Assembly (NCBI GenBank): GCA_948146395.1
Contig: OX411548.1
Location: 60,097,020 to 60,161,019, forward strand
DNA: 64,000 nucleotides
Origin: Fragum whitleyi
Taxonomy: Eukaryota > Mollusca > Bivalvia > Cardiida > Cardiidae
Reading direction: 5' to 3'
Part shown: one piece after another, positions 1 to 64,000 of the stretch
How the letters are laid out: each line of letters opens with the position of its first letter
How positions within the stretch are numbered: the first letter of the stretch is position 1
Made by a program: the position numbers and the translations under genes
Notes under the pieces: generated by a model
Database searches by the model: none
The model's input: the letters and a program-made list of their open reading frames with translations, nothing else
Told to the model about the DNA's origin: nothing

Positions 1-1203
1 GTCGGTCTGTCCGCCCTTTGATGTTTTTACCCTTACATTCTTGTCCGGAACATATCTCCTGAACTATGTGTGCTAGCAACTTCAAACTTTGTACACTTAT
101 AGATCTCATTCAGGAGAAGTGTCATGTTTGAAATCCATAACTCTGCCACACCCACTTTTTGAGTTATTGCCCTTTGTTGTTTTTTATCTTAGCCTTACAT
201 TCTTGTCCGGATCATATCTCCTAAACTATAAGTGCTAGCAACTTCAAGTTTGGTACAATTATAGATCTCACTGAGGACAAGTGTCATGTTTAAGAACTGT
301 TATTCTGCCACGCCCACTTTTTGAGTTATTGCCCTTTGTTGTTTTTACCCTTACATTTTTGTCCGGATCATATCTCCAAAACCATAAGTGCTAGCAACTT
401 CAAACTTTGTACACTGATAGATCTTATCAAGGACAAATGTCATGTACAACTGTTACTCTGCCATGGCCACTTTTTGAGTTATTGCCCTTTGTTGTTTTTA
501 GTCTTACATTCTTGTCCAGATCATATCTCCTGAACTATGTGTGCTAGCTCCTTTAAACTTTGTACACGTATAGATCTCTTTAAGGACAAGTGATATGTAC
601 AAGAATTATTACTCTGCCACACCAACTTTTTGAGTTATTGCCCTTTTTTGTTTTTACCTTTACATTTTTGTCCGCAACATATCTTCTAAACCATAAGTGC
701 TAGAAATTTAAAACATGCTTCACTTATAGATATCATTGATGACAAGTGTCATGTACAAGAACTGTCACTCTGCCATGTCCACTTTTTGAGTTATTGCCCT
801 TTGTTGTTTCTATCCTTACATTTTTGTCCCGTACTTATCTCCTAAACCATAAGCCCCAGCAACTTCAAACTTTGTACACTGGTAGATCTCATTGAGAAGA
901 AGTGTAATGCACAAGAACTGTTACTCTGCCACATCCACTTTTTTAGTTATTGTCCGTTGTTGTTTTTTATCCCGACATTTTTGTCCGGACCATATCTCCA
1001 GAGCCATCAGTGCTAGCAACTTCAAACTTGGTACACTTATAGATCTCATTGAGGACAAGTGGCATGTACAAGAATCAATCTTCTCCGCCCACTTTTGGAG
1101 TTTTTCTCCATTGGTTGTTTTTACTCTTATATTTTGTTTGGGACATTTAGCTCAAAGCCTAATGTGCTAGCAACTTCAAATTTTGTATACAGTTATAAAT
1201 CTA
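1..1203. repeat. Tandem array, ~156-bp unit, about 8 copies, cut by window edge
   Basis: The motif 'gtgctagcaacttcaaac' recurs near 69, 231, 387, 541, 697, 854, 1010 and 1164, spacing about 154-162 bp. Each unit also carries 'cttacattcttgtccgga', 'tatctcctaaac', 'tagatctcattgaggac' and 'actttttgagttattgccc'. Copies differ by point changes and small indels, so the array is not freshly expanded. The last unit decays near 1200. Short ORFs of 70-92 codons here simply translate the repeat and are not genes. I recognise the style as common in bivalve genomes but cannot name the family. Confidence 0.9.
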
Positions 1204-1504
1204 GTAAGTAGGAGATACATTATAGGAAGGGTTTTTTTGTTATCCGGTGGGGGACTCCTGTAATGCATCGCAATTCGACATGCGCTTGTTTGATTTAGAA
1301 TAATAGGGCCAAGGACTGCATAAAATCTAGAGTAAGATTTACATTCACACAAACCTTTACCTGCTTTCTAAAGCAATCATTTACTTAAATTTCTCTTAAA
1401 GCAAATTGATGCTTCTTCTGGTTTCCTTGGGACAATTCCAGTGTGGCCTTGAGTATTTTTTGTTTCTTTAAAAAACAAAAGCTAATTTTGAACTTAGACT
1501 TGTT
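1204..1504. other. Unassigned spacer
   Basis: AT-rich sequence between the tandem array and a SINE. No repeat, coding or RNA signal seen. Confidence 0.6.
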
Positions 1505-1760
1505 CGTTGTAATGAGGCTTAACGCCGCTTTCAACAATCTTTCAGTTATATTCCGGTGGCTAGATCACAAGTACTACCACGACATCCTTTCGTAGCCACC
1601 AGATGTTATCCCACATATGTCAACGATTATCAACCCTTTGGTGAGAGACAAATAGTCGGAAAGGAAGAGTGCCACATTCGGAATCGAACCCCGGAATTTC
1701 AACTTCGGGAATAAGTATTTGGTATAAGACACACAGGCAAAATCGCATGTAGATATCATG
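1505..1760 (-). mobile_element. tRNA-derived SINE, old copy
   Basis: Read on the minus strand, this carries the body shared by the other SINEs of the window: 'agagacaaatagtcgg' and 'aacgattatcaaccc' on the plus strand, then the 3' domain 'cgccgctttcaacaatc'. A B-box-like GGTTCGATTCC lies near 1681-1695 (minus strand). No good A box is found where expected, so the tRNA-like head is decayed or truncated. The 105-codon ORF crossing it is incidental. Confidence 0.75.
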
Positions 1761-2420
1761 AACCTCATGAACTTGTAAAACATGTACATGTATGTCGGTA
1801 TTTTACTACTGAGTATGCTTTTAATGAATTTCTTTATCATATTAACAAATGATGACATGATTTTAGTGATTAAAATAGATCCTCTGACCAATTAATCAAG
1901 TCAGACAGAAGGACATCATTACCTTTATGCTAGAAATGGGACAGTGTTTCTTATGAGGACTAGGTAAGAGCAGTAACCTGTTTAATGCCAACAACATCTT
2001 TCTGAAAACTTTTTTCACGGACTATAAAAATTCTCATAAAACATCATTAAAATGCAAATAGCTACACTTGAATGCCCTTACTTTTTTTCAGCAAATGTTT
2101 TGCCTTTACTCCACCATCCAATCAATCAATCAACCTACAGACTGAGGGTTGCGGGCACACTCATTCAAGTGCTTGAACAAGAAAGAACCATCGTGAGTAA
2201 ACAGCTAGCAAAATATCCTGCAGAGATAGCCAGCTGACTTGAGTGGGCTTTTTGAATTTCTTGACCTGTTTTCCCATTATAAGACAGAGATCCCTAAGTT
2301 TATCCCTGAGAATTCGTTGTAATTCTAAATATTGCCAAGAGTTTTTGTAAATGGTACCTTTTTAGCTGCCCAACATGGTAAATTCTGTTCCAAAACCTGA
2401 AATTTTATTTGTTACGGAGC
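1761..2420. other. Unassigned
   Basis: No convincing repeat or coding region. Contains a short (AATC)n run near 2120-2134. A 61-codon ORF at 2052-2237 has no recognisable motif. Confidence 0.5.
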
Positions 2421-2650
2421 TTAAGAATTCCATTTAATTGATGGATAGTGTCTCTGTTTTGCCATCTTGTACTTCAATATTGGACCACAATTCATTTCTT
2501 CATGTATAATTCTTTTTAAATAAGCAAGCTCTTTCTTAGTAGAAATACCCAGAGATTCATCAGCCATAATGCATATAAAGGGACAATTTTGTAACATGAC
2601 AACCGACATGTCTTTGATCACTGAAGCGAGGTATCCTTCCATCTATGAAG
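2421..2650 (-). pseudogene. hAT-transposase-like (ZNF862/ZMYM6-like) coding fragment
   Basis: A 73-codon minus-strand ORF contains 'CPFICIMADESLGISTKKEL'. This resembles the conserved 'ADEST-D-S' segment in the catalytic core of hAT-type transposases and their host-domesticated zinc-finger relatives. The usual threonine is changed ('ADESLG'). The reading then degrades: the expected downstream block does not follow and a stop ends the frame in low-complexity sequence. No terminal inverted repeats or flanking transposase domains are visible, so this is a small dead fragment. Family assignment rests on motif recall only. Confidence 0.5.
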
Positions 2651-2744
2651 CTGTTGATTGTAGGTCATAATGCCTTTCGGTCTTTCAGTCTTGCTCTGTC
2701 AAGCCACAGTACCAGTAAAACCTATGAGATAGAAATTGCAATCT

Positions 2745-2745
<1 letters not shown>

Positions 2746-2779
<34 letters not shown>

Positions 2780-4020
2780 TAACAGCAATTTTTTTCTCAA
2801 AATGTTGACCTTGACAGATGACCTTGACCTTTTAACATGACCTCGACCTTGATACCTACAAATGTATACCACTGAGATCTTTCATCATGCCAATTATGAG
2901 ACAGGGTATCTATAATATGTTTAAATAATCTGCACAATGAAAGTTTTTTGGTTATGTTATTCAGAAGTTTGACCTTGAAAGATGACATTGACCTCGTCAC
3001 ATGACCTTGACTTTTGAACATGCAGATGTCGATCATTGAGATGTATCATCATGCCCAGTATTAGCATTGTATCTTGAATAGGCTTGAAGATATTGGCAAT
3101 TTTAAGTTTTTTGGTTAAGTTTTTGAGTTATTTAACCTTGAGAGATGACCTTGACCTTGTCACATGACCTTGACTTTGGAACATGCAGATGTCGATCATT
3201 GAGATGTATCATCATGCCATGTATTAGCATTGTATCTTGAATAGGCTTGAAGATATTGGCAATTTTAAGTTTTTTGGTTAAGTTTTTGAGTTATTTGACA
3301 TTGAGAGATGACCTTGACCTTGTCACATGACCTTGACTTTGGTATCAGCAGATGCGTATCATTGAGATCTATCATCATTCCAAATATGAGCCTTGTATCT
3401 TGAATAGGCTTAAAGATTTAGGCTATGTTAAGTTTTTTGTTTAAGTGTTTGAGTTATTTGACCTTTGGAGATGACCTTGACCTTATCACATGACCTTGAC
3501 TTTGGTATCAGCAGATGCGTATCCTTGAGATCTATCATCATGCCAAATATGAGCCTTGTATCTTGAATAGGCTTGAAGATATCGGCAATGTTAAGTTTTT
3601 TTGTTAAGTTTTTGAGTTATTTGACCTTGAGAGATTACCTTGACCTTGTCACATGACCTTGACTTTGGTATTAGCAGATGCGTATCTTTGAGATCTATCA
3701 TCATGCCCAATATGAGCCTTGTATCTTGAATAGGCTTGAAGATTTAGGCTATGTTAAGTTTTTTGGTTAAGTTTTTGAGTTAATTGACCTTGGGAGATGA
3801 CCTTGACCTTATCACATGACCTTGACTTTGGTATCAGCAGATGTGTATCCTTGAGATCTATCATCATGCCAAATATGAGCCTTGTATCTTGAATAGGCTT
3901 GAAGATATTGGCAATGTTAAGTTTTTTTGGTTAAGTTTTGCAGACAGACAGACAGACGGACAGACAGACGGACAACGGTAAAACAATATGCCCCCGATCT
4001 TTCGATACGCGGGCATAAAA
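2746..4020 (+). mobile_element. Bounded repeat element with seven ~163-bp internal units
   Basis: The left end is 'aacaagatgtgtttgtgaaa', which includes the palindrome GTGTTTGTGAAACAC, followed by 'tgcccccgtaac'. The right end has a run of 'cagacagacggacagac' followed by a hairpin, 'tgccccc...gcgggca', and 'taaaa'. Between them 'ttgaccttgagagatgacc' recurs near 2811, 2971, 3134, 3297, 3459, 3622 and 3785. Each unit contains several TGACCTTGAC motifs and 'atctatcatcatgcc'. The layout (distinct ends, internal tandem units, 3' hairpin) suggests a non-autonomous mobile element. A Helitron-type relative is possible, but no convincing CTRR end was seen. No target duplication was found. Confidence 0.7.
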
Positions 4021-4899
4021 ATAAAGTAATGAAGTCCACCATTTAATACAATAATCTGCTATATTTAACACCATTAAATACAGGCAAGCAATTTTTCGTC
4101 TGAATCACTGTAATGTTTCAATTTTTTTAAAAAAAAAATCGGTGCAATATTTCAAGTATCAATGTATTTTTAACAATTACCCTAAAGTTTCGTTTTCTTG
4201 AGATGAACTTGTTTGGTAAAATAATGAAAATAAACCTTGACACTGTACCATCGTAAAGACTAAATCAAAATATATGAAATATCAATATTCTTTGCACCTG
4301 AACACCTATTAAAGCTGCTCTTGCACAGATTGAGAAAATGTAATTTTTGAAAATTTTCGTAAAATCAATCAGAAGTAAGGACCTTATCATGTTGAAGCCT
4401 TTAGATAAATAAGATTCAATCTGGTAATGCATGGAAAGAAAGACTGATATTCCTGAATTTAGCGAAATTCATTCTGAAAAAATAAAGCAACTACTAACGC
4501 CTAAAAAATAATTCTTCAATTTCGAGCAAACCATTTACGTGTGTGCATTTCGCATTATTGCCTTATTCAATCAAAGATTAAGGTTAAAGTATTTGACAGC
4601 TGAAAATTTCATATAAATACAAGCAAAAATGCAAGATTATTCACGGAAAGAAACGATTTTGTAATTAATAGACTGGAAATGCATAGACTGGATTCCTTAC
4701 TGATCTTGACACTTCGAACAAATAATTTACAAAATAGTTGAAATATGATGGTTTTACTGTCAATGACCTTGGGCCAGTCTTAATCATCTAAAAATACGCG
4801 CATTTCCGAATCTAAGATAAAGTTTTGTATTTTTCAATTAAAAAATGTGAAAGAGCAGCTTTAAGGTGAGATTTAAAAGATAGGTTTTATAATTTTTTC
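4021..4899. other. Unassigned AT-rich DNA
   Basis: No coding potential, array or known element end seen. Confidence 0.5.
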
Positions 4900-5860
4900 G
4901 GGGGAAAGTCAGATGAAAAATTATTGTTTTAAATTTTTACCAAATTCCTTGAAAAATTGTTTAGAAATACAAACAAGAATGCCCTTCGTATTTGAGCCTC
5001 TTGAATTACGATCCAAACAAATAAATGAGCTACATGTAGAACTCTGTCTCTCTCTGTCTGTCTGTGTGTGTGTCTATCTCTCTGCTCCTCCCCTGGCATA
5101 GTGATTAATAGAATCTCGAATGGGTTATGAATAGCTTATCCATGCAAGATATCGGCCTTTTGGATCTGAAGAATACTTTAAAAGATCATTACATGGATCC
5201 GAGTTATACCCCTTGATCCAGTGCTCTGCCTATTATGGTCCAGCATTTTTTTCGTTTGATCTATTTCATAAAGACATATGAACTGATGATCAATGCTGTC
5301 AGCTGTCTAGTTCAGAAGAAGAAAAATACCTTCAGGTCCATTCTCTCCCCCCCCTACTGCTTCGCCCCTGGTCGGCCAACGTTAAGTTTTTATATGTTCT
5401 ATGCTCGGATTATCCATACCAAATATTAAGGTTGTTAACAAATTATTACATAGTTCAGAAGACTGCGGATTTTGAAAATTTCTATATCTTATTCCTATTA
5501 GCTATTCACATAAAGGCCCTTGAAGTAATGAACCATGCAAAATATAACCTCATTTGAGGACCTTGTATTAAAGAAGAATTCGAAGAAATCTATGTAGATA
5601 CGAGTTCTTCACACACACACACCCCCCCCCCCCTTCCGGTGCTCCACCTCTCGTTGACAAACAATCGTAGTTTTAGATATTTTCATTAAGGTCTATGAGC
5701 TGATTATCCATGCAAAATTTATAGGCTGTTGGGCTCCTGGTTCAGTAGAAGATATTCAAAGGTTTCATCAAATTCAACCGCGGTTGTCACGAAAACGAGA
5801 ATTTTACTAACTTTCCATATCATATTATTTTTTTTGGAACGGGGCCACCAAAGGTACATT
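4900..5860. repeat. Diverged tandem repeat, ~4 units of roughly 200 bp
   Basis: The sequences 'gcttatccatgcaagat', 'ctgatgatcaatgctg', 'tagctattcacataaagg' and 'gctgattatccatgcaaaat' mark successive diverged units. Each is followed by 'ttcagaagaag' or 'ttcagtagaag' and a C-rich stretch such as 'ctcccccccctactgc'. An (AC)n-(C)n microsatellite occupies about 5609-5635 within one C-rich block. Small ORFs here are repeat translations. Confidence 0.6.
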
Positions 5861-6300
5861 TATTTTAACTTTTGGTGTAAATTTGACATGTGCTCAAGAT
5901 GTTGTTAGAGGGAATTATTAAACGGTCGACAACAGACGGACGCCCAGTGAACCTAGAGTCCTTGCTTTTAAACCAAGTTGACACCATTTCGAACTCGTCC
6001 GAGAATCATCACTGCAACCGTTCTAACAAAAATACAGGTTTATGAACTACAAGTGATCCATGGTGGCCCTTTATCGCTTATCACCTGAGGGAAATGTCTT
6101 TAACATTTTAGACAAATCTTTGCAAGGATGGCGAAAATAATGACAAAACAAAAATATTGCTTTTGACTCTTATTTACAAGATAATTATTCCGACTAATTT
6201 CCGGTTGATTTGGCTTTAATATGGCTTCTAGAAACATACAAAGGTTTTTCCCAAATTTGAACAAGTGACTTAGCTTTTGTTCCTAGTTGACCCAAATTCA
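5861..6300. repeat. Dispersed repeat fragments
   Basis: Contains 'gtcgacaacagacggacgcc' and 'tatcgcttatcacctgaggg', which look like edges of the bivalve-type dispersed repeats elsewhere in the window. The segment at 6180-6310, with 'atggcttctagaaacataca' and 'cctagttgaccc', resembles 9130-9200. Confidence 0.5.
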
Positions 6301-7440
6301 AACTTGTAAAAGATTTCATGAACAAGAAATACTTGAGGACCAAGTATCGCTCCACTGGAAGTGTCCCAAGAAACCAGAAGAAACACTCATTTGCTTTAAA
6401 TGAAATACAATTAAATGATGATTTTAGAAAGCAGGTCAAGGTCTGTGAAAATGTTAATCTTACTATTGATTTAATACAGAGCCAGACCCTATCATTCTAA
6501 ATTTTATATAAAAAAGAGGGTCGAATGTCATGTACAGGGTCAAGGGTTCTACAGAATACCAGAATAAAAGACAATCTGCACAGATACTTATAGGTCAAAA
6601 AAGCACTATATAGTTCTTGGCCTGATAATTCAATATTTTAATAAGAGGGTCAAAGGTCATGATTGGGATGAAGGGCTCAAAAGGATACCAGAATCAATTA
6701 CAGTCATGAACAAAACTTTATTATTCATGTAATACTGCTGTAGCCCTAATAGTTCAATTTTTAAGAAAGTAAAAAAAAGGTCAACGGTTAATCATGATCC
6801 CAGAATCAAAGAAAAATTATCAACCAACCATTTTTATTGACTCATATCAGTCCTTTATCTTACAATTCAATATTTTAGAAAGTAGGTCAAAGGTAAAGAA
6901 TTGAGTCAAGGGCTCAACATGATGCCAGATTCAAAGACAATCTACCAATCTTTATCATTGAATTAATACAGTCCTAGCCACGAAAACTCAAAATATAAGA
7001 AACGTAATGCCAGTATTAGAGACAATCATCTACCAATCGTTAATATTTACTTAACACAGTCCTTGCCATAGTAATTCAATAAAAAAAGTAGGAATAATAA
7101 AAAGTAAAAAAGGTCAAAGTTCATGGTCAGGGTCAAGGGTTCATCATGATCCCAGAATCAAAGACAATCATCAACCAACCATTTCTTTTGATTTATATCA
7201 GTCCTATATCTAACAACTCAATATTTCAGAAAGTAGTTCAAGAACTGGGTCAAGGGTTCAACATGATGCCATTATCAAAGATAATCATCTACCAACCTTT
7301 AATATTGACTTAATGCAGACCTATACCTAATAATTCAATATTAAAGAAAGTGTGTTAAAGGTCATGGTCAGGGTTCATCATGATGTCAGAATTTTTTTAT
7401 TGACTTAATACAGTCCTACACAAAATCATTCATATCCTAG
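6301..7440 (+). repeat. Tandem repeat family A, ~125-bp units
   Basis: Units carry 'gaaagtaggtcaaagg', 'gggtcaagggttcaacatg', 'ccagaatcaaagacaatc', 'atctaccaacctttattatt' and 'acttaatacagtccta'. About nine diverged copies run head to tail. The same family lies inverted at 16,901-18,845. Copies vary in length because of small deletions. Confidence 0.85.
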
Positions 7441-8262
7441 GCCGAGATCTAGACTGCTTGGTTTTGATTTCTCCCTTTTGGTTTCTTTTTAGCGGACGTG
7501 AAAGCCTTTAGTACTAAAGATATCATCTTCACGAGTCAAGGGGTATCGAATCGATAGCTTATTCTCGATAACCAAATTAAACGTTCGTAACCCTAGGTTT
7601 GACAAGATGTCAAGATATTATCTCATTCTCAATTTAACGCAGAAATCTAAAATAGCTTGTCCAAAAGATCATTCTGTTCAAGTTAGGTTCAATTCTGTAC
7701 AATGGTTTTAGAAAAGAGGATTTTTTAATATTTCACCATTGGTGGCCCATTTTCTGAAAACATGACTTGCCCAAGTTATCAACCAAATGATTACTTAACG
7801 AAGGAATCTGAAAGAGCATGTCATGAGGATCATTTCTCTTAACTATGCTTAATTTCTGATCAGTTGTTTCATTTCACCCTTGGGGCCCATTTTTTGGTGA
7901 CACATCGGTCTATGGCTCCCAAAGTATCAACTGATCCAAATTTAACGAATAAATCTTAAAGTGCATGTCCTGAGGATCATTTCTGTAAAATTTGGTTTAA
8001 TCCTATTTAGTAGTTCAGAGGAGAAGATTTGTTTATATTTAACCATTGGGGCCCCTTTTTGGTGTTTGACGGCCCGTAGCGCCCAAGTTATCCACCAGAT
8101 CAGAAATTCTTGGAGGAATCTTAGAGATTATGTCCTAAGGATAATTTCTGTGAAATTTGGTGCCATTCTACCCATTAGTTTCAAAGGAGAAGATATTTAA
8201 ATCAAAGGTTCACGCACGGACGGACGACCCGCCACGACATTGTCCAGTGAAGCTAAAAACAA
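7441..8262 (-). repeat. Repeat family B, minus orientation
   Basis: Three or four units of ~150-170 bp share 'catgtcctgaggatcatttctgt', 'aaatttggtttaattcta', 'ttggggcccattttttggtg' and 'cccaagttatcaacc'. On the minus strand the edge reads 'tttagcttcactggac...' followed by a 'gtccgtccgtgcgt' block (about 8210-8262). It faces the next copy, which starts at about 8294. Confidence 0.75.
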
Positions 8263-8289
8263 ACACTGATTTTGACAATCATTCTGACT

Positions 8290-8880
8290 AATTTTTAGCT
8301 CCACTGAACGAAGGTCTGCGAGCTGTTATCATGGCGGAATGTCCGTCGTGCGTGCATGCGTCCGTGCGTAAACCTTTCCTTTAAAGACCCTTTTCTCCTA
8401 AACCAATGGACGGCTTTTTACGAACCATGGTAGATTTTTTTTCTTAAGTGGACCTTGTCTTAGATTATAAAAGAAATTTTGATCGACCGCCTACAAAAAC
8501 GATACTCCTGAATGTTAGAACTAGTAATCGGCATTTCCATATTCTTCAGCCATAAAAATCTCATGGCTTATGTTTTCTTTTAAATCTTTAAAAATATTCT
8601 CCTGCCAAACAATCAATGAAACTTGGTATGGATATTCCTTTACCTAAATTGTTGAAAAAATGTTGATTGCCCCCTGAATGTGGGTAAAGCAGGGCGGTGC
8701 TTATTTTCACGTTAGAATCTTTAAAAATGATTTCCCCACCTATATTGGCCTACTTCAATGAAACTTGGCATGATATTCCTTGGGTAAAATCGCATTAATA
8801 TTCTCCTACCAATCAATTGAAATACTTCATGTAATCTTGGTATTAATGTCACATGAATAGCCTTTTTCTCTAATTATTCC
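8290..8880 (+). repeat. Repeat family B, plus orientation
   Basis: Starts at 'tttttagctccactg' with a 'gtccgtcgtgcgtgcatgcg' block, then 'aaacctttcctttaaagacc' and degenerate units containing 'aatgaaacttggtatgg'. It forms a head-to-head pair with the preceding minus copy. Confidence 0.65.
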
Positions 8881-9392
8881 CACAATTGTTTTACAATGGT
8901 ATTCTTATTGAGTACACATTTATGTTAGCTATAAGATGTATAAAGGGTATGCAGGTAAATGGTGATTGAGTATTTTGGTGCAATGTGGGCAAGACCCAGT
9001 AAATCATTATAAAATAGTTTAAAAGAGAATTCGAAGTGTTGTTTTCAGTCAAAGTAAGCTTTGTTAAATGAAAGTTTGGAGATGTTAAAGGCAGCGGGCC
9101 TCTTGTCCAGTTAATCGGACATAAATATGGCATCCAGCATGCATACAAGGTTTCTAAAAATTGTTCCCGTATCCAGTTTTTGACCCTAGTTAACCCAATT
9201 TCTAACTCGTCAATTTGATGAAGACAACCATTCTGGCCAATTTTGAGGCTGATCGAGCAAAAACATCTGAAATATAGAGTACACACGAGGTTTTACAGAG
9301 ATTTGATCCTGTACTCTAGTATTTGACCCATTTTGACTAATTTTCAAAGTTAATGAGCCAAAAGACGTGGCATTTAAAATGTATACAAGTTT
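8881..9392 (-). repeat. Diverged tandem repeat, ~125-140 bp units
   Basis: Two to three units contain 'gcatacaaggtttctaaa', 'tgaccctagttaacccaat' and 'aaattttgaggctgatcgagc'-like blocks. The 131-codon minus ORF at 8891-9286 spans them. Its translation shows no domain and shifts register with the repeat, so I do not annotate a gene. Confidence 0.55.
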
Positions 9393-9640
9393 TTTAGCTC
9401 CACTGGACGGTCCATTGTCGTGGCCTGGTGTCCGTCGTGCACCCCTGCGTCCGTCCGTCAGTTGTTCCTTTTCTTAAAATATCTTCTCTCAGATATCTTC
9501 TTGGAAGAATTCAACCAAATAAGACAGGAATGATCCTAGGGACAAGTTCTTTCAGATATCCTCGTTAAATTTTGATCAGATTGAGGTCAAGGGCTCTACG
9601 GCATGTCGAGCCGTTAAACAAGTGGTTCATGATGGCTTAT
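9393..9640 (+). repeat. Repeat family B, short plus copy
   Basis: Begins 'ttttttagctccactgg', then 'gtgtccgtcgtgcacccctg' and 'aaatatcttctctcagatat'. It matches the starts at 8290 and 16,152. Confidence 0.7.
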
Positions 9641-10950
9641 AACCGCTCTACTGTCTCTTTGAAAACCCTATGTCTTGATACTGCTATTCAAGATATAAAA
9701 AATTAAAAGTTTGTTGAAAATGTATCCGTAAATGACAGAAGAGTTGTGTTGACAAGATTATGTACTTAAAGGCCACTTTTCCCATGATGCCGAAATGGCA
9801 AAGTTGTGGCCATTGTCACATGAGAAATATTTTGTTTAAGTTTCATGAGAATCAATGCATAAATAAGAAGTTGTGTGTAAACAGTAAAAATGAATTAAAG
9901 CCCCTTTTCCTATGACATAGCATAATATCACCAAACCTCCGTGAAATGCACATAGTCACTTGATTAGGGACATTCTATATGAGTTTCAGATGCATGTTTC
10001 TATTAACAAAAGATGAGTTGTGTTAACAAGGAAGTTAACATCTAGGCCCCCTTTTCCGTGACGTGGAATATCACCAAGTGGTAAAATAAATGTGGCCATA
10101 GTCCATGCGAAATATTCTGTTTCCAGTTTTAATGAAAACCTGTAAATGAAGGAGTTCGGTTACCAAAGAATATACAAAAAGCACATTTTATCATGACGCG
10201 TAATGTAAATATACAGCCACAAATACATATAGTTTCTGGAAATGGAATATTCTGTGAAAGTTTCTCATGAATATAAAGGAGGAGTTTTGTTAACAAGGAA
10301 TTGTAAGTTGAAGACTCTTTTTCTATGACGGGGTATAAAAAGACAACATCATTATGCGCATTTTCATATGATGTAGAATTCTATGTGATCTTATCATTAT
10401 CTTTCATGTATAAATGAAGATGTTGTGTTGCACATAGTCACTGGAAATTGAATATGCTGTGAAAGTTTACTTGAATGTACACGTTAATAAAGAGGAGTTT
10501 TGTTAACAAGAACGTTTACATACAGGTCCCTTTGTCTAATACGCAGTATAAAACCACCAGGCCACATCAAAATGCACATGGACACATGATGAACAATACC
10601 AAGAGGATTTTTCATTAACTTCTATGCATAAATGAAGAAGTGTTATTATGACGTAGTATATAACTAAATAGTCACAAATGCACAGAGTCACTAGAAATGG
10701 AATATTCTGTAAACTTTTCACATAAATATATCCAATAATAAAAGAGGAGGCTTTTAACAGGAAAGATTACCTTTATGCCCCCTTTTCTATGACGCAGTAT
10801 AAAATCACCAGACCAAATCAATATGCACATGGTCACATGATGAACAATACTATGCAAAATTTGCATTAACTACCATTCATATATGAAGGAATGTAATCAA
10901 TGTATTCCTAAAATTGAATTTCAAGTATAGCCCCATTTTCTCGTGAAGCT
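9641..10950 (+). repeat. Tandem repeat family C, ~130-bp units
   Basis: Recurring blocks are 'gagttgtgttaacaagga', 'gccccttttcctatgacg', 'atcaccaaacc', 'atgcacatagtcacatg' and 'aaatattctgtgaaagttt'. About nine or ten diverged units occur. No inverted partner was seen in this window. The 61-64 codon ORFs within it are repeat translations. Confidence 0.75.
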
Positions 10951-11299
10951 TCATCGATCAAGTATTTTAAAGGATTCTGAAATAAGCTGCCCGAGTAGTC
11001 CGACTTGTCCATAAAGATGCATGAAAAAGCAAATTTTCGTGGCTAGGTTGTCCGTAATCAAGTGAAAAAATCTTTAGAGAAAAAAAACATTTTCATAAAA
11101 ACTTAGCCGTTTTCTGATATTACATGTTATTTCATGTCAAAAGTAAGTCTATTTCTAGGATACTTTTAGTATTTTTAGCAACATCAATTTTGTTTTCAAT
11201 ATTTTGCAAACTCTTCAAAATTCAACGGACAAGTAGGTTTTAGATACAGACTAGCCAGTTTGTGATTGTTACTTGTCAATATATAAGCAGACTATGAAA

Positions 11300-12430
11300 A
11301 TATTTCAGAACCACTGAGGGGAGCAATCATTGTGATGACAAAATCATTTTGAGCAAATTTATAGACAATCGGATGAAAACTGTGGCCTTTAGCGTTAAAG
11401 AGGATTTTCTAATTATGTCTTCTTTTTTGTCCATCTTCATGTGATGCTAGACAGATCTGACCAGTTTTGAAAAGGAACCATCATTGAATAGGCACAATCA
11501 TTCTGGGCAAGTTTGAAGACAATCGGACGAAAACCGTGGGCTGAAGAGGGTTAACGATTTTTAACATGGCCCCTTTTCCCATGACGCTTGACGGATCTGA
11601 CTTTTTTTTGAAAGGAGCATCCTTGTAATGTTCCAATCATTCTCACCAAATTTGAGACGATTAAATAAAAAATAAGGACCAAGGTGCGTTAACGTGAATT
11701 TTTCTTATTATTTTTATTCATTTTCATTCGGCCCCTTTTCCCATGGCGCTTGACGGATCGGGCCCATTTTCGAAAGAAAACTTTCCTGTGAAAGAATCAT
11801 CCTGAGCAAGTTTGAAGTCAATCGGATGAAAACTGTAGATTGAACTGCGTAAACGAGGATTTTCTCATAACAATTCCATTATCATGTTACTTTTTCAATG
11901 ATGCTGGACAGATCTGACCTATTTTCGAAATAAACAATTCTCGCGATGATCTAATTTTAAAGAGAAAATTTAAAGACAATCGGATCAAAACTGTAGACTT
12001 TAGAGCGTTATCGAGGACTTTCAAATTAAATTGTTCATTTATTTTCATTTGGCCCCTTTTCCGGTTAAACTTGACGGATCGGGCCCATTTTCAAAAGGAA
12101 CCATCCTTGTAATAGTAAAATCATTCTGAGCTTTTTTGAAATAAATCGGAATAAAACTGTGGACTTTATAGGGCTCCTTTTCCTGTGGCACTTGACCGAT
12201 CTGACCCATTTCAAAAGGAACAATCATTGCGATGTTCCATTCATTCTGACGAAGTTTGAAGAAAATCCGAACAAAACTGTAGACTTTCAAAATCCGAACA
12301 AAACTGTAGACTTTAGAGCGTTATCATTAATTTTCATTTGGCTCCTTTTCCGGTTAAACTTGACGGATCGGGCCATTTTCAAAAGGAACCATCCTTGTGA
12401 TAGTATAATCATTCTGAGCAAGTCATACTT
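11300..12430 (+). repeat. Tandem repeat family D, ~170-bp units
   Basis: Blocks repeated about six times are 'ggccccttttcccatgacgc', 'ttgacggatctgacccat', 'tttcgaaaggaaccatcctt', 'atcattctgagcaagtttga' and 'caatcggatgaaaactgtgg'. A shortened internal duplication, 'aatccgaacaaaactgtaga', lies at 12,266-12,315. Inverted copies occupy 19,055-19,858. The DNA from 10,951 to 11,299 is unassigned. Confidence 0.85.
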
Positions 12431-12626
12431 TCCAACTATTTGTCTCTCATTCTGTCTAGTCATGGGTTAATAATCGTAGACCTATGTGGAGTAGCAGCTG
12501 TTTGCTATGGAAGTATGTGATGGTAGTACTGTTGAGAGAAATACCAGGAATCCATTGGTAGATGCTCCAGCCGCCGCGATATAACTGAAAGCGTGTTGAA
12601 GGCGGCAATAAACCATTTTCAAACAA
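12428..12626 (+). mobile_element. 5'-truncated tRNA-derived SINE
   Basis: Starts in the SINE body at 'ctttccaactatttgtctct' and continues through 'gataatcgtagacctatgtg'-like and 'aataccaggaatccattgg' blocks. It ends with the conserved 3' domain 'gccgccgcgatataactgaa' and 'gttgaaggcgg'. The tRNA-like head is absent. It abuts the last unit of repeat D. Confidence 0.85.
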
Positions 12627-13590
12627 ACATTTTTTCATGATCTCAGGCGTCGAGAAGACCGTTTTATTAGCGACGTAGGTTTGAACATAGCTGGTGGTAT
12701 CAAAGCATTTTTACAAGAATGTTTATACATGCCAAATATTGACAAGATTTCTTTCATTGAAAATACTCGAAGACAACACTGGGGTGAAAATCAAATTCCT
12801 TAAATATCAGGGGAAAATGATAAAATTTAAGTAATAGACATGCAGGAAATGTTCAATTATACTAGGATATGTTATCTAAACCATTTTTTCCGGTAAATCA
12901 AGTCATTTATTTTGATCAAATGGGAGTTTTATAATGTTTCCTACCTTTTGAACTAGAAGCACTGTTGTCAACTTTCACTTTCATCCTCCATATTGTTTTG
13001 TTGTAAAACTGGGTCATACCAAATGGTTTTAGCTGATTTGATTGGTTGATGGGCCTGTAAACAATATGATGTAATAGGGGGTGTTTCTTATAGCCAATGA
13101 AATAGTACGAAACTGAAAAATATCATTTAAAAGGCTTCTAAACAATGGCAAATTGTCAACTCAGTTATGTCCTTTCGAATTGAGAGTGAATTTTTCCTAT
13201 TTTTTCCTTTGAAGCCAATTTCAACAAAATTTTGCATGCATAACATGGGCCTCAAAGATACATTTTGATTTTTTGTGTTTGTGCAAACAATACTTGGTAA
13301 TATTGATTTGAAAGTTGACATGGAATTTTTGAAATACACCTTGTCTATATTTAATCATTATTTTTTTTATAATTTCTTTCATACAGCAACCAGTGAGTTT
13401 GAACTGTAAAAATAACGATGCTTCGAATCCTTTTTTCTTAAATCAACTGGATACTACGAACATGCATACACGATTATGGTCCTAAACGCCTGCTCTTGCC
13501 ATCAAAGAACAATTTGTAATAAGCACATCTAATGAATTCTTCTGATGTCTTATTAGTTCGGCTGTTTTCGAAGAAAAATTGGGGTATTAT
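12627..13590. other. Unassigned
   Basis: AT-rich, with short ORFs lacking motifs. No array or element end identified. Confidence 0.5.
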
Positions 13591-14310
13591 GATAAGCTTT
13601 GCGTCGTTGATGTTGGCGTTGGCGTGACAAACTTTAACATGTCATAACTTTTGAATGGTAAGTGATAAAGCCTTCATATTTCACATGATAATTGCTTCGG
13701 AAAAGACCTTTCTGTAGGTACAAAGTGCAAGGTCATCATGAAAGGTCAAAGTCATTTTCAAGGTCAAATTTGTTTGAAAAAAAAACTTCAACATTTGCCA
13801 TAATCTTTTTTATGAGTGATAGGACCTTCTCACTTAACATGATGATTGTTCGGGACAAGACCTTTCTGTTGGTACAAAGTTCTTGGTCATCAGTCAATGT
13901 CGTTTTTCAAGGTCCGTTTTTTCAAGGTCAAATTTTAACATTGACCATAACTTTTGAATGGTAAATGATGGGGCAAACATGTTTCATTTTATGGTTGCTT
14001 AGGACTAGTCCTTGCTATTGGTACTTAGTTCAAGGTCTTCAGTCAAGGTCAATGTCATTTTTTAAGATCAAATCTTCATCTTTGATATTGTCTATAACTT
14101 TTGAATGGTAAGTGAAAACGCCTTCATATTTCAAACAAGGTTTTTAATGGAAAAAAATCAAAATCCAAGGTATTATGATCATCTTGGTGTTGTCAACGTC
14201 GGTGTTGGCGTAAGTGTTGGCGAAGGCATGACAAACCTTAACTTTGGTCATATCTCTATTGTTATTGAAGATATCTCCATGAAAGCTTTCTAGACTATCG
14301 CCTAATTCGT
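13591..14310 (+). repeat. Tandem repeat family E, ~150-bp units
   Basis: 'taacttttgaatggtaagtg' or close variants recur near 13,647, 13,797, 13,945 and 14,097. Each is followed by 'aaagccttcatatttcac' and a cluster of 'caaggtca'. 'tgttggcgttggcgtgacaa' opens the array and recurs at 14,205. Related inverted sequence lies at 17,345-17,690 and 19,859-20,345. Confidence 0.75.
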
Positions 14311-14408
14311 ATTAAGGCCATATTCACTACAAATACTCTTTAGTATTTGTAAAGTATTCGTTCATAAATGAACTTATCTTGATGAGAATGCAAAAATTGT
14401 AAAACAAA

Positions 14409-14681
14409 ATTATTGAGAGGATTGAATGGAGTTTTATGCCGCTTTCGACAGTTTTTAGTTATATCGCGGTGACTGGACTGCCTTACAATGGATTCCGGGT
14501 ATTTCTCTCACCAGTGCTACCATCACATCCTTTCCTAGCCTCCTGCTGCTGTCTCACATAGGATTGATATTTATCAACCCATTGGTGAGAGACAAATAGT
14601 CGGAACGACTGCCGCCGTCGGGGATCGAACCCCGATCGGATTCTAGATTGACGCGCTACCTACTGCGCTATTATTGAGAGG
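14409..14681 (-). mobile_element. tRNA-derived SINE with 12-bp target duplication
   Basis: The insertion is bounded by the perfect direct repeat ATTATTGAGAGG at 14,409-14,420 and 14,670-14,681. On the minus strand it carries A box TAGCGCAGTAGG (14,659-14,670) and B box GGTTCGATCCC (14,620-14,630), the body, and the 3' domain near 14,440-14,470. The tRNA-like head starts at the A box, so the first ~10 nt of the tRNA-like part are missing. Target duplication plus 3' tail is the signature of LINE-assisted retroposition. Confidence 0.9.
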
Positions 14682-16040
14682 GTGTTTAGAACCTCTATAA
14701 AAAAAGGAAGTCAAAGCGAACAATGAACATAAAAGGTTGTCCAAAAGAAAATACAAGGATGACTTCATTAACACATTTCGAGAATAGCTAGCTTCCCAAT
14801 CATACTTTTTTCGCTTATTTTGGCAACAAGTCATTTGAATATTTTAAGGTTTTGGAAAAACAAGAGGGACATCATGATCATAGAACGCTCACCGTAATTA
14901 TAAAAAAAATGACAAAGAATGGCTCTCAATCAGAACGGCTTCAAAGGTACCACAGCAGTGTATAACTTCATAGCGGTGATTATTTGGTTTAGACGGAAGG
15001 ATGTCGAAAAGCATAACAGGGAAAATGAACAATATTCACATTAAAACGCCAACAAAAAACAAAGAAACAATACCGCATCCCAGATTGGTTGAAATTAATA
15101 AAGTGGTCAGGAAATGATTAAAATTATTGAAATAAAAAATCCTCCTGTTGTCACATTCATATTTACGATTATAAATTCTACAAAGTAATATTAACTTGCC
15201 AATTTGGTTTGAATTGGCCCTATGTTTCGGAGATGTTTAAGATAAAACGAAAATAACCTCGAACCTGCAACGCATATTTCTAAAGGCTAATCGAATTTTC
15301 ACGGACAAACTTTGAATAGTGTTACTAAATAAACATACCTGCTGAAAAGTAATGGTGAAACTCGCACAGAAAATTGGAGGAAAAATGAAAATCATCCAGA
15401 AATTATAAGACTATCTATATCATGCCAAGTCCATGATGAAAGGCGAATTCAATATTCACTACCAAATTTTAAAATCATCGCCTTAGGAACTTTTTGCAAC
15501 GACGGGGTTTTAAGGATTGTAATCGAAGAGATACAGGGTTATTTGCAAACCCAAACACGCCCATATTTAGCATCCTCGGAGCCCAGTCGTAAAGCATTAC
15601 GTTACTCTCCATTCATTACTCCTGGGACGAAACGCTAATGCAACGTCGTTTCTTAGAATGTAAATGGTTATTGCATTCTTTTTATTAGAAAATAATGACC
15701 ATGACGCAATTCTACTCTTCAAATTAGTATAGTTTTCCCTTACTGGGATCTGCCATGAAATGCCGACCCGAATACACTAATGTCAGAAGACAACCTGGAA
15801 TGCAGTTGACAACGACTTTACAGGCAAATATATTGGTCCAGCAAGATCTTAGCTTCATTGGTTTAGCACGATCAGGTGCACAATCTTCAAACTCTTTGGC
15901 ATCTAATTCAAATGAGAATTTCTTCGGTATAGGTCTAGATGCAATGGTGTCTGTACTTCGTGAATGGTTCTCGTCTGTCGATAGAATCTTTCAGTTTATT
16001 TATAATTCATAATGGGTATATTATTTTCTTTTACGAACTT
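14682..16040. other. Unassigned, lower repeat content
   Basis: One of the few stretches without obvious tandem units. An 85-codon plus ORF at 15,755-16,012 has no recognisable domain, and nothing around it suggests exons. Conservation was not testable here. Confidence 0.45.
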
Positions 16041-16900
16041 CAAGAGCTATTGCGATACTGGTTTTCCCGTCCGGCGACCGTCCGTCTAGCCGTATGTCCG
16101 GCTGTCCGTACATCCATTAACTTTTGCTCCTTAAAGCTCTAGAGTCCACCGGTTTTTAGCTCCACTGGTCTAAGTTCAGCGGAGCTTATTTCATGGCGGG
16201 TCGTTCGTCGTTAGTCATTGCGTCCGTGCGTAAACTTTTCATTTAAACATCTCCTCTGAATCTACTGGTCAGATTTCAACCAAACTTTACAGACATGATC
16301 CTAAAGACACACTTATTTCAGTTTGCTTCGTTAAATTAGTATCGGGTTGATACTTTGAGCGCTACTAGCTGCAATAATGTACCCCTCTTTCTGATATGCC
16401 TCCCACATCAGATTATCAAAGGAGGGATACGTTATCGTATCTAAGCGCTACGGGCTAACGTGGGGCCCGCAAAACAGGGAACCGCAATGGTGAAATATAA
16501 CCCCAACTTCATCAGAATTATCTTTTTGACAAGCTCTTTCAGATTTCTTCGTTAAATTCTGAATGTGTTAAAATCATGGGTGCCAAAGGCTGACGCCTCA
16601 TCAGAAAAATGGTCCCTTATGGTGAAATTTTCAATAAATCTTCTTCACGGGAACTATCCATCAGAATTCAATCTTATTTGTCAGGAATTATTCTTAGGAC
16701 ATGCTCTTTCAGATTTCTTCGTTGAATTCGGATTTGGTACATGTAGATATCATGGGTGCTTTGGGCTGCCGCGTCACCAAAAATTGGCCTTCTTGGTCTC
16801 TTTAAAATCTTTTTCTCTTAAACTACTTATCAGACTTCAACCAAACTTCGCTGAAATGATCCTTAGTGTATGCTCTTTTAGATAGCTTTGTAAAATTCTT
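16041..16900 (+). repeat. Repeat family B, plus copies
   Basis: A first edge near 16,070 has 'gaccgtccgtctagccgtat'. A second start at 16,152, 'gtttttagctccactgg', leads to 'gcgtccgtgcgtaaactttt' and units with 'ttcaaccaaacttyacagac' (variable base), 'catgctctttcagatttctt' and 'cgttaaattctgaa'. The 106-codon ORF at 16,565-16,885 lies inside the units. Confidence 0.75.
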
Positions 16901-18845
16901 GTTAGTCAACAAAAAAGGGGCCTTAAGGGGGAAAATGTAAGATGATTGTCTTCGATTCTGGAATCATGTGGAAGCCATGACCAAGAGCTTACCTTTGACC
17001 TACTTTCTTAAATATTGAATTAGTAGGGTAAGTACTGTATTGAGTCGATATTAAAGGCTGATAGATGACTTTCTTTGATTCTGGCATCATGTTAACCCTT
17101 GAACCAGTTCTTGACATTTGACCTACTTTCTTAAATATTGAATTATTATGTCTAGGACTGAATAAAGTCAATAAAAAATGGTTGGTAGATGATTGCCTTT
17201 GATTCTGGCATCAAGACGAATCCTTAACCCCGAACGGGACCTTAGACCTATTTTCGTGAATATTGAATTATTTCTAGGACTGTTTATAAAAAGTCAATAA
17301 TAATGGTTTGTAGATTATTGTCTTTTTGGCATTATGTTTAACCTTGACCCAGATCTTGACCTCTTAGATATTGATTCGGTATCTGCTGGAAAGTCTTGTC
17401 ACAAGAAGAAAGCATTCGAAATATGAAGGCTATATCACTAACTTTGCAAACTAAGCGCAAATGATAAAAGTTAAATTATCAATTTCTGACCTTGAGACTA
17501 GACATAAGCTTTTCAAAGAGTCGGTAGAGCGGTCTAAGGCCTCTTGCCTCTTTTCTCTTAAGACTTCAAGTCTATCGGTTACATGATTTACAGCATCACT
17601 TTCATTATCTTGTTTTCGTCCATGCTTCTAACAGAAATGCAAGTTTCTAAAAATAACCGCAATGTTCTAAAAAAATATCCATGTGCTACCTTAAAAAATA
17701 GCATACGGGACCTACTTTCGTGAATATTGAATTATTAGGTCTAGGACTGTACATTAAAAGTCAATAATAATGGTTTGTAGATGATTGTTTTTGACTTTGG
17801 CATTATGTTGAACCTTGACCAAGATCTTGACCTCCGACCTACTTTCTTAAATATTTAACTATTAGGCAAAGGACTGTTATAAATTAACATAAAAGGATGG
17901 TAGATGATCGTCTTTGATTCTGAGATCATAGTAGACACTGAGCATGAACTTCGAAATATCATGAAACTTCATGAAATATCGAATTTCGAGGGCTAGAACT
18001 GTGGTTAGTCATACTTAAGGTTGGTAGATAATTGTCTTTAATTCTGGCATCGAGTTGAATCTTTGACCCAGATCTTGACCTTTGACTTTTTTTTAAATAT
18101 TGAATTATTTGTCTATGACTGTTTTAAGCCAGTAATAATGGTTGGTAGATGATTGTCTTTGAGTCTGTGTTCATGATGAACTCTTGACCCTGACCGTTAC
18201 CTTTGGCCTACCTTCTTAAATATTTATTTACTAGGGCTGGAACTTTGTTTAGTCAATACTTTAAGTTTTTAGATGATTGTCTAAAGTGTTACTATCATGT
18301 TTAACCTTTAACCCTGTTCTTGGCCTTTTTGACCTACTTTCATAAGTATTGAATTATTGTCTAGAACTGTGTTAGGTCAATAATAATGGTTGGTAGATGA
18401 CTGTCTTTGACTCTGGGATCATGAACCCTTACCGTGACCTTTGACCTACTTTCTTAAATTTTGAATTATTAGGGCTATGACGTAAGTCAAAGATTAAGGT
18501 TGTTATATGATTGTCTTTGATTCTTGCATCATGTGTAAGCCTTGACCAACAATTTGACCTTTGACCTACTTTCTTAAATATTGAATTATTGGGGCAATAA
18601 CAGTAATATGTCCATAATGAATGTTGGTAGATGATGTTCTTGGATTTTGGCATCTTATTGAACCTTTAAGCCCGATCTTGATCCTTGACCTACTTTCTAA
18701 AATATTATATTATCAATTAAAGAACTATATTATGTCACTAATAATTGTGGGGATGATTTCTTTTATTCTGGCATCCTGTAGAACCCCCCTGCCTATAAAC
18801 TCTGACCTATTTTCTTGAATTAGAATTATAGGGTCGGGGTCTGTA
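16901..18845 (-). repeat. Tandem repeat family A, inverted array
   Basis: Reverse complement of the 6.3-7.4 kb family: 'gattgtctttgattctggca', 'tcatgttgaacccttgaccc', 'acctttgacctactttctta' and 'aatattgaattattagg' recur at about 124-bp spacing (for example 16,943, 17,066, 17,190, then 17,784, 17,907, 18,028, 18,150 onward). About 14 units occur, interrupted at 17,345-17,690 by family E-like sequence. Confidence 0.85.
17345..17690 (-). repeat. Family E-like insert inside array A
   Basis: 'gattcggtatctgctggaaa' and 'agcattcgaaatatgaa' are repeated almost verbatim at 20,160-20,215. 'cttttcaaagagtc...gtagagcggtct' recurs at 20,287-20,315. The same block is therefore present twice in this orientation, once within array A and once after array D. 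Confidence 0.75.
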
Positions 18846-18865
18846 TTTAATAAATAGTAAGATTT

Positions 18866-19010
18866 ACATTGTCACAAAATAATATCTTTATTTTCAGAAG
18901 GTTAAACATACAGACATCAATTTAAACCAACAACTAGATAGGAGAAAGGATATGTCTTTTTTACAATGTTGCCTTCTCCAATGCCAAATTCCTCTACTTT
19001 CCCTCACTCG
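18866..19010 (-). mobile_element. Retrotransposon 3'-end fragment
   Basis: 'atatctttattttcagaagg' and 'gtcttttttacaatgttgcc' match the 3' terminal region of the LINE-like relic at 23,270-23,400. On the minus strand this reads as a 3' UTR ending 'ccttctgaaaataaagat'. No coding part remains. Confidence 0.6.
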
Positions 19011-19054
19011 CACAAACCTGTTTACTCCTTCGCACACACCCAATCACTAATCAC

Positions 19055-19858
19055 TCAATGGCTCGTACTATATACTATCACAACGATGGTTCCTTTCGAA
19101 AATGGGCTCGATCCGTCGAGTGACACTGGAAAGGTGTCAAACGAAAATAAATGACAAATTTGATTTGAAAACAGTCTTTGTCGATTTTCTTCAAACTTGG
19201 TCGATTGGACCATCACAAGAATCGATCCTCTCCAAAATTGGCCAGATCGGTCAAGTGTGATGGGAAAAGGCGCCTACTGAAAGTTTGATTAGAAATTCCT
19301 CGTTGATGCTCTTAAGTATACAATTTTATCCGAATCACTTCAAACTGGCTCAGACTGTCACGAGGATGGTTCCTTTTGAAAAAGGGCTAGATCCTTCAAG
19401 CGTCACGGGAGGGGGCCAAATAGATATTCAATTAAAAAATCCTAATTAACGCTCTAAAGTCCACAGTTTTTTACCGATTGACTTAAACTTCCTTTTAAAA
19501 ATTGTACTTTCTAAGGAGGGTTCATTTTGAAAATGGGACAGATCCAGTAAGCATCATTGGAAAAGGGGCCGAATGAAGAAAAAAAATAAAATCCTCGTTA
19601 ACACTCTTAACTCCACAGTTTTCATACCATTTTTTTCAAACTTGGTCAGAATGATTGGAAAATCACAAGGATCGTTTCTTTCGAAAATGGGTCCGATCCG
19701 TCAAGCATCATGGGAAAAGGAGCCTAATGAAAATTTAATTAGAATATCCTCGTTATCGCTCTAAAGTCAAAACATTTCATCCAATTGATTTTAAACTTGC
19801 TCTGAAAATTGGACTTTCACAAGGATGGTTCGTTTCAAAAATGTGCCCGGAAAAGGGG
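19055..19858 (-). repeat. Tandem repeat family D, inverted array
   Basis: 'acaaggatggttcctttcga', 'aaaatgggtccgatccgtca', 'agcgtcacgggaaaaggggc' and 'cgttaacgctctaaagtcca'-type blocks recur in about five units. This is the reverse complement of 11.3-12.4 kb. Confidence 0.85.
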
Positions 19859-20345
19859 TCAAAAATGACCTTGACCGATGACCTTTTTTCCTGAAAGGTT
19901 TTGTCACAAATAATAAATATTTTAAATGATGAGGCGATTTTATTTACCATTGACAACTTAGAATCAATGTTAAAGTTTAAATTTTTGAAATTCTTGATTG
20001 GTGACCTTGAATTTGTTATCCACAGAAAGGTCTTGATAAAAGCAATCCAAATGTGAAATATACAGACTATATCTCTTAGCAATCAAAAGATAAAGGCGAA
20101 TTTCAGAAGATTTTTTGAAAATTAATGACCTTGACATTATGATCTCTACCGATGATCTTGATTCGGTATCTGCTGGAAAGTCTTGTCACAAGTACAAAGC
20201 ATTCGAAATATGACTTTCTTTGCAAACTTATCGCCAATATTAAAGTTTGAATTATAAAATTTCTGACCTTGAGACTTTTCAGTCAGGCTTTTCAAAGAGT
20301 CAGTAGAGCGGTCTCATCCCCTCAAGCGCACTTGTTTTCTTCAAT
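19859..20345 (-). repeat. Repeat family E, inverted
   Basis: 'aatgaccttgacc', 'gatgaccttttttcctgaaa' and 'ggtcttgataaaagcaatcc' blocks repeat at about 150-bp intervals, followed by the segment shared with 17,345-17,690. Confidence 0.7.
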
Positions 20346-21675
20346 CCTCAATTCTATCATGTACACGATGTTCATCAACTTTTTCATTGTGTTTAAAAGT
20401 AAATCACTACTCATATCTTGGTTGCAATAAGGATAAACAGCAATAAGAATACTTTCTATTTGATTATTATCTTCCAGAAGAATAATGACGAGAAAAGTAT
20501 CATCAGGATTTTTCGAGACATACTTTCACCGCCTGTATGTGTATATTGTTTTGTTTATAATCTTTTATAAATTGATGATTCCAGAGGCAAATAAATTTCG
20601 TCTCTATCAAATGACACAACTCATTCAACACTTATATTGCTTGAAAAGCATAATGCCTATTCACTTTCTTTTCATATGAACCGGCAGTTCTGTGAAGGAC
20701 ATATTGGACCCCTTATATCGTGAAGTAAGACATTCTTCGTCTCTAAAATTATGAAATTAATTTACTTGGTACAGTGAATAATTTTCAATTTCAGTCCAAA
20801 CAGTACTAGATTTAAGGATGAAGTTGCCGAATTAAAGATTATAGATGTCCAGTATATATTATTTAACTAGCGAAATTCTGACTAGAAAATATTACGGGTT
20901 CTGCGAGAAAGCATCATGACGTTAAATTTGCTATAGTAATCAAAGCTAATTTTTAACGGCAAATTTAGAAAGTTCTCGCGGCTGTAATATTAGTGTATTC
21001 AAACAATAGCACTTTAAGAAAGAATGTAAACATTTAAAATATGCAGCATGAAATTAACAAGAAAAAAAAGATAAATGGGAAAACTCTACTTTTTAAAATG
21101 ACGTGCAGCTTTTGGGAATGCACAAGCCTAAGCAATGTTTGTTTCTTGTTATGCGTTAAACAATCATAGTAATCGATTGTTCACAGTTCGATTAGTGCTC
21201 TAATACCTTTTTATCAGGTGTGCTCGTCTATTTTACCTTTTCATTAATAGTGAAATTATTTTCGCTTCACCTGGACGCGTGCATCACGTGTTTAAAAACT
21301 AACTATAATCATTAGTTGTGGAAGGGTGTCTAATAATTAGACCTTTTAAACAAGTTTAATTAATTTTTTATGCAATGGGAGGTGGCGTGTACAAAATATG
21401 ATGGCAATAGATTATCAGATAATGGTTGAATTGAAGTGGTATTCAAAGAAGTTTACATTGCGAGTATTTCGCAATCGGTATAGTGCGCGACACGTAATTC
21501 TCGCGTTTTATTAACTTATAATTGATTTTTCCATGTCAGAAAATGGCCTTTTAAATTGTTGCAGCTTTGAATTGATAGGTACACAGATAATTGTATTATG
21601 AACGACGTGATAGTGACAAATTTGGTTGCAGGATATATTAATTAAGTATGCAGCAATTTCTAATCTTCGACAAGC
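20346..21675. other. Unassigned AT-rich DNA
   Basis: No coding or array signal. An imperfect inverted pair built on 'aatattac...cgagaa' lies at about 20,885-20,995, with arms too degraded to call an element. Confidence 0.45.
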
Positions 21676-21723
21676 GAAGACCCTGGCCAGCCTGTGCATC
21701 CGCACAGTCTAACAAGGGTCTTC
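21676..21723. repeat. 48-bp double-stem palindrome
   Basis: Outer arms GAAGACCCT (21,676-21,684) and AGGGTCTTC (21,715-21,723) enclose inner arms CTGTGC (21,692-21,697) and GCACAG (21,702-21,707) with loop ATCC. The inner core 'gcctgtgcatccgcacagtc' resembles 59,595-59,625 and is typical of an interspersed bivalve repeat. Confidence 0.7.
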
Positions 21724-22196
21724 TCTATGCGCTCTGTTGATAAATAAGGTCTCAAAGTATGGTTAGACAGCTTAGCAAACTTCGAATTGCACTATGTAGC
21801 TGTCTATGCGACTCGATGCCTGCAACTCCCGCACATATGAAAAGGTTAGAAATGACACATATAGGGTCATTTTTTCTTCGACATGTAAATAAGTACCGTT
21901 TATGATGAGCAGAAACTTCATCCTTTGATGGGTCATGGATCTTATAGGTTGTCGGAAACTTATCACAAGGCATTTCAATGTTACCGCTGACCGTCACATG
22001 CTTAAAACCTAATCTATAAAGAGCGGAGTGTGACCAAATCCGTCATATTCCCTGAGGCAATTTGTTACGCTTTTCTCATCAAAAGTCTTGGAATTTTAAA
22101 AAAAATGATAGATTCTTTTTAAAGCCACGCTTAATCTTTGGTAAAACAGTTTAAGCTAAGTGAAATACAATATTACGGAGTTGGCATTTCTATCGT
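21724..22196. other. Unassigned
   Basis: Overlapping 68- and 81-codon minus ORFs at 21,752-21,997 show no recognisable motif. No repeat seen. Confidence 0.4.
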
Positions 22197-22300
22197 GTAT
22201 AGATCTACAAGTTTAAGTGAGTGATCAAAGGTCAATATTGTCCATACCTGTATAGACAAAATTGACCTTTGATCTCTCACTCTAAATTGTGGAACTATAC
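22197..22300. repeat. 104-bp near-perfect palindrome
   Basis: Arms of 51 bp (22,197-22,247 and 22,250-22,300) match at 43 of 51 positions by my count and are separated by only 2 nt. The best-matched section is 'gatcaaaggtcaat' and its complement. It could be a palindromic MITE, a fold-back remnant or a hairpin RNA source; nothing in the flanks decides. Confidence 0.8.
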
Positions 22301-22632
22301 AAACATCTTAATTTTATCACCAGGACTACATAGATGATATATCTATTTAATAATTGGAATTAATAGTGTTTTCTTATATTTTCTTTGAAAATTGTCTAGT
22401 CAAATGTTTCATTCCATGCCTAGTAATGATATAAATATACTTACAAGTCCATTCTTTACAAAGAAAAAATATGAAAGAAAACGTGATCGGTGGTAAAATG
22501 TATGAAAATGTATATGCGAATTCGCCATTTTCTGAAAATTTGCCTTGTCGTTTTAATGACATAATATACTCTTGAATCAGAACCGTTTTCGAATTGGAGT
22601 TTGCAAAGTCAAGGGGTTTTGTGCCCCAAGTA

Positions 22633-22862
22633 TTTAACCCTTTGCTGTTTAATCCCTGCTTTTTACCAGCCTGTGATTTTATGATTGAGAAAACAATGTG
22701 AAAAAAGAAGAAATTGCTTCTGACAAGCAATTTCTTCTTTTTCCACACTATTTTCTACCCTACTGAATGGTTATTTTTCAAATTAAATCAACTTTAAAGT
22801 TTCGTCTGCAAAACCTTTGGATTTGGACAGGTCCAAAATTTTGTAAAACAGGAAAGGGTTAA
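22633..22862 (+). mobile_element. piggyBac-like TTAA MITE, copy 1
   Basis: A 230-bp unit flanked by TTAA at both ends. The ends are inverted: 'TTAACCCTTTGCTGTTT' left, complement of 'aaacaggaaagggttaa' right, one mismatch in 17. Centrally, 22,698-22,746 forms a hairpin with ~22-bp arms (GTGAAAAAAGAAGAAATTGC and partner) around 'ctgac'. There is no coding capacity. TTAA flanks with CCC-starting ends are the hallmark of piggyBac-type transposition; the superfamily is inferred from the ends alone. Two more copies are at 23,735 and 40,229. Confidence 0.85.
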
Positions 22863-23269
22863 ATATTTCATATTTCATAGTTGGTTAATGATTATGTCAC
22901 TTGCACTCGTCCTTAAAGATAAGGTATTTTTATCTGATACAAAATCGGATTTCCAACACTAAATTGGGCTTTATCTCTCGCCAAATGAAGCGGCCTGGTC
23001 GATTTCATTCTGATTTCGATCAGCATCCCGATCCTTATCTCACCCCGGTAAGGCTGATCATCAAACTGTCGACCTCATGCCTGAATCATTTGCTCGTAAA
23101 AACGGTGTCGAAAACATTTGACCCTACGATCTTTTTTACAACTTTCCATAAATGTGCTGATCGTCAAAGCGAAACAGAAGAACCCTCAAAATTTTAGTTT
23201 AAAAAAGTCGTATGCATTTTTGCTTTATGATTGTTTTAACATATCCCATATACGTTTCGGGGCAGATAA
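22863..23269. other. Unassigned
   Basis: A 98-codon plus ORF at 22,901-23,197 has no domain that I recognise. It lies between a MITE and a retroelement 3' end, so a chance ORF is likely. Confidence 0.4.
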
Positions 23270-23734
23270 GAGTTAATAATAATGATAATAATAAAATCTT
23301 TATTTTCAGAAGGTAAAACAATGATTTGCAAACAACAAAAGGCCTAAAAAGTGTCTTTTTTACAATGTTGCCTTTTCTCCCGCACACACAATCGATCTAA
23401 CTCGTCTATTTTCCGACTCAATCTCACTATCTGACTACCAATCTATCTACGTATCTACCTCTCTTTCACGTCATTCGGAACACTTGTAATATTGCATATA
23501 AAAATGAATCAAGCTAACACAAACAATGAAATTAAAGTAATGTGATTACGTACGGACAGACACCGGGTTTATATCTGTTAATTTTAGGAAAAAATAGACA
23601 AAATTCAATTCTTCGTTGGCCAAGTAGATAGTTCTTTATCTGTTTTGTTTAAACTGTGAATTGTTTTTGCTTCCCTAATGAAGGTTGGAATTTTATTCCA
23701 TATATCCATACTGGCATTAGAGAACGACCTTTTC
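23270..23734 (-). pseudogene. LINE C-terminus and 3' UTR relic
   Basis: On the minus strand, 23,733-23,605 encodes 'RSFSNASMDIWNKIPTFIRE' and then a stop at 23,605-23,607. It matches the final segment of jockey/CR1-type LINE proteins, where 'RSFS-A--WN-LP--IR' is typical. Downstream is a ~200-nt 3' UTR, then 'ccttctgaaaataaagattt' and a (TTA)n-like tail at about 23,275-23,300. The frame is cut upstream by the MITE at 23,735. It may belong with the reverse transcriptase piece at 25,135-25,690, which has the same strand and correct order, but the intervening DNA is longer than expected. Confidence 0.7.
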
Positions 23735-23962
23735 TTAACCCTTTCCTGTTTTACACAATTTTTGGACCTGTCCAAAATCAAAGGTTTTGCAGACGAAACT
23801 TAAAGTAGATTTGATTTGAGAAATAACCATTCTGTGGGGTAGAAAATAGTGTGAAAAAAGAAGAAATTGCTTGTTAGAAGCAATTTCTTCTTTTTTCACA
23901 ATGTTTTCTCAATCATAAAATCACAGGCACGTAAAAGTAGGGATTTAACAGCAAAGTGTTAA
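23735..23962 (-). mobile_element. piggyBac-like TTAA MITE, copy 2, inside LINE
   Basis: Inverted relative to the other two copies; 228 bp between TTAA at 23,735-23,738 and 23,959-23,962. Ends are 'ttaaccctttcctgtttta' and the complement of 'acagcaaagtgttaa', one substitution from the consensus. The central hairpin has perfect 22-bp arms around 'gttag'. It interrupts the LINE reading frame a few codons before the 'RSFSNAS' segment, so it is younger than that LINE. Confidence 0.85.
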
Positions 23963-25130
23963 AGGATGCCTTAAACATTTAGCTTATTATATCACGACGA
24001 TAGCAGATCTTAGGTTAATTGAAGATTTTTTAAGAAAAATATATTATTCAAAGACTTATATATAAGTATCACAGTGTGGTTTTTGCACTTATTATAAAAA
24101 CGTAACCATTTTAGTGTATCCTCGTGGTATGGGTTTCGTCAGGTAATAAAGATTTTTCATAAGCTTTTCACTAAAACTTTTATCAATAGAAAAATGTTGT
24201 ATAAATGTTCAAAATTTGACCTTTTTTGATGATTCAAATGTTTCTTATTTTAAATAAGTAAGTTTGACAGGTTTTATCCTGTTTGATTTTTGTAAGGATT
24301 TTTGTTCATGAAAATCACGTGTCATATGTTTTCGTCCTTTTTAAAAAAATATGCTTCTGATAAAGAATGACACCCACAAAAGAAAAACTGTGTAAATGAG
24401 ATAGTTTTGGAATAAGATTCCTAATGTGATTGTCTATCTAAATTTCTCCTGTTTTGACACAAAAATAAGTTTAAACTAGCAATTTGAAAATTGATATTGA
24501 AGTTGGAAATTCTGCTGATCATATGGTACATATGCAAAATCACTTAAATCAGACGGTAATATTTTGTTTATCCTTATATTTTAAAATTATAAATCTTATA
24601 CATGTATATAGATATAGGTATTTATTTCTCACAAGCTTGAGAAGTTAAATATTTCAAAAGTTAAAATATCTCTGCTACAAAAATTTGCTAACCATAGTCT
24701 ACTTAAAGAAATTAAGTTGAAAAATATAGGAAACATGCCATTTTCAAACCTACATTTCAACTCTTAAAACTAGCAGCAATTACATGACAGTCATGTGACA
24801 TTGAAATTTAGAGGTTAAATCCCAAGATGAAATGGTTTGTTTCTATGTGACTATTCAATTTTTTTCCAAATTGGAAGTTTACAAAACTAAAGTGACTGAA
24901 GCAAAATACATGAAAGATGATGTGCCCATTTTCAATTAAGATTTGAGGTATTTGGATTTATCCTGAACACGTTTGGTAACTTGGATTTAATAGCTATGAT
25001 TTCAAACTTAATTTTAACACCTAAAATGATATACCAATCATACACATGTACATAAAGTAAACAAAAATTGAAATAGGTCGAAAACACATGAGGGACGAAA
25101 ACATATACCACTACCATATTAAATGAGAAT
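23963..25130. other. Unassigned AT-rich DNA between LINE pieces
   Basis: Expected LINE coding between the polymerase thumb and C-terminus is not readable. The stretch is very AT-rich and may be an insertion or fully decayed LINE sequence. Confidence 0.4.
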
Positions 25131-25134
25131 TTTG

Positions 25135-25690
25135 AAGATGTTTTATTTAAAGCCCAAAGTAAAATGCGAGTTGTTTTTTTCTGGCGCTTAGTTATTTCTT
25201 ACAATTTTCGTTTAATAGTCCTTCCCCAGATAGGACAACAGTAATTATACACGAACTAAAAAAAGTTTCATTTCAAAAGTAGGGTATACATATATTCATT
25301 TCAGCTAGACGATTTTACAGTTTATTTTCAGACAGTTTTAATCTATATTATCAGCCCATGTTTAGTGTTTGTACATAATCATATCTAAAATCTTTTGTGA
25401 GTCGGCGTTTTCTTTAGGGATGTTGTTGATACGCATATCAAGCCTAGAAGCTGTAATTTTATTTTATTTTTCCCAATAAGCATACACTTGATCTTACTTT
25501 GATTCACGAGAATGTTGTTGTTTGTGCACCAATCGAGAATACAATTTAAACTAAACTGAAGATTTGGTTGCATGTCTAATAAGTCAGTTCCAGAGGTGTA
25601 AAGTGTTGAAACATCAGAATAAAGATCCAAGTTAGAGTTCTTCATATAAAGGCAAAGATCATTATTTTATATAGATAAAGAATAGAAGCG
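25135..25690 (-). pseudogene. Non-LTR reverse transcriptase fragment
   Basis: Minus strand from the fold-back boundary downward. 'LLFFIYI' followed after an indel by 'NDLCLYMKNSNLDLYSD' is the RT palm segment before the catalytic YADD box. The box itself reads YSDV, so two of its four residues are changed. Then comes 'LDWCTNNNILVNQSKIKCML', the next conserved block, a frameshift near 25,450, 'RINNIPKENADSQKILD', and in another frame 'YNYCCPIWG' and 'ITKRQKKTTRILL' near 25,240-25,150. The order fits CR1/jockey-group LINEs. Frameshifts, stops and the lost catalytic residues make it dead. Its upstream end is cut by the 94-bp terminal repeat. Confidence 0.8.
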
Positions 25691-25779
25691 TGTGAAGTTG
25701 GCAGGACATTAGACATTAGACATTAGACATTCGGCCCAATGTCTAAAAGGGGAATTAGACATTCAAAAATGAATGTCTA
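25686..25779 (+). repeat. Left 94-bp terminal inverted repeat
   Basis: Identical to the reverse complement of 39,689-39,782. The first ~25 bp are unique to the ends. The rest already contains AGACATT heptamers and the palindromic 'agacattcaaaaatgaatgtct'-type motif (two halves: AGACATTCA and TGAATGTCT). Confidence 0.95.
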
Positions 25780-28700
25780 AATCCCCAAATTAGACATAAG
25801 ACATTCGATTAGACATTCGATTAAACCCTCTCTCGAATGTCTAAATGCCTCATTTAGACATTAGACATTCGTTTAGACATTCGACCGAATCCTCGTTTGA
25901 ATGTCTAAATGTCTCAATTAGACATTAGACATTCGTTTAGACATTCGACCGAATCGTCGTTTGAATGTCTAAATGTCTCAATTAGACATTAGACATTCGT
26001 TTAGACATTCGACCGAACCCCCTTTTGAATGTCTAAATGCCTGAATTAGACATTAGACATTCGTTAAGACATTCGACCGAATCCTCGTTTGAATGTCTAA
26101 ATGTCTCATTTAGACATTAGACATTCGTTTAGACATTCGACCGAATCGTCGTTTGAATGTCTAAATGTCTCAATTAGACATTAGACATTCGTTTAGACAT
26201 TCGACCGAATCATCGTTTGAATGTCTAAATGTCTCATTTAGACATTAGACATTCGTTTAGACATTCGACCAAATCCCCGTTTGAATGTCTAAATGTCTCA
26301 TTTAAACATTAGACATTCGTTTAGACATTCGACCGAATCCTCGTTTCAATGTCTAAATTTCTCAATTAGACATTAGACATTCGTTTAGACATTCGACCGA
26401 ACCCCCTTTTGAATGTCTAAATGCCTGAATTAGACATTAGACATTCGATTAGACATTCGATTAAACCCTCTCTCGAATGTCTAAATGCCTCATTTAGACA
26501 TTAGACATTCGTTTAGACATTCGACCGAATCCTCGTTTGAATGTGTAAATGTCTCAATTAGACATTAGACATTCGTTTAGACATTCGACCGAACCCCCTT
26601 TTGAATGTCTAAATGCCTGAATTAGACATAAGACATTCGTTTAGACATTCGACCGAATCCTCGTTTGAATGTCTAAATGTCTCATTTAGACATTAGACAT
26701 TCGTTTAGACATTCGACCGAATCCTCGTTTGAATGTCTAAATGTCTCATTTAGACATTAGACATTCGTTTAGACATTCGACCGAATCCTCGTTTGAATGT
26801 CTAAATGTCTCAATTAGACATTAGACATTCGTTAAGACATTCGACCGAACCCCCTTTTGAATGTCTAAATGCCTGAATTAGACATTAGACATTCGATGAG
26901 ACATTCGATTTAACCCTCTCTCGAATGTCTAAATGCGTCATTTAGACATTAGACATTCGTTTAGACATTCGACCGAATCCTCGTTTGAATGTCTAAATGT
27001 CTCAATTAGACATTAGACATTCGATTAGACATTCGACCAAACCCCCTTTTGAATGTCTAAATGCCTGAATTAGACATTAGACATTCGTTTAGACATTCGA
27101 TTAAACCCTCTCTCGAATGTCTAAATCCCTCATTTAGACATTAGACATTCGTTTAGACATTCGACCGAATCCTCGTTTGAATGTCTAAATGTCTCAATTA
27201 GACATTAGACATTCGTTTAGACATTCGACCGAATCCTCGTTTGAATGTCTAAATGTCTCAATTAGACATTAGACATTCGTTAAGACATTCGACCGAACCC
27301 TCTTTCGAATGTCTAAATGCCTGAATTAGACATTAGACATTCGTTTAGACATTCGACCGAATCCTCGTTTGAATGTCTAAATGTCTCATTTAGACATTAG
27401 ACATTCGTTAAGACATTCGACTGAATCCTCGTTTGAATGTCTAAATGTCTCAATTAGACATTAGACATTCGTGTAGACATTCGACCGAACCCCCTTTTGA
27501 ATGTCTAAATTCCTGAATTAGACATTAGACATTCGATTAGACATTCGATAAAACCCTCTTTCGAATGTCTAAATGCCTCATTTAGACATAAGACATTCGT
27601 TTAGACATTCGACCGAATCCTCGTTTGAATGTCTAAATGTCTCAATTAGACCTTTGCTTATTAGACATTCGTTTAGACATTCGACCGAACCCCCTTTTGA
27701 ATGTCTAAATGCCTTAATTAGACATTAGACATTCGTTTAGACATTCGATTAAACCCTCTCTCGAATGTCTAAATGCCTCATTTAGACATTAGACATTCGT
27801 TTAGACATTCGACCGAATCCTCGTTTGAATGTCTAAATGTCTCATTTAGACATTAGACATTCGTTTAGACGTTCGACCGAATCCTCGTTTGAATGTCTAA
27901 ATGTCTCAATTAAACATTAGACATTCGTTTAAACATTCGACCGAACCCTCTTTTGAATGTCTAAATGCCTGAATTAGACATTCGTTTAGACATTCGACCG
28001 AATCCTCGTTTGAATGTCTAAATGTCTCATTTAGACATTAGACATTCGTTTAGACATTCGACCGAATCCTCGTTTGAATGTCTAATGTCTCAATTAGACC
28101 TTTGCTTATTAGACATTCGTTTAGACATTCGACCGAATCCTCGTTTGAATGTCTAAATGTCTCATTTAGACATTAGACATTCGTTTAGACGTTCGACCGA
28201 ATCCTCGTTTGAATGTCTAAATGTCTCAATTAAACATTAGACATTCGTTTAAACATTCGACCGAACCCTCTTTTGAATGTCTAAATGCCTGAATTAGACA
28301 TTCGTTTAGACATTCGACCGAATCCTCGTTTGAATGTCTAAATGTCTCATTTAGACATTAGACATTCGTTTAGACATTCGACCGAATCCTCGTTTGAATG
28401 TCTAAATGTCTCAATTAGACCTTTGCTTATTAGACATTCGTTTAGACATTCGACCGAACCCCCTTTTGAATGTCTAAATGCCTGAATTAGACATTAGACA
28501 TTCGTTTAGACATTCGATTTAACCCTCTCTCGAGTGCCTAAATGCCTCATTTAGACATTAGACATTCGTTTAGACATTCGACCGAACCCCCTTTTGAATG
28601 TCTAAATGCCCGAATTAGACATTAGACATTCGTTTAGACATTCGACCGAATCCTCGTTTGAATGTCTTAATGTCTAATTTAGACATTAGACATTCGTTTA

Positions 28701-30625
28701 GACATTCGACCCAATCCTTGTTTGAATGTCTAAATGTCTCATTTAGACATTAGACATTCGTTTAGACATTCGACCGAATCCTCGTTTGAATGTCTAAATG
28801 TCTCAATTAGACATTAGACATTCGTTTAGACATTCGACCGAACCCCCTTTTGAATGTCTAAATGCCTGAATTAGACATTAGACATTCGTTTAGACATTCG
28901 ACCGAATCCTCGTTTGAATGTCTAAATGTCTCATTTAGACATTAGACATTCGTTTAGACATTCAACCGAATCCTCGTTTGAATGTCTAAATGTCTCAATT
29001 AATCATTAGACATTCGTGTAGACATTCGACTGAACCCCCATTTGAATGTCTAAATGCCTGAATTAGACATTAGACATTCGATTAGACATTCGATTAAACC
29101 CTCTCTCGAATGTCTTAATGCCTAATTTAGACATTAGACATTCGTTTAGACATTCGACCGAATCCTCGTTTGAATGTCTAAATGTCTCAATTAGACATTA
29201 GACATTCGTTAAGACATTTGACCGAACCCCCTTTTGAATGTCTAAATGGCTGAATTAGACATTAGACATTCGATTAAACATTCGATTAAACCATCTTTTG
29301 AATGTCTAAATGCCTCATTTAGACAGTAGACATTCGTTTAGACAATCGACCGAATCCTCGTTTGAATGTCTAAATGTCTCATTTAGACATTAGACATTCG
29401 TTTCAGCATTCGACCGAATCCTCGTTTGAATGTCTAAATGTCTCAATTAGACATTAGACATTCGTTAAGACATTTGACCGAACCCCCTTTTGAATGTCTA
29501 AATGCCTGACTTAGACATTAGACATTCGATTAGACATTCGATCGAAAACATGCTTGAATGTCTAATTGACCAAATAAGACATTAGACATTCGATTAGACA
29601 TTCGATCGATTCCTGTTTTGAATGTCTAAATGCCTAAATTAGACATTAGGCATTCGATTAGACATTCGACTAAACCCTCTCTCGAATGTCTAAATGCCTG
29701 AATTAGACATTAGACATTCGTTTAGACATTCGACCGAACCCCCTTTTGAATGTCTAAATGCCTGAATTAGACATTAGACATTCGATTAGACATTCGATCG
29801 ATCCCTGATTTGAATGTCTAAATGCCTAAATTAGACATTAGGCATTCGATTAGACATTCGACTAAACCCTCTCTCGAATGTCTAAATGCCTGAATTAGAC
29901 ATTAGACATTCATTTAGACATTCGACCGAACCCTTTTTGGAATGTCTCATTGACCGAATTAGACATTAGACATTCGTTTAGACATTCGAACGATCCCTGA
30001 TTTGAATGTCTAAATGCCTGACTTAGACATTAGACATTCGATTAGACATTCGATTGAACCCCCTTTTGAATGTCTAAATTCCCGAATTAGACATTAGACA
30101 TTCGATTAGACATTTGATCGAACACGTGCTTGAATGTCTAAATGACCAAATTAGACATTAGACATTCAATTAGAAATTCGATCGATCCCTGTTTTGAATG
30201 TCTAAATGACTGAATTAGACATTAGACATTCGTTTAGACATTCGACCGAATCCTCGATTGAATGTCTAAAAGTCTCAATTAGACATTAGACATTCGATTA
30301 GACATTCGAACGCACATGTGCTTGAATATCCAAATGGCCAAATTAGACATTAGAGATTCAAGTAGACATTTGATTAGACCCTCTCTCGAATGTCTAAATG
30401 CCTTAATAAGACATTAGACATTCGTTTAGACATTCGATCGAACACGTGCTTGAATGTATAAATGACCAAATTAGACATTAGACATTCGATAAGACATTCG
30501 AACGATCCCTGTTTTGAATGTCTAAATGCCTTATTTAGACATTAGACATTCGTTTAGACATTCGACCGAACCCTTTTTCGAATGTCTAAATACTTCAATT
30601 AGACATTAGACATTCGTTTATGACG
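25780..30625 (+). repeat. Left-arm array of 64-bp units (~76 copies)
   Basis: The period is 64 bp: 'gaccgaatcctcg' at 25,883 is followed by 'gaccgaatcgtcg' at 25,947. Each unit holds three AGACATT and two AATGTCT heptamers, so TTAGACATTC and GAATGTCTAA form a 10-bp stem in every unit. Three main variants alternate: 'gaccgaatcctcgtttg...atgtctc', 'gaccgaacccccttttg...atgcctga' and 'gattaaaccctctctcg...atgcctca'. The last ~1.2 kb (from 29,530) is more diverged, with 'gatcgatccctgttttg' and 'gatcgaacacgtgcttg' variants. The marker 'cctttgcttatt' appears at 27,651, 28,099 and 28,420, showing segmental duplication in multiples of 64 bp (7 and 5 units). Confidence 0.95.
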
Positions 30626-31948
30626 TAACCATTTTTAGCACGTTCAAAGACTATTTGAGGGTGCAGTCATAACAAATCAAATAAAATGGGGAAAACTAAA
30701 TGCATGTTTGTGAAAAAACGAAGAATCGTTTTGACATTTTATTTTCTATATACAGAAATCAATCAAAAACTTTTTGTGGGGTCTGTCAAAAGAATTAAGC
30801 GAATTTTTAGTCGTACATTGTTTGTCTTTTATTAACTTTCGAAGTTAGGGTACTAAACTTTGTTCCCGATTTGTAGAAATTCAGTACGGTAAAAAAAATC
30901 ATCGGGACAATTTTTCAAAAAATAAGTTTAAAACTATTTTTCCGGCCGCAAAAAATTGAAAATTTAACTTTAAATCAATTTCGTGTATCTATCTTTAAAT
31001 ATAACAATGTTCTAATTACACGCTAATGTTCACAATTCATTCAACCTCATTTTGGTATATTCCATTGAATTGAATCACATTAATTACGGTCATAGTATGC
31101 GATTTAGAACGCGTAAGGTCATGTGTAAAAAAACGCATGAAATCGTCAATTCAACGATGCCATGGTAACGTTAATTCTAAATTGAACGTTAGAAAAAATA
31201 CATCGTTAAGATCGCGCTAACACGACGTTTAAATAGATACCAATATATATGCATTCATCTCTATAAACGCTATTGTCCTCTTCCACCTTAATCAGGAGTG
31301 TCAGAGGTTCTGCCAGGCCGTTATTGATAGTGCCGGCTCTCATACTCGTTATTGAGCGAAATCCAATTGAAAGAACACCCTTTTTGGTCAAATTCCATTT
31401 TTTGAATTTACAGGAAATCAGACCAATTCTATGGTCTCCCTAATGGGTCTACATTTAAAGTCTTCTTATCATTATAAAGCTTTATTTTTCTTCTTAAAAT
31501 TTGATAAACTGATAACAATCGACCATTTTTCAACATTCTTATAATCAAATTTCATTTTTTCGTGAAATTATAGTATAAAAAAAAAAGTGTTGTTGCTTAG
31601 CAAACTTTGAGTAGTGGGTTGTATTTTAAAATCATTGCTGAGGCCAGAAAACATCATTTTCGGTTTCAAATAATAGTTGCGTTGTTTCTGCGTTGTTTCT
31701 TTATATCATTAAAACAAAAGCAACAGACTTTGTTTTTAAACCCTTACTACGAGGGATGTTCCGAAAGATTAAGCGGAATGCTTGAAATGAAGGTAAACTT
31801 AGGTTCATTTGTCGAGTTTTAGCAAAGTATTCAAAAAGTAGGCGTAATAAATTACAGCTTAATCAAAGCAATGACGTAATAGGTACAAGCATTCAGACAC
31901 ACAATGATAGGTTAATACCGCCGGAGCAGCGGATGGCCTTTTCCGAAA

Positions 31949-32092
31949 TTTTTATCACCAATACTTTTCTCCTTATTTTTGAATGATCTTGTAGATTTTA
32001 TTTCTCATGGATTTGATGGTCTGTCTGATTTGACAGATGATGTACACTTGCTTTTTGATGATGACGTTGAAAATAATGTTCATGTTAATTAG
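31949..32092 (+). pseudogene. LINE reverse-transcriptase palm fragment
   Basis: An open stretch reads 'LSPILFSLFLNDLVDFISHG', the conserved RT block preceding the catalytic YADD motif in jockey-type LINEs. The frame ends at TAG 32,090-32,092 before any YADD box. The 3' side changes abruptly into a tRNA-like sequence, consistent with interruption. It has the same strand and family style as the piece at 32,930, which would be the downstream thumb region. Confidence 0.75.
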
Positions 32093-32135
32093 TTGTCTTT
32101 ATGATACTAAAAAACATACACTTGTTTATCGCAGT

Positions 32136-32212
32136 TGCGTAGTCGAGTGGATAAGGACCACAGAATATTGAGCAAGCGGACCAAGTTCGATCCTGCATCG
32201 CGACATAAAAGT
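32136..32212 (+). ncRNA. tRNA-like SINE head or tRNA pseudogene
   Basis: A-box-like 'tgcgtagtcgagtggata' and B-box-like 'aagttcgatcc' are spaced as in a tRNA, with possible acceptor complementarity 'tcgca...tgcatcgcga'. Folding is imperfect. It may be a SINE head, because another tRNA-like sequence lies inverted at 32,696. Confidence 0.45.
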
Positions 32213-32695
32213 GATATTTTTTCCAATTTATAATTAAATATCATTCCTTTGAATTATGTTAAATGTTGTGCCGATTTTGAAAAATGCTTCAATTGTCTGC
32301 ACTATTTTTGTATTTTTTAGATTGAAAAGATCTATGCTATATTAACTTTAACGTGGAGATGAATATAAAGCCGAGCTTACAAATACGCTGAAAGTATGAT
32401 TTGACAAATGGACGATTCAATATTTTTAAAGACCGCACTCTTGTAAATTGAATGCAATTGCCAAAACGATTTCAGACCAACGGCAATTGTTTCATTATTC
32501 GATGTTTTATCGCATAGAATTGAAATCGCTTTCTCCGAAATGTAGTATCCCGTATATTTAATCATACATGTATAATACATGTATAGAAATTTATAGGAAA
32601 TGCATAGAATAGAAATTTATCAGCGTGTATTTGCTGGTCTAAAAAATTAATTTTTCTTGAAACAACAATAAAAATCATTGCTGGTGCTGACAGGA

Positions 32696-32775
32696 TAGGA
32701 ACCGGGAGCGTTTAAGTAATAATCAGATAATAGTCTGGCATGCGTATCCACTGAGCCATCGCAGTCATTTACATA
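32696..32775 (-). ncRNA. tRNA-like sequence, minus strand
   Basis: On the minus strand, 'atggctcagtggatacgcat' provides an A-box-like element and 'cggttcctatcc' a degenerate B box. The start 'actgcgatggctcagtggat' is similar to 'gcagttgcgtagtcgagtgg' at 32,136, giving an inverted pair about 560 bp apart. Confidence 0.45.
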
Positions 32776-32929
32776 CGTCACGGATTTTATTTCTATTATA
32801 TCAGATTATTACAGGTAGTTTACATATTCGACAAGTAACCTGCACTACCTTGAGAATATATCGGTACAAAAGTGTCAATGATAGCATTATCGCGCGCAAT
32901 TTATACTTCGATGTAACTTTCACACACAA

Positions 32930-33215
32930 TACTTTTATTGTTAATCATAAAACTCACCTTTTAGAACAAGGTAGAAAAGCTATGTTTAGTGTTCTAAAGA
33001 AATTAAAACGCTTACATTCGAGATGCAGTTGCAAATGTTTGAAAGTATGGTACTACCGATTCTGCTATATGGTGCAGAAGTTTATGGTTATGAAAATTCT
33101 TAAATTATTGAATCATTATTTTTGACGTTTTACAAAAATGACAATGTGCTTTAAAAAAACAACACCAAGTGCTGTTTTCACAGGGTATAACGTGCCACGC
33201 CGACACCAGCAGGTT
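32930..33215 (+). pseudogene. LINE RT thumb-region fragment
   Basis: Starts in frame with 'HLLEQGRKAMFSVLKKLKRL' (about 32,955-33,015) and continues after a frameshift with 'LQMFESMVLPILLYGAEVYG' (about 33,020-33,085), then 'YEN' and a stop. Both are characteristic of the region after YADD in jockey-like LINE polymerases. Traces such as 'TPSAVF' follow near 33,170 before the match fades. A 91-codon ORF covers the first part. With the 31,949 fragment, this shows that a LINE once lay in the element interior. Confidence 0.8.
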
Positions 33216-33597
33216 CGTGGATACCTGATCGATTTTTCCAATTCGGAACTAACGGTGGACAAAGTTTTTGACTTATTTGTAAACAAAAATAATCGTTTTC
33301 ATTTCAATTTTAGTTAGGTTTGTCATTAATTCTTTGTCAAACAACCTGACTATTCTCTTTGTTTGTAATTGGCTAAGAGCATTTATGTATCCTCTACACG
33401 CATACCAAATTTCTCGGCGAAAGATCAACATAAAGCGAAGATATTAGTACTTTTATGGGCCTGGGTAGCGGAAAATATGATAACAAGACACCCCCTGAAT
33501 TTTTAGCGATTGGAAATCGACACCAGAGTTAAAAGAATTTCTTATAACTCGACACCTACCTTAAAATCATCTATATTTCTCCCTAAACGATCGTGTA

Positions 33598-33861
33598 CTA
33601 ACCGTTAACGGAGCATTTTCTGTACATTTCAGCTTGTAAAGGCTCGATGATTAATTTTGGAGCATATTCAAACCAATCCCGTAAATTATAGCACTTATTT
33701 TTACCGTTCTGCCCATAATACATTTGAACAAGTTGTCCAATTCCGTGTGAATATTTGTCTTCATAAATGCGATCTTTAAAACGTTCATAGGACGTTGAAT
33801 CTCGTGAAATCGTATTTCCCTTTCTTTGCCAATATCGGTTTTGTAGCATCTGTTTTGTTAC
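33598..33861 (-). other. Unrecognised 83-codon ORF in fold-back interior
   Basis: An open frame of 87 codons (83 from the first ATG) with an unusually protein-like composition: many Tyr, Trp, Cys, Lys and Arg, and no low complexity. Notable segments are 'RYWQRKGNTISRDSTSYERF' and 'CYNLRDWFEYAPKLI'. I recognise no family. A possible acceptor AG precedes the ATG, but without a pyrimidine tract. It could be an exon of a protein carried by the element or a decayed fragment. It is the best candidate for element-encoded coding sequence in the interior. Confidence 0.3.
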
Positions 33862-34234
33862 TGATCATGTATATTCATTTGTGTCTAAAAAGGCGTCTGA
33901 ATGACGAAGAGTTGTTTGCTACTCCGCGATACGTATGAAGCGACCACGGGCGATTGAGTTACGTTAGATCTTTAATTTATAATAATGATACGGATAAACA
34001 AGGATAAATACGACACACAGCTATTAATAAATACTTACATTAACCGATATGATTCCATACACATATCGTCATTCTTTCTACAGCCTAAGTATATCAATAC
34101 ACATTACAGGAACTCACATTTGAAATTTGTCATAAAAAACGATTACAGACTCATCACTCAAGAACATAGTTATTCAGACTTTTTCTGTAAGTAAGCACAT
34201 GTATACTGGAAAGATCACAAAAGTATTGTTTAAT

Positions 34235-34425
34235 TGAGATCGAAACGATGGTTGATTATCGAAGACTTATGTGGGATAGCAGCTGATGACTGGGAAAGGA
34301 TGAAATGATAGTAATGGTGTGGGAAACATCATGAGTCGATATTTAGGTGTTCCAGTCGCCGCGATATAACTTCAAGATTTTTAAAAGTAGCGGTAAACCC
34401 CAAACATACAAACACACAAAAACGA
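34235..34425 (+). mobile_element. SINE, 5'-truncated, inside fold-back interior
   Basis: Body blocks 'ttgattatcgaagacttatg', 'tgggatagcagctg' and 'gggaaaggatgaaatgatag' lead into the 3' domain 'ccgccgcgatataactt'. More diverged than the copies at 57 and 60 kb. The tRNA-like head is missing. Confidence 0.75.
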
Positions 34426-35469
34426 GGATGGAAAGTGATAATCGTGCTGTTTGAATTCAAAGAAGTATAATAACAACGTCATACAATGAGATGAATATCT
34501 ATGTATATGGATTTCACACTATAAAGCGAAACATTATTCTTTTTTCTCCAATGGATAATATAAGACGATAAGTGAATGCTTTAGAATTGATTGGTTTGGA
34601 TAATCTCTTTCGCGCATGATACCATGGTATGGGATATCACCAACGGTATGATGGTACCAGATTAAATGTCTCATACCACTTGATCTTCAAAAATGGATTC
34701 TAATTGGTAAGCGCACTGGTTTGTGGTGAAATTACCTAATGATAGTCACCCTAGAAATCTTGTTAACACACTGGAAAGCGTCAAAAATCTGTTTCTCATT
34801 CGATTTTAGCTTATTTTTTCAAAAAATAAGATTAAACTTACAAACACAATATTTATTACGAATATTCAAGTCATTACAATAAATGGAATAAATTTTAAAA
34901 TATAAGCCGAAAGAAGGCGAACGAGGTATAGTTGCTATGACCCAAAGGGCCATTTGAGAGAAATATACTGTTCCGCACTTTACCAAAAACCTGACAAAGA
35001 CTGTATTTTTTTATACCCATCCATATTTTCTAGCTCAGTTAGTAACGTGTAGCCCTGTCGCGCACAACTTTCATATAACCATTACCATCTGACACGCATC
35101 ATTTTTCTCTCACCAATAAATGAACGACAATAATCGAAAAGCTATTGAAAATGCTAGGTGAATTCATTGCATAACAGAAAAAAAACATATCATACATATG
35201 CGTAGGCTAATTTAAGTTTGAAGAATGTAGGAAAGGAGTTAACGGCATAAAAATTATTTTGTATTTAGAAGAATTATTATTTCGTTTCCATAGAAATAGC
35301 GAAGTCCATTAAAGTCTTGTTTTTTCATTGAAAAAAGAAATCATAACATGTTCGAAAGAGTGTCACCCAAGGGTTTTGCATCACCCTTATAATTTCAATT
35401 ATTTTAGTGAAATTGTGCTTTTGTCTAGCTATATTAATTTTGAATGCAGTTGTTGGTCCAATCTCTTTA

Positions 35470-35670
35470 GTGGTTTTGTAGCGTTTCTGAATGTTGTGTG
35501 TGAGTGTTGGGAATGAATGATTGGAGATGTGAGCGAGTGATTTTGAGTGGTTTAGCTCGCGCTTGGTGTCAATTTCACAAAGTAATTAACTGCATTTATT
35601 AATTAAAGAAGAATTAAAGAGAACTATGTCACGCGACTTTTGCTGTATTTACGCGAAAAGGGACAATGAA
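35470..35670 (+). repeat. Dispersed repeat X, partial copy
   Basis: 'gaatgaatgattggagatgt', 'ggtgtcaatttcacaaagta', 'attaactgca' and 'gcgaaaagggac' match, with divergence, the right half of the copy at 44,380-44,845. Confidence 0.55.
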
Positions 35671-36047
35671 AAAGCATTCAAATAAAAATTAAAATTGCTA
35701 GGTATAGAAAAATAATTCACATAAGCTAATAATTTCTGACACTCTTACAAAAAACGTTAAGACGTTAATCTTTCCGAAGCGAGTCGTACAAAGACATTAG
35801 TCAAAACTGATTCAGGTAAGCAAAGCGCTTGCAAACGTTAGCGAAAACTTTCTTGGTTTCCTATTATGAACTTATGCTTGCTATGGGCGCTTGAAATAAT
35901 CGGCTATCAGCGACGCAAGGTGACTAGCTTAGCAAACGGATAGCTTTACCAATGTTACTGATCTTTTTCGGAAAATCTCGCGATTTTTGATTTGTTCGGA
36001 TATTTAACCATCTGAAGTGCTAAATCTATGAATATTTTTTTAATTCA

Positions 36048-36274
36048 TTATATAATTCTAAAAGTGTTTTCTTGGATTAAGCTTTGAGTCGAGTCACATT
36101 GGTCGCCTAGCAACCGGGTCATTTTTGGACCCCGCTTGCGTTGCGGTGCGCTCAAGATAGACTGCTCGCTATTAAATTGTTCGCGGCGAGCGCTTTCGTA
36201 TCCTGAATGCAAGGCAACTTTTGATTGTCCTTTGATGAAATCTAATCTATAATGACGCATTATAACCAACATGT
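36048..36274 (-). other. Short GC-richer segment at array boundary
   Basis: A 100-codon minus ORF (36,048-36,350) starts within the 64-bp array and continues through this segment. The non-array part has no recognised domain. The sequence includes an RFX/X-box-like site, GTCGCCTAGCAAC, at 36,102-36,114. An ORF that borrows its start from an array is unlikely to be a gene. Confidence 0.3.
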
Positions 36275-39200
36275 TAATTGAGACATTTAGACATTCAAAC
36301 GAGGATTCGGTCGAATGTCTAAACGAATGTATAATGTCTAAATGAGACATTTAGACATTCAAACGAGGATTCGGTCGAATGTCTAAACGAATGTCTAATG
36401 TCTTATTCAGGCATTTAGACATTCAAAAGAGGGTTCGGTCGAATGTCTAAACGAATGTCTAATGTCTAATTGAGACATTTAGACATTCAAACGAGGATTC
36501 GGTCGAATGTCTAAACGAATGTCTAATGTCTAATTGAGACATTTAGACATTCAAACGAGGATTCGGTCGAATGTCTAAACGAATGTCTAATGTCTAAATG
36601 AGGCATTTAGACATTCGAGAGAGGGTTTAATCGAATGTCTAAACGAATGTCTAATGTCTAATTCAGGCATTTAGACATTCAAAAGGGGGTTCGGTCGAAT
36701 GTCTAAATGAATGTCTAATGTCTAATTGAGACATTTAGACATTCAAACGAGGATTCGGTCGAATGTCTAAACGAATGTCTAATGTCTAAATGAGGCATTT
36801 AGACATTCGAGAGAGGGTTTAATCGAATGTCTAATCGAATGTCTAATGTCTAATTCAGGCATTTAGACATTCAAAAGGGGGTTCGGTCGAATGTCTAAAC
36901 GAATGTCTAATGTCTAAATGAGACATTTAGACATTCAAACGAGGATTCGGTCGAATGTCTAAACGAATGTCTAATGTCTAAATGAGACATTTAGACATTC
37001 AAACGAGGATTCGGTCGAATGTCTAAACGAATGTCTAATGTCTAATTCAGGCATTTAGACATTCAAAAGGGGGTTCGGTCGAATGTCTAAACGAATGTCT
37101 AATGTCTAATTCAGACATTTACACATTCAAACGAGGATTCGGTCGAATGTCTAAACGAATGTCTAATGAATAAATGAGGCATTTAGACATTCGAGAGAGG
37201 GTTTAATCGAATGTCTAATGTCTAAAAAAGGATTCGGTCGAATGTCTAAACGAATGTCTAATGTCTAATTGAGACATTTAGACATTCAAACGAGGATTCG
37301 GTCGAATGTCTAAACGAATGTCTAATGTCTAAATGAGACATTTAGACATTCAAACGAGGATTCGTTTGAATGTCTAAACGAATGTCTAAATCAGGCATTT
37401 AGACATTCAAAAGGGGGGTTCGGTCGAATGTCTAAACGAATGTCTAATGTCTAATTGAGACATTCAGACATTCAAACGAAGATTCGGTCGAATGTCTAAT
37501 GTCTAAATGAGGCATTTAGACATTCGAGAGAGAGTTTAATCGAATGTCTAATCGAATGTCTAATGTCTAATTCAGGCATTTAGACAATCAAAAGGGGGTT
37601 CGGTCGAATGTCTAAACGAATGTCTAATGTCTAAATGAGGCATTTAGACATTCAAGAGAGGGTTTAATCGAATGTCTAATCGAATGTCTAATGTCTAATT
37701 CAGGCATTTAGACATTCAAAAGGGGGGGGGTTGGTCGAATGTCTAAACGAATGTCTAATGTCTAATTGAGACATTTAGACATTCAAACGAAGATTCGGTC
37801 GAATGTCTGAACGAATGTCTAATGTCTAAATGAGGCATTTAGACATTCGAGAGAGGGTTTAATCGAATGTCTAATCGAATGTCTAATGTCTAATTCAGGC
37901 ATTTAGACATTCAAAAAGGGGGTTCGGTCGAATGTCTAAACGAATGTCTAATGTCTAATTCAGGCATTTAGACATTCAAAAGGGGGTTCGGTCGAATGTC
38001 TAAACAAATGTCTAAGGTCTAATTGAGACATTTACACATTCAAACGAGGATTCGGTCGAATGTCTAAACGAATGTCTAATGTATAAATAAGGCATTTAGA
38101 CATTCAAACGAGGATTCGGTCGAATGTCTAAACGAATGTCAAATGTCTATTTCAGGCATTTAGACATTCAAAAGGGGGTTCGGTCGAATGTCTAAACGAA
38201 TGTCTAATGTCTAATTGAGACATTTAGACATTCAAACGAGGATTCGGTCGAATGTCTAAACGAATGTCTTATGTCTAAATGAGGCATTTAGACATTCGAG
38301 AGAGGGTTTAATCGAATGTCTAATCGAATGTCTAATGTCTAATTCAGGCATTTAGACATTCAAAAGGGGAGTTTGGTCGAATGTCTAAACGAATGTCTAA
38401 TGTCTAATTGAGACATTTAGACATTCAAACGAAGATTCGGTCGAATGTCTAAACGAATGTCGTATGTCTAAATGAGGCATTTAGACATTCGAGAGAGGGT
38501 CTAATCGAATGTCTTATCAAATGTCTAATGTCTAATTCAGGCATTTAGACCTTTAAAAGGGGGTTCGGTCGAATGTCTAAACGAATGTCTAATGTCTAAT
38601 TGAGACATTTAGACATTGAAAAGGGGGTTCTGTCGAATGTCTAAACGAATGTCTAATGTCTAATTCAGGCATTTAGACCTTCAAAAGGGGGTTCGGTCGA
38701 ATGTCTAAACGAATGTCTAATGTCTAATTGAGACATTTAGACATTCAAACGAGGATTCGGTCGAATGTCTAAACGAATGTCTAATGTCTAAATCAGGCAT
38801 TTAGACATTGGAGAGAAGGTTTAATCGAATGTCTAATCGAATGTCTAATGTCTAATTCAGGCATTTAGACCTTCAAAAGGGTTCGGTCGAATGTCTAAAC
38901 GAATGTCTAATGTCTAATTGAGACATTTAGACATTCAAACTAGGATTCGGTCGAATGTCTAAACGAATGTCTAATGTCTAAATGAGACATTTAGACATTC
39001 AAACGAGGATTCGGTCGAATGTCTAAACGAATGTCTAATGTCTAAATAAGGCATTTAGACATTCAAACGAGGATTCGGTCGAATGTCTAAACGAATGTCT
39101 AATGTCTAATTCAGGCATTTAGACATTCAAAAGTGGGTTCGGTCGAATGTCTAAACGAATGTCTAATGTCTAATTGAGACATTAAGACATTCAAACGAGG

Positions 39201-39688
39201 TTTCGGTCGAATGTCTAAACGAATGTCTTATGTCTAAATGAGGCATTTAGACATTCGAGAGAGGGTTTAATCGAATGTCTAATCGAATGTCTAATGTCTA
39301 TGTCAGGCATTTAGACATTCAAAAGGGGGTTCGGTCGAATGTCTAAACAAATGTCTAATGTCTAATTGAGACATTTAGACATTCAAACGAGGATTCGGTC
39401 GAATGTCTAAACGAATGTCTAATGTCTAAATGAGGCATTTAGACATTGGAGAGAGGGTTTAATCGAAAGTCTAATCGAATGTCTAATGTCTAATTCAGGC
39501 ATTTAGACATTCAAAAGCGGTTTCGGTCGAATGTCTAAACGAATGTCTAATGTCTAATTGAGACATTTAGACATTCAAACGAGGATTCGGTCGAATGTCT
39601 AAACGAATGTCTAAATGAGGCATTTAGACATTCAAGAGAGGGTTTGATCGAATGTCTAATCGAATGTCTAATGTCTAATTTGGGCATA
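36275..39688 (-). repeat. Right-arm array of 64-bp units (~53 copies)
   Basis: Same unit family as the left arm in reverse complement: 'gaggattcggtcgaatgtct', 'gggggttcggtcgaatgtct' and 'gagagggtttaatcgaatgt' variants alternate, often in the order ABC. No copy of the left-arm marker (here 'aataagcaaagg') was seen, so the right arm does not mirror the recent left-arm duplications. Some units are shortened (37,201-37,230; 39,600-39,620). Confidence 0.95.
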
Positions 39689-39782
39689 TAGACATTCATT
39701 TTTGAATGTCTAATTCCCCTTTTAGACATTGGGCCGAATGTCTAATGTCTAATGTCTAATGTCCTGCCAACTTCACACGCTT
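39689..39782 (-). repeat. Right 94-bp terminal inverted repeat
   Basis: Exact reverse complement of 25,686-25,779; ends 'ccaacttcacacgctt'. Beyond it the sequence is unrelated to the left flank. Confidence 0.95.
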
Positions 39783-39844
39783 AAAATTACCAGGCCTGCT
39801 TTGTTACCGAGGTGATGGAAAATTTCAAAACCGTTAATTGTAGT

Positions 39845-40470
39845 CGAGCGCAAAAATGTCAGCGCTTCATTCATTCTTTCCAAACACTCACTCAAATCGA
39901 CCAAAAACTGCTCCAAAATCTTTAGAAAACATTTCGAAATCGGCTAAGACGATTAGTATCTAATTAGAATTGATCTAATTGTTCTACGATTTTATTGACT
40001 GGTGTTGATTTAAAATGTCTGGATTGGTCCATGAAGACACACAAACAGAAAAGTACGTATATTGTATTAAAGGAAGGTAACAGATATCGATTATTTCGTT
40101 CATTTTGAACAAAATTAGCAGTATTGGATTACTTCCCCTTAATTTCACTCAAACTTGCTCCACACACTTATTCAATCTCAATCAAAAATCGTTCCAAATT
40201 CATTAGTATTGTCAATTTCACGATGTTCTTAACCCTTTGCTGTTTAATCCCTGCTTTTTATGTGCCTGTGTTTTTATGATTGAGAAAACATTGTGAAAAA
40301 AAGAAGAAATTGCTTCTGACAAGCAATTTCTTCCTTTTCCACACTATTTTCTACCCTACTGAATGGTTATTTTTCAAATGAAATCCACTTTAAATTTTCG
40401 TCTGCAAAACCTTTGAATTTGGACAGGTCCAAAATTTTGTAAAACAGGAAAGGGTTAACTGTACCATTAA
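39845..40470 (-). repeat. Dispersed repeat X, split by a MITE
   Basis: Inverted relative to 44,380-44,845. Shared blocks are 'cattcattctttccaaacac', 'aaaatctttagaaaacattt', 'cggctaagacgatt', 'ggattggtccatgaagacac', 'aaaggaaggtaaca' and 'cattttgaacaaaattagc'. The repeat continues 'gtcaatttcacgatgttc', is interrupted by the 230-bp MITE at 40,229-40,458, and resumes 'TTAActgta'. Similarity to the 44-kb copy is perhaps 70% by eye. Confidence 0.75.
40229..40458 (+). mobile_element. piggyBac-like TTAA MITE, copy 3
   Basis: TTAA at 40,229-40,232 and 40,455-40,458; ends 'ttaaccctttgctgtttaat' and 'aaacaggaaagggttaa'. The central hairpin has ~22-bp arms with two changes. It matches copy 1 at most positions and has the same orientation. 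Its site is informative: the interrupted repeat is found uninterrupted at 60,945-60,975, with a single TTAA at 60,953-60,956. Confidence 0.9.
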
Positions 40471-40794
40471 TATGTACCTCATTATTTTGTTTCTTACTTT
40501 TTTATCTTTTCTGCATTGCTTAAATACGCGAGGTATGAATATAATAATAATCTATTAAAATTGAAACGGTATGAAACTTGAAAAAAAAAATCTTTTTTTT
40601 TTTTTCACTGAGATATTGTTGTGATAGAGTGAGGATAAAATTTAAATTAGAAATGTAACAGGTTCAATAAATAGTTCGATAATTCAAGGGGACGGAACGC
40701 GGCATCCAATTGTCGGAGATAATTTATTAACAGTGGGATCGTCTTTATTTGTTAAAACCACAAGTTGAGCGTTTGCCCGAGGGTAAAACGCAAT

Positions 40795-41115
40795 GCGCGG
40801 TGTTGACGTGCGACCGGTTGTCTGATCGATCCCTCGACCTTTGGGTATAAATCACTATTTCAAGACCTCACGCATTGACTTAAAACGTCTAAATTTAGGG
40901 CAAATGAGCGATAAATTTTCTTCACTTATAAACATTTTAGTTTTCAACTAGGGCTATGGGGAAAGTCAGGGGCGCGCGACCGGTTGATAAATCGACCCCT
41001 CGGCCCGCGGGTGTAAGTCACCATATTTTAATCGTTATAAAACCCAAAACGTACAATCTGAGGAAAATCCGCGATATATTTCCAATACTTACAGAAAAAT
41101 ATTGTTAAAAGTAGG
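40795..41115. repeat. Two-unit tandem repeat, 166-bp period
   Basis: 'gcgaccggttg' begins at 40,810 and again at 40,976. It is followed in each by 'atcgaycc(c)ctcg', 'gggt(a/g)taa', 'aaaac' and 'acttayaraaayatt'-like matches. Copies differ at many positions. GC is higher than surroundings around each 'gcgaccggttg'. The DNA from 40,471 to 40,794 and 41,116 to 41,584 is unassigned. Confidence 0.55.
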
Positions 41116-41584
41116 AGAATGGAAAAGCAAGGGGGAATACCTTAACGCTTAAACTACTCTCGAATTCAACGTATTCATTAATTAGTTTCGGTTGATTTTC
41201 GAGATTTAACGATAGATTATCATTTGATAAACTCACCGCCTAACTAGTGCAATTAATAGTCTTATTCACCGTTTATGTTTATTTAATCCTATCTGGCGTT
41301 ATCCAAACAGAGCCCAATAAGTGACGTCGTCATGTACGTGGCATAATAATTACGTGCAGAAGACGCATTTTAAGAAAAATGTTCTAAAGTTCAGTATTTT
41401 GTCACATTTTTGCATTATAGAAATAGAATAATCGTTTGTTTTCCCAGTAAGACCGATTGATATATCACTGAGTGTACAACAAAAGCAATATTTTAATATA
41501 GTTAAATAAAGATTTTGTTGTCATTAAATGAAATATTAAACGATCCTAGACCGAAACAAGCAATTATCCTCTTTTTGTAATTAT

Positions 41585-41820
41585 TATACCCCCTTAACTA
41601 TGTTTGATTTTAGTCAGCTTGTCGGTCGGGTCCGTCCGTCTGTCCGTCCGTCGGTTCGTCCGTCTATAGCATTTTCTTGTAGGCTCAATTTCCCAGCAAC
41701 TGATGGGCGGATTTCTTTTAAACTTCACAGATGTGATGAGTATCAGACAGAGATCTGCAAGAGATATTTTGGTTAAGATCCTTTGACTTTTGATAACGTA
41801 ATGGCCCTTTCACGGAAAAT
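41585..41820 (+). repeat. Dispersed repeat fragment with 'gtccgtccgtc' head
   Basis: 'ttataccccc', 'ttagtcagcttgtcggtc' and 'gtctgtccgtccgtcggttc' are followed by 'tgatgggcggatttctttta' and 'cttcacagatgtgatgag'. This is the layout of family B-type repeats: pyrimidine-rich head, then 'tt-aaacttcacag-tgat'. Confidence 0.55.
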
Positions 41821-41844
41821 GGCTTTTCATTATAAAGAAGCACA

Positions 41845-41940
41845 TGTAGTCCATTAGCTAAATCGGTAGAATACCTTTCTTCAAAACACGAAGTATGATA
41901 TGAGTTCGAACTGTTATCTGGATCGCTCATGTGCTACGTT
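41845..41940 (+). ncRNA. tRNA-like pseudogene or SINE head
   Basis: 'tccattagctaaatcggtag' (A box TAGCTAAATCGG) and 'tatgagttcgaactgttatc' (B-box-like GAGTTCGAAC) are separated by about 40 nt. The arms do not form a clean cloverleaf. Confidence 0.4.
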
Positions 41941-42599
41941 AACGTCGAGAAGTACCGTCTTTCTCCAAACAAAGGCCCAAGTATCTCTACAAAATATGGA
42001 CAGAGAGCTGTATTAAGTATCCATTTCCTGATGAAATAATTAATTTGAGTCTTTTTGGCCTTTTTCCCTACAATTCCCTCAAATAAAAAATGAAATCTTA
42101 ATAAGTTCTTAACATTTAGGCGTTTTCAATCAACTGAAGTGTTTTTCTCAGTAAAAAAAATGTAGGGGTGCTACTGTAAAAGAGGGTACCGTTATAAGAG
42201 TAAATATGGTAAAAGGAAAGACAACCAAACTGTGAACAAAAGAATTGAAGGTTGATAATCAGCATTTAATCGAAATCGCTTTTTAACCTCTATCTGACAC
42301 AGATTTTACAGGTATGGTCCCATGTTTTACTTTGAGTTTGGCAAGTCCCATGTTTTCCTTTGAGGTTGGCAAAGCCGGATAAAACTTTTAACCGCTTGCG
42401 GAAGTTTTGGCATTCTGGACGCAGGATTACATTTCAATTTACGTGTACTAAAAATACACAGAATACGGTCCTTTTGTGAAACACGAAAATAAATCGGAAA
42501 ATTTCAAACTGTTTCAAATAAGAGGAGACAGGCGACAGCTTATATCCATACTAGCTTGCAAATGCATGTCGGTAGCACTTTATTTTCTCAATGTTCGCA
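41941..42599. other. Unassigned
   Basis: No array or coding motif. 'cccatgttttactttgagtttggcaa' occurs twice in diverged form near 42,310 and 42,345 (a ~36-bp local duplication: 'ggtcccatgttttactttga' and 'agtcccatgttttcctttga'). Confidence 0.45.
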
Positions 42600-42830
42600 T
42601 ATGATGCATTATCAAAAACTAATCAAAATCACTTACTCAGCGCTCCAATCACCAAATCCAAACACTCGTTCCAATCATCCAAAACGCCCCGAAATAGTTC
42701 AAAAGCATTCCGAGTTAGTTAAAAAACAAACACAAAAAACATTTCATTCAAATCGATCAAATCTTTTTCAGGATTTTAACGACTGGTGTGGATTTTACGC
42801 GTCTTATTAACTAAATTCTGATTTTCAACA
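42600..42830 (-). repeat. Dispersed repeat X, diverged copy
   Basis: On the minus strand 'gattggagcgctgagtaagt', 'tttgatcgatttgaat' and 'aaaatccacaccagtcgtta' correspond to 'aatggagcgctgagtgagca', 'tttgattgatttgaat' and 'caatccacgccagccaat' in the 44-kb copy. The 84-codon plus ORF here is repeat-derived. Confidence 0.55.
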
Positions 42831-44379
42831 TTCTAAAAAACTTTCAAAACATTTGTCACGGGTAAGATGACTTATTTCTAGGCTGCAGTAACGGGAAGAA
42901 CTTAAAGAAACATGTAGGTATATAACAGACCGTTATCAAACTTAAACTGTGTCCGTAGCGGGACGGAATACAAAACAACGTACGATAATAAAGAATGAGT
43001 CTGTCATGTTTAGTTCCCGTATTTCTACGAGTCCATGACGGTATCTGTACGTTTCATCTGGATTTATCACGATTTCTCATGGCGAGCTGTGGAGTATGTT
43101 AGCCATTTTTTTACGTTCAATCACGGTACGCCCCGGTGTGTTAAAGTTTAATTCAAGTACCAATACGGTGCGCTCGGTCGCGCAAAAAGCATAAAAGGCC
43201 TTACCTGGCGGAAAAGCTATAATCTAGTTGCAAACATAAAAGAATGCAGATATACCGGTATAGCATTTGTAGTTTTAGGTAACGCGAACAAAGAAGTCAA
43301 GCCATTTGTGTAAGGAATCCCACCCTCTGCATGCTCAACAAACAGAGGGGTAGGGGCATCTAGAGCAAAATTATCCTCGTCTATCACCACCGGTAGATGT
43401 AAAAAAGCTTTTATCAGGCAATGAAGCCTGTATTGGCCTGATATCACCTGTCTGATAGCATAACATGATATCAGGTAGTCTATTTTTAGAAATAATTTGC
43501 ATACACTTTCACCAAAATTTCTTTGATTTTAAATGGTTTATCATAATCAAGCGCTGAAAAATGATTGCATGATAAATATAATGATACGTTAGTGTCTTGA
43601 AATATCAATGTTATCAGGTCTCGGCTGGGAAAATTATCATGACTCGGCAAAGCCTCGTCATAATAAATTCTCCAAACCTCGACCAAATAACGCTGATATT
43701 TTAAGACACTAACATACTATTCTCTATATTTTTCCCCTGGCCCGATTGCTTTTTCGTGTTTTCTCATCGAAAGTTCAGTAAACACTGATTGTTGCAGTTT
43801 TTGTTGCAGCATTTTGTATATCAACACCCTCGAGGACCTTGACACAACTTCATGTACGTGAACATCCGTGAGTGGGACGTAACAAAACGTAAGACGTCCC
43901 ATCAGAACGTGGTAGACCGGTATGTAACGTACAAACGTTCGTCACAGACCTTGAGATAAACTGAAGCGCGCGGTCGGATCACCGGTGTTCAGCGGCTATT
44001 TTCCAACCACGGTTTGATACGGATACCTTTATAGACCGTGTATAAACGTAAAGCGACCTAACATGACTTGAATACCAAGACAACATTCACAAAATTTCTA
44101 TGGCGTAAAACGTTTTAAGTTGCCATTGTCACCGGGAACATTGTGTAAACATAGGGTTCCTGCGAGTTATCCCGGATATAAAGAGGGTCGACCGATTTTC
44201 TGCAACAACTCCCGTACGTATTAATACATTATAATCATTGTTTGTTCTATGTTTTGTGAATTCAGAGCACAATTTTTAACAATTCTACAATAGATGTGTT
44301 AATATCATATGATAAGAAATCTCTAAATGGCCCGATGTTTTTGTAGAAAGCGCAATATGTTAATGAGCTTTACAGTAAA
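42831..44379. other. Unassigned; CpG-richer islands
   Basis: Three minus ORFs of 61-76 codons (43,217-43,902) carry no known motif and do not join into one frame. CpG-containing words are frequent at 42,940-43,200 and 43,900-44,230, for example 'cgtacgataa', 'acgttcgtcac' and 'gcgcgcggtcgg', unlike the neighbours. This could be remnants of a CpG-rich element like that at 55.6 kb or unmethylated host DNA. Confidence 0.4.
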
Positions 44380-44845
44380 GGACATCATAAAGTTGACAAG
44401 ATGAATGATTTTGAAAAGAGATTAAATGAGTATGGGGAGCGAGTTCTTGAGTGAAATTCAAGGGAGGTAATTTAATATCGCTTATTTTGTTCAAAATGAA
44501 CAAAATTAGCTATATTTATTACCTTCCTTTAATGAAATATACATACTTTCTGTTTGTGAGTCTTCATGGACCAATCAGACACTTTACAATCCACGCCAGC
44601 CAATCTAATCGTCGAATAATTTGATTGATTTGAATTTCATAATGATCGTCTTAGCCGAGTTTGAAATGTTTTCTAAAGATTTTAGAGCGTTTTTATCTAT
44701 TTGAGTGAGCTTTTGGAATGAATAAATGGAGCGCTGAGTGAGCAATTTAGGATGGTTTTGATCGGATTGGGTGTCAGTTTTACGAAGTTACTAACTGTAT
44801 ATACTTTGGAGGTAAAACATGTGACCCATGAGACGAAAAGGGACC
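44380..44845 (+). repeat. Dispersed repeat X, fullest copy
   Basis: Runs from 'acatcataaagttgacaag' through 'gagtgaaattcaagggaggt', the palindromic 'ttgttcaaaatgaacaa', 'accttcctttaatgaaat', 'cttcatggaccaatcag', 'gtcttagccgagtttgaaat' and 'gcgctgagtgagc' to 'acgaaaagggacc'. About 460 bp with no coding capacity. Together with the 39.85-40.47 kb copy it forms an inverted pair around a 3.9-kb spacer. Confidence 0.75.
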
Positions 44846-45687
44846 GTCTGTGCTGTGCGATATATGTCCACTGTAATCAGTCCACGCTGGCTGCGCGGGT
44901 TGACTAGACTCGAAACGTTGGCTGATTTTCTAAATCTAGATTGATATCCGTCTACTTTCCTGTATATGGATTTTAGAGTAGTTCACATGCAAAGCGGGGT
45001 ATAAATTTTAAACGATCGCAAGTTTAATGAATCAATGTGTAAAAAAATCACCAATACTGCGTTTAAGTACGTTTGTTCTAAAGACGGCACCAAAACTCTT
45101 ACTGACCAGAAAAGACGTCACTTACGTCTTTTTCCTTTCTTTTCTTAAATCTTCGATTCAAGTATGTGTGAATATTGATTCGGCACACAATGCCTATCAA
45201 TGTTTTCTGGCCCTCTGCAGGTATGCCGTCTAGGACTGATCTGGCATTTAGAGCGTGGTTGCGGCATAACGCTAGAGTTATTTAAATTACACATAAATAT
45301 TTCTGAAATTCATTATTTGCATGTCCCTTCCTTACAGATTTTCAAATTTTGATGGCATAAATCAATCATTTGGGCGTCCATTCGAGGTTATCGGCGCACC
45401 GATTCTATGGAACAGTTGCTCTTGTGGCTTACTCGATCCAGAGCACAGTTGGTTCAAATTGGGAGGGTTTATTTCATTTCTTTGAACAGAAATGTCCACC
45501 GTCAACTATCCTTCACTTTTGAAAAATGCAATGCCAAAGAGGAATGAACAGTAAATTGTTATGTCGGAACTTATCAAACTGTCAGATCGAACAACGATTA
45601 AATCGATTCAGTAAGCCATCTTCTTAGATATGACAATATCTAATTCTAACTAACAGAAATTAAAGTTTCCGTAGTTTAAATTAAATT
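44846..45687. other. Unassigned
   Basis: A 68-codon plus ORF at 45,027-45,233 has no domain. 'gcttactcgatccagagcac...ggttcaaattggg' at 45,430-45,465 is weakly tRNA-like. Confidence 0.4.
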
Positions 45688-46072
45688 TTACTTTGTTGCG
45701 TTTTTAAAGTCGCTCAGTTTATTTTGTTTATATTTAGAAACGGAGAAAGTCGAAAAGGCCGTTGACATTGAAAGCAGCGAATTCTCCTGACTCAGCAGGG
45801 TCATTATTAGTTTAGGTAGAATATTATTGTTATTCGTCAAATGTTTCCAAGAAATACGAATGTGGAGATAACGAACATTACTGCTGTTTCCCATATACGC
45901 TGAAACGAACTTTTAAATGACCATTTGGCATTTCCTGGAAAAGTCGTATTTCCTTTGTTATTTGTAACGGATATAAGCCGAATTGTGTCAGAAAATTTAT
46001 CCAAGTAAAAACTCCAAATATTATCAATCCTTTAAGTAAACAGGAAAGAAACCAAGTTGATCGAAATTCCAT
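45688..46072 (-). CDS. Candidate first exon, type II membrane protein (frameshifted)
   Basis: The ATG at 46,070-46,072 has a strong Kozak context, ACCATGG. The 64-codon ORF begins with a short basic/aromatic leader, then a hydrophobic run, about residues 8-28 (LSCLLKGLIIFGVFTWINFL), followed by a charged stretch. This is the layout of a signal anchor in Golgi type II enzymes. It ends at 45,878. An overlapping +1 frame continues 68 codons to 45,688 with plausible composition ('RYLHIRISWKHLTNNNNILP'), and 'AAAGTAAAA' at its end could be a splice donor. A one-base indel near 45,885-45,895 would explain the split, but chance overlap is possible. No family recognised and no further exon found. Confidence 0.3.
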
Positions 46073-46384
46073 GGTATCCCGTCTTTCAAAGATGACATTG
46101 GATGATGGGTAATTCTAGCATTTTAATCTTGTGTGAGAAAGAAAACAATCACAACATCATTTCCTTCGACAGTTTGTCATCAGTAACGAAAATGTCACCA
46201 AAGTGTGTCACTTTTAGAGTAATGTCTGTAAAATATTGGGACCGAAATGTTAAACTTTCTCCAAAAGGTAAGACTTTTTGGACTTTCGTAAAGTAAGTTT
46301 CTCGTCTTTGACCGTTTGCAACAGACACTAAGAAGTAAATTTCGAATCCACTCTTCTTCCAGAATATGCCAAATTGCTTTGTTT
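46073..46384. other. Unassigned, upstream of candidate exon
   Basis: No TATA-like or initiator arrangement stands out. The 64-codon plus ORF at 46,102-46,296 is motif-free. Confidence 0.4.
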
Positions 46385-46565
46385 GTTTGAATGGGGTTTT
46401 ACGCCGCTTTCAACAATCTTTCAGTTATATCGCTACGGCTGGAGCACCTAACAATGGATTCCTAGTATTTCCCCCACCAGTATTACTACCAAATCCTTTC
46501 CTAGCCTCCATCTGCTTTCCCACATAGGTCTACGATTATCGACCAAATTGAACGACTATTGGTTA
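46385..46565 (-). mobile_element. SINE, 5'-truncated
   Basis: Plus-strand reading gives 'ggggttttacgccgctttca', 'ttcagttatatcgc', 'ctggagcacctaacaatgga' and 'ataggtctacgattatcga', i.e. the minus-strand SINE 3' domain and body. It stops before the tRNA-like head. Confidence 0.85.
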
Positions 46566-47859
46566 AGCAATAGTTGGTCCCGTATTTAATCACCACATAT
46601 TTTAAACAAAAAAAGGTTACCTTCGTTTCAATTTACTTGTGTACGGTGAGATGTCGTATAAATTTGCCTTGATATAAAGCTGATGCCGATCATAAAGTAA
46701 AGTAAATGGAATATTCTATCCGAAAATTTGTTTCTACACCTCATTTTGTATTTTTATATGAAAAACAATTTGGGTGAATTGATGTACAAATATAAAGTTA
46801 GATGTATGATTTTTGAACTGGAGTAGTCGTATATAAACATTCAAACACATTTCTGGCTTAGAAAATGTTTTTACATATCAGATAAGATTATTCGTCTATT
46901 CTATTTTTCTATTTTTCCTAATATCGATCATTGAAAGCAACAATTTGACTAAAAGATCAAGATTCAAAGATATATATATATATAAAAAATGATAACTTAG
47001 TTGTGTACCAATTTTCTTGTTCAGGTGTAAACCTGCTAATGAACCTGTGACTAACATTTCAATGAAATAAAGCCGTTATTTACTGAAAAAGATATAAAAC
47101 TAAAGTGCTAGTTTTGCTTACACTGTTTCCGCCTAACAAAATGCGCGAACTTGTTACATACCCATCCGCCTTACATACATCCGAGGTCTGTTGCAGTTTA
47201 CGGAAATGGCCGAGTGATGTTCCGAATGACTCTTTGATGTGTCATTGGTTGTCCAAAACGATGGTTTCGAAGGTTCAAGGTTAAACAATTTATTGAATGT
47301 CCACAGACAACGGCTTTTTTGTAAGAGAGCAAAAAGGTGTCTTAATCTATAACAAGACCCTGTTTTTATATGTCAATCAAATATCATTGTTGTATTTAAA
47401 TACAATACTTTACACTGATTAATTACGTTGTCTTCTAAATACATATTTTAAGGTGTATTAACAATCATTTAACATCGAAGTATTCCCTTTGGTCTTGCAT
47501 TTGATGCAGGCCAAAGAAGAGACTTAATAGTAATGCAAGCCTTGTCAATGCAGTCTTTATTTCTTCAACCATTGGCTGCAGGCTCTAAAATCAATATCAG
47601 TTCAAATTTTACCCGCGAAATCAAGCATCGATGCATTTCCTGTTTTACTACCGCCTTATTTTGAATTTGGAACGTGTATTTCGGACCGTACATGATGTAA
47701 ACGAAATCCCAATAAGGCATGGATTAGTTAAGGGATCTATTCAGTTAAAAGACCTATCAAAAGGCAAATAAGGATCCCTAAAAAACTACATTAATCATTT
47801 CTCTACTGTACTTCGTGGCTGTTCCTCGTTAATCAAAATCAGTTACTAACCAAGCTATT
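46566..47859. other. Unassigned
   Basis: AT-rich, with a short (TA)n at about 46,970-46,984. No repeat unit or domain seen. Confidence 0.45.
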
Positions 47860-48830
47860 AATCATTGAGTATTCAAAAAGTAAGAGACTTTGCTCGAGTC
47901 GGTTATCCAAGAAGATGGTATATTCGTGGTCCTTTGTAAGATACCGTTATATAAGACAATATCTCTGTTGTTCAAGGCATGTGCAGGATTATGATTTACG
48001 GCTTGTGGCCGGCCCCGCAAGGCACGAAGGACAATTCTGTCTTTGGATTTCATCTGCCCATTTTTTCCTTGGATGTGTCAGCGAAATTAAACGTTTTTCT
48101 TTACCCTAGATTAATGATCAACATCAAAAATTGAATTTCATAATTACAGAAAATTGGGTTTAAACTGCTCTAATTTATGGTATCATCTCCCGACTACGGT
48201 CGGTCTGTCAATAAGCTGTTGTTGCCCCAGGGCGTATTGTCTCTGTAGCACTTAATTTTCTTGTTAGTTCAACGAAAAACAAGGAGTCCTGCAATAATTT
48301 CGTATCAATTAGCCCTCGATAAATTACCGAAAACTCAAACACTTGCAGCAATTTGTCATTAGCGTTTAGAACCATGTAATCTGAGACTACTTTGCGTAAT
48401 TCCCTTGGTACACGGTTCTTGTCCCCCTATCCAAAATGTCTCAAAGGTGATCCGGGTTTGTCCCTGGAAGCGTGTTTAAGTCGTTTATCCGTTCGTCATG
48501 TGCAGGTGTGATAGTGGGGGTCAACACGAGGACCAGTGCACATTGACTGAGACCACAGTGCCACCAGTACCTAATTTGAAAATTGTCGCCAGGATGGGCG
48601 CTGCAACGGAGCGGTACACCAGTTCCACCCAAACAATCTTGTAGCTATCCGCCATCTCAATGCCAAAGGTGACTTCAATGTAAATGTTAGCATTGTTAAA
48701 ACCGCTTGCGTTGCCTAATAAATCATCGGCCTTGATTGCAGAAACGTTTAGTCTGTGTGCTTAACTTCTAAATCTCCGTGGTGTTCCGCCTTTATCAACT
48801 ACTCTCACCTGCATGCAATCTCGAATTCTG
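47860..48830 (-). pseudogene. Weak cadherin-repeat-like coding relic
   Basis: On the minus strand, 'MQVRVVDKGGTPRR' (48,814-48,773) resembles the end of a cadherin repeat before its calcium-binding linker. 'NVSAIKADDLLG' and 'NNANIYIEVTFG' (about 48,735-48,655) resemble the 'A-DAD---NA-I-Y' part. 'VLNANDKLLQVFEFSV' (about 48,375-48,325) resembles the linker 'V-D-NDN-P-F'. Stops and frame changes separate them. Further ORFs of 63 codons at 48,441 and 47,862 are not recognisable. Each match is short and the middle of the domain is missing, so this could be coincidence. Confidence 0.2.
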
Positions 48831-51538
48831 GTTCCTTGCGCTCAGCTTTGGTCCAAAACAATACCGTCTGCAGCACACATTTAAAAACTCAATAGATTTC
48901 CCCTTTTATTCCTATTAATTAACCAAAGAATCGGTCTCAACACGCGGTAGGAAGACGGCAAAAAATGAACAAAAGCCATCCACGTCTCACAAGCTTTGCT
49001 GCATCTTAGCAACAATGTTCAAAACCAGACGAGCAGCTGCTTCCCTGTGATAGTTTTGAGGATGAATGACTATATTTAAACAGTTAAAATGCAAAACAAC
49101 TTGAAAATAAGAGGAACCATAAATATTAATCAATTTTCAGACCGTATGGTAAACTGCAGTTGCAACACCAATCCCTCTGGAATCAAGGAAAATCGCGACG
49201 CTCCCACTAAAACGCGATTCATTTGAGTCAAGGGTGAGTCTATTGAAGCCAATATAAGTTATTCTAATAAGAAAAAATACAAAGCATTTCAAAAAGTAAC
49301 TTTAACAAACTTTTTCTGGCAATTTAAAAAGTTTTCAAAGTTTTGTGCATTCCTTTATAACGCGGGAAAAATTGTGCGAGTTATGCACCCATTGAGTATT
49401 GTTTACAGAATATTGTTATCGATGGATGGCGCTCTAAAATGCAGCTAAATATAGCACAGCATCTGTTTTGTATGTTGTGCATTGAGACATTTAAAACGTG
49501 TGAATACTGAGCACTTTATATGGCAGTTGCGCGTCTGACTTTTTTATGTTACTCTAAAGGCTATTTTTCCAATGTTTAATTGCGTATTAATAGCATTTTG
49601 GCATCTTTCTCTTTTTTAATGTGCATCAATAAAAAACAAGGATTTGTATATAACCATCGGATTAGCAAAGATCTATTAATTGTAAATTATAATTTGAATA
49701 TAACTGTAATTAATACATTGTTATATCCGACGCTCCTTTTTTTAATCTATTAAACTGTAAGCCAAAAAACAAGTTCTATATATTTTTAGGTTAAAAACAA
49801 GTAAGTGATTAGTATTATTTTTAGGTAAAATTCTTTTTTCATTATATAATCCCTTAACATTCAATTAATTAGTTTATTTTGAATTTTAAATCTTCACAAT
49901 ATATTTATCAGATAGCTGTATCTGTACACATTGATTTATTATTACTAGATAGTGAAATCTTATTTTAATCATTTTTCGATTAAAAAAAACCCACATAAAT
50001 ATCTTTTTAATCAAGACACGTAGACCTTCATATAGATCCATAGAGCAGAAGCCGATAAGTTACAGATCATCACAACCCGTCTATTTCACCGTACCGCAAA
50101 ATTTGGCGCACTATTACGTCACAGCGATAGGATCCGAGTTAACCGATTAAAGATTGTAAACATGTCGTCTGCACTTTTGTGAGGTTTTGCCACAAACTAC
50201 ACGAAATACTCCCGTTCAGACATAATGCGGTTTCAGAAAGTTACAGATTAGTCCATCTTTTTGTACTTTATTGCAAATTATTGAATTCATCCCATTTTAG
50301 ATGCAGCGAACGGAGAGATGAGATGACATTTCACCACAAACGTTGAAAAACAGCAAATGCTTCCAACTCAAATGGTTGTTAGGAGAGTCTATTGACGTTT
50401 AGTTGACAAACGGTTCAAGGTAAGTTAAACAATATTTTGTTTTATAATTAACAGTAAATTTTGCTAGTGTTTCACTGTAAGATCTTAGATGGAGCCTCAG
50501 CCTACCCTATCAGACAGAGGGGCTTATGACTGCAAATAGGCTTAGGAATCGGTGTGAGCATTCCACACTTTTTGAAATTGTGCAGTCAAGATAACACTTC
50601 GAACGCATCAATTTAGGCCTATATATAAATATAGCAAAATTCAAATGCATCTTTTAAGCTTGGCTAAATTGAGACATTGTATGTAGAATCTTAATTCATG
50701 CCAAGAATATCCTGTACCAAAACTCCCTTTTAAGAAATAGTAGCAAAAAGACCCTATCTCTCTGATTGTCCGTTAATATCCCATTAAAATTGTCAGAGAA
50801 CAGTAGACCGTCTCGTCTTGTTATGTATGCGGTTTTAATTACCCTGATGGGCACCGAGAAGCCATAAATTTATTTAGTCGGATTGTTGGACACATTTTCA
50901 TTGTCTGCCTGGTCTTTCACTTTATCATTGCTTACAAATGGCCATTTTAATTAGAAAAAGTTGTGTTACTTTGTTTTCTTTATGGTATTCGATTCTATTT
51001 CTTAAACTTATTTAAATAACAATTATACGTTACTTCAGGAACACACAGAAATCAAAAAGAAAAAAAAAACACACAAAAAAAACCCATAAATTCTTGCTTT
51101 CGTCACAAATGTTTCAATATGTAGGTCTAGTATTGAACTTTAGTTGTAAAGATTTATATTAAACCTTAGAAATAAGACAATTTGAGAAAATAAAAAAAAA
51201 TGCTCAAAAGGTTGGATTGGATCGATTTAAGGTTGATTAGAAATGCAGTCGGGAAATACCGTCTTCAAAATTCTTTTTTTTTTTTTTTCCAATTAACAAC
51301 GTGCAAAGATTTTTTTTTCAATAACACTATTTCTGCGAAAGAGATCATGTTATAGCTGTAAGGCATTGGAATAATGTAATATGGTAATGGGTTATGGTAA
51401 AAGGAAAGATTAAACATTATTCTTTCCCATGCTGATTTCTGGAACAATCCAGGATCGATCATTCAGTTTGAAATTTGTCATCTTCTATCGTTTTGTTAAA
51501 AAAAAAAACAAAAAATCTTCTCCTCTATCCGTCTGAAT
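48831..51538. other. Unassigned, AT-rich
   Basis: No array, SINE or domain identified. Contains A-rich runs at 51,055-51,085 and 51,195 and T-rich runs at 51,275-51,290. A short unique-looking section at 50,040-50,450 has mixed composition but no ORF. Confidence 0.45.
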
Positions 51539-51869
<331 letters not shown>

Positions 51870-52029
51870 CACATTTTTGTTCCGAAAGTTTCCGATTATG
51901 TAGTTATACTTGTAGTAGAGTTTATTTTATAAAACAAGAAATAAAAAAAATAAAACAGAGGATTTATTGTATACAAATAGAGTAAAAAACATCCTCTACG
52001 AATCCTCTACGAAATTGACTTGTTTGTTT

Positions 52030-52330
52030 TTAAAAGGTTAAATGCCATTTTTAACACTATCACAGTTATGTTGCGGCGGCTGGTGATCATCACATGATTT
52101 TCTTTCGTTTCTCACACCAGCGGAACATTAACAATATTTCGTCCGAGTCATCAACTGCTTATTCCTCTTAAGAATACTACTTATCAAACGTGCTAGGTTG
52201 GAGAATAATGACTCGTGTCACAACGACTTTTGTTAATTTTGCCGTATGAATCTTGCCAAGTCGTTGTTCGAACTCTCAACCCAGGATTTGCAGCCAAAAT
52301 CGTTACCGTTGAGCTAGCCTGACTCGACTC
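52030..52330 (-). mobile_element. Degenerate SINE-like copy
   Basis: 'gttatgttgcggcggctgg' and 'cgtttctcacaccagcgga' resemble the minus-strand SINE 3' body. 'cgaactctcaacccaggat' followed by 'gttgagctagcc' near 52,268-52,318 resembles the complement of a tRNA-like head. Heavily diverged. Confidence 0.45.
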
Positions 52331-52401
52331 TCTTAAAAGTTCGGTATTTTATTTAACAAGCTAAGGTGTTACACTGGTTGGGAATAAAAGCAGCTTCCAT
52401 T

Positions 52402-52415
52402 GTAACCATAGCAAC
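52402..52415 (+). promoter_or_regulatory. RFX X-box-like motif
   Basis: GTAACCATAGCAAC fits GTNRCC-N2-RGYAAC exactly. RFX factors use such sites in ciliary genes in animals, but no gene start is visible nearby. The match alone is weak evidence. Confidence 0.25.
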
Positions 52416-52449
52416 GCAATCAAAATTTGATATGTCCAACAATTAATTA

Positions 52450-52797
52450 CAGTCGATATTGCTCGAGCGACCACGTCTATTAAGCGACCAATTTTCTTAA
52501 GCGACCACCATAAAAAGTCCCTTCACTGTAAGCAAAATATCTGAACAAGAGGACATCCTTAACGAAAAATTGGTTATTGTTGAATCTTATGTTGTTGTAA
52601 CCCATTAGAATCGTCTCAATAAGACGATTTTAATGGGTTTTAACATAATAGGATTTAGTACGACTTGACCGACAATCTATTAATGCGATCAAAATAAACT
52701 GTCACATTTATTATAATATTTTGTATCGAGCGACCATTCCCATAAACGACCGCTTTTTGGTGGTACCTTAGGTGGTCGCTTAACACAAGTTTAACTG
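52450..52797. mobile_element. pogo/mariner-like MITE with TA target duplication
   Basis: 348 bp between TA at 52,448-52,449 and 52,798-52,799. Ends are 'CAGTCGATATTG' and, inverted, 'CAGTTAAACTTG'. Subterminal copies of 'AAGCGACCA' or 'GAGCGACCA' lie at about 52,466, 52,483 and 52,498 on the left and, as complements and variants, at about 52,728-52,785 on the right. A central hairpin at 52,600-52,637 has arms 'cccattagaatcgtct' and 'agacgattttaatggg'. CAGT ends with TA flanks fit Tc1/mariner-pogo (Tigger)-type MITEs. No transposase. Confidence 0.75.
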
Positions 52798-53544
52798 TAC
52801 ATGCAATGGTCATTTCATTCCCATAAATAACACATCTGGAACCATGTTTGCGGCTCGAATTAAACATTTGGCCTTAGAGTCTTTTGGAAAGAAAACAAAA
52901 TTTGAAGTAAATAGAAGGAAATGCGCCCCGTGGAAGCTCTACGATCTTTCTTTTTGGAAAGATGAGTTGGGGGTGGGTGGGGGTTCAGAGATATGATGAT
53001 GCGTTGTTGAATGCTTTCACGCCTAAACTCCTATAAATGATAATGCAGAACATTAGTCAATGTCTCGCTTCCTTTCACACACAAGATTATACATTTCATC
53101 CTTTACGCAAAAAATGTTACTTTAACGTTCGAAGGCTCTTATTTTAAAAAATGTATGCAAATCCTGACTAGACTGTGCAAAATGATCGGACTGACCCAGA
53201 TTAAACTTTTAACTTTTGGAAAATGTTCTGAATCTATTCAGTATTCATGTATTGTAATGCAAACGATGATTGGCGAGCGACATGCTGAGTATAGCAAACA
53301 AATATGGCAGATTTTTTTCTGTCATGGTTTATGATGAAACATCGAAGCATTTATCTATTTATTTTAAAATATCAGTTTGAAAGCGCCAACGTCCGGTATG
53401 TTCAAGATATGCCGCACGCTATCCTGAACACTGTTTATGTTTAACGTTTTCTATTTCCTGAATGTTCAGCTAACTTTCAGCTCACCTGAGCACATGGTGT
53501 TTCATGGGGACGAGCCTTTTTGATCATTGAATGTCTGTCATCGT
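52798..53544. other. Unassigned
   Basis: Includes a G-rich 'gttgggggtgggtgggggtt' at about 52,968-52,987. Nothing else stands out. Confidence 0.45.
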
Positions 53545-53620
53545 AATTTATATTCCTGGTATTTCTCCCATCAGCACTACCATTAAAAATTACTTCCTTT
53601 CCTGGCCTTCTTGTTGGAGA
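53545..53620 (-). mobile_element. SINE body fragment
   Basis: 'ttcctggtatttctcccatc' followed by 'agcactaccatt' and 'cctttcctggcc' is the minus-strand SINE body seen at 14.5 and 57.4 kb. Both ends are missing. Confidence 0.65.
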
Positions 53621-53689
53621 TGAATGTAAGAAAAGATATGTGCCGCCGTTTCGCTCATATTTAGACTACCGTTCACATTTCACTGAATA

Positions 53690-55275
53690 GTGTCAAGTTC
53701 AATGTAACAGTCATAGATAAAATCAAACCATTGCCTGGGAAATTTCAAAACCAACCATGTTGCAATTCTCAAAGTAGTAAAATTGGTGTATCGTAAGCGG
53801 AAGGCTTAAACCTCGTATCTACAGCTTGAAAGAACGTGAGTTACGAGGTTTTTGTCGTACATTGGTAATATTGTTTTCGAGACTTTATAATACAGTCTGT
53901 GCTTATATGTTCATTCACCATTTTTTCTATGGAGGTAGGCATACTATTTCCGAAATGGAAATGTCACAAAATCGAATTATTTGAGCATATTTCTACAAAA
54001 AGGAGATCTCGTACTATAAAAGGTTAAAAAAGGGCATCGGCTAATTTCTGTGAGTACTTGGGTATTTACGAATAAGATTTTTTTTATATATATATATTGC
54101 ACAATTTAGGCCACCGAAGCAATATTACAAAAAGTGTTTACAAAAACATATAAGAGAATAGCGATCAAACTTAGTTAAATTATTGCACTGAAATGTTCAA
54201 AATCATGGTTTAAATTCTTGTAACAATACATTTTGGTATATCGTCGGCTAGAGACTTAAACCTCGTTTTTACGGCTTGAATACACTGGGGCTATATGAGA
54301 TTTTGGTCGCTCACAGACGGTATGATTTTTCAAGTCATAATGTAAATGAGCTTCAACTTTCTCCAGAATCACAAATATCATTAACAAAACACAAAATATC
54401 ATTTAATATTTACTAAATTACAGGTAATTTCTATAACAAGACAAACAACTGAAATTGTTTTATGAAAATTTTATGGGTCGGTTTCTTTAAAGTAACGTAT
54501 CTTGCATTTGCCCCAGTGGCCAGACTGCTAACAAGTTTCAAAATGCTCAATATTACATAGGCTTTTAGAAAAGCAATGTTAACAATCTTCCCAATGGGGC
54601 AGCTATGGAAAAATCATTCCTATCTATGTGCCTTTCTTTGAAATTCAAAAGTAACGTATTTACTTACATATCATGCCTTCAATGAGGATTTATTTACAAA
54701 GTATTAGTATGAATTTGCTCTACATACATTCAGCAACATAAATTTTGGTATTAAAAGATCACTTCTGGTCATTTTGACTCATTTTTTCACTGTACAAACC
54801 TAAAATCTTGTCATGAAAATTTGATGGGTAATTCACTTTGAGGTAACGTATCTCACTAACGCCCCACTTGCCAGAGTGCTAACAAGTCTCAAAATGTTTT
54901 ATATACCACAGACTATCAAACAGGCAATGTTAACAAAATTCCCAGTGAGGCAGGGATAGACAATTAATTTCTATATTCATAGTTTTCTTTGAAATTTAAG
55001 GGTAACATATTTTACTGCAATATCACGACTCTTAAGATGACCAGATTTTTCAAAAAATTCCATAAATGGACCCTACAGTTAATCAGTAACACAAATATAT
55101 GTATAAGAAGTCAACTTTTTGTCATTTTAACTTCAATTTTTTGGGTACTCTTTTATAATTCATTTTCAAAATTTTGAGGGGTGTGCTACTTTAAATTCGC
55201 CAGAGTGCTAACATGTCTCAAAATGTTCTACATACCATGGACTTTCAGAAAAATATGGTCTTCAAAATTCCCCCT
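53690..55275. repeat. Diverged tandem repeat, ~340-450-bp units
   Basis: 'gctaacaagtctcaaaatg' variants lie at 54,527, 54,878 and 55,207. Each is preceded by 'gtaacgtatct' and followed by 'aggcaatgttaacaa' and 'cccagtg(g/a)ggc'. A related upstream pair, 'ggcttaaacctcgtatct' at 53,800 and 'gacttaaacctcgttttt' at 54,250, is spaced 450 bp. Units are AT-rich and well diverged. Confidence 0.65.
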
Positions 55276-55295
55276 GGGGGGGGGGGGGGGGGGGG
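55276..55295 (+). repeat. Homopolymer G20
   Basis: Twenty consecutive G inside the last tandem unit, after 'ccccct'. The length is liable to sequencing error. It could form a quadruplex. Confidence 0.85.
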
Positions 55296-55591
55296 AACAA
55301 AACCCATTCTGGCTCATAGACTATTTAGTGTCCCGGTAATAACCGGTTGAGTATCATGCTAAGGTTTTCATATGGTATTTAAAATAACATAACCAAAATA
55401 GACTGCATTTGCAATAGTTGGGCGATCCGTTAATTATATTATGCAGGTCAGCAAGAACATGGATGTCGAATAAGGGGGCATCAAACCATTACCTAGTATC
55501 CCCATTTTTTCTCAAGTTTGCGGAATTTGCAAATACATATTCTACATTTAATAACTGAGTAACACTAAAGCATTTCTTCTTCTCTGCTTTA

Positions 55592-56122
55592 AGCCTAGTT
55601 TAAATTTGCCACGTTCGCCTTACGATATTGCCACGATTCCCAAATCGTGCGGTGTCCGCACGGGTTTCATAAAGCTGTCACAAGAATCATTGAGGTACCC
55701 TAGCGGCCATCGCAAGGTAAATGTGCGACCCCCGCTTCGAGAATTGTGCGATTTGACAACTGTATACACAGTAGACAGTGCAGCCGCCGTACAACCATCG
55801 TGTGGAACCCGAGCGGGGACCCTAGGATGATCCGTTCTATACTTATAGGCAAAACATCATACGGTAGCCTTTCGATGTCCGTGTGGCGATCGTGCGATGC
55901 CTAGACGACGTGTCTACGGACTACGCTCTCCGTACGGTCTTGCAATTTTAAAAATTTGTATTCCTATTTTTTTATAAAAAATCGCAAGGTTCTGCGACAC
56001 CCGTAAAACCATGCGATGATCGCATGGACACCGTATGTCGCCGCACGGGCGTCGCACGATTTTTGAATTGTGGCGAGTTACGGGCGCCGTACGAGCTCCT
56101 TAATCCAAATGTAAACTAGGCT
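55592..56122. mobile_element. CpG-rich MITE with TTA flanks (Harbinger-like)
   Basis: Perfect 11-bp terminal inverted repeat AGCCTAGTTTA / TAAACTAGGCT, extended imperfectly to ~17 bp, flanked by TTA at 55,589-55,591 and 56,123-56,125. The 3-bp TWA duplication is typical of PIF/Harbinger elements; the superfamily is inferred from it. The 531-bp interior is much richer in CG dinucleotides than the surroundings ('atcgtgcgat', 'ccgtacgg', 'gccgcacgggcgtcgcacga') with many short inverted motifs. A 74-codon ORF is not transposase-like. Confidence 0.75.
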
Positions 56123-56125
56123 TTA

Positions 56126-57252
56126 CGGACACATACCGGAATAAGAAATTGTCAAAATAGAAATGTGTCTTAAATATGCCCATGGTTTTAAGATGAGCAG
56201 TTTTTTTCGAGTCCGAGACCCTATATGGTAATTAGGACTCGCAAAACTATCCGATAAAGTGTTAGGAACCCTCTTTTTTATGACTCTTGTCTGCTTTGTA
56301 CTAGTCGACTTACAAAATTCTGTTCTGCTCTGTTGGTTAAAAAAGATACGCAATTCTAAGCACAATTTATTGGTTAAATAACGAATCTATGGAAAAAAGA
56401 AAGGAAAGCAAGAAAAACATATGATCAGTAAATTTTTCTCGCAAGTCAACGTGTCTGAAAAATGCATAATCCTTCCTGATGTTTTTTTTTTTAATTTCTA
56501 CATGTGCGCAACACCCAGACTCAGATCTGTCTCTGCATCTGCACATTCTGATCAAAGTCTTCAAATATCAATCTCTCAATTTCTCGCCATTACGCAAAAA
56601 TAAAACGTTTTGAAATTAGTATTATTACTAAAGGTTACATCACATACGATTGTTTCAATAATATTTCTTTTACAAAAAAGTCTCTTGGTAGTACATTTAG
56701 CAACATACACTTTAAAATCGGATTTTAAAACAAATTGCCTGTGAGTTGTATCATTTTGATTACTCGATTGATATATCAGATTCTTGATTTTGTCAGACAT
56801 ACATAAAAGTATTGGAAAGTTTAAGATGTTTGGCAAAACTGAAAACAACCTCCAGTATGAATTGTAGCTATGGCAACGGAGGTATTTTGACATATCTCAC
56901 TAAATTTGTGAACTATTAATTACATGTAATGGTCATTAATAAGGGCAGCTGGTATTGAATCCATATACATGTAGCTTTAGAATCTTGGATTACATGGATA
57001 ACATGTATTCGAGTAGTCCAGTCAATCTAGCAAAATCTAGCACCAAACCCTGAACTAATTGCAACAGAAATGATTTTTTGTTTTTCATATTCTACAACAC
57101 CTTGTTAGTCACAGAAAAAAAGTTGCCATCTGAAAGATGCGGCAAAATATGTTTTTTTAACACTTTTGTATGCATACCCTTTGCACTATAATATGTGGAT
57201 ACATACCAAGGACAGCCTGTTTAGGAATTAAATAAAGTAATAGTTTCATTGC
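56126..57252. other. Unassigned
   Basis: Minus ORFs of 65-105 codons (56,123-56,893) show no recognisable domain. An X-box-like GTAGCTATGGCAAC lies at 56,864-56,877. No repeats noted. Confidence 0.45.
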
Positions 57253-57550
57253 CTGTTTTGAAAATTGATTGATTAAATGGAGTTTAAAGCCGCTTTCAAT
57301 ATTTTTTCAGTTATATCGCGGCGGCTGGAGCACCTAACAGTGTTTTCCTGGTGTTTCTCTTACCAGTACAACCATAATATTCTTTCCTTTTTTCCAGCTG
57401 CTATCTCACATAGGTTTACGATTATCAACCCATTGGTGAGAGACAAATAGTCGGAAAGAATGGGTGCCGCCGTCGGGGATCGAACCCGGGACCTCTAGAA
57501 TGACAGGCCGACGCGCTACCAACTGCGCTATGACGGCGGCTCTGTTTTGA
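57253..57550 (-). mobile_element. Full-length tRNA-derived SINE with target duplication
   Basis: Flanked by perfect direct repeats CTGTTTTGA (57,253-57,261 and 57,542-57,550). On the minus strand the tRNA-like head (57,540-57,466) has acceptor arms GCCGCCG/CGGCGGC, A box TAGCGCAGTTGG and B box GGTTCGATCCC. The anticodon arm does not pair well, so it is a SINE head rather than a working tRNA. The body follows, then the 3' domain 'gccgccgcgatataactgaa' and the tail 'ttaatcaatc'. Translation of the head gives the familiar spurious peptide 'AVIAQLVARRPVILEVPGSI'. Intact promoter boxes suggest a fairly recent insertion. Confidence 0.93.
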
Positions 57551-58219
57551 TAAAAAAAAAACATATTGATGTACCGGGTATCATGCCAAAATAAGAAGTT
57601 AGGATTTATGATATCGAATGACTTATCATTATTATCAACAATAAATTTATATTGTATGACCATACCCTTGAAATATCGAAATTACCCCCAATCAATTTCT
57701 CAGATGAGCTGAAATCTTAGTGGCTGGAAAGTATGGTAAAGTACAATTATTTATTAAAGAATGTTGTAACATGAGTTTTATAGATTGACTTTAATTCAAA
57801 TTATATTATTTTTCAAAACATTTTTTTCAAAACAAATATGTGAAATGTATTGATTGTGCTACAAAAAACAAACATCACTATCATTCCCTTCTTTTCAATG
57901 AGGGGAATACTTGTTAACAATAAGGCATAGATTTATTACTGGTTTATTATTTTTCAGCTCTTCTCGCAACTATATTTTTGACAATAAAAATACTTGTGTG
58001 TCCTGGAAATCAACAGAGTACTAACTTGACTAAGACTCGAACTTTTATATGAACTTCCTGAGAAAAACCTACAAGGTCAGGCGGGATTTAAACCTAGAAC
58101 TAATCTCTCAGATTGTAAGATCACTGTCCATACCACTGAGCTACACATAATCCCTTATAGTTTTTACTTATACAGTAAGAATTTGTCGATGGCTAAACCT
58201 AAGTTTGGTGGGCAGCAGG
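57551..58219. other. Mostly unassigned, with one tRNA-like sequence
   Basis: AT-rich. On the minus strand 58,085-58,150 contains A box TAGCTCAGTGG and B box GGTTTAAATCC about 40 nt apart. It is tRNA-like, but flanking acceptor complementarity is lost. Confidence 0.5.
58085..58150 (-). ncRNA. tRNA-like pseudogene / SINE head
   Basis: 'gtagctcagtggtatggaca' then 'tctaggtttaaatcccgcct' on the minus strand. The boxes are good, but the acceptor stem cannot be closed with neighbouring sequence. Confidence 0.5.
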
Positions 58220-58330
58220 ATCATATGGTTGTAGTACAACTTTGTGAGAGAAAATGCCAGGAATCCATGGTTATGTGCTCCTGCTGCAGAGAAGTGACTG
58301 AAACATTGTTAAATGTGTCATAAAATCCAA
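58220..58330 (+). mobile_element. SINE 3' fragment
   Basis: 'gagagaaaatgccaggaatc', 'catggttatgtgctcctgct' and 'gtgactgaaacattgttaaa' follow the SINE body and 3' domain, with decay of the GC-rich core. Confidence 0.6.
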
Positions 58331-60396
58331 ATCAAATAAAGTATATAAGTTGGAACTTTTAGGAAATGTGAGAAAAGTACAGTACTCACATGGTAACTGC
58401 GTCTCACACAAAGAGTCACAATAGTTTAATGACAAATAGACAAACAGACATATATTATTTGCAAATAAGATCACTAGTTTATAAATAAATAAAGTAAATG
58501 CCAGATGAATTCATAGTTTTTAAAGTTTTACAATAAAATTTGAACATAAAAAGGTGGATGTGAAAAACCGGACTTGTTAAGTTTCTCATACTCCTTAAAC
58601 ATATTTTCTTTTACAAAAGTTAATTTCTTTACTAATAGTATGATCTTGTATTGCAGGCTTATTAATTAAGATCGTTAATGTCGTTTTACAGATGAAAAAA
58701 AGCTAATCAAATATCGTTAATTGCGGCAAACTGGTTCAGATAAAAGTTAGAAATTCCAAATAACAGAAGGGAAAACTAATGCATATTTTGAAACTTTGCA
58801 TCATGAGATTTTGTATTTGTTTTCGGATGCATCAATATTTAATATACAAGGTCGGACAGTTTATAAGTAATTATATGAACAGATAATGGAACAAGAAACT
58901 GTAATCATAATATCATTATTTTAGACAAATCAAAGGAACTTAATTTATTAGAGCGAAAAAGTTGTGTTCTTGTGCAGTATTGAATTAAAATAAAAGAAAG
59001 GGATAGATAGCAACACAAATAGATTACAATTTTTATATTCTTGATTATATAACATTTAAATCCAGACCTTACGATACATTATAAGCTGTCTTTACATGTA
59101 CTCTCTGACAAACAAAGAGCAGTATTTGCAAAGGATGCCAAATGTAACTGTCCAGTGTGTATTTAAATCACCCTCTAGCTGAAGGCTTATCAGTTTTTAA
59201 TTGCCCACATGACCATTAACTACTGTACCTGACACTGGAAATGTCTGTCTAATAACATGGTAATGGCCACTAGGGACCGATATCTGTCAATCAAAATATA
59301 ATGAATTTGAAAAATTAAAATGCTAATAACTTCATTTTGCCTGGTGCGAAAAAATGCAACTTTTTTTTACATGTTCAATTTTCTATCCTCTATCACATGG
59401 TGTAATTATAATTTCTGTTGCAATTAGTTCAAACCCATGTACTAGATTGACTGGACTAGAGGAAAATGTTTCGTTTTCACACCAAAAATAGAAAATACAT
59501 CATTCTAAATGATCTTGTAAAAAGAGAAGTGAGTTGCAAATATGACCCGTCAGGCGAAAAGGAATCTTCTTGGTAATGCGTGACGAGTCGATCATAGCCA
59601 GACTGTGCGGACTGTTCACAGGCGTAACATTTTGCCTTTGGCTTTTTTCTGAATCTGTGATGATCTTTCTTCTTTCCAGTAAGAAAAACTTTGAAATGCG
59701 AACACCGGCTGACCTCTACAGGAACCAATATCTCTCTAAGATATTTATTTTACGAAGTTCCCGGGAGGTCATTTTTGCATTACTTATCACATAAATTGCA
59801 AGTATTGTTTATTCCATCTCGCTTTCTTTCATAAACTAGTTCCTTAATTTCGATAAAATATTTTCATTTTAAATACAAAATAGAAATTTCAATAGCTTCA
59901 AAAATCAAACAGGGAATAGCTATGGTTCCTGTGCATTGTAATATCATTTAAAAGGATCTTTTCACCACTGAAGCTTGAAGTTGATAGCAAATGTACATAC
60001 AGAGATGCTCCGGAAAAAAACTGAGTCATTATGATAGCACAAAGGACAATAATCCCAAAATTATGCAACAAAAATGTTGTGGTTTTTATGCACCACTTTT
60101 CTCCTTCAAAGGTCTAAGGCCCGGTGCCACTGCACTAATGGATGAATTGAGAATGCAAAGCGTATGAAAATCTTACAATGCATCGAAAAGATGATTTGTA
60201 AGCGTACATGTGTATGTATTTATCGTTTAAAAATTATTGACCCTCTTTGTCTTTTGTCTTTCAGCGTGCGAGGAACATACGACATATGCATTCGCCCTTT
60301 CATCTTGTCTTACCAAAAAATGGGCTATATTAGAAAAAGTAGACAACAAACATTTTTGCTCTCCTTTACCACCAGTTTGCCCTTCTTTCTTTGTTC
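58331..60396. other. Unassigned; one short repeat core
   Basis: Long AT-rich stretch. At 59,595-59,640 'agactgtgcggactgttcac' matches the interspersed-repeat core also seen in the 21.7-kb palindrome. Overlapping ORFs of 74-83 codons at 59,477-59,794 cover it and lack domains. Confidence 0.45.
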
Positions 60397-60699
60397 AAAA
60401 CTTTATAGCCGCCGTCATAGCGCAGTTGGTAGCGCGACGGACGGTCATTCTAGAGGTCCCGGGTTCGATCCCCGACGGCGGCACTCATTCTTTCCGACAA
60501 TTTGTCTCTCACCAATGGGTTGATAATCGTAGACCTATGTGAGATAGTAGCTGGAGGCTAGGAAAGGATGTAATGGTTGTACTGGTGAGAGAAATACCAG
60601 GAATCCATCGTTAGGTGCTCCTGCCGCCGCGATATAGCTGAAATAATGTTGAAAGCGGCGTTAAACTCCATTCAATCAATCAATCAATCAAAGCTTTAT
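60397..60699 (+). mobile_element. Full-length tRNA-derived SINE, plus strand
   Basis: The tRNA-like head at 60,408-60,482 has GCCGCCG/CGGCGGC arms, A box TAGCGCAGTTGG and B box GGTTCGATCCC. The body contains 'tgataatcgtagacctatgt', then 'gccgccgcgatatagctgaa', 'gttgaaagcggcgttaaact' and a (CAAT)n tail to about 60,690. Flanks AAAACTTTAT (60,397-60,406) and AAAGCTTTAT (60,690-60,699) are a probable target duplication with one change. It is about 90% similar by eye to the 57-kb copy. The two large overlapping ORFs here are SINE translations, not genes. Confidence 0.93.
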
Positions 60700-60944
60700 T
60701 GTGTCGAAAGTCAATATACAATCTCTATCAATATTTACTAGTTTGTCTTTGAAAGGAAGCGAATGAAAATATGTCCTTATGTTAACGGGAAAGAAGAAAA
60801 AGATAAATGAATCTTTTAACCCCGTATAGAATTCAAATATGGATGCTTGATTCTGATGTTTATTTTCCCCTTTTTTCTGCAATCTAAATTAAGAGCGCTA
60901 GCGAGGACTCCAATCTTGCTACGAGAATACCCATGGTTATCTGC

Positions 60945-61115
60945 TTCTACAGTTAACAACATCGTGAAATTGACAAGGTGAAATTTTTTCGAATGATTTA
61001 GGAATGAAAATGAATGAGTGTGTGGATCGAGTTTTGAGTGAATTTAATGGGAGGTATTCCTATATCGCAAATTTTGTTCAGGATGAACACAATTAGCGAT
61101 GTTGATGTATGTTTT
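60945..61115 (+). repeat. Dispersed repeat X, partial copy with empty TTAA site
   Basis: 'acagttaacaacatcgtgaa', 'attgacaaggtgaaa', 'gagtgtgtggatcgagtttt' and 'ttgttcaggatgaacacaat' align with the outer half of the 44-kb and 39.8-kb copies. TTAA at 60,953-60,956 is the position occupied by MITE copy 3 in the 40-kb copy. Confidence 0.7.
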
Positions 61116-61589
61116 CCAAAACTGAAGACATTGCCTATTTGGGGTACTCACGATGATCGGCGGGCTTCCTTACTAGCATATACCGACGATGGTTTCTTTA
61201 ACTCTGAACGATTTTTAACCTACAACTTTATAACGTTAAACCTTTTTTGTATTCAAATTATGGGTTGCCCACCAGCCTGTTATTTTTGAAAGCGAACTCA
61301 GTATGTCCGAAATTGAACGATCACTAGCCTGGATTCTGCTCGTGGTGAGTGCATTTAACATCCTGTACATGAAGCTGGTTTTTTACATGAATTGTGACCT
61401 GTCTGGCAATAAGGGGTTATCTTGGAAGTGCGAAAAGTAACGATCCAAGTCAGGCTTTACCAGCTATGCGGACTAACTATTTTAACTCAGACCGAATGGA
61501 ACTTCCTTCGATGGTTTCATGATGCTTCGAATCAAAAGGTAAACAGGGTGTGCAATTATAACTTAACTTACATTTGATTTTTTTATTGA
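61116..61589. other. Unassigned
   Basis: The 83-codon ORF at 61,038-61,289 begins in repeat X and shows no domain. Confidence 0.45.
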
Positions 61590-61745
61590 AATTAGGCTTT
61601 ACATCGCCTTGTAACAATTTTCCAGTCATATCTCGGAAGCTGGGGCTACTGACCATGAGTTCCTGGTATTCCTCTTACGAAGATATATGCTTTCCGAATC
61701 TCCAGCCACTAATCCCACATAGATTTACGATTTTTTAAAAACCCT
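61590..61745 (-). mobile_element. SINE, diverged 3' part
   Basis: 'ggctttacatcgccttgtaa', 'cagtcatatctcggaagctg', 'tgagttcctggtattcctct' and 'cccacatagatttacgattt' follow the minus-strand SINE with many changes. Confidence 0.7.
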
Positions 61746-62739
61746 CTGATGTAATACATATATCGGAAGCTATGGGATATAAGAAATATCATCCTCACCC
61801 CACCCCACCCACCCTATCCCCACCGTGATTTCGAGTCTGATGCACTCCGACGGTGGCTCTACTTAAGTAAGCGACATTTTATTACATGTCCTTCATTATC
61901 ACGTCGGTTTATTTAACGACAAAAATCTAAACTTTGACATTTTGGGGAAATCTCGATTTGTCAGTTTTCCTTAGTGTATGACTAAGTTTCGTTTTACAAT
62001 AAACTTGTACTTTGTATTCACTAGCTCAATGTTGTTCAATGCTAGTGCTTTAAAAACTGATATCCTTTGTACTTGATACATATAAAGAAAGCCAATCACA
62101 TTACACTTAAATTTGCTATCCTTTACATATCAAAATTCAGTTTTGTCACTAGTATGATTATAGAGATTTTTTTCAGTCAAAACACGGATTTCTAATTTCA
62201 GTTTAAATGTTGTTGTTTGAAATTGATGTGAAGTTAATGTTTTTGCTGGCAAGTAATATTTTTGAAACATGAGAAATTTCTTAACTAAAGTGTTCGTGTA
62301 ATGTGTCTATGTCTTTGAAATGTGTGTGCTCATTACAACCTCCTATGCTTGATGGTGATCACCATGGCAACTAACCCAAGAATGCCAGTTTCGTAAAATT
62401 TAAACATAGATAATTGCTTTAGGTGTCAGTAAAATAATCACCTGTTTCTTGTCTGTGCATGTATGGTAGAAAATTTGCCGGTACATATAGAATAGAAGCA
62501 CTCTACCTTAAGTTTTTTTTTTTTCAAACTATGCAAGTTGATAATTATAATTTGTTGAATACTATTTCTCTTTAGAAAAATAAATTTTCGACCTAAAGAC
62601 ATACATGCATTATTTTTAAATAAAAGAAATCACAGGCTGTAATTATAACCCTAAACAGCTCTTTAGTTGTCACAGAGTTCTAGAAAACAATACCCTGTCA
62701 ATACTTTTACAGGTAATGTCCCCGGTAAATAAATATGCA
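61746..62739. other. Unassigned
   Basis: AT-rich. 'caccccaccccacccaccct' near 61,797 is a C-rich microsatellite. An X-box-like ATCACCATGGCAAC is at 62,358-62,371. Confidence 0.45.
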
Positions 62740-62865
62740 ACTTTGTTAGGATTCGAACCAGGGACCTCTTTGTCCAAAAGCGAGAGCTATAATGCGTTGC
62801 TATAAAAAGCTGGCTTGTACGACAAGGCAGAACAAAACCCCTTACACATAAACCGGCTACCATAT
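62740..62865 (-). ncRNA. tRNA-like SINE head
   Basis: On the minus strand 'gaggtccctggttcgaatcc' gives a perfect B box GGTTCGAATCC, preceded by 'attatagctctcgcttttgg', a poor A box. This resembles SINE heads but with a different sequence from the 57/60-kb family. Confidence 0.55.
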
Positions 62866-63744
62866 ATAGTTAAAACAAAAGCAATCATAACATCATAACT
62901 ACAGTACAAACTTTAGTTACAAGGCAGACGAAATTTATAAAAGGATTTTGTTAAGAAATAAATACGTAATTAACTTCAAAATTCAAGTTTGGGTTTTACT
63001 ATACAACGTTGCCAATTGCATATTATCAATTAAATAAATCATTCGAATCTTCTTCAAAATGTAAGCGGTCTGGATGTGTTGTAAGTTCATGTTTAACAGA
63101 GTTTCTTAATGGAACAAACAAAACATATTAAAATTCCAAAATAAGATCTTGAGACAAACTAGACACTAACACCAGTTATTCCTGGATATTGATGTGCAGA
63201 GGATATAACAGGACATTAAGAATCAGCCCCGACCCCTAACTGACTAAAGAAAACAAACCCCGGGAGTAATGGCTATTAACGGATAACAAGTCAGATTTAT
63301 GGCATTAGTCCCAGTGCTCATTTCACCTATCTACGGTCTCCGGTGCATTTCTTAAAAGGGAGCAATATTCTTCGCATGTAATCTTCTGAGTATTAAAGTT
63401 GTGTCAGGCTTGTAAATCCAGACAAATTTCTGGTGGTTGTCCAGATAATTCATAAAATGGCAGATCCAGGATTTTGGTAAACAGATTCGATATTATGATT
63501 TGGTGGTGGTGTTGGGGGGGTTTAGCTCCAAAGGCAACTTGCCCTTTTGTCATGGCGCTGTTTCAATTGTGTCAGTCGGTCTATGAGTGGGTTTTCCAGT
63601 CTTAGGCTTTTTCTTTATAAGTTGAAGTGATCAACAGTGGGTAGACTCATGACAGGGTGCCTGGCTAGCTCATTTGGTAGAGCCTAGAGTTTTGGTTTCA
63701 AACAGAGAATGCCGAGTTAGGCCAATTGGTAGTGGTATAGGCCG
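62866..63744. other. Unassigned, with weak tRNA-like motif
   Basis: 'tggctagctcatttggtaga' at 63,661-63,680 is A-box-like, but the matching B box is only 'ggtttcaaac'. Otherwise nothing is recognised. Confidence 0.4.
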
Positions 63745-63850
63745 GTGTCCCAGGGTAACCTGTCCCCTGGGTAACGTGTCCCTGGGGACACATTACCCTA
63801 GAAATCAGCCGGGGTAACCTGTCCCCCCCTGGGGTAACCTGTCCCCCCTA
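63745..63850. repeat. Cluster of GGTAACCTGTCCC motifs with hairpin
   Basis: 'gggtaacctgtcccc' starts at 63,753, a variant 'gggtaacgtgtccc' at 63,769, and further copies at 63,811-63,826 and 63,830-63,847. An inverted copy 'ggacacattaccc' ends at 63,798, so 63,769-63,798 is a hairpin with 13-bp arms and one mismatch. It could be the subterminal region of an element continuing past the window; the final 150 bp are otherwise unassigned. Confidence 0.7.
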
Positions 63851-64000
63851 CAGATATTGTAAACCAATATTTAGTCACATTTCTTTTAGGCGACACCAAA
63901 TAAATTTTTAGATTCTCATCCCCACCCGCCCCTAAAAATAACGCCCGCCCCGAACTTTTTTATTTGTGACAAACAAAAAACAAAACAAAAAAAAACCGAC

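Follow-up and report, generated by a model that had tools for sequence, protein, structure and literature searches.

The FB elements of Drosophila carry inverted arms that are composed of short tandem units. Several other systems of comparable construction have been reported. Tetris, an element of Drosophila virilis, was placed in the Mutator superfamily, the size of its target duplications being one of the grounds, and has end portions in common with an element implicated in inversions (PMC4079207). Tm1 is a Mutator/Foldback family of root-knot nematodes, in which 9 bp is the commonest duplication and 45 of 53 elements display duplications of 8–10 bp (PMC3169594). For Galileo, another Drosophila element, footprint and gel-shift experiments showed that the tandem repeats contain several binding sites for the transposase, and its authors suggested that many sites may give specificity or offset the length of the element (PMC3688188). 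Finally, DNA that is flanked by foldback elements can be mobilized as one piece, as mentioned for the Ising element (PMC6431247).

The window analysed here, i.e. the whole stretch of 64,000 nucleotides taken from the bivalve Fragum whitleyi (contig OX411548.1, positions 60,097,020 to 60,161,019), contains a 14-kb arm-core-arm structure that spans positions 25686–39782. This structure belongs to a new foldback family, of a known kind and with unusually long arms, for which no published description was found in the accessible portions of the literature on bivalve and clam foldback transposons and on mollusc Phantom/Mutator transposases. Our favoured reading, which we consider likely, is that of a non-autonomous foldback-type DNA transposon, most probably served in trans by a MULE-type transposase, the window copy probably being a recombinant and its core presumably captured host DNA.

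Structure of the element

An earlier note on this DNA had described exact 94-bp inverted termini enclosing two long and opposite arrays of one 64-bp unit, and both features were borne out. Indeed, the two ends are exact reverse complements over 94 bases, the match stopping there on the outer side, and Tandem Repeats Finder delimited, with a period of 64, an array of 75.7 copies at 25770–30620 and another of 53.4 copies on the opposite strand at 36271–39698 (table 1). The left terminus begins with AAGCGTGTGAAGTTGGCAGG, followed by nearly four tandem GACATTA heptamers. The units of the left arm are of several types, partly ordered C-A-B in threes, and the inner end of this arm consists of unit types common to the same-side arm of other copies. 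In the 64-bp unit, a common form of which is TTAGACATTAGACATTCGTTTAGACATTCGACCGAATCCTCGTTTGAATGTCTAAATGTCTCAA, the heptamer AGACATT is dense in both orientations: this heptamer or its complement was counted 535 times in the arms of the window copy (312 left, 223 right), twice in the core and 11 times in the remaining window. When three unit types were folded singly as DNA, z-scores of -4.96, -4.91 and -4.93 were obtained, and the 94-bp end gave -3.88, none of 200 shuffles being as good in any of these cases; as for the snap-back of single-stranded DNA expected of foldback elements, folding is predicted for three single units and for the 94-bp end.

Table 1. Features of the window copy and of its immediate flanks (window positions).
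Feature	Position	Strand	Remarks
Left flanking 9-mer AAAGAATAG	25677..25685	.	Unmatched at right
Left terminus, 94 bp	25686..25779	+	Perfect inverted match to right terminus
Left arm	25686..30620	+	Terminus plus about 75 units of 64 bp
Core between arrays, 5,650 bp	30621..36270	.	
Core part forming a separate dispersed repeat, with 74–86% copies at places without this terminus	30618..31293	+	Mapped from core-A positions 40–715
Core part, paralogue of the repeat hosting the C4 insertion (unoccupied-site comparison)	33940..34625	+	Mapped from core-A positions 3464–4149
Right arm	36271..39782	-	Terminus plus about 53 oppositely oriented units of 64 bp
Right terminus, 94 bp	39689..39782	-	Perfect complement of left terminus
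Right flanking 9-mer AAAATTACC	39783..39791	.	Six of nine bases differ from left 9-mer

A dispersed family with target duplications

All genome-wide results were obtained from one genome assembly of the host (1.22 Gb, 38 contigs). A 30-base part of the terminus, allowing up to three mismatches, was detected at 100 places (53 forward and 47 reverse) and so is not confined to this locus; a reversed-pattern control returned 0 matches. By hand, 62 of these termini were assembled into 31 convergent pairs with spacings of 0.28 to 24.7 kb. The other 38 are unpaired; two of them are in facing orientation at a distance of 72 kb and were left out of the pair count. A search with a shorter 20-mer added eight termini beyond the 100, one of which (C13:19296810), when opened, was another short arrayed copy. 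Three termini without array (L105–L107) had no partner end within the 4.5–6.1 kb read and no frame longer than 121 amino acids there. A 30-base part of the unit was not matched exactly anywhere in the collection viral_contigs.

The flanks were read for all 31 pairs. An exact 9-bp target duplication borders 15 of them, and a 9-bp duplication with a single mismatch four more. The chance of an exact 9-bp match is approximately 8e-6 per pair, and among the 100 termini no exact in-register 9-mer match was seen between termini of different copies. The 12 other pairs, with the window copy among them, display neither form, which counts against the favoured reading: one (C9b) has seven bases in common at an offset, another (C7a) resembles by eye a duplication minus one base, and ten, including the window copy, have no visible duplication. 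In addition, copy C4 is inserted in a dispersed repeat of which a paralogue, 88–90% alike, is found within the core of this very family. The paralogue continues across the site, where it shows just one, imperfect version of the target and a gap of 2 bases. Insertion involves the entire unit and duplicates 9 bp, which implies staggered cuts.

These paired inverted ends with target duplications at other loci support the assignment to FB-type mobile elements made in the earlier note, and the family displays three features of the foldback class, namely long inverted ends of tandem units, paired loci with duplications and varying arm length. Local duplication can yield inverted satellites and the window copy, taken by itself, has no target duplication; nevertheless, it is hardly credible that the structure is no transposon at all and results from a local inverted duplication, a palindromic satellite or a misassembly, as its terminus is found at 31 paired loci, 15 of which have their own exact 9-bp duplications, as an unoccupied paralogue of the C4 site exists, and as its core is common to other contigs at 98–99%. 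The paired copies with duplications at other loci speak in particular against a one-off misassembly, which the earlier note had considered.

A non-coding core and a recent spread

The core of the window copy had been described as 5.6 kb long and unique. This length is correct (5,650 bp), but the sequence also occurs elsewhere: 601 bp of it were retrieved at 98–100% identity from at least 16 places of the genome, each within 8 kb of a family terminus. The same 601 bp are present at 74–86% in at least 20 places, none of them near the 100 termini, both counts being lower bounds since 40 of 929 candidates were scored. Other family copies contain or adjoin three more places at 95–97%, interrupted by an insert, and one at 85%. 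In four of the 20 diverged places, which were opened, the common part is mainly core-A 40–715 (approx. 630–700 bp); matches to the remaining core parts are short and scattered, and these places lack arms. Because these diverged copies have no arms, this part of the core is a dispersed host repeat.

Copies of the family differ in what their arms enclose. Parts A (approx. 6 kb) and B (4.2 kb), as well as an extra 3.9 kb found in C11b, the largest copy, are combined in varying ways; C7a, C10 and C3 have almost no core gap, and that of C8 is below 1 kb. Neither the window core nor the set of eight cores examined contains a stop-to-stop frame longer than 144 amino acids, and none longer than 114 amino acids was found in the parts of C11b and C2c that were read. 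Likewise, no Pfam domain above cut-off was detected in the window core (six frames, stops read as X), in part B of C2b (three forward frames, and the reverse frames of its first 1.8 kb) or in the extra part of C11b (six frames). A coding core was thus rejected, the only candidates being sub-threshold matches to AGA2 in the window core and to Atrophin-1 in C11b, both taken as chance. Two peptides, one on the minus strand of the left flank (25385–25666) and one in core part B, were likened by eye to retrotransposon remnants, a label that is our own presumption, and gave no Pfam match at E <= 1. The core is a non-coding mosaic, host repeats being among its components, and would correspond to host DNA captured between two arms.

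Over the first 2.7 kb of the core, the eight copies holding this region whole differ from each other by 0.15–1.78% (14 copies were tested, three others being partial and three having none of it at the cut-off used). The two closest cores, those of C7b and C2c (0.15%), are located on different contigs and have different target duplications. Such a low core divergence indicates a recent spread.

Dynamics of arms and ends

Among copies with nearly identical cores, the arrays vary in length and in order. Arm length differs between copies and also between the two arms of one copy, the eight A-side arms that were measured ranging from 1.6 to 6.2 kb. When arms are written as strings of unit types, the outer start is alike in most copies, the middle is variable, and the inner end is alike in all of the nine copies, out of 12, that keep the A side. 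The A-side arms of C7b and C2c, of 6.2 and 3.8 kb, respectively, contain the same exact blocks, up to 498 bp long, at changed positions, as determined by exact-match mapping. The arms act as satellites with fixed edges.

The perfect identity of the two 94-bp ends had been taken as a sign of special constraint or correction. Across 12 copies, the mismatches between the two ends of a copy over these 94 bp number 0, 0, 1, 4, 2, 1, 1, 2, 2, 4, 35 and 1; hence, 11 copies have 0–4 mismatches, and the outlier at 35 reflects a shift by one heptamer. The ends are thus about as alike as the cores, and since the copies are young and near-identical ends are usual in the family, the identity observed in the window needs no special cause.

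Some transfer between arms is nonetheless likely. Position 4 is a C in the A-side ends of 10 copies out of 10, and in their far ends a T (five copies), a C (four) or an A (one); a 7-bp gap at one place characterizes six of the 10 far ends and none of the 10 A-side ends. In the window copy and in C11, closely related to it, this gap is combined with a C at position 4, a pattern compatible with, though no proof of, the correction of a short stretch from the opposite end, position 4 being the sole one-base hint of correction at the window copy. In C2b, the far end tracks the A-side sequence over all of the 420 aligned bp, and identity between its two arms reaches 95.8% across 1.9 kb, versus 87.8–91.5% in the seven other copies compared. 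To judge from these patterns, the two arms of a copy, or different copies, probably transfer sequence to one another.

History of the window copy

Movement of the element as a unit, as proposed in the earlier note, is supported for the family by the paired loci and their duplications, but not for the window copy, which has no target duplication. Because of this lack, and because its two flanking 9-mers differ at six of nine bases, recombination between copies has probably joined the two flanks of the window copy. Both junctions fall exactly at the terminus, which would fit recombination between two copies, as is described for chimeric Galileo elements (PMC3573991).

Alternatively, the window copy could be intact, having either inserted without duplication or lost its duplication through a small change in the flank. 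This would agree with the result that the exact complementary 9-mer of a reciprocal product is present at none of the 100 termini, the nearest complementary 9-mers being one-mismatch matches at shifted positions. We nonetheless find an intact copy rather unlikely: random loss of flank would not produce junctions lying exactly at the terminus, and about ten of the 31 pairs are in the same condition, as are 12 chimeric Galileo copies (PMC3573991).

The right flank at 39859–40233 is a high-copy repeat, and for this reason no unoccupied site could be derived from it. Its first 76 bp were covered by no match among the best 40 of 11975 candidates scored. As a side remark, a deletion between two copies would leave no reciprocal product.

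Search for a transposase

Thirty-nine MULE domain matches, some of them in long open frames, were obtained in the host genome. The nearest is 155 kb away from any of the 100 termini, and no terminus was present in the eight MULE loci of approximately 3.3 kb that were fetched; ends too diverged for the search settings could have gone unnoticed. The same family search in 14 control genomes gave matches in three, all prokaryotes. In the interiors scanned (window core, part B of C2b, extra part of C11b), neither a THAP-type P transposase domain nor an encoded MULE transposase was found, and the element is, as far as seen, non-autonomous. Its 9-bp duplication falls within the 8–11 bp of Mutator elements. 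Since no transposase was found between the ends in the interiors scanned, and no MULE match within 155 kb of any of the 100 termini, we speak of a likeness to Mutator, not of membership.

Target duplications in the P superfamily measure 8 bp. The 9 bp found here thus lies outside the 7–8 bp that would be in line with that superfamily, Galileo included. A transposase from outside the Mutator superfamily, either of the P superfamily or of an undescribed one, could still mobilize the same element: several superfamilies have given rise to foldback structures, no transposase turned up alongside the present ends, and Galileo, a member of the P superfamily, combines internally repetitive ends with chimeric copies bearing unequal target sequences (PMC3573991). 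We hold this to be unlikely, as 15 of the 31 pairs have duplications of 9 bp versus the 7-bp target sequences reported for Galileo, and as 8–11 bp is the range of Mutator (PMC6446971).

A Mutator/Phantom-type transposase is suggested by the 9-bp duplication joined to foldback ends, as in Tm1, and by this analogy the enzyme would be MULE-type. The AAGYGTGTGAAGTTGGCAGG ends and the heptamer-rich inverted arms would then serve as transposition signals; the ends would be cut by a trans-acting transposase, most likely a Mutator (MULE) enzyme, and the whole arm-core-arm unit would be inserted at 9-bp staggered cuts. Such a transposase may recognize the end, over roughly 20 bp, together with the heptamers, and the 535 heptamers of the window copy are, by analogy with described elements, putative transposase binding sites. 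A bolder reading, to which we give little weight and which we regard as quite unlikely, is that of a satellite-armed passenger transposon. Its arms would be very large transposase docking arrays able to carry any content enclosed by them, in this family about 6–12 kb with host repeats included, and would grow, shrink and overwrite one another much faster than bases mutate; copies devoid of duplication, that of the window among them, would mark breakpoints of chromosome rearrangements, and the transposase would perhaps stand outside the described foldback groups.

Comparison with known systems

Helitrons and Helentrons are not known to have target duplications or long terminal inverted repeats, and membership in this group was rejected on account of the 9-bp duplications and long inverted arms. 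The tandem-repeat-bearing Helentrons of oysters are, like the present family, mobile elements with satellite-like arrays, but their arrays are central and their inverted repeats subterminal, in contrast to the long inverted arms observed here (PMC11136912).

Without its transposase, the family stays a variation on a known theme. Tetris is likewise a foldback element with tandem repeats inside terminal inverted repeats and with target duplications of 8–10 bp, and no transposase-coding copy of it was reported, just as none was found here; likened by description, its unit is of approximately 220 bp, versus 64 bp and dozens of units per arm in the present family (PMC4079207). Tm1 resembles the present family through its composite ends, a short tandem motif in varying number, outermost bases that are unequal between ends, non-coding members and a member without duplications. 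It differs by a motif of 13–15 bp, by element and amplicon sizes of 0.9–2.6 kb, and by a member with a Phantom-like (Mutator) transposase, none having been found here (PMC3169594).

Galileo has in common with this family long and internally repetitive ends, dynamic arm lengths and chimeric copies (PMC3573991, PMC3688188), and differs by its 7-bp target sequences and P-type transposase, versus 9 bp here (PMC3573991). In the present family, dozens of ends make arm length, arm likeness, and duplications with their loss comparable within one young family, so that the evolution of long repetitive ends, the transposon origin of satellites and a possible role of such elements in rearrangements of the lineage become testable. 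The reported ends of Galileo reach approximately 1.26 kb, versus 1.6–6.2 kb in the eight A-side arms, and the arms of the present family are thereby several times as long as those given for Galileo.

Copies of the foldback family elsewhere in the host

A miniature family member of ~0.28 kb (locus L065; G000:C13:13603740-13604290), flanked by an exact 9-bp target duplication, GAATCAATA, approaches a minimal version of the foldback element. At another copy, C2d (loci L041, L042, L108 and L109; G000:C2:24.44 Mb), ~66 bp of identical flank is found, inverted, on either side, and a partial additional terminus, GTGTGTGAAGTTGG, lies to the right, beyond this flank; C2d perhaps has an extended or nested end.

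Other repeats in the window

The consensus units of the two further tandem arrays differ from the 64-bp unit of the foldback element. A first look through the genome gave 11975 candidates for the dispersed repeat, which has a very high copy number; 40 of these candidates were scored, and copies among the matches listed are 81-84% alike. Because the frames surrounding the two tRNA-like matches have a peptide stretch in common, these matches look like two copies of a single tRNA-headed dispersed repeat.

Additional repeats and tRNA-like matches
Feature	Window positions	Strand	Details
Tandem array	13-1187		period ~156 bp
Tandem array	2805-3939		period ~163 bp
Dispersed repeat	39859-40233		~375 bp; close to foldback element
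tRNA-like match	57465-57537	-	Rfam tRNA, 38.8 bits
tRNA-like match	60411-60483	+	Rfam tRNA, 34.4 bits

Mutator-type transposase matches

Comparison with the 100 termini of the foldback family in the genome revealed none near two Mutator-type (MULE) transposase matches, L110 (G000:C1:81222605-81222886) and L111 (G000:C4:42187045-42187326). These matches score equally, each within a 1061-aa open frame, which suggests that a Mutator-type element was recently active in the host genome.
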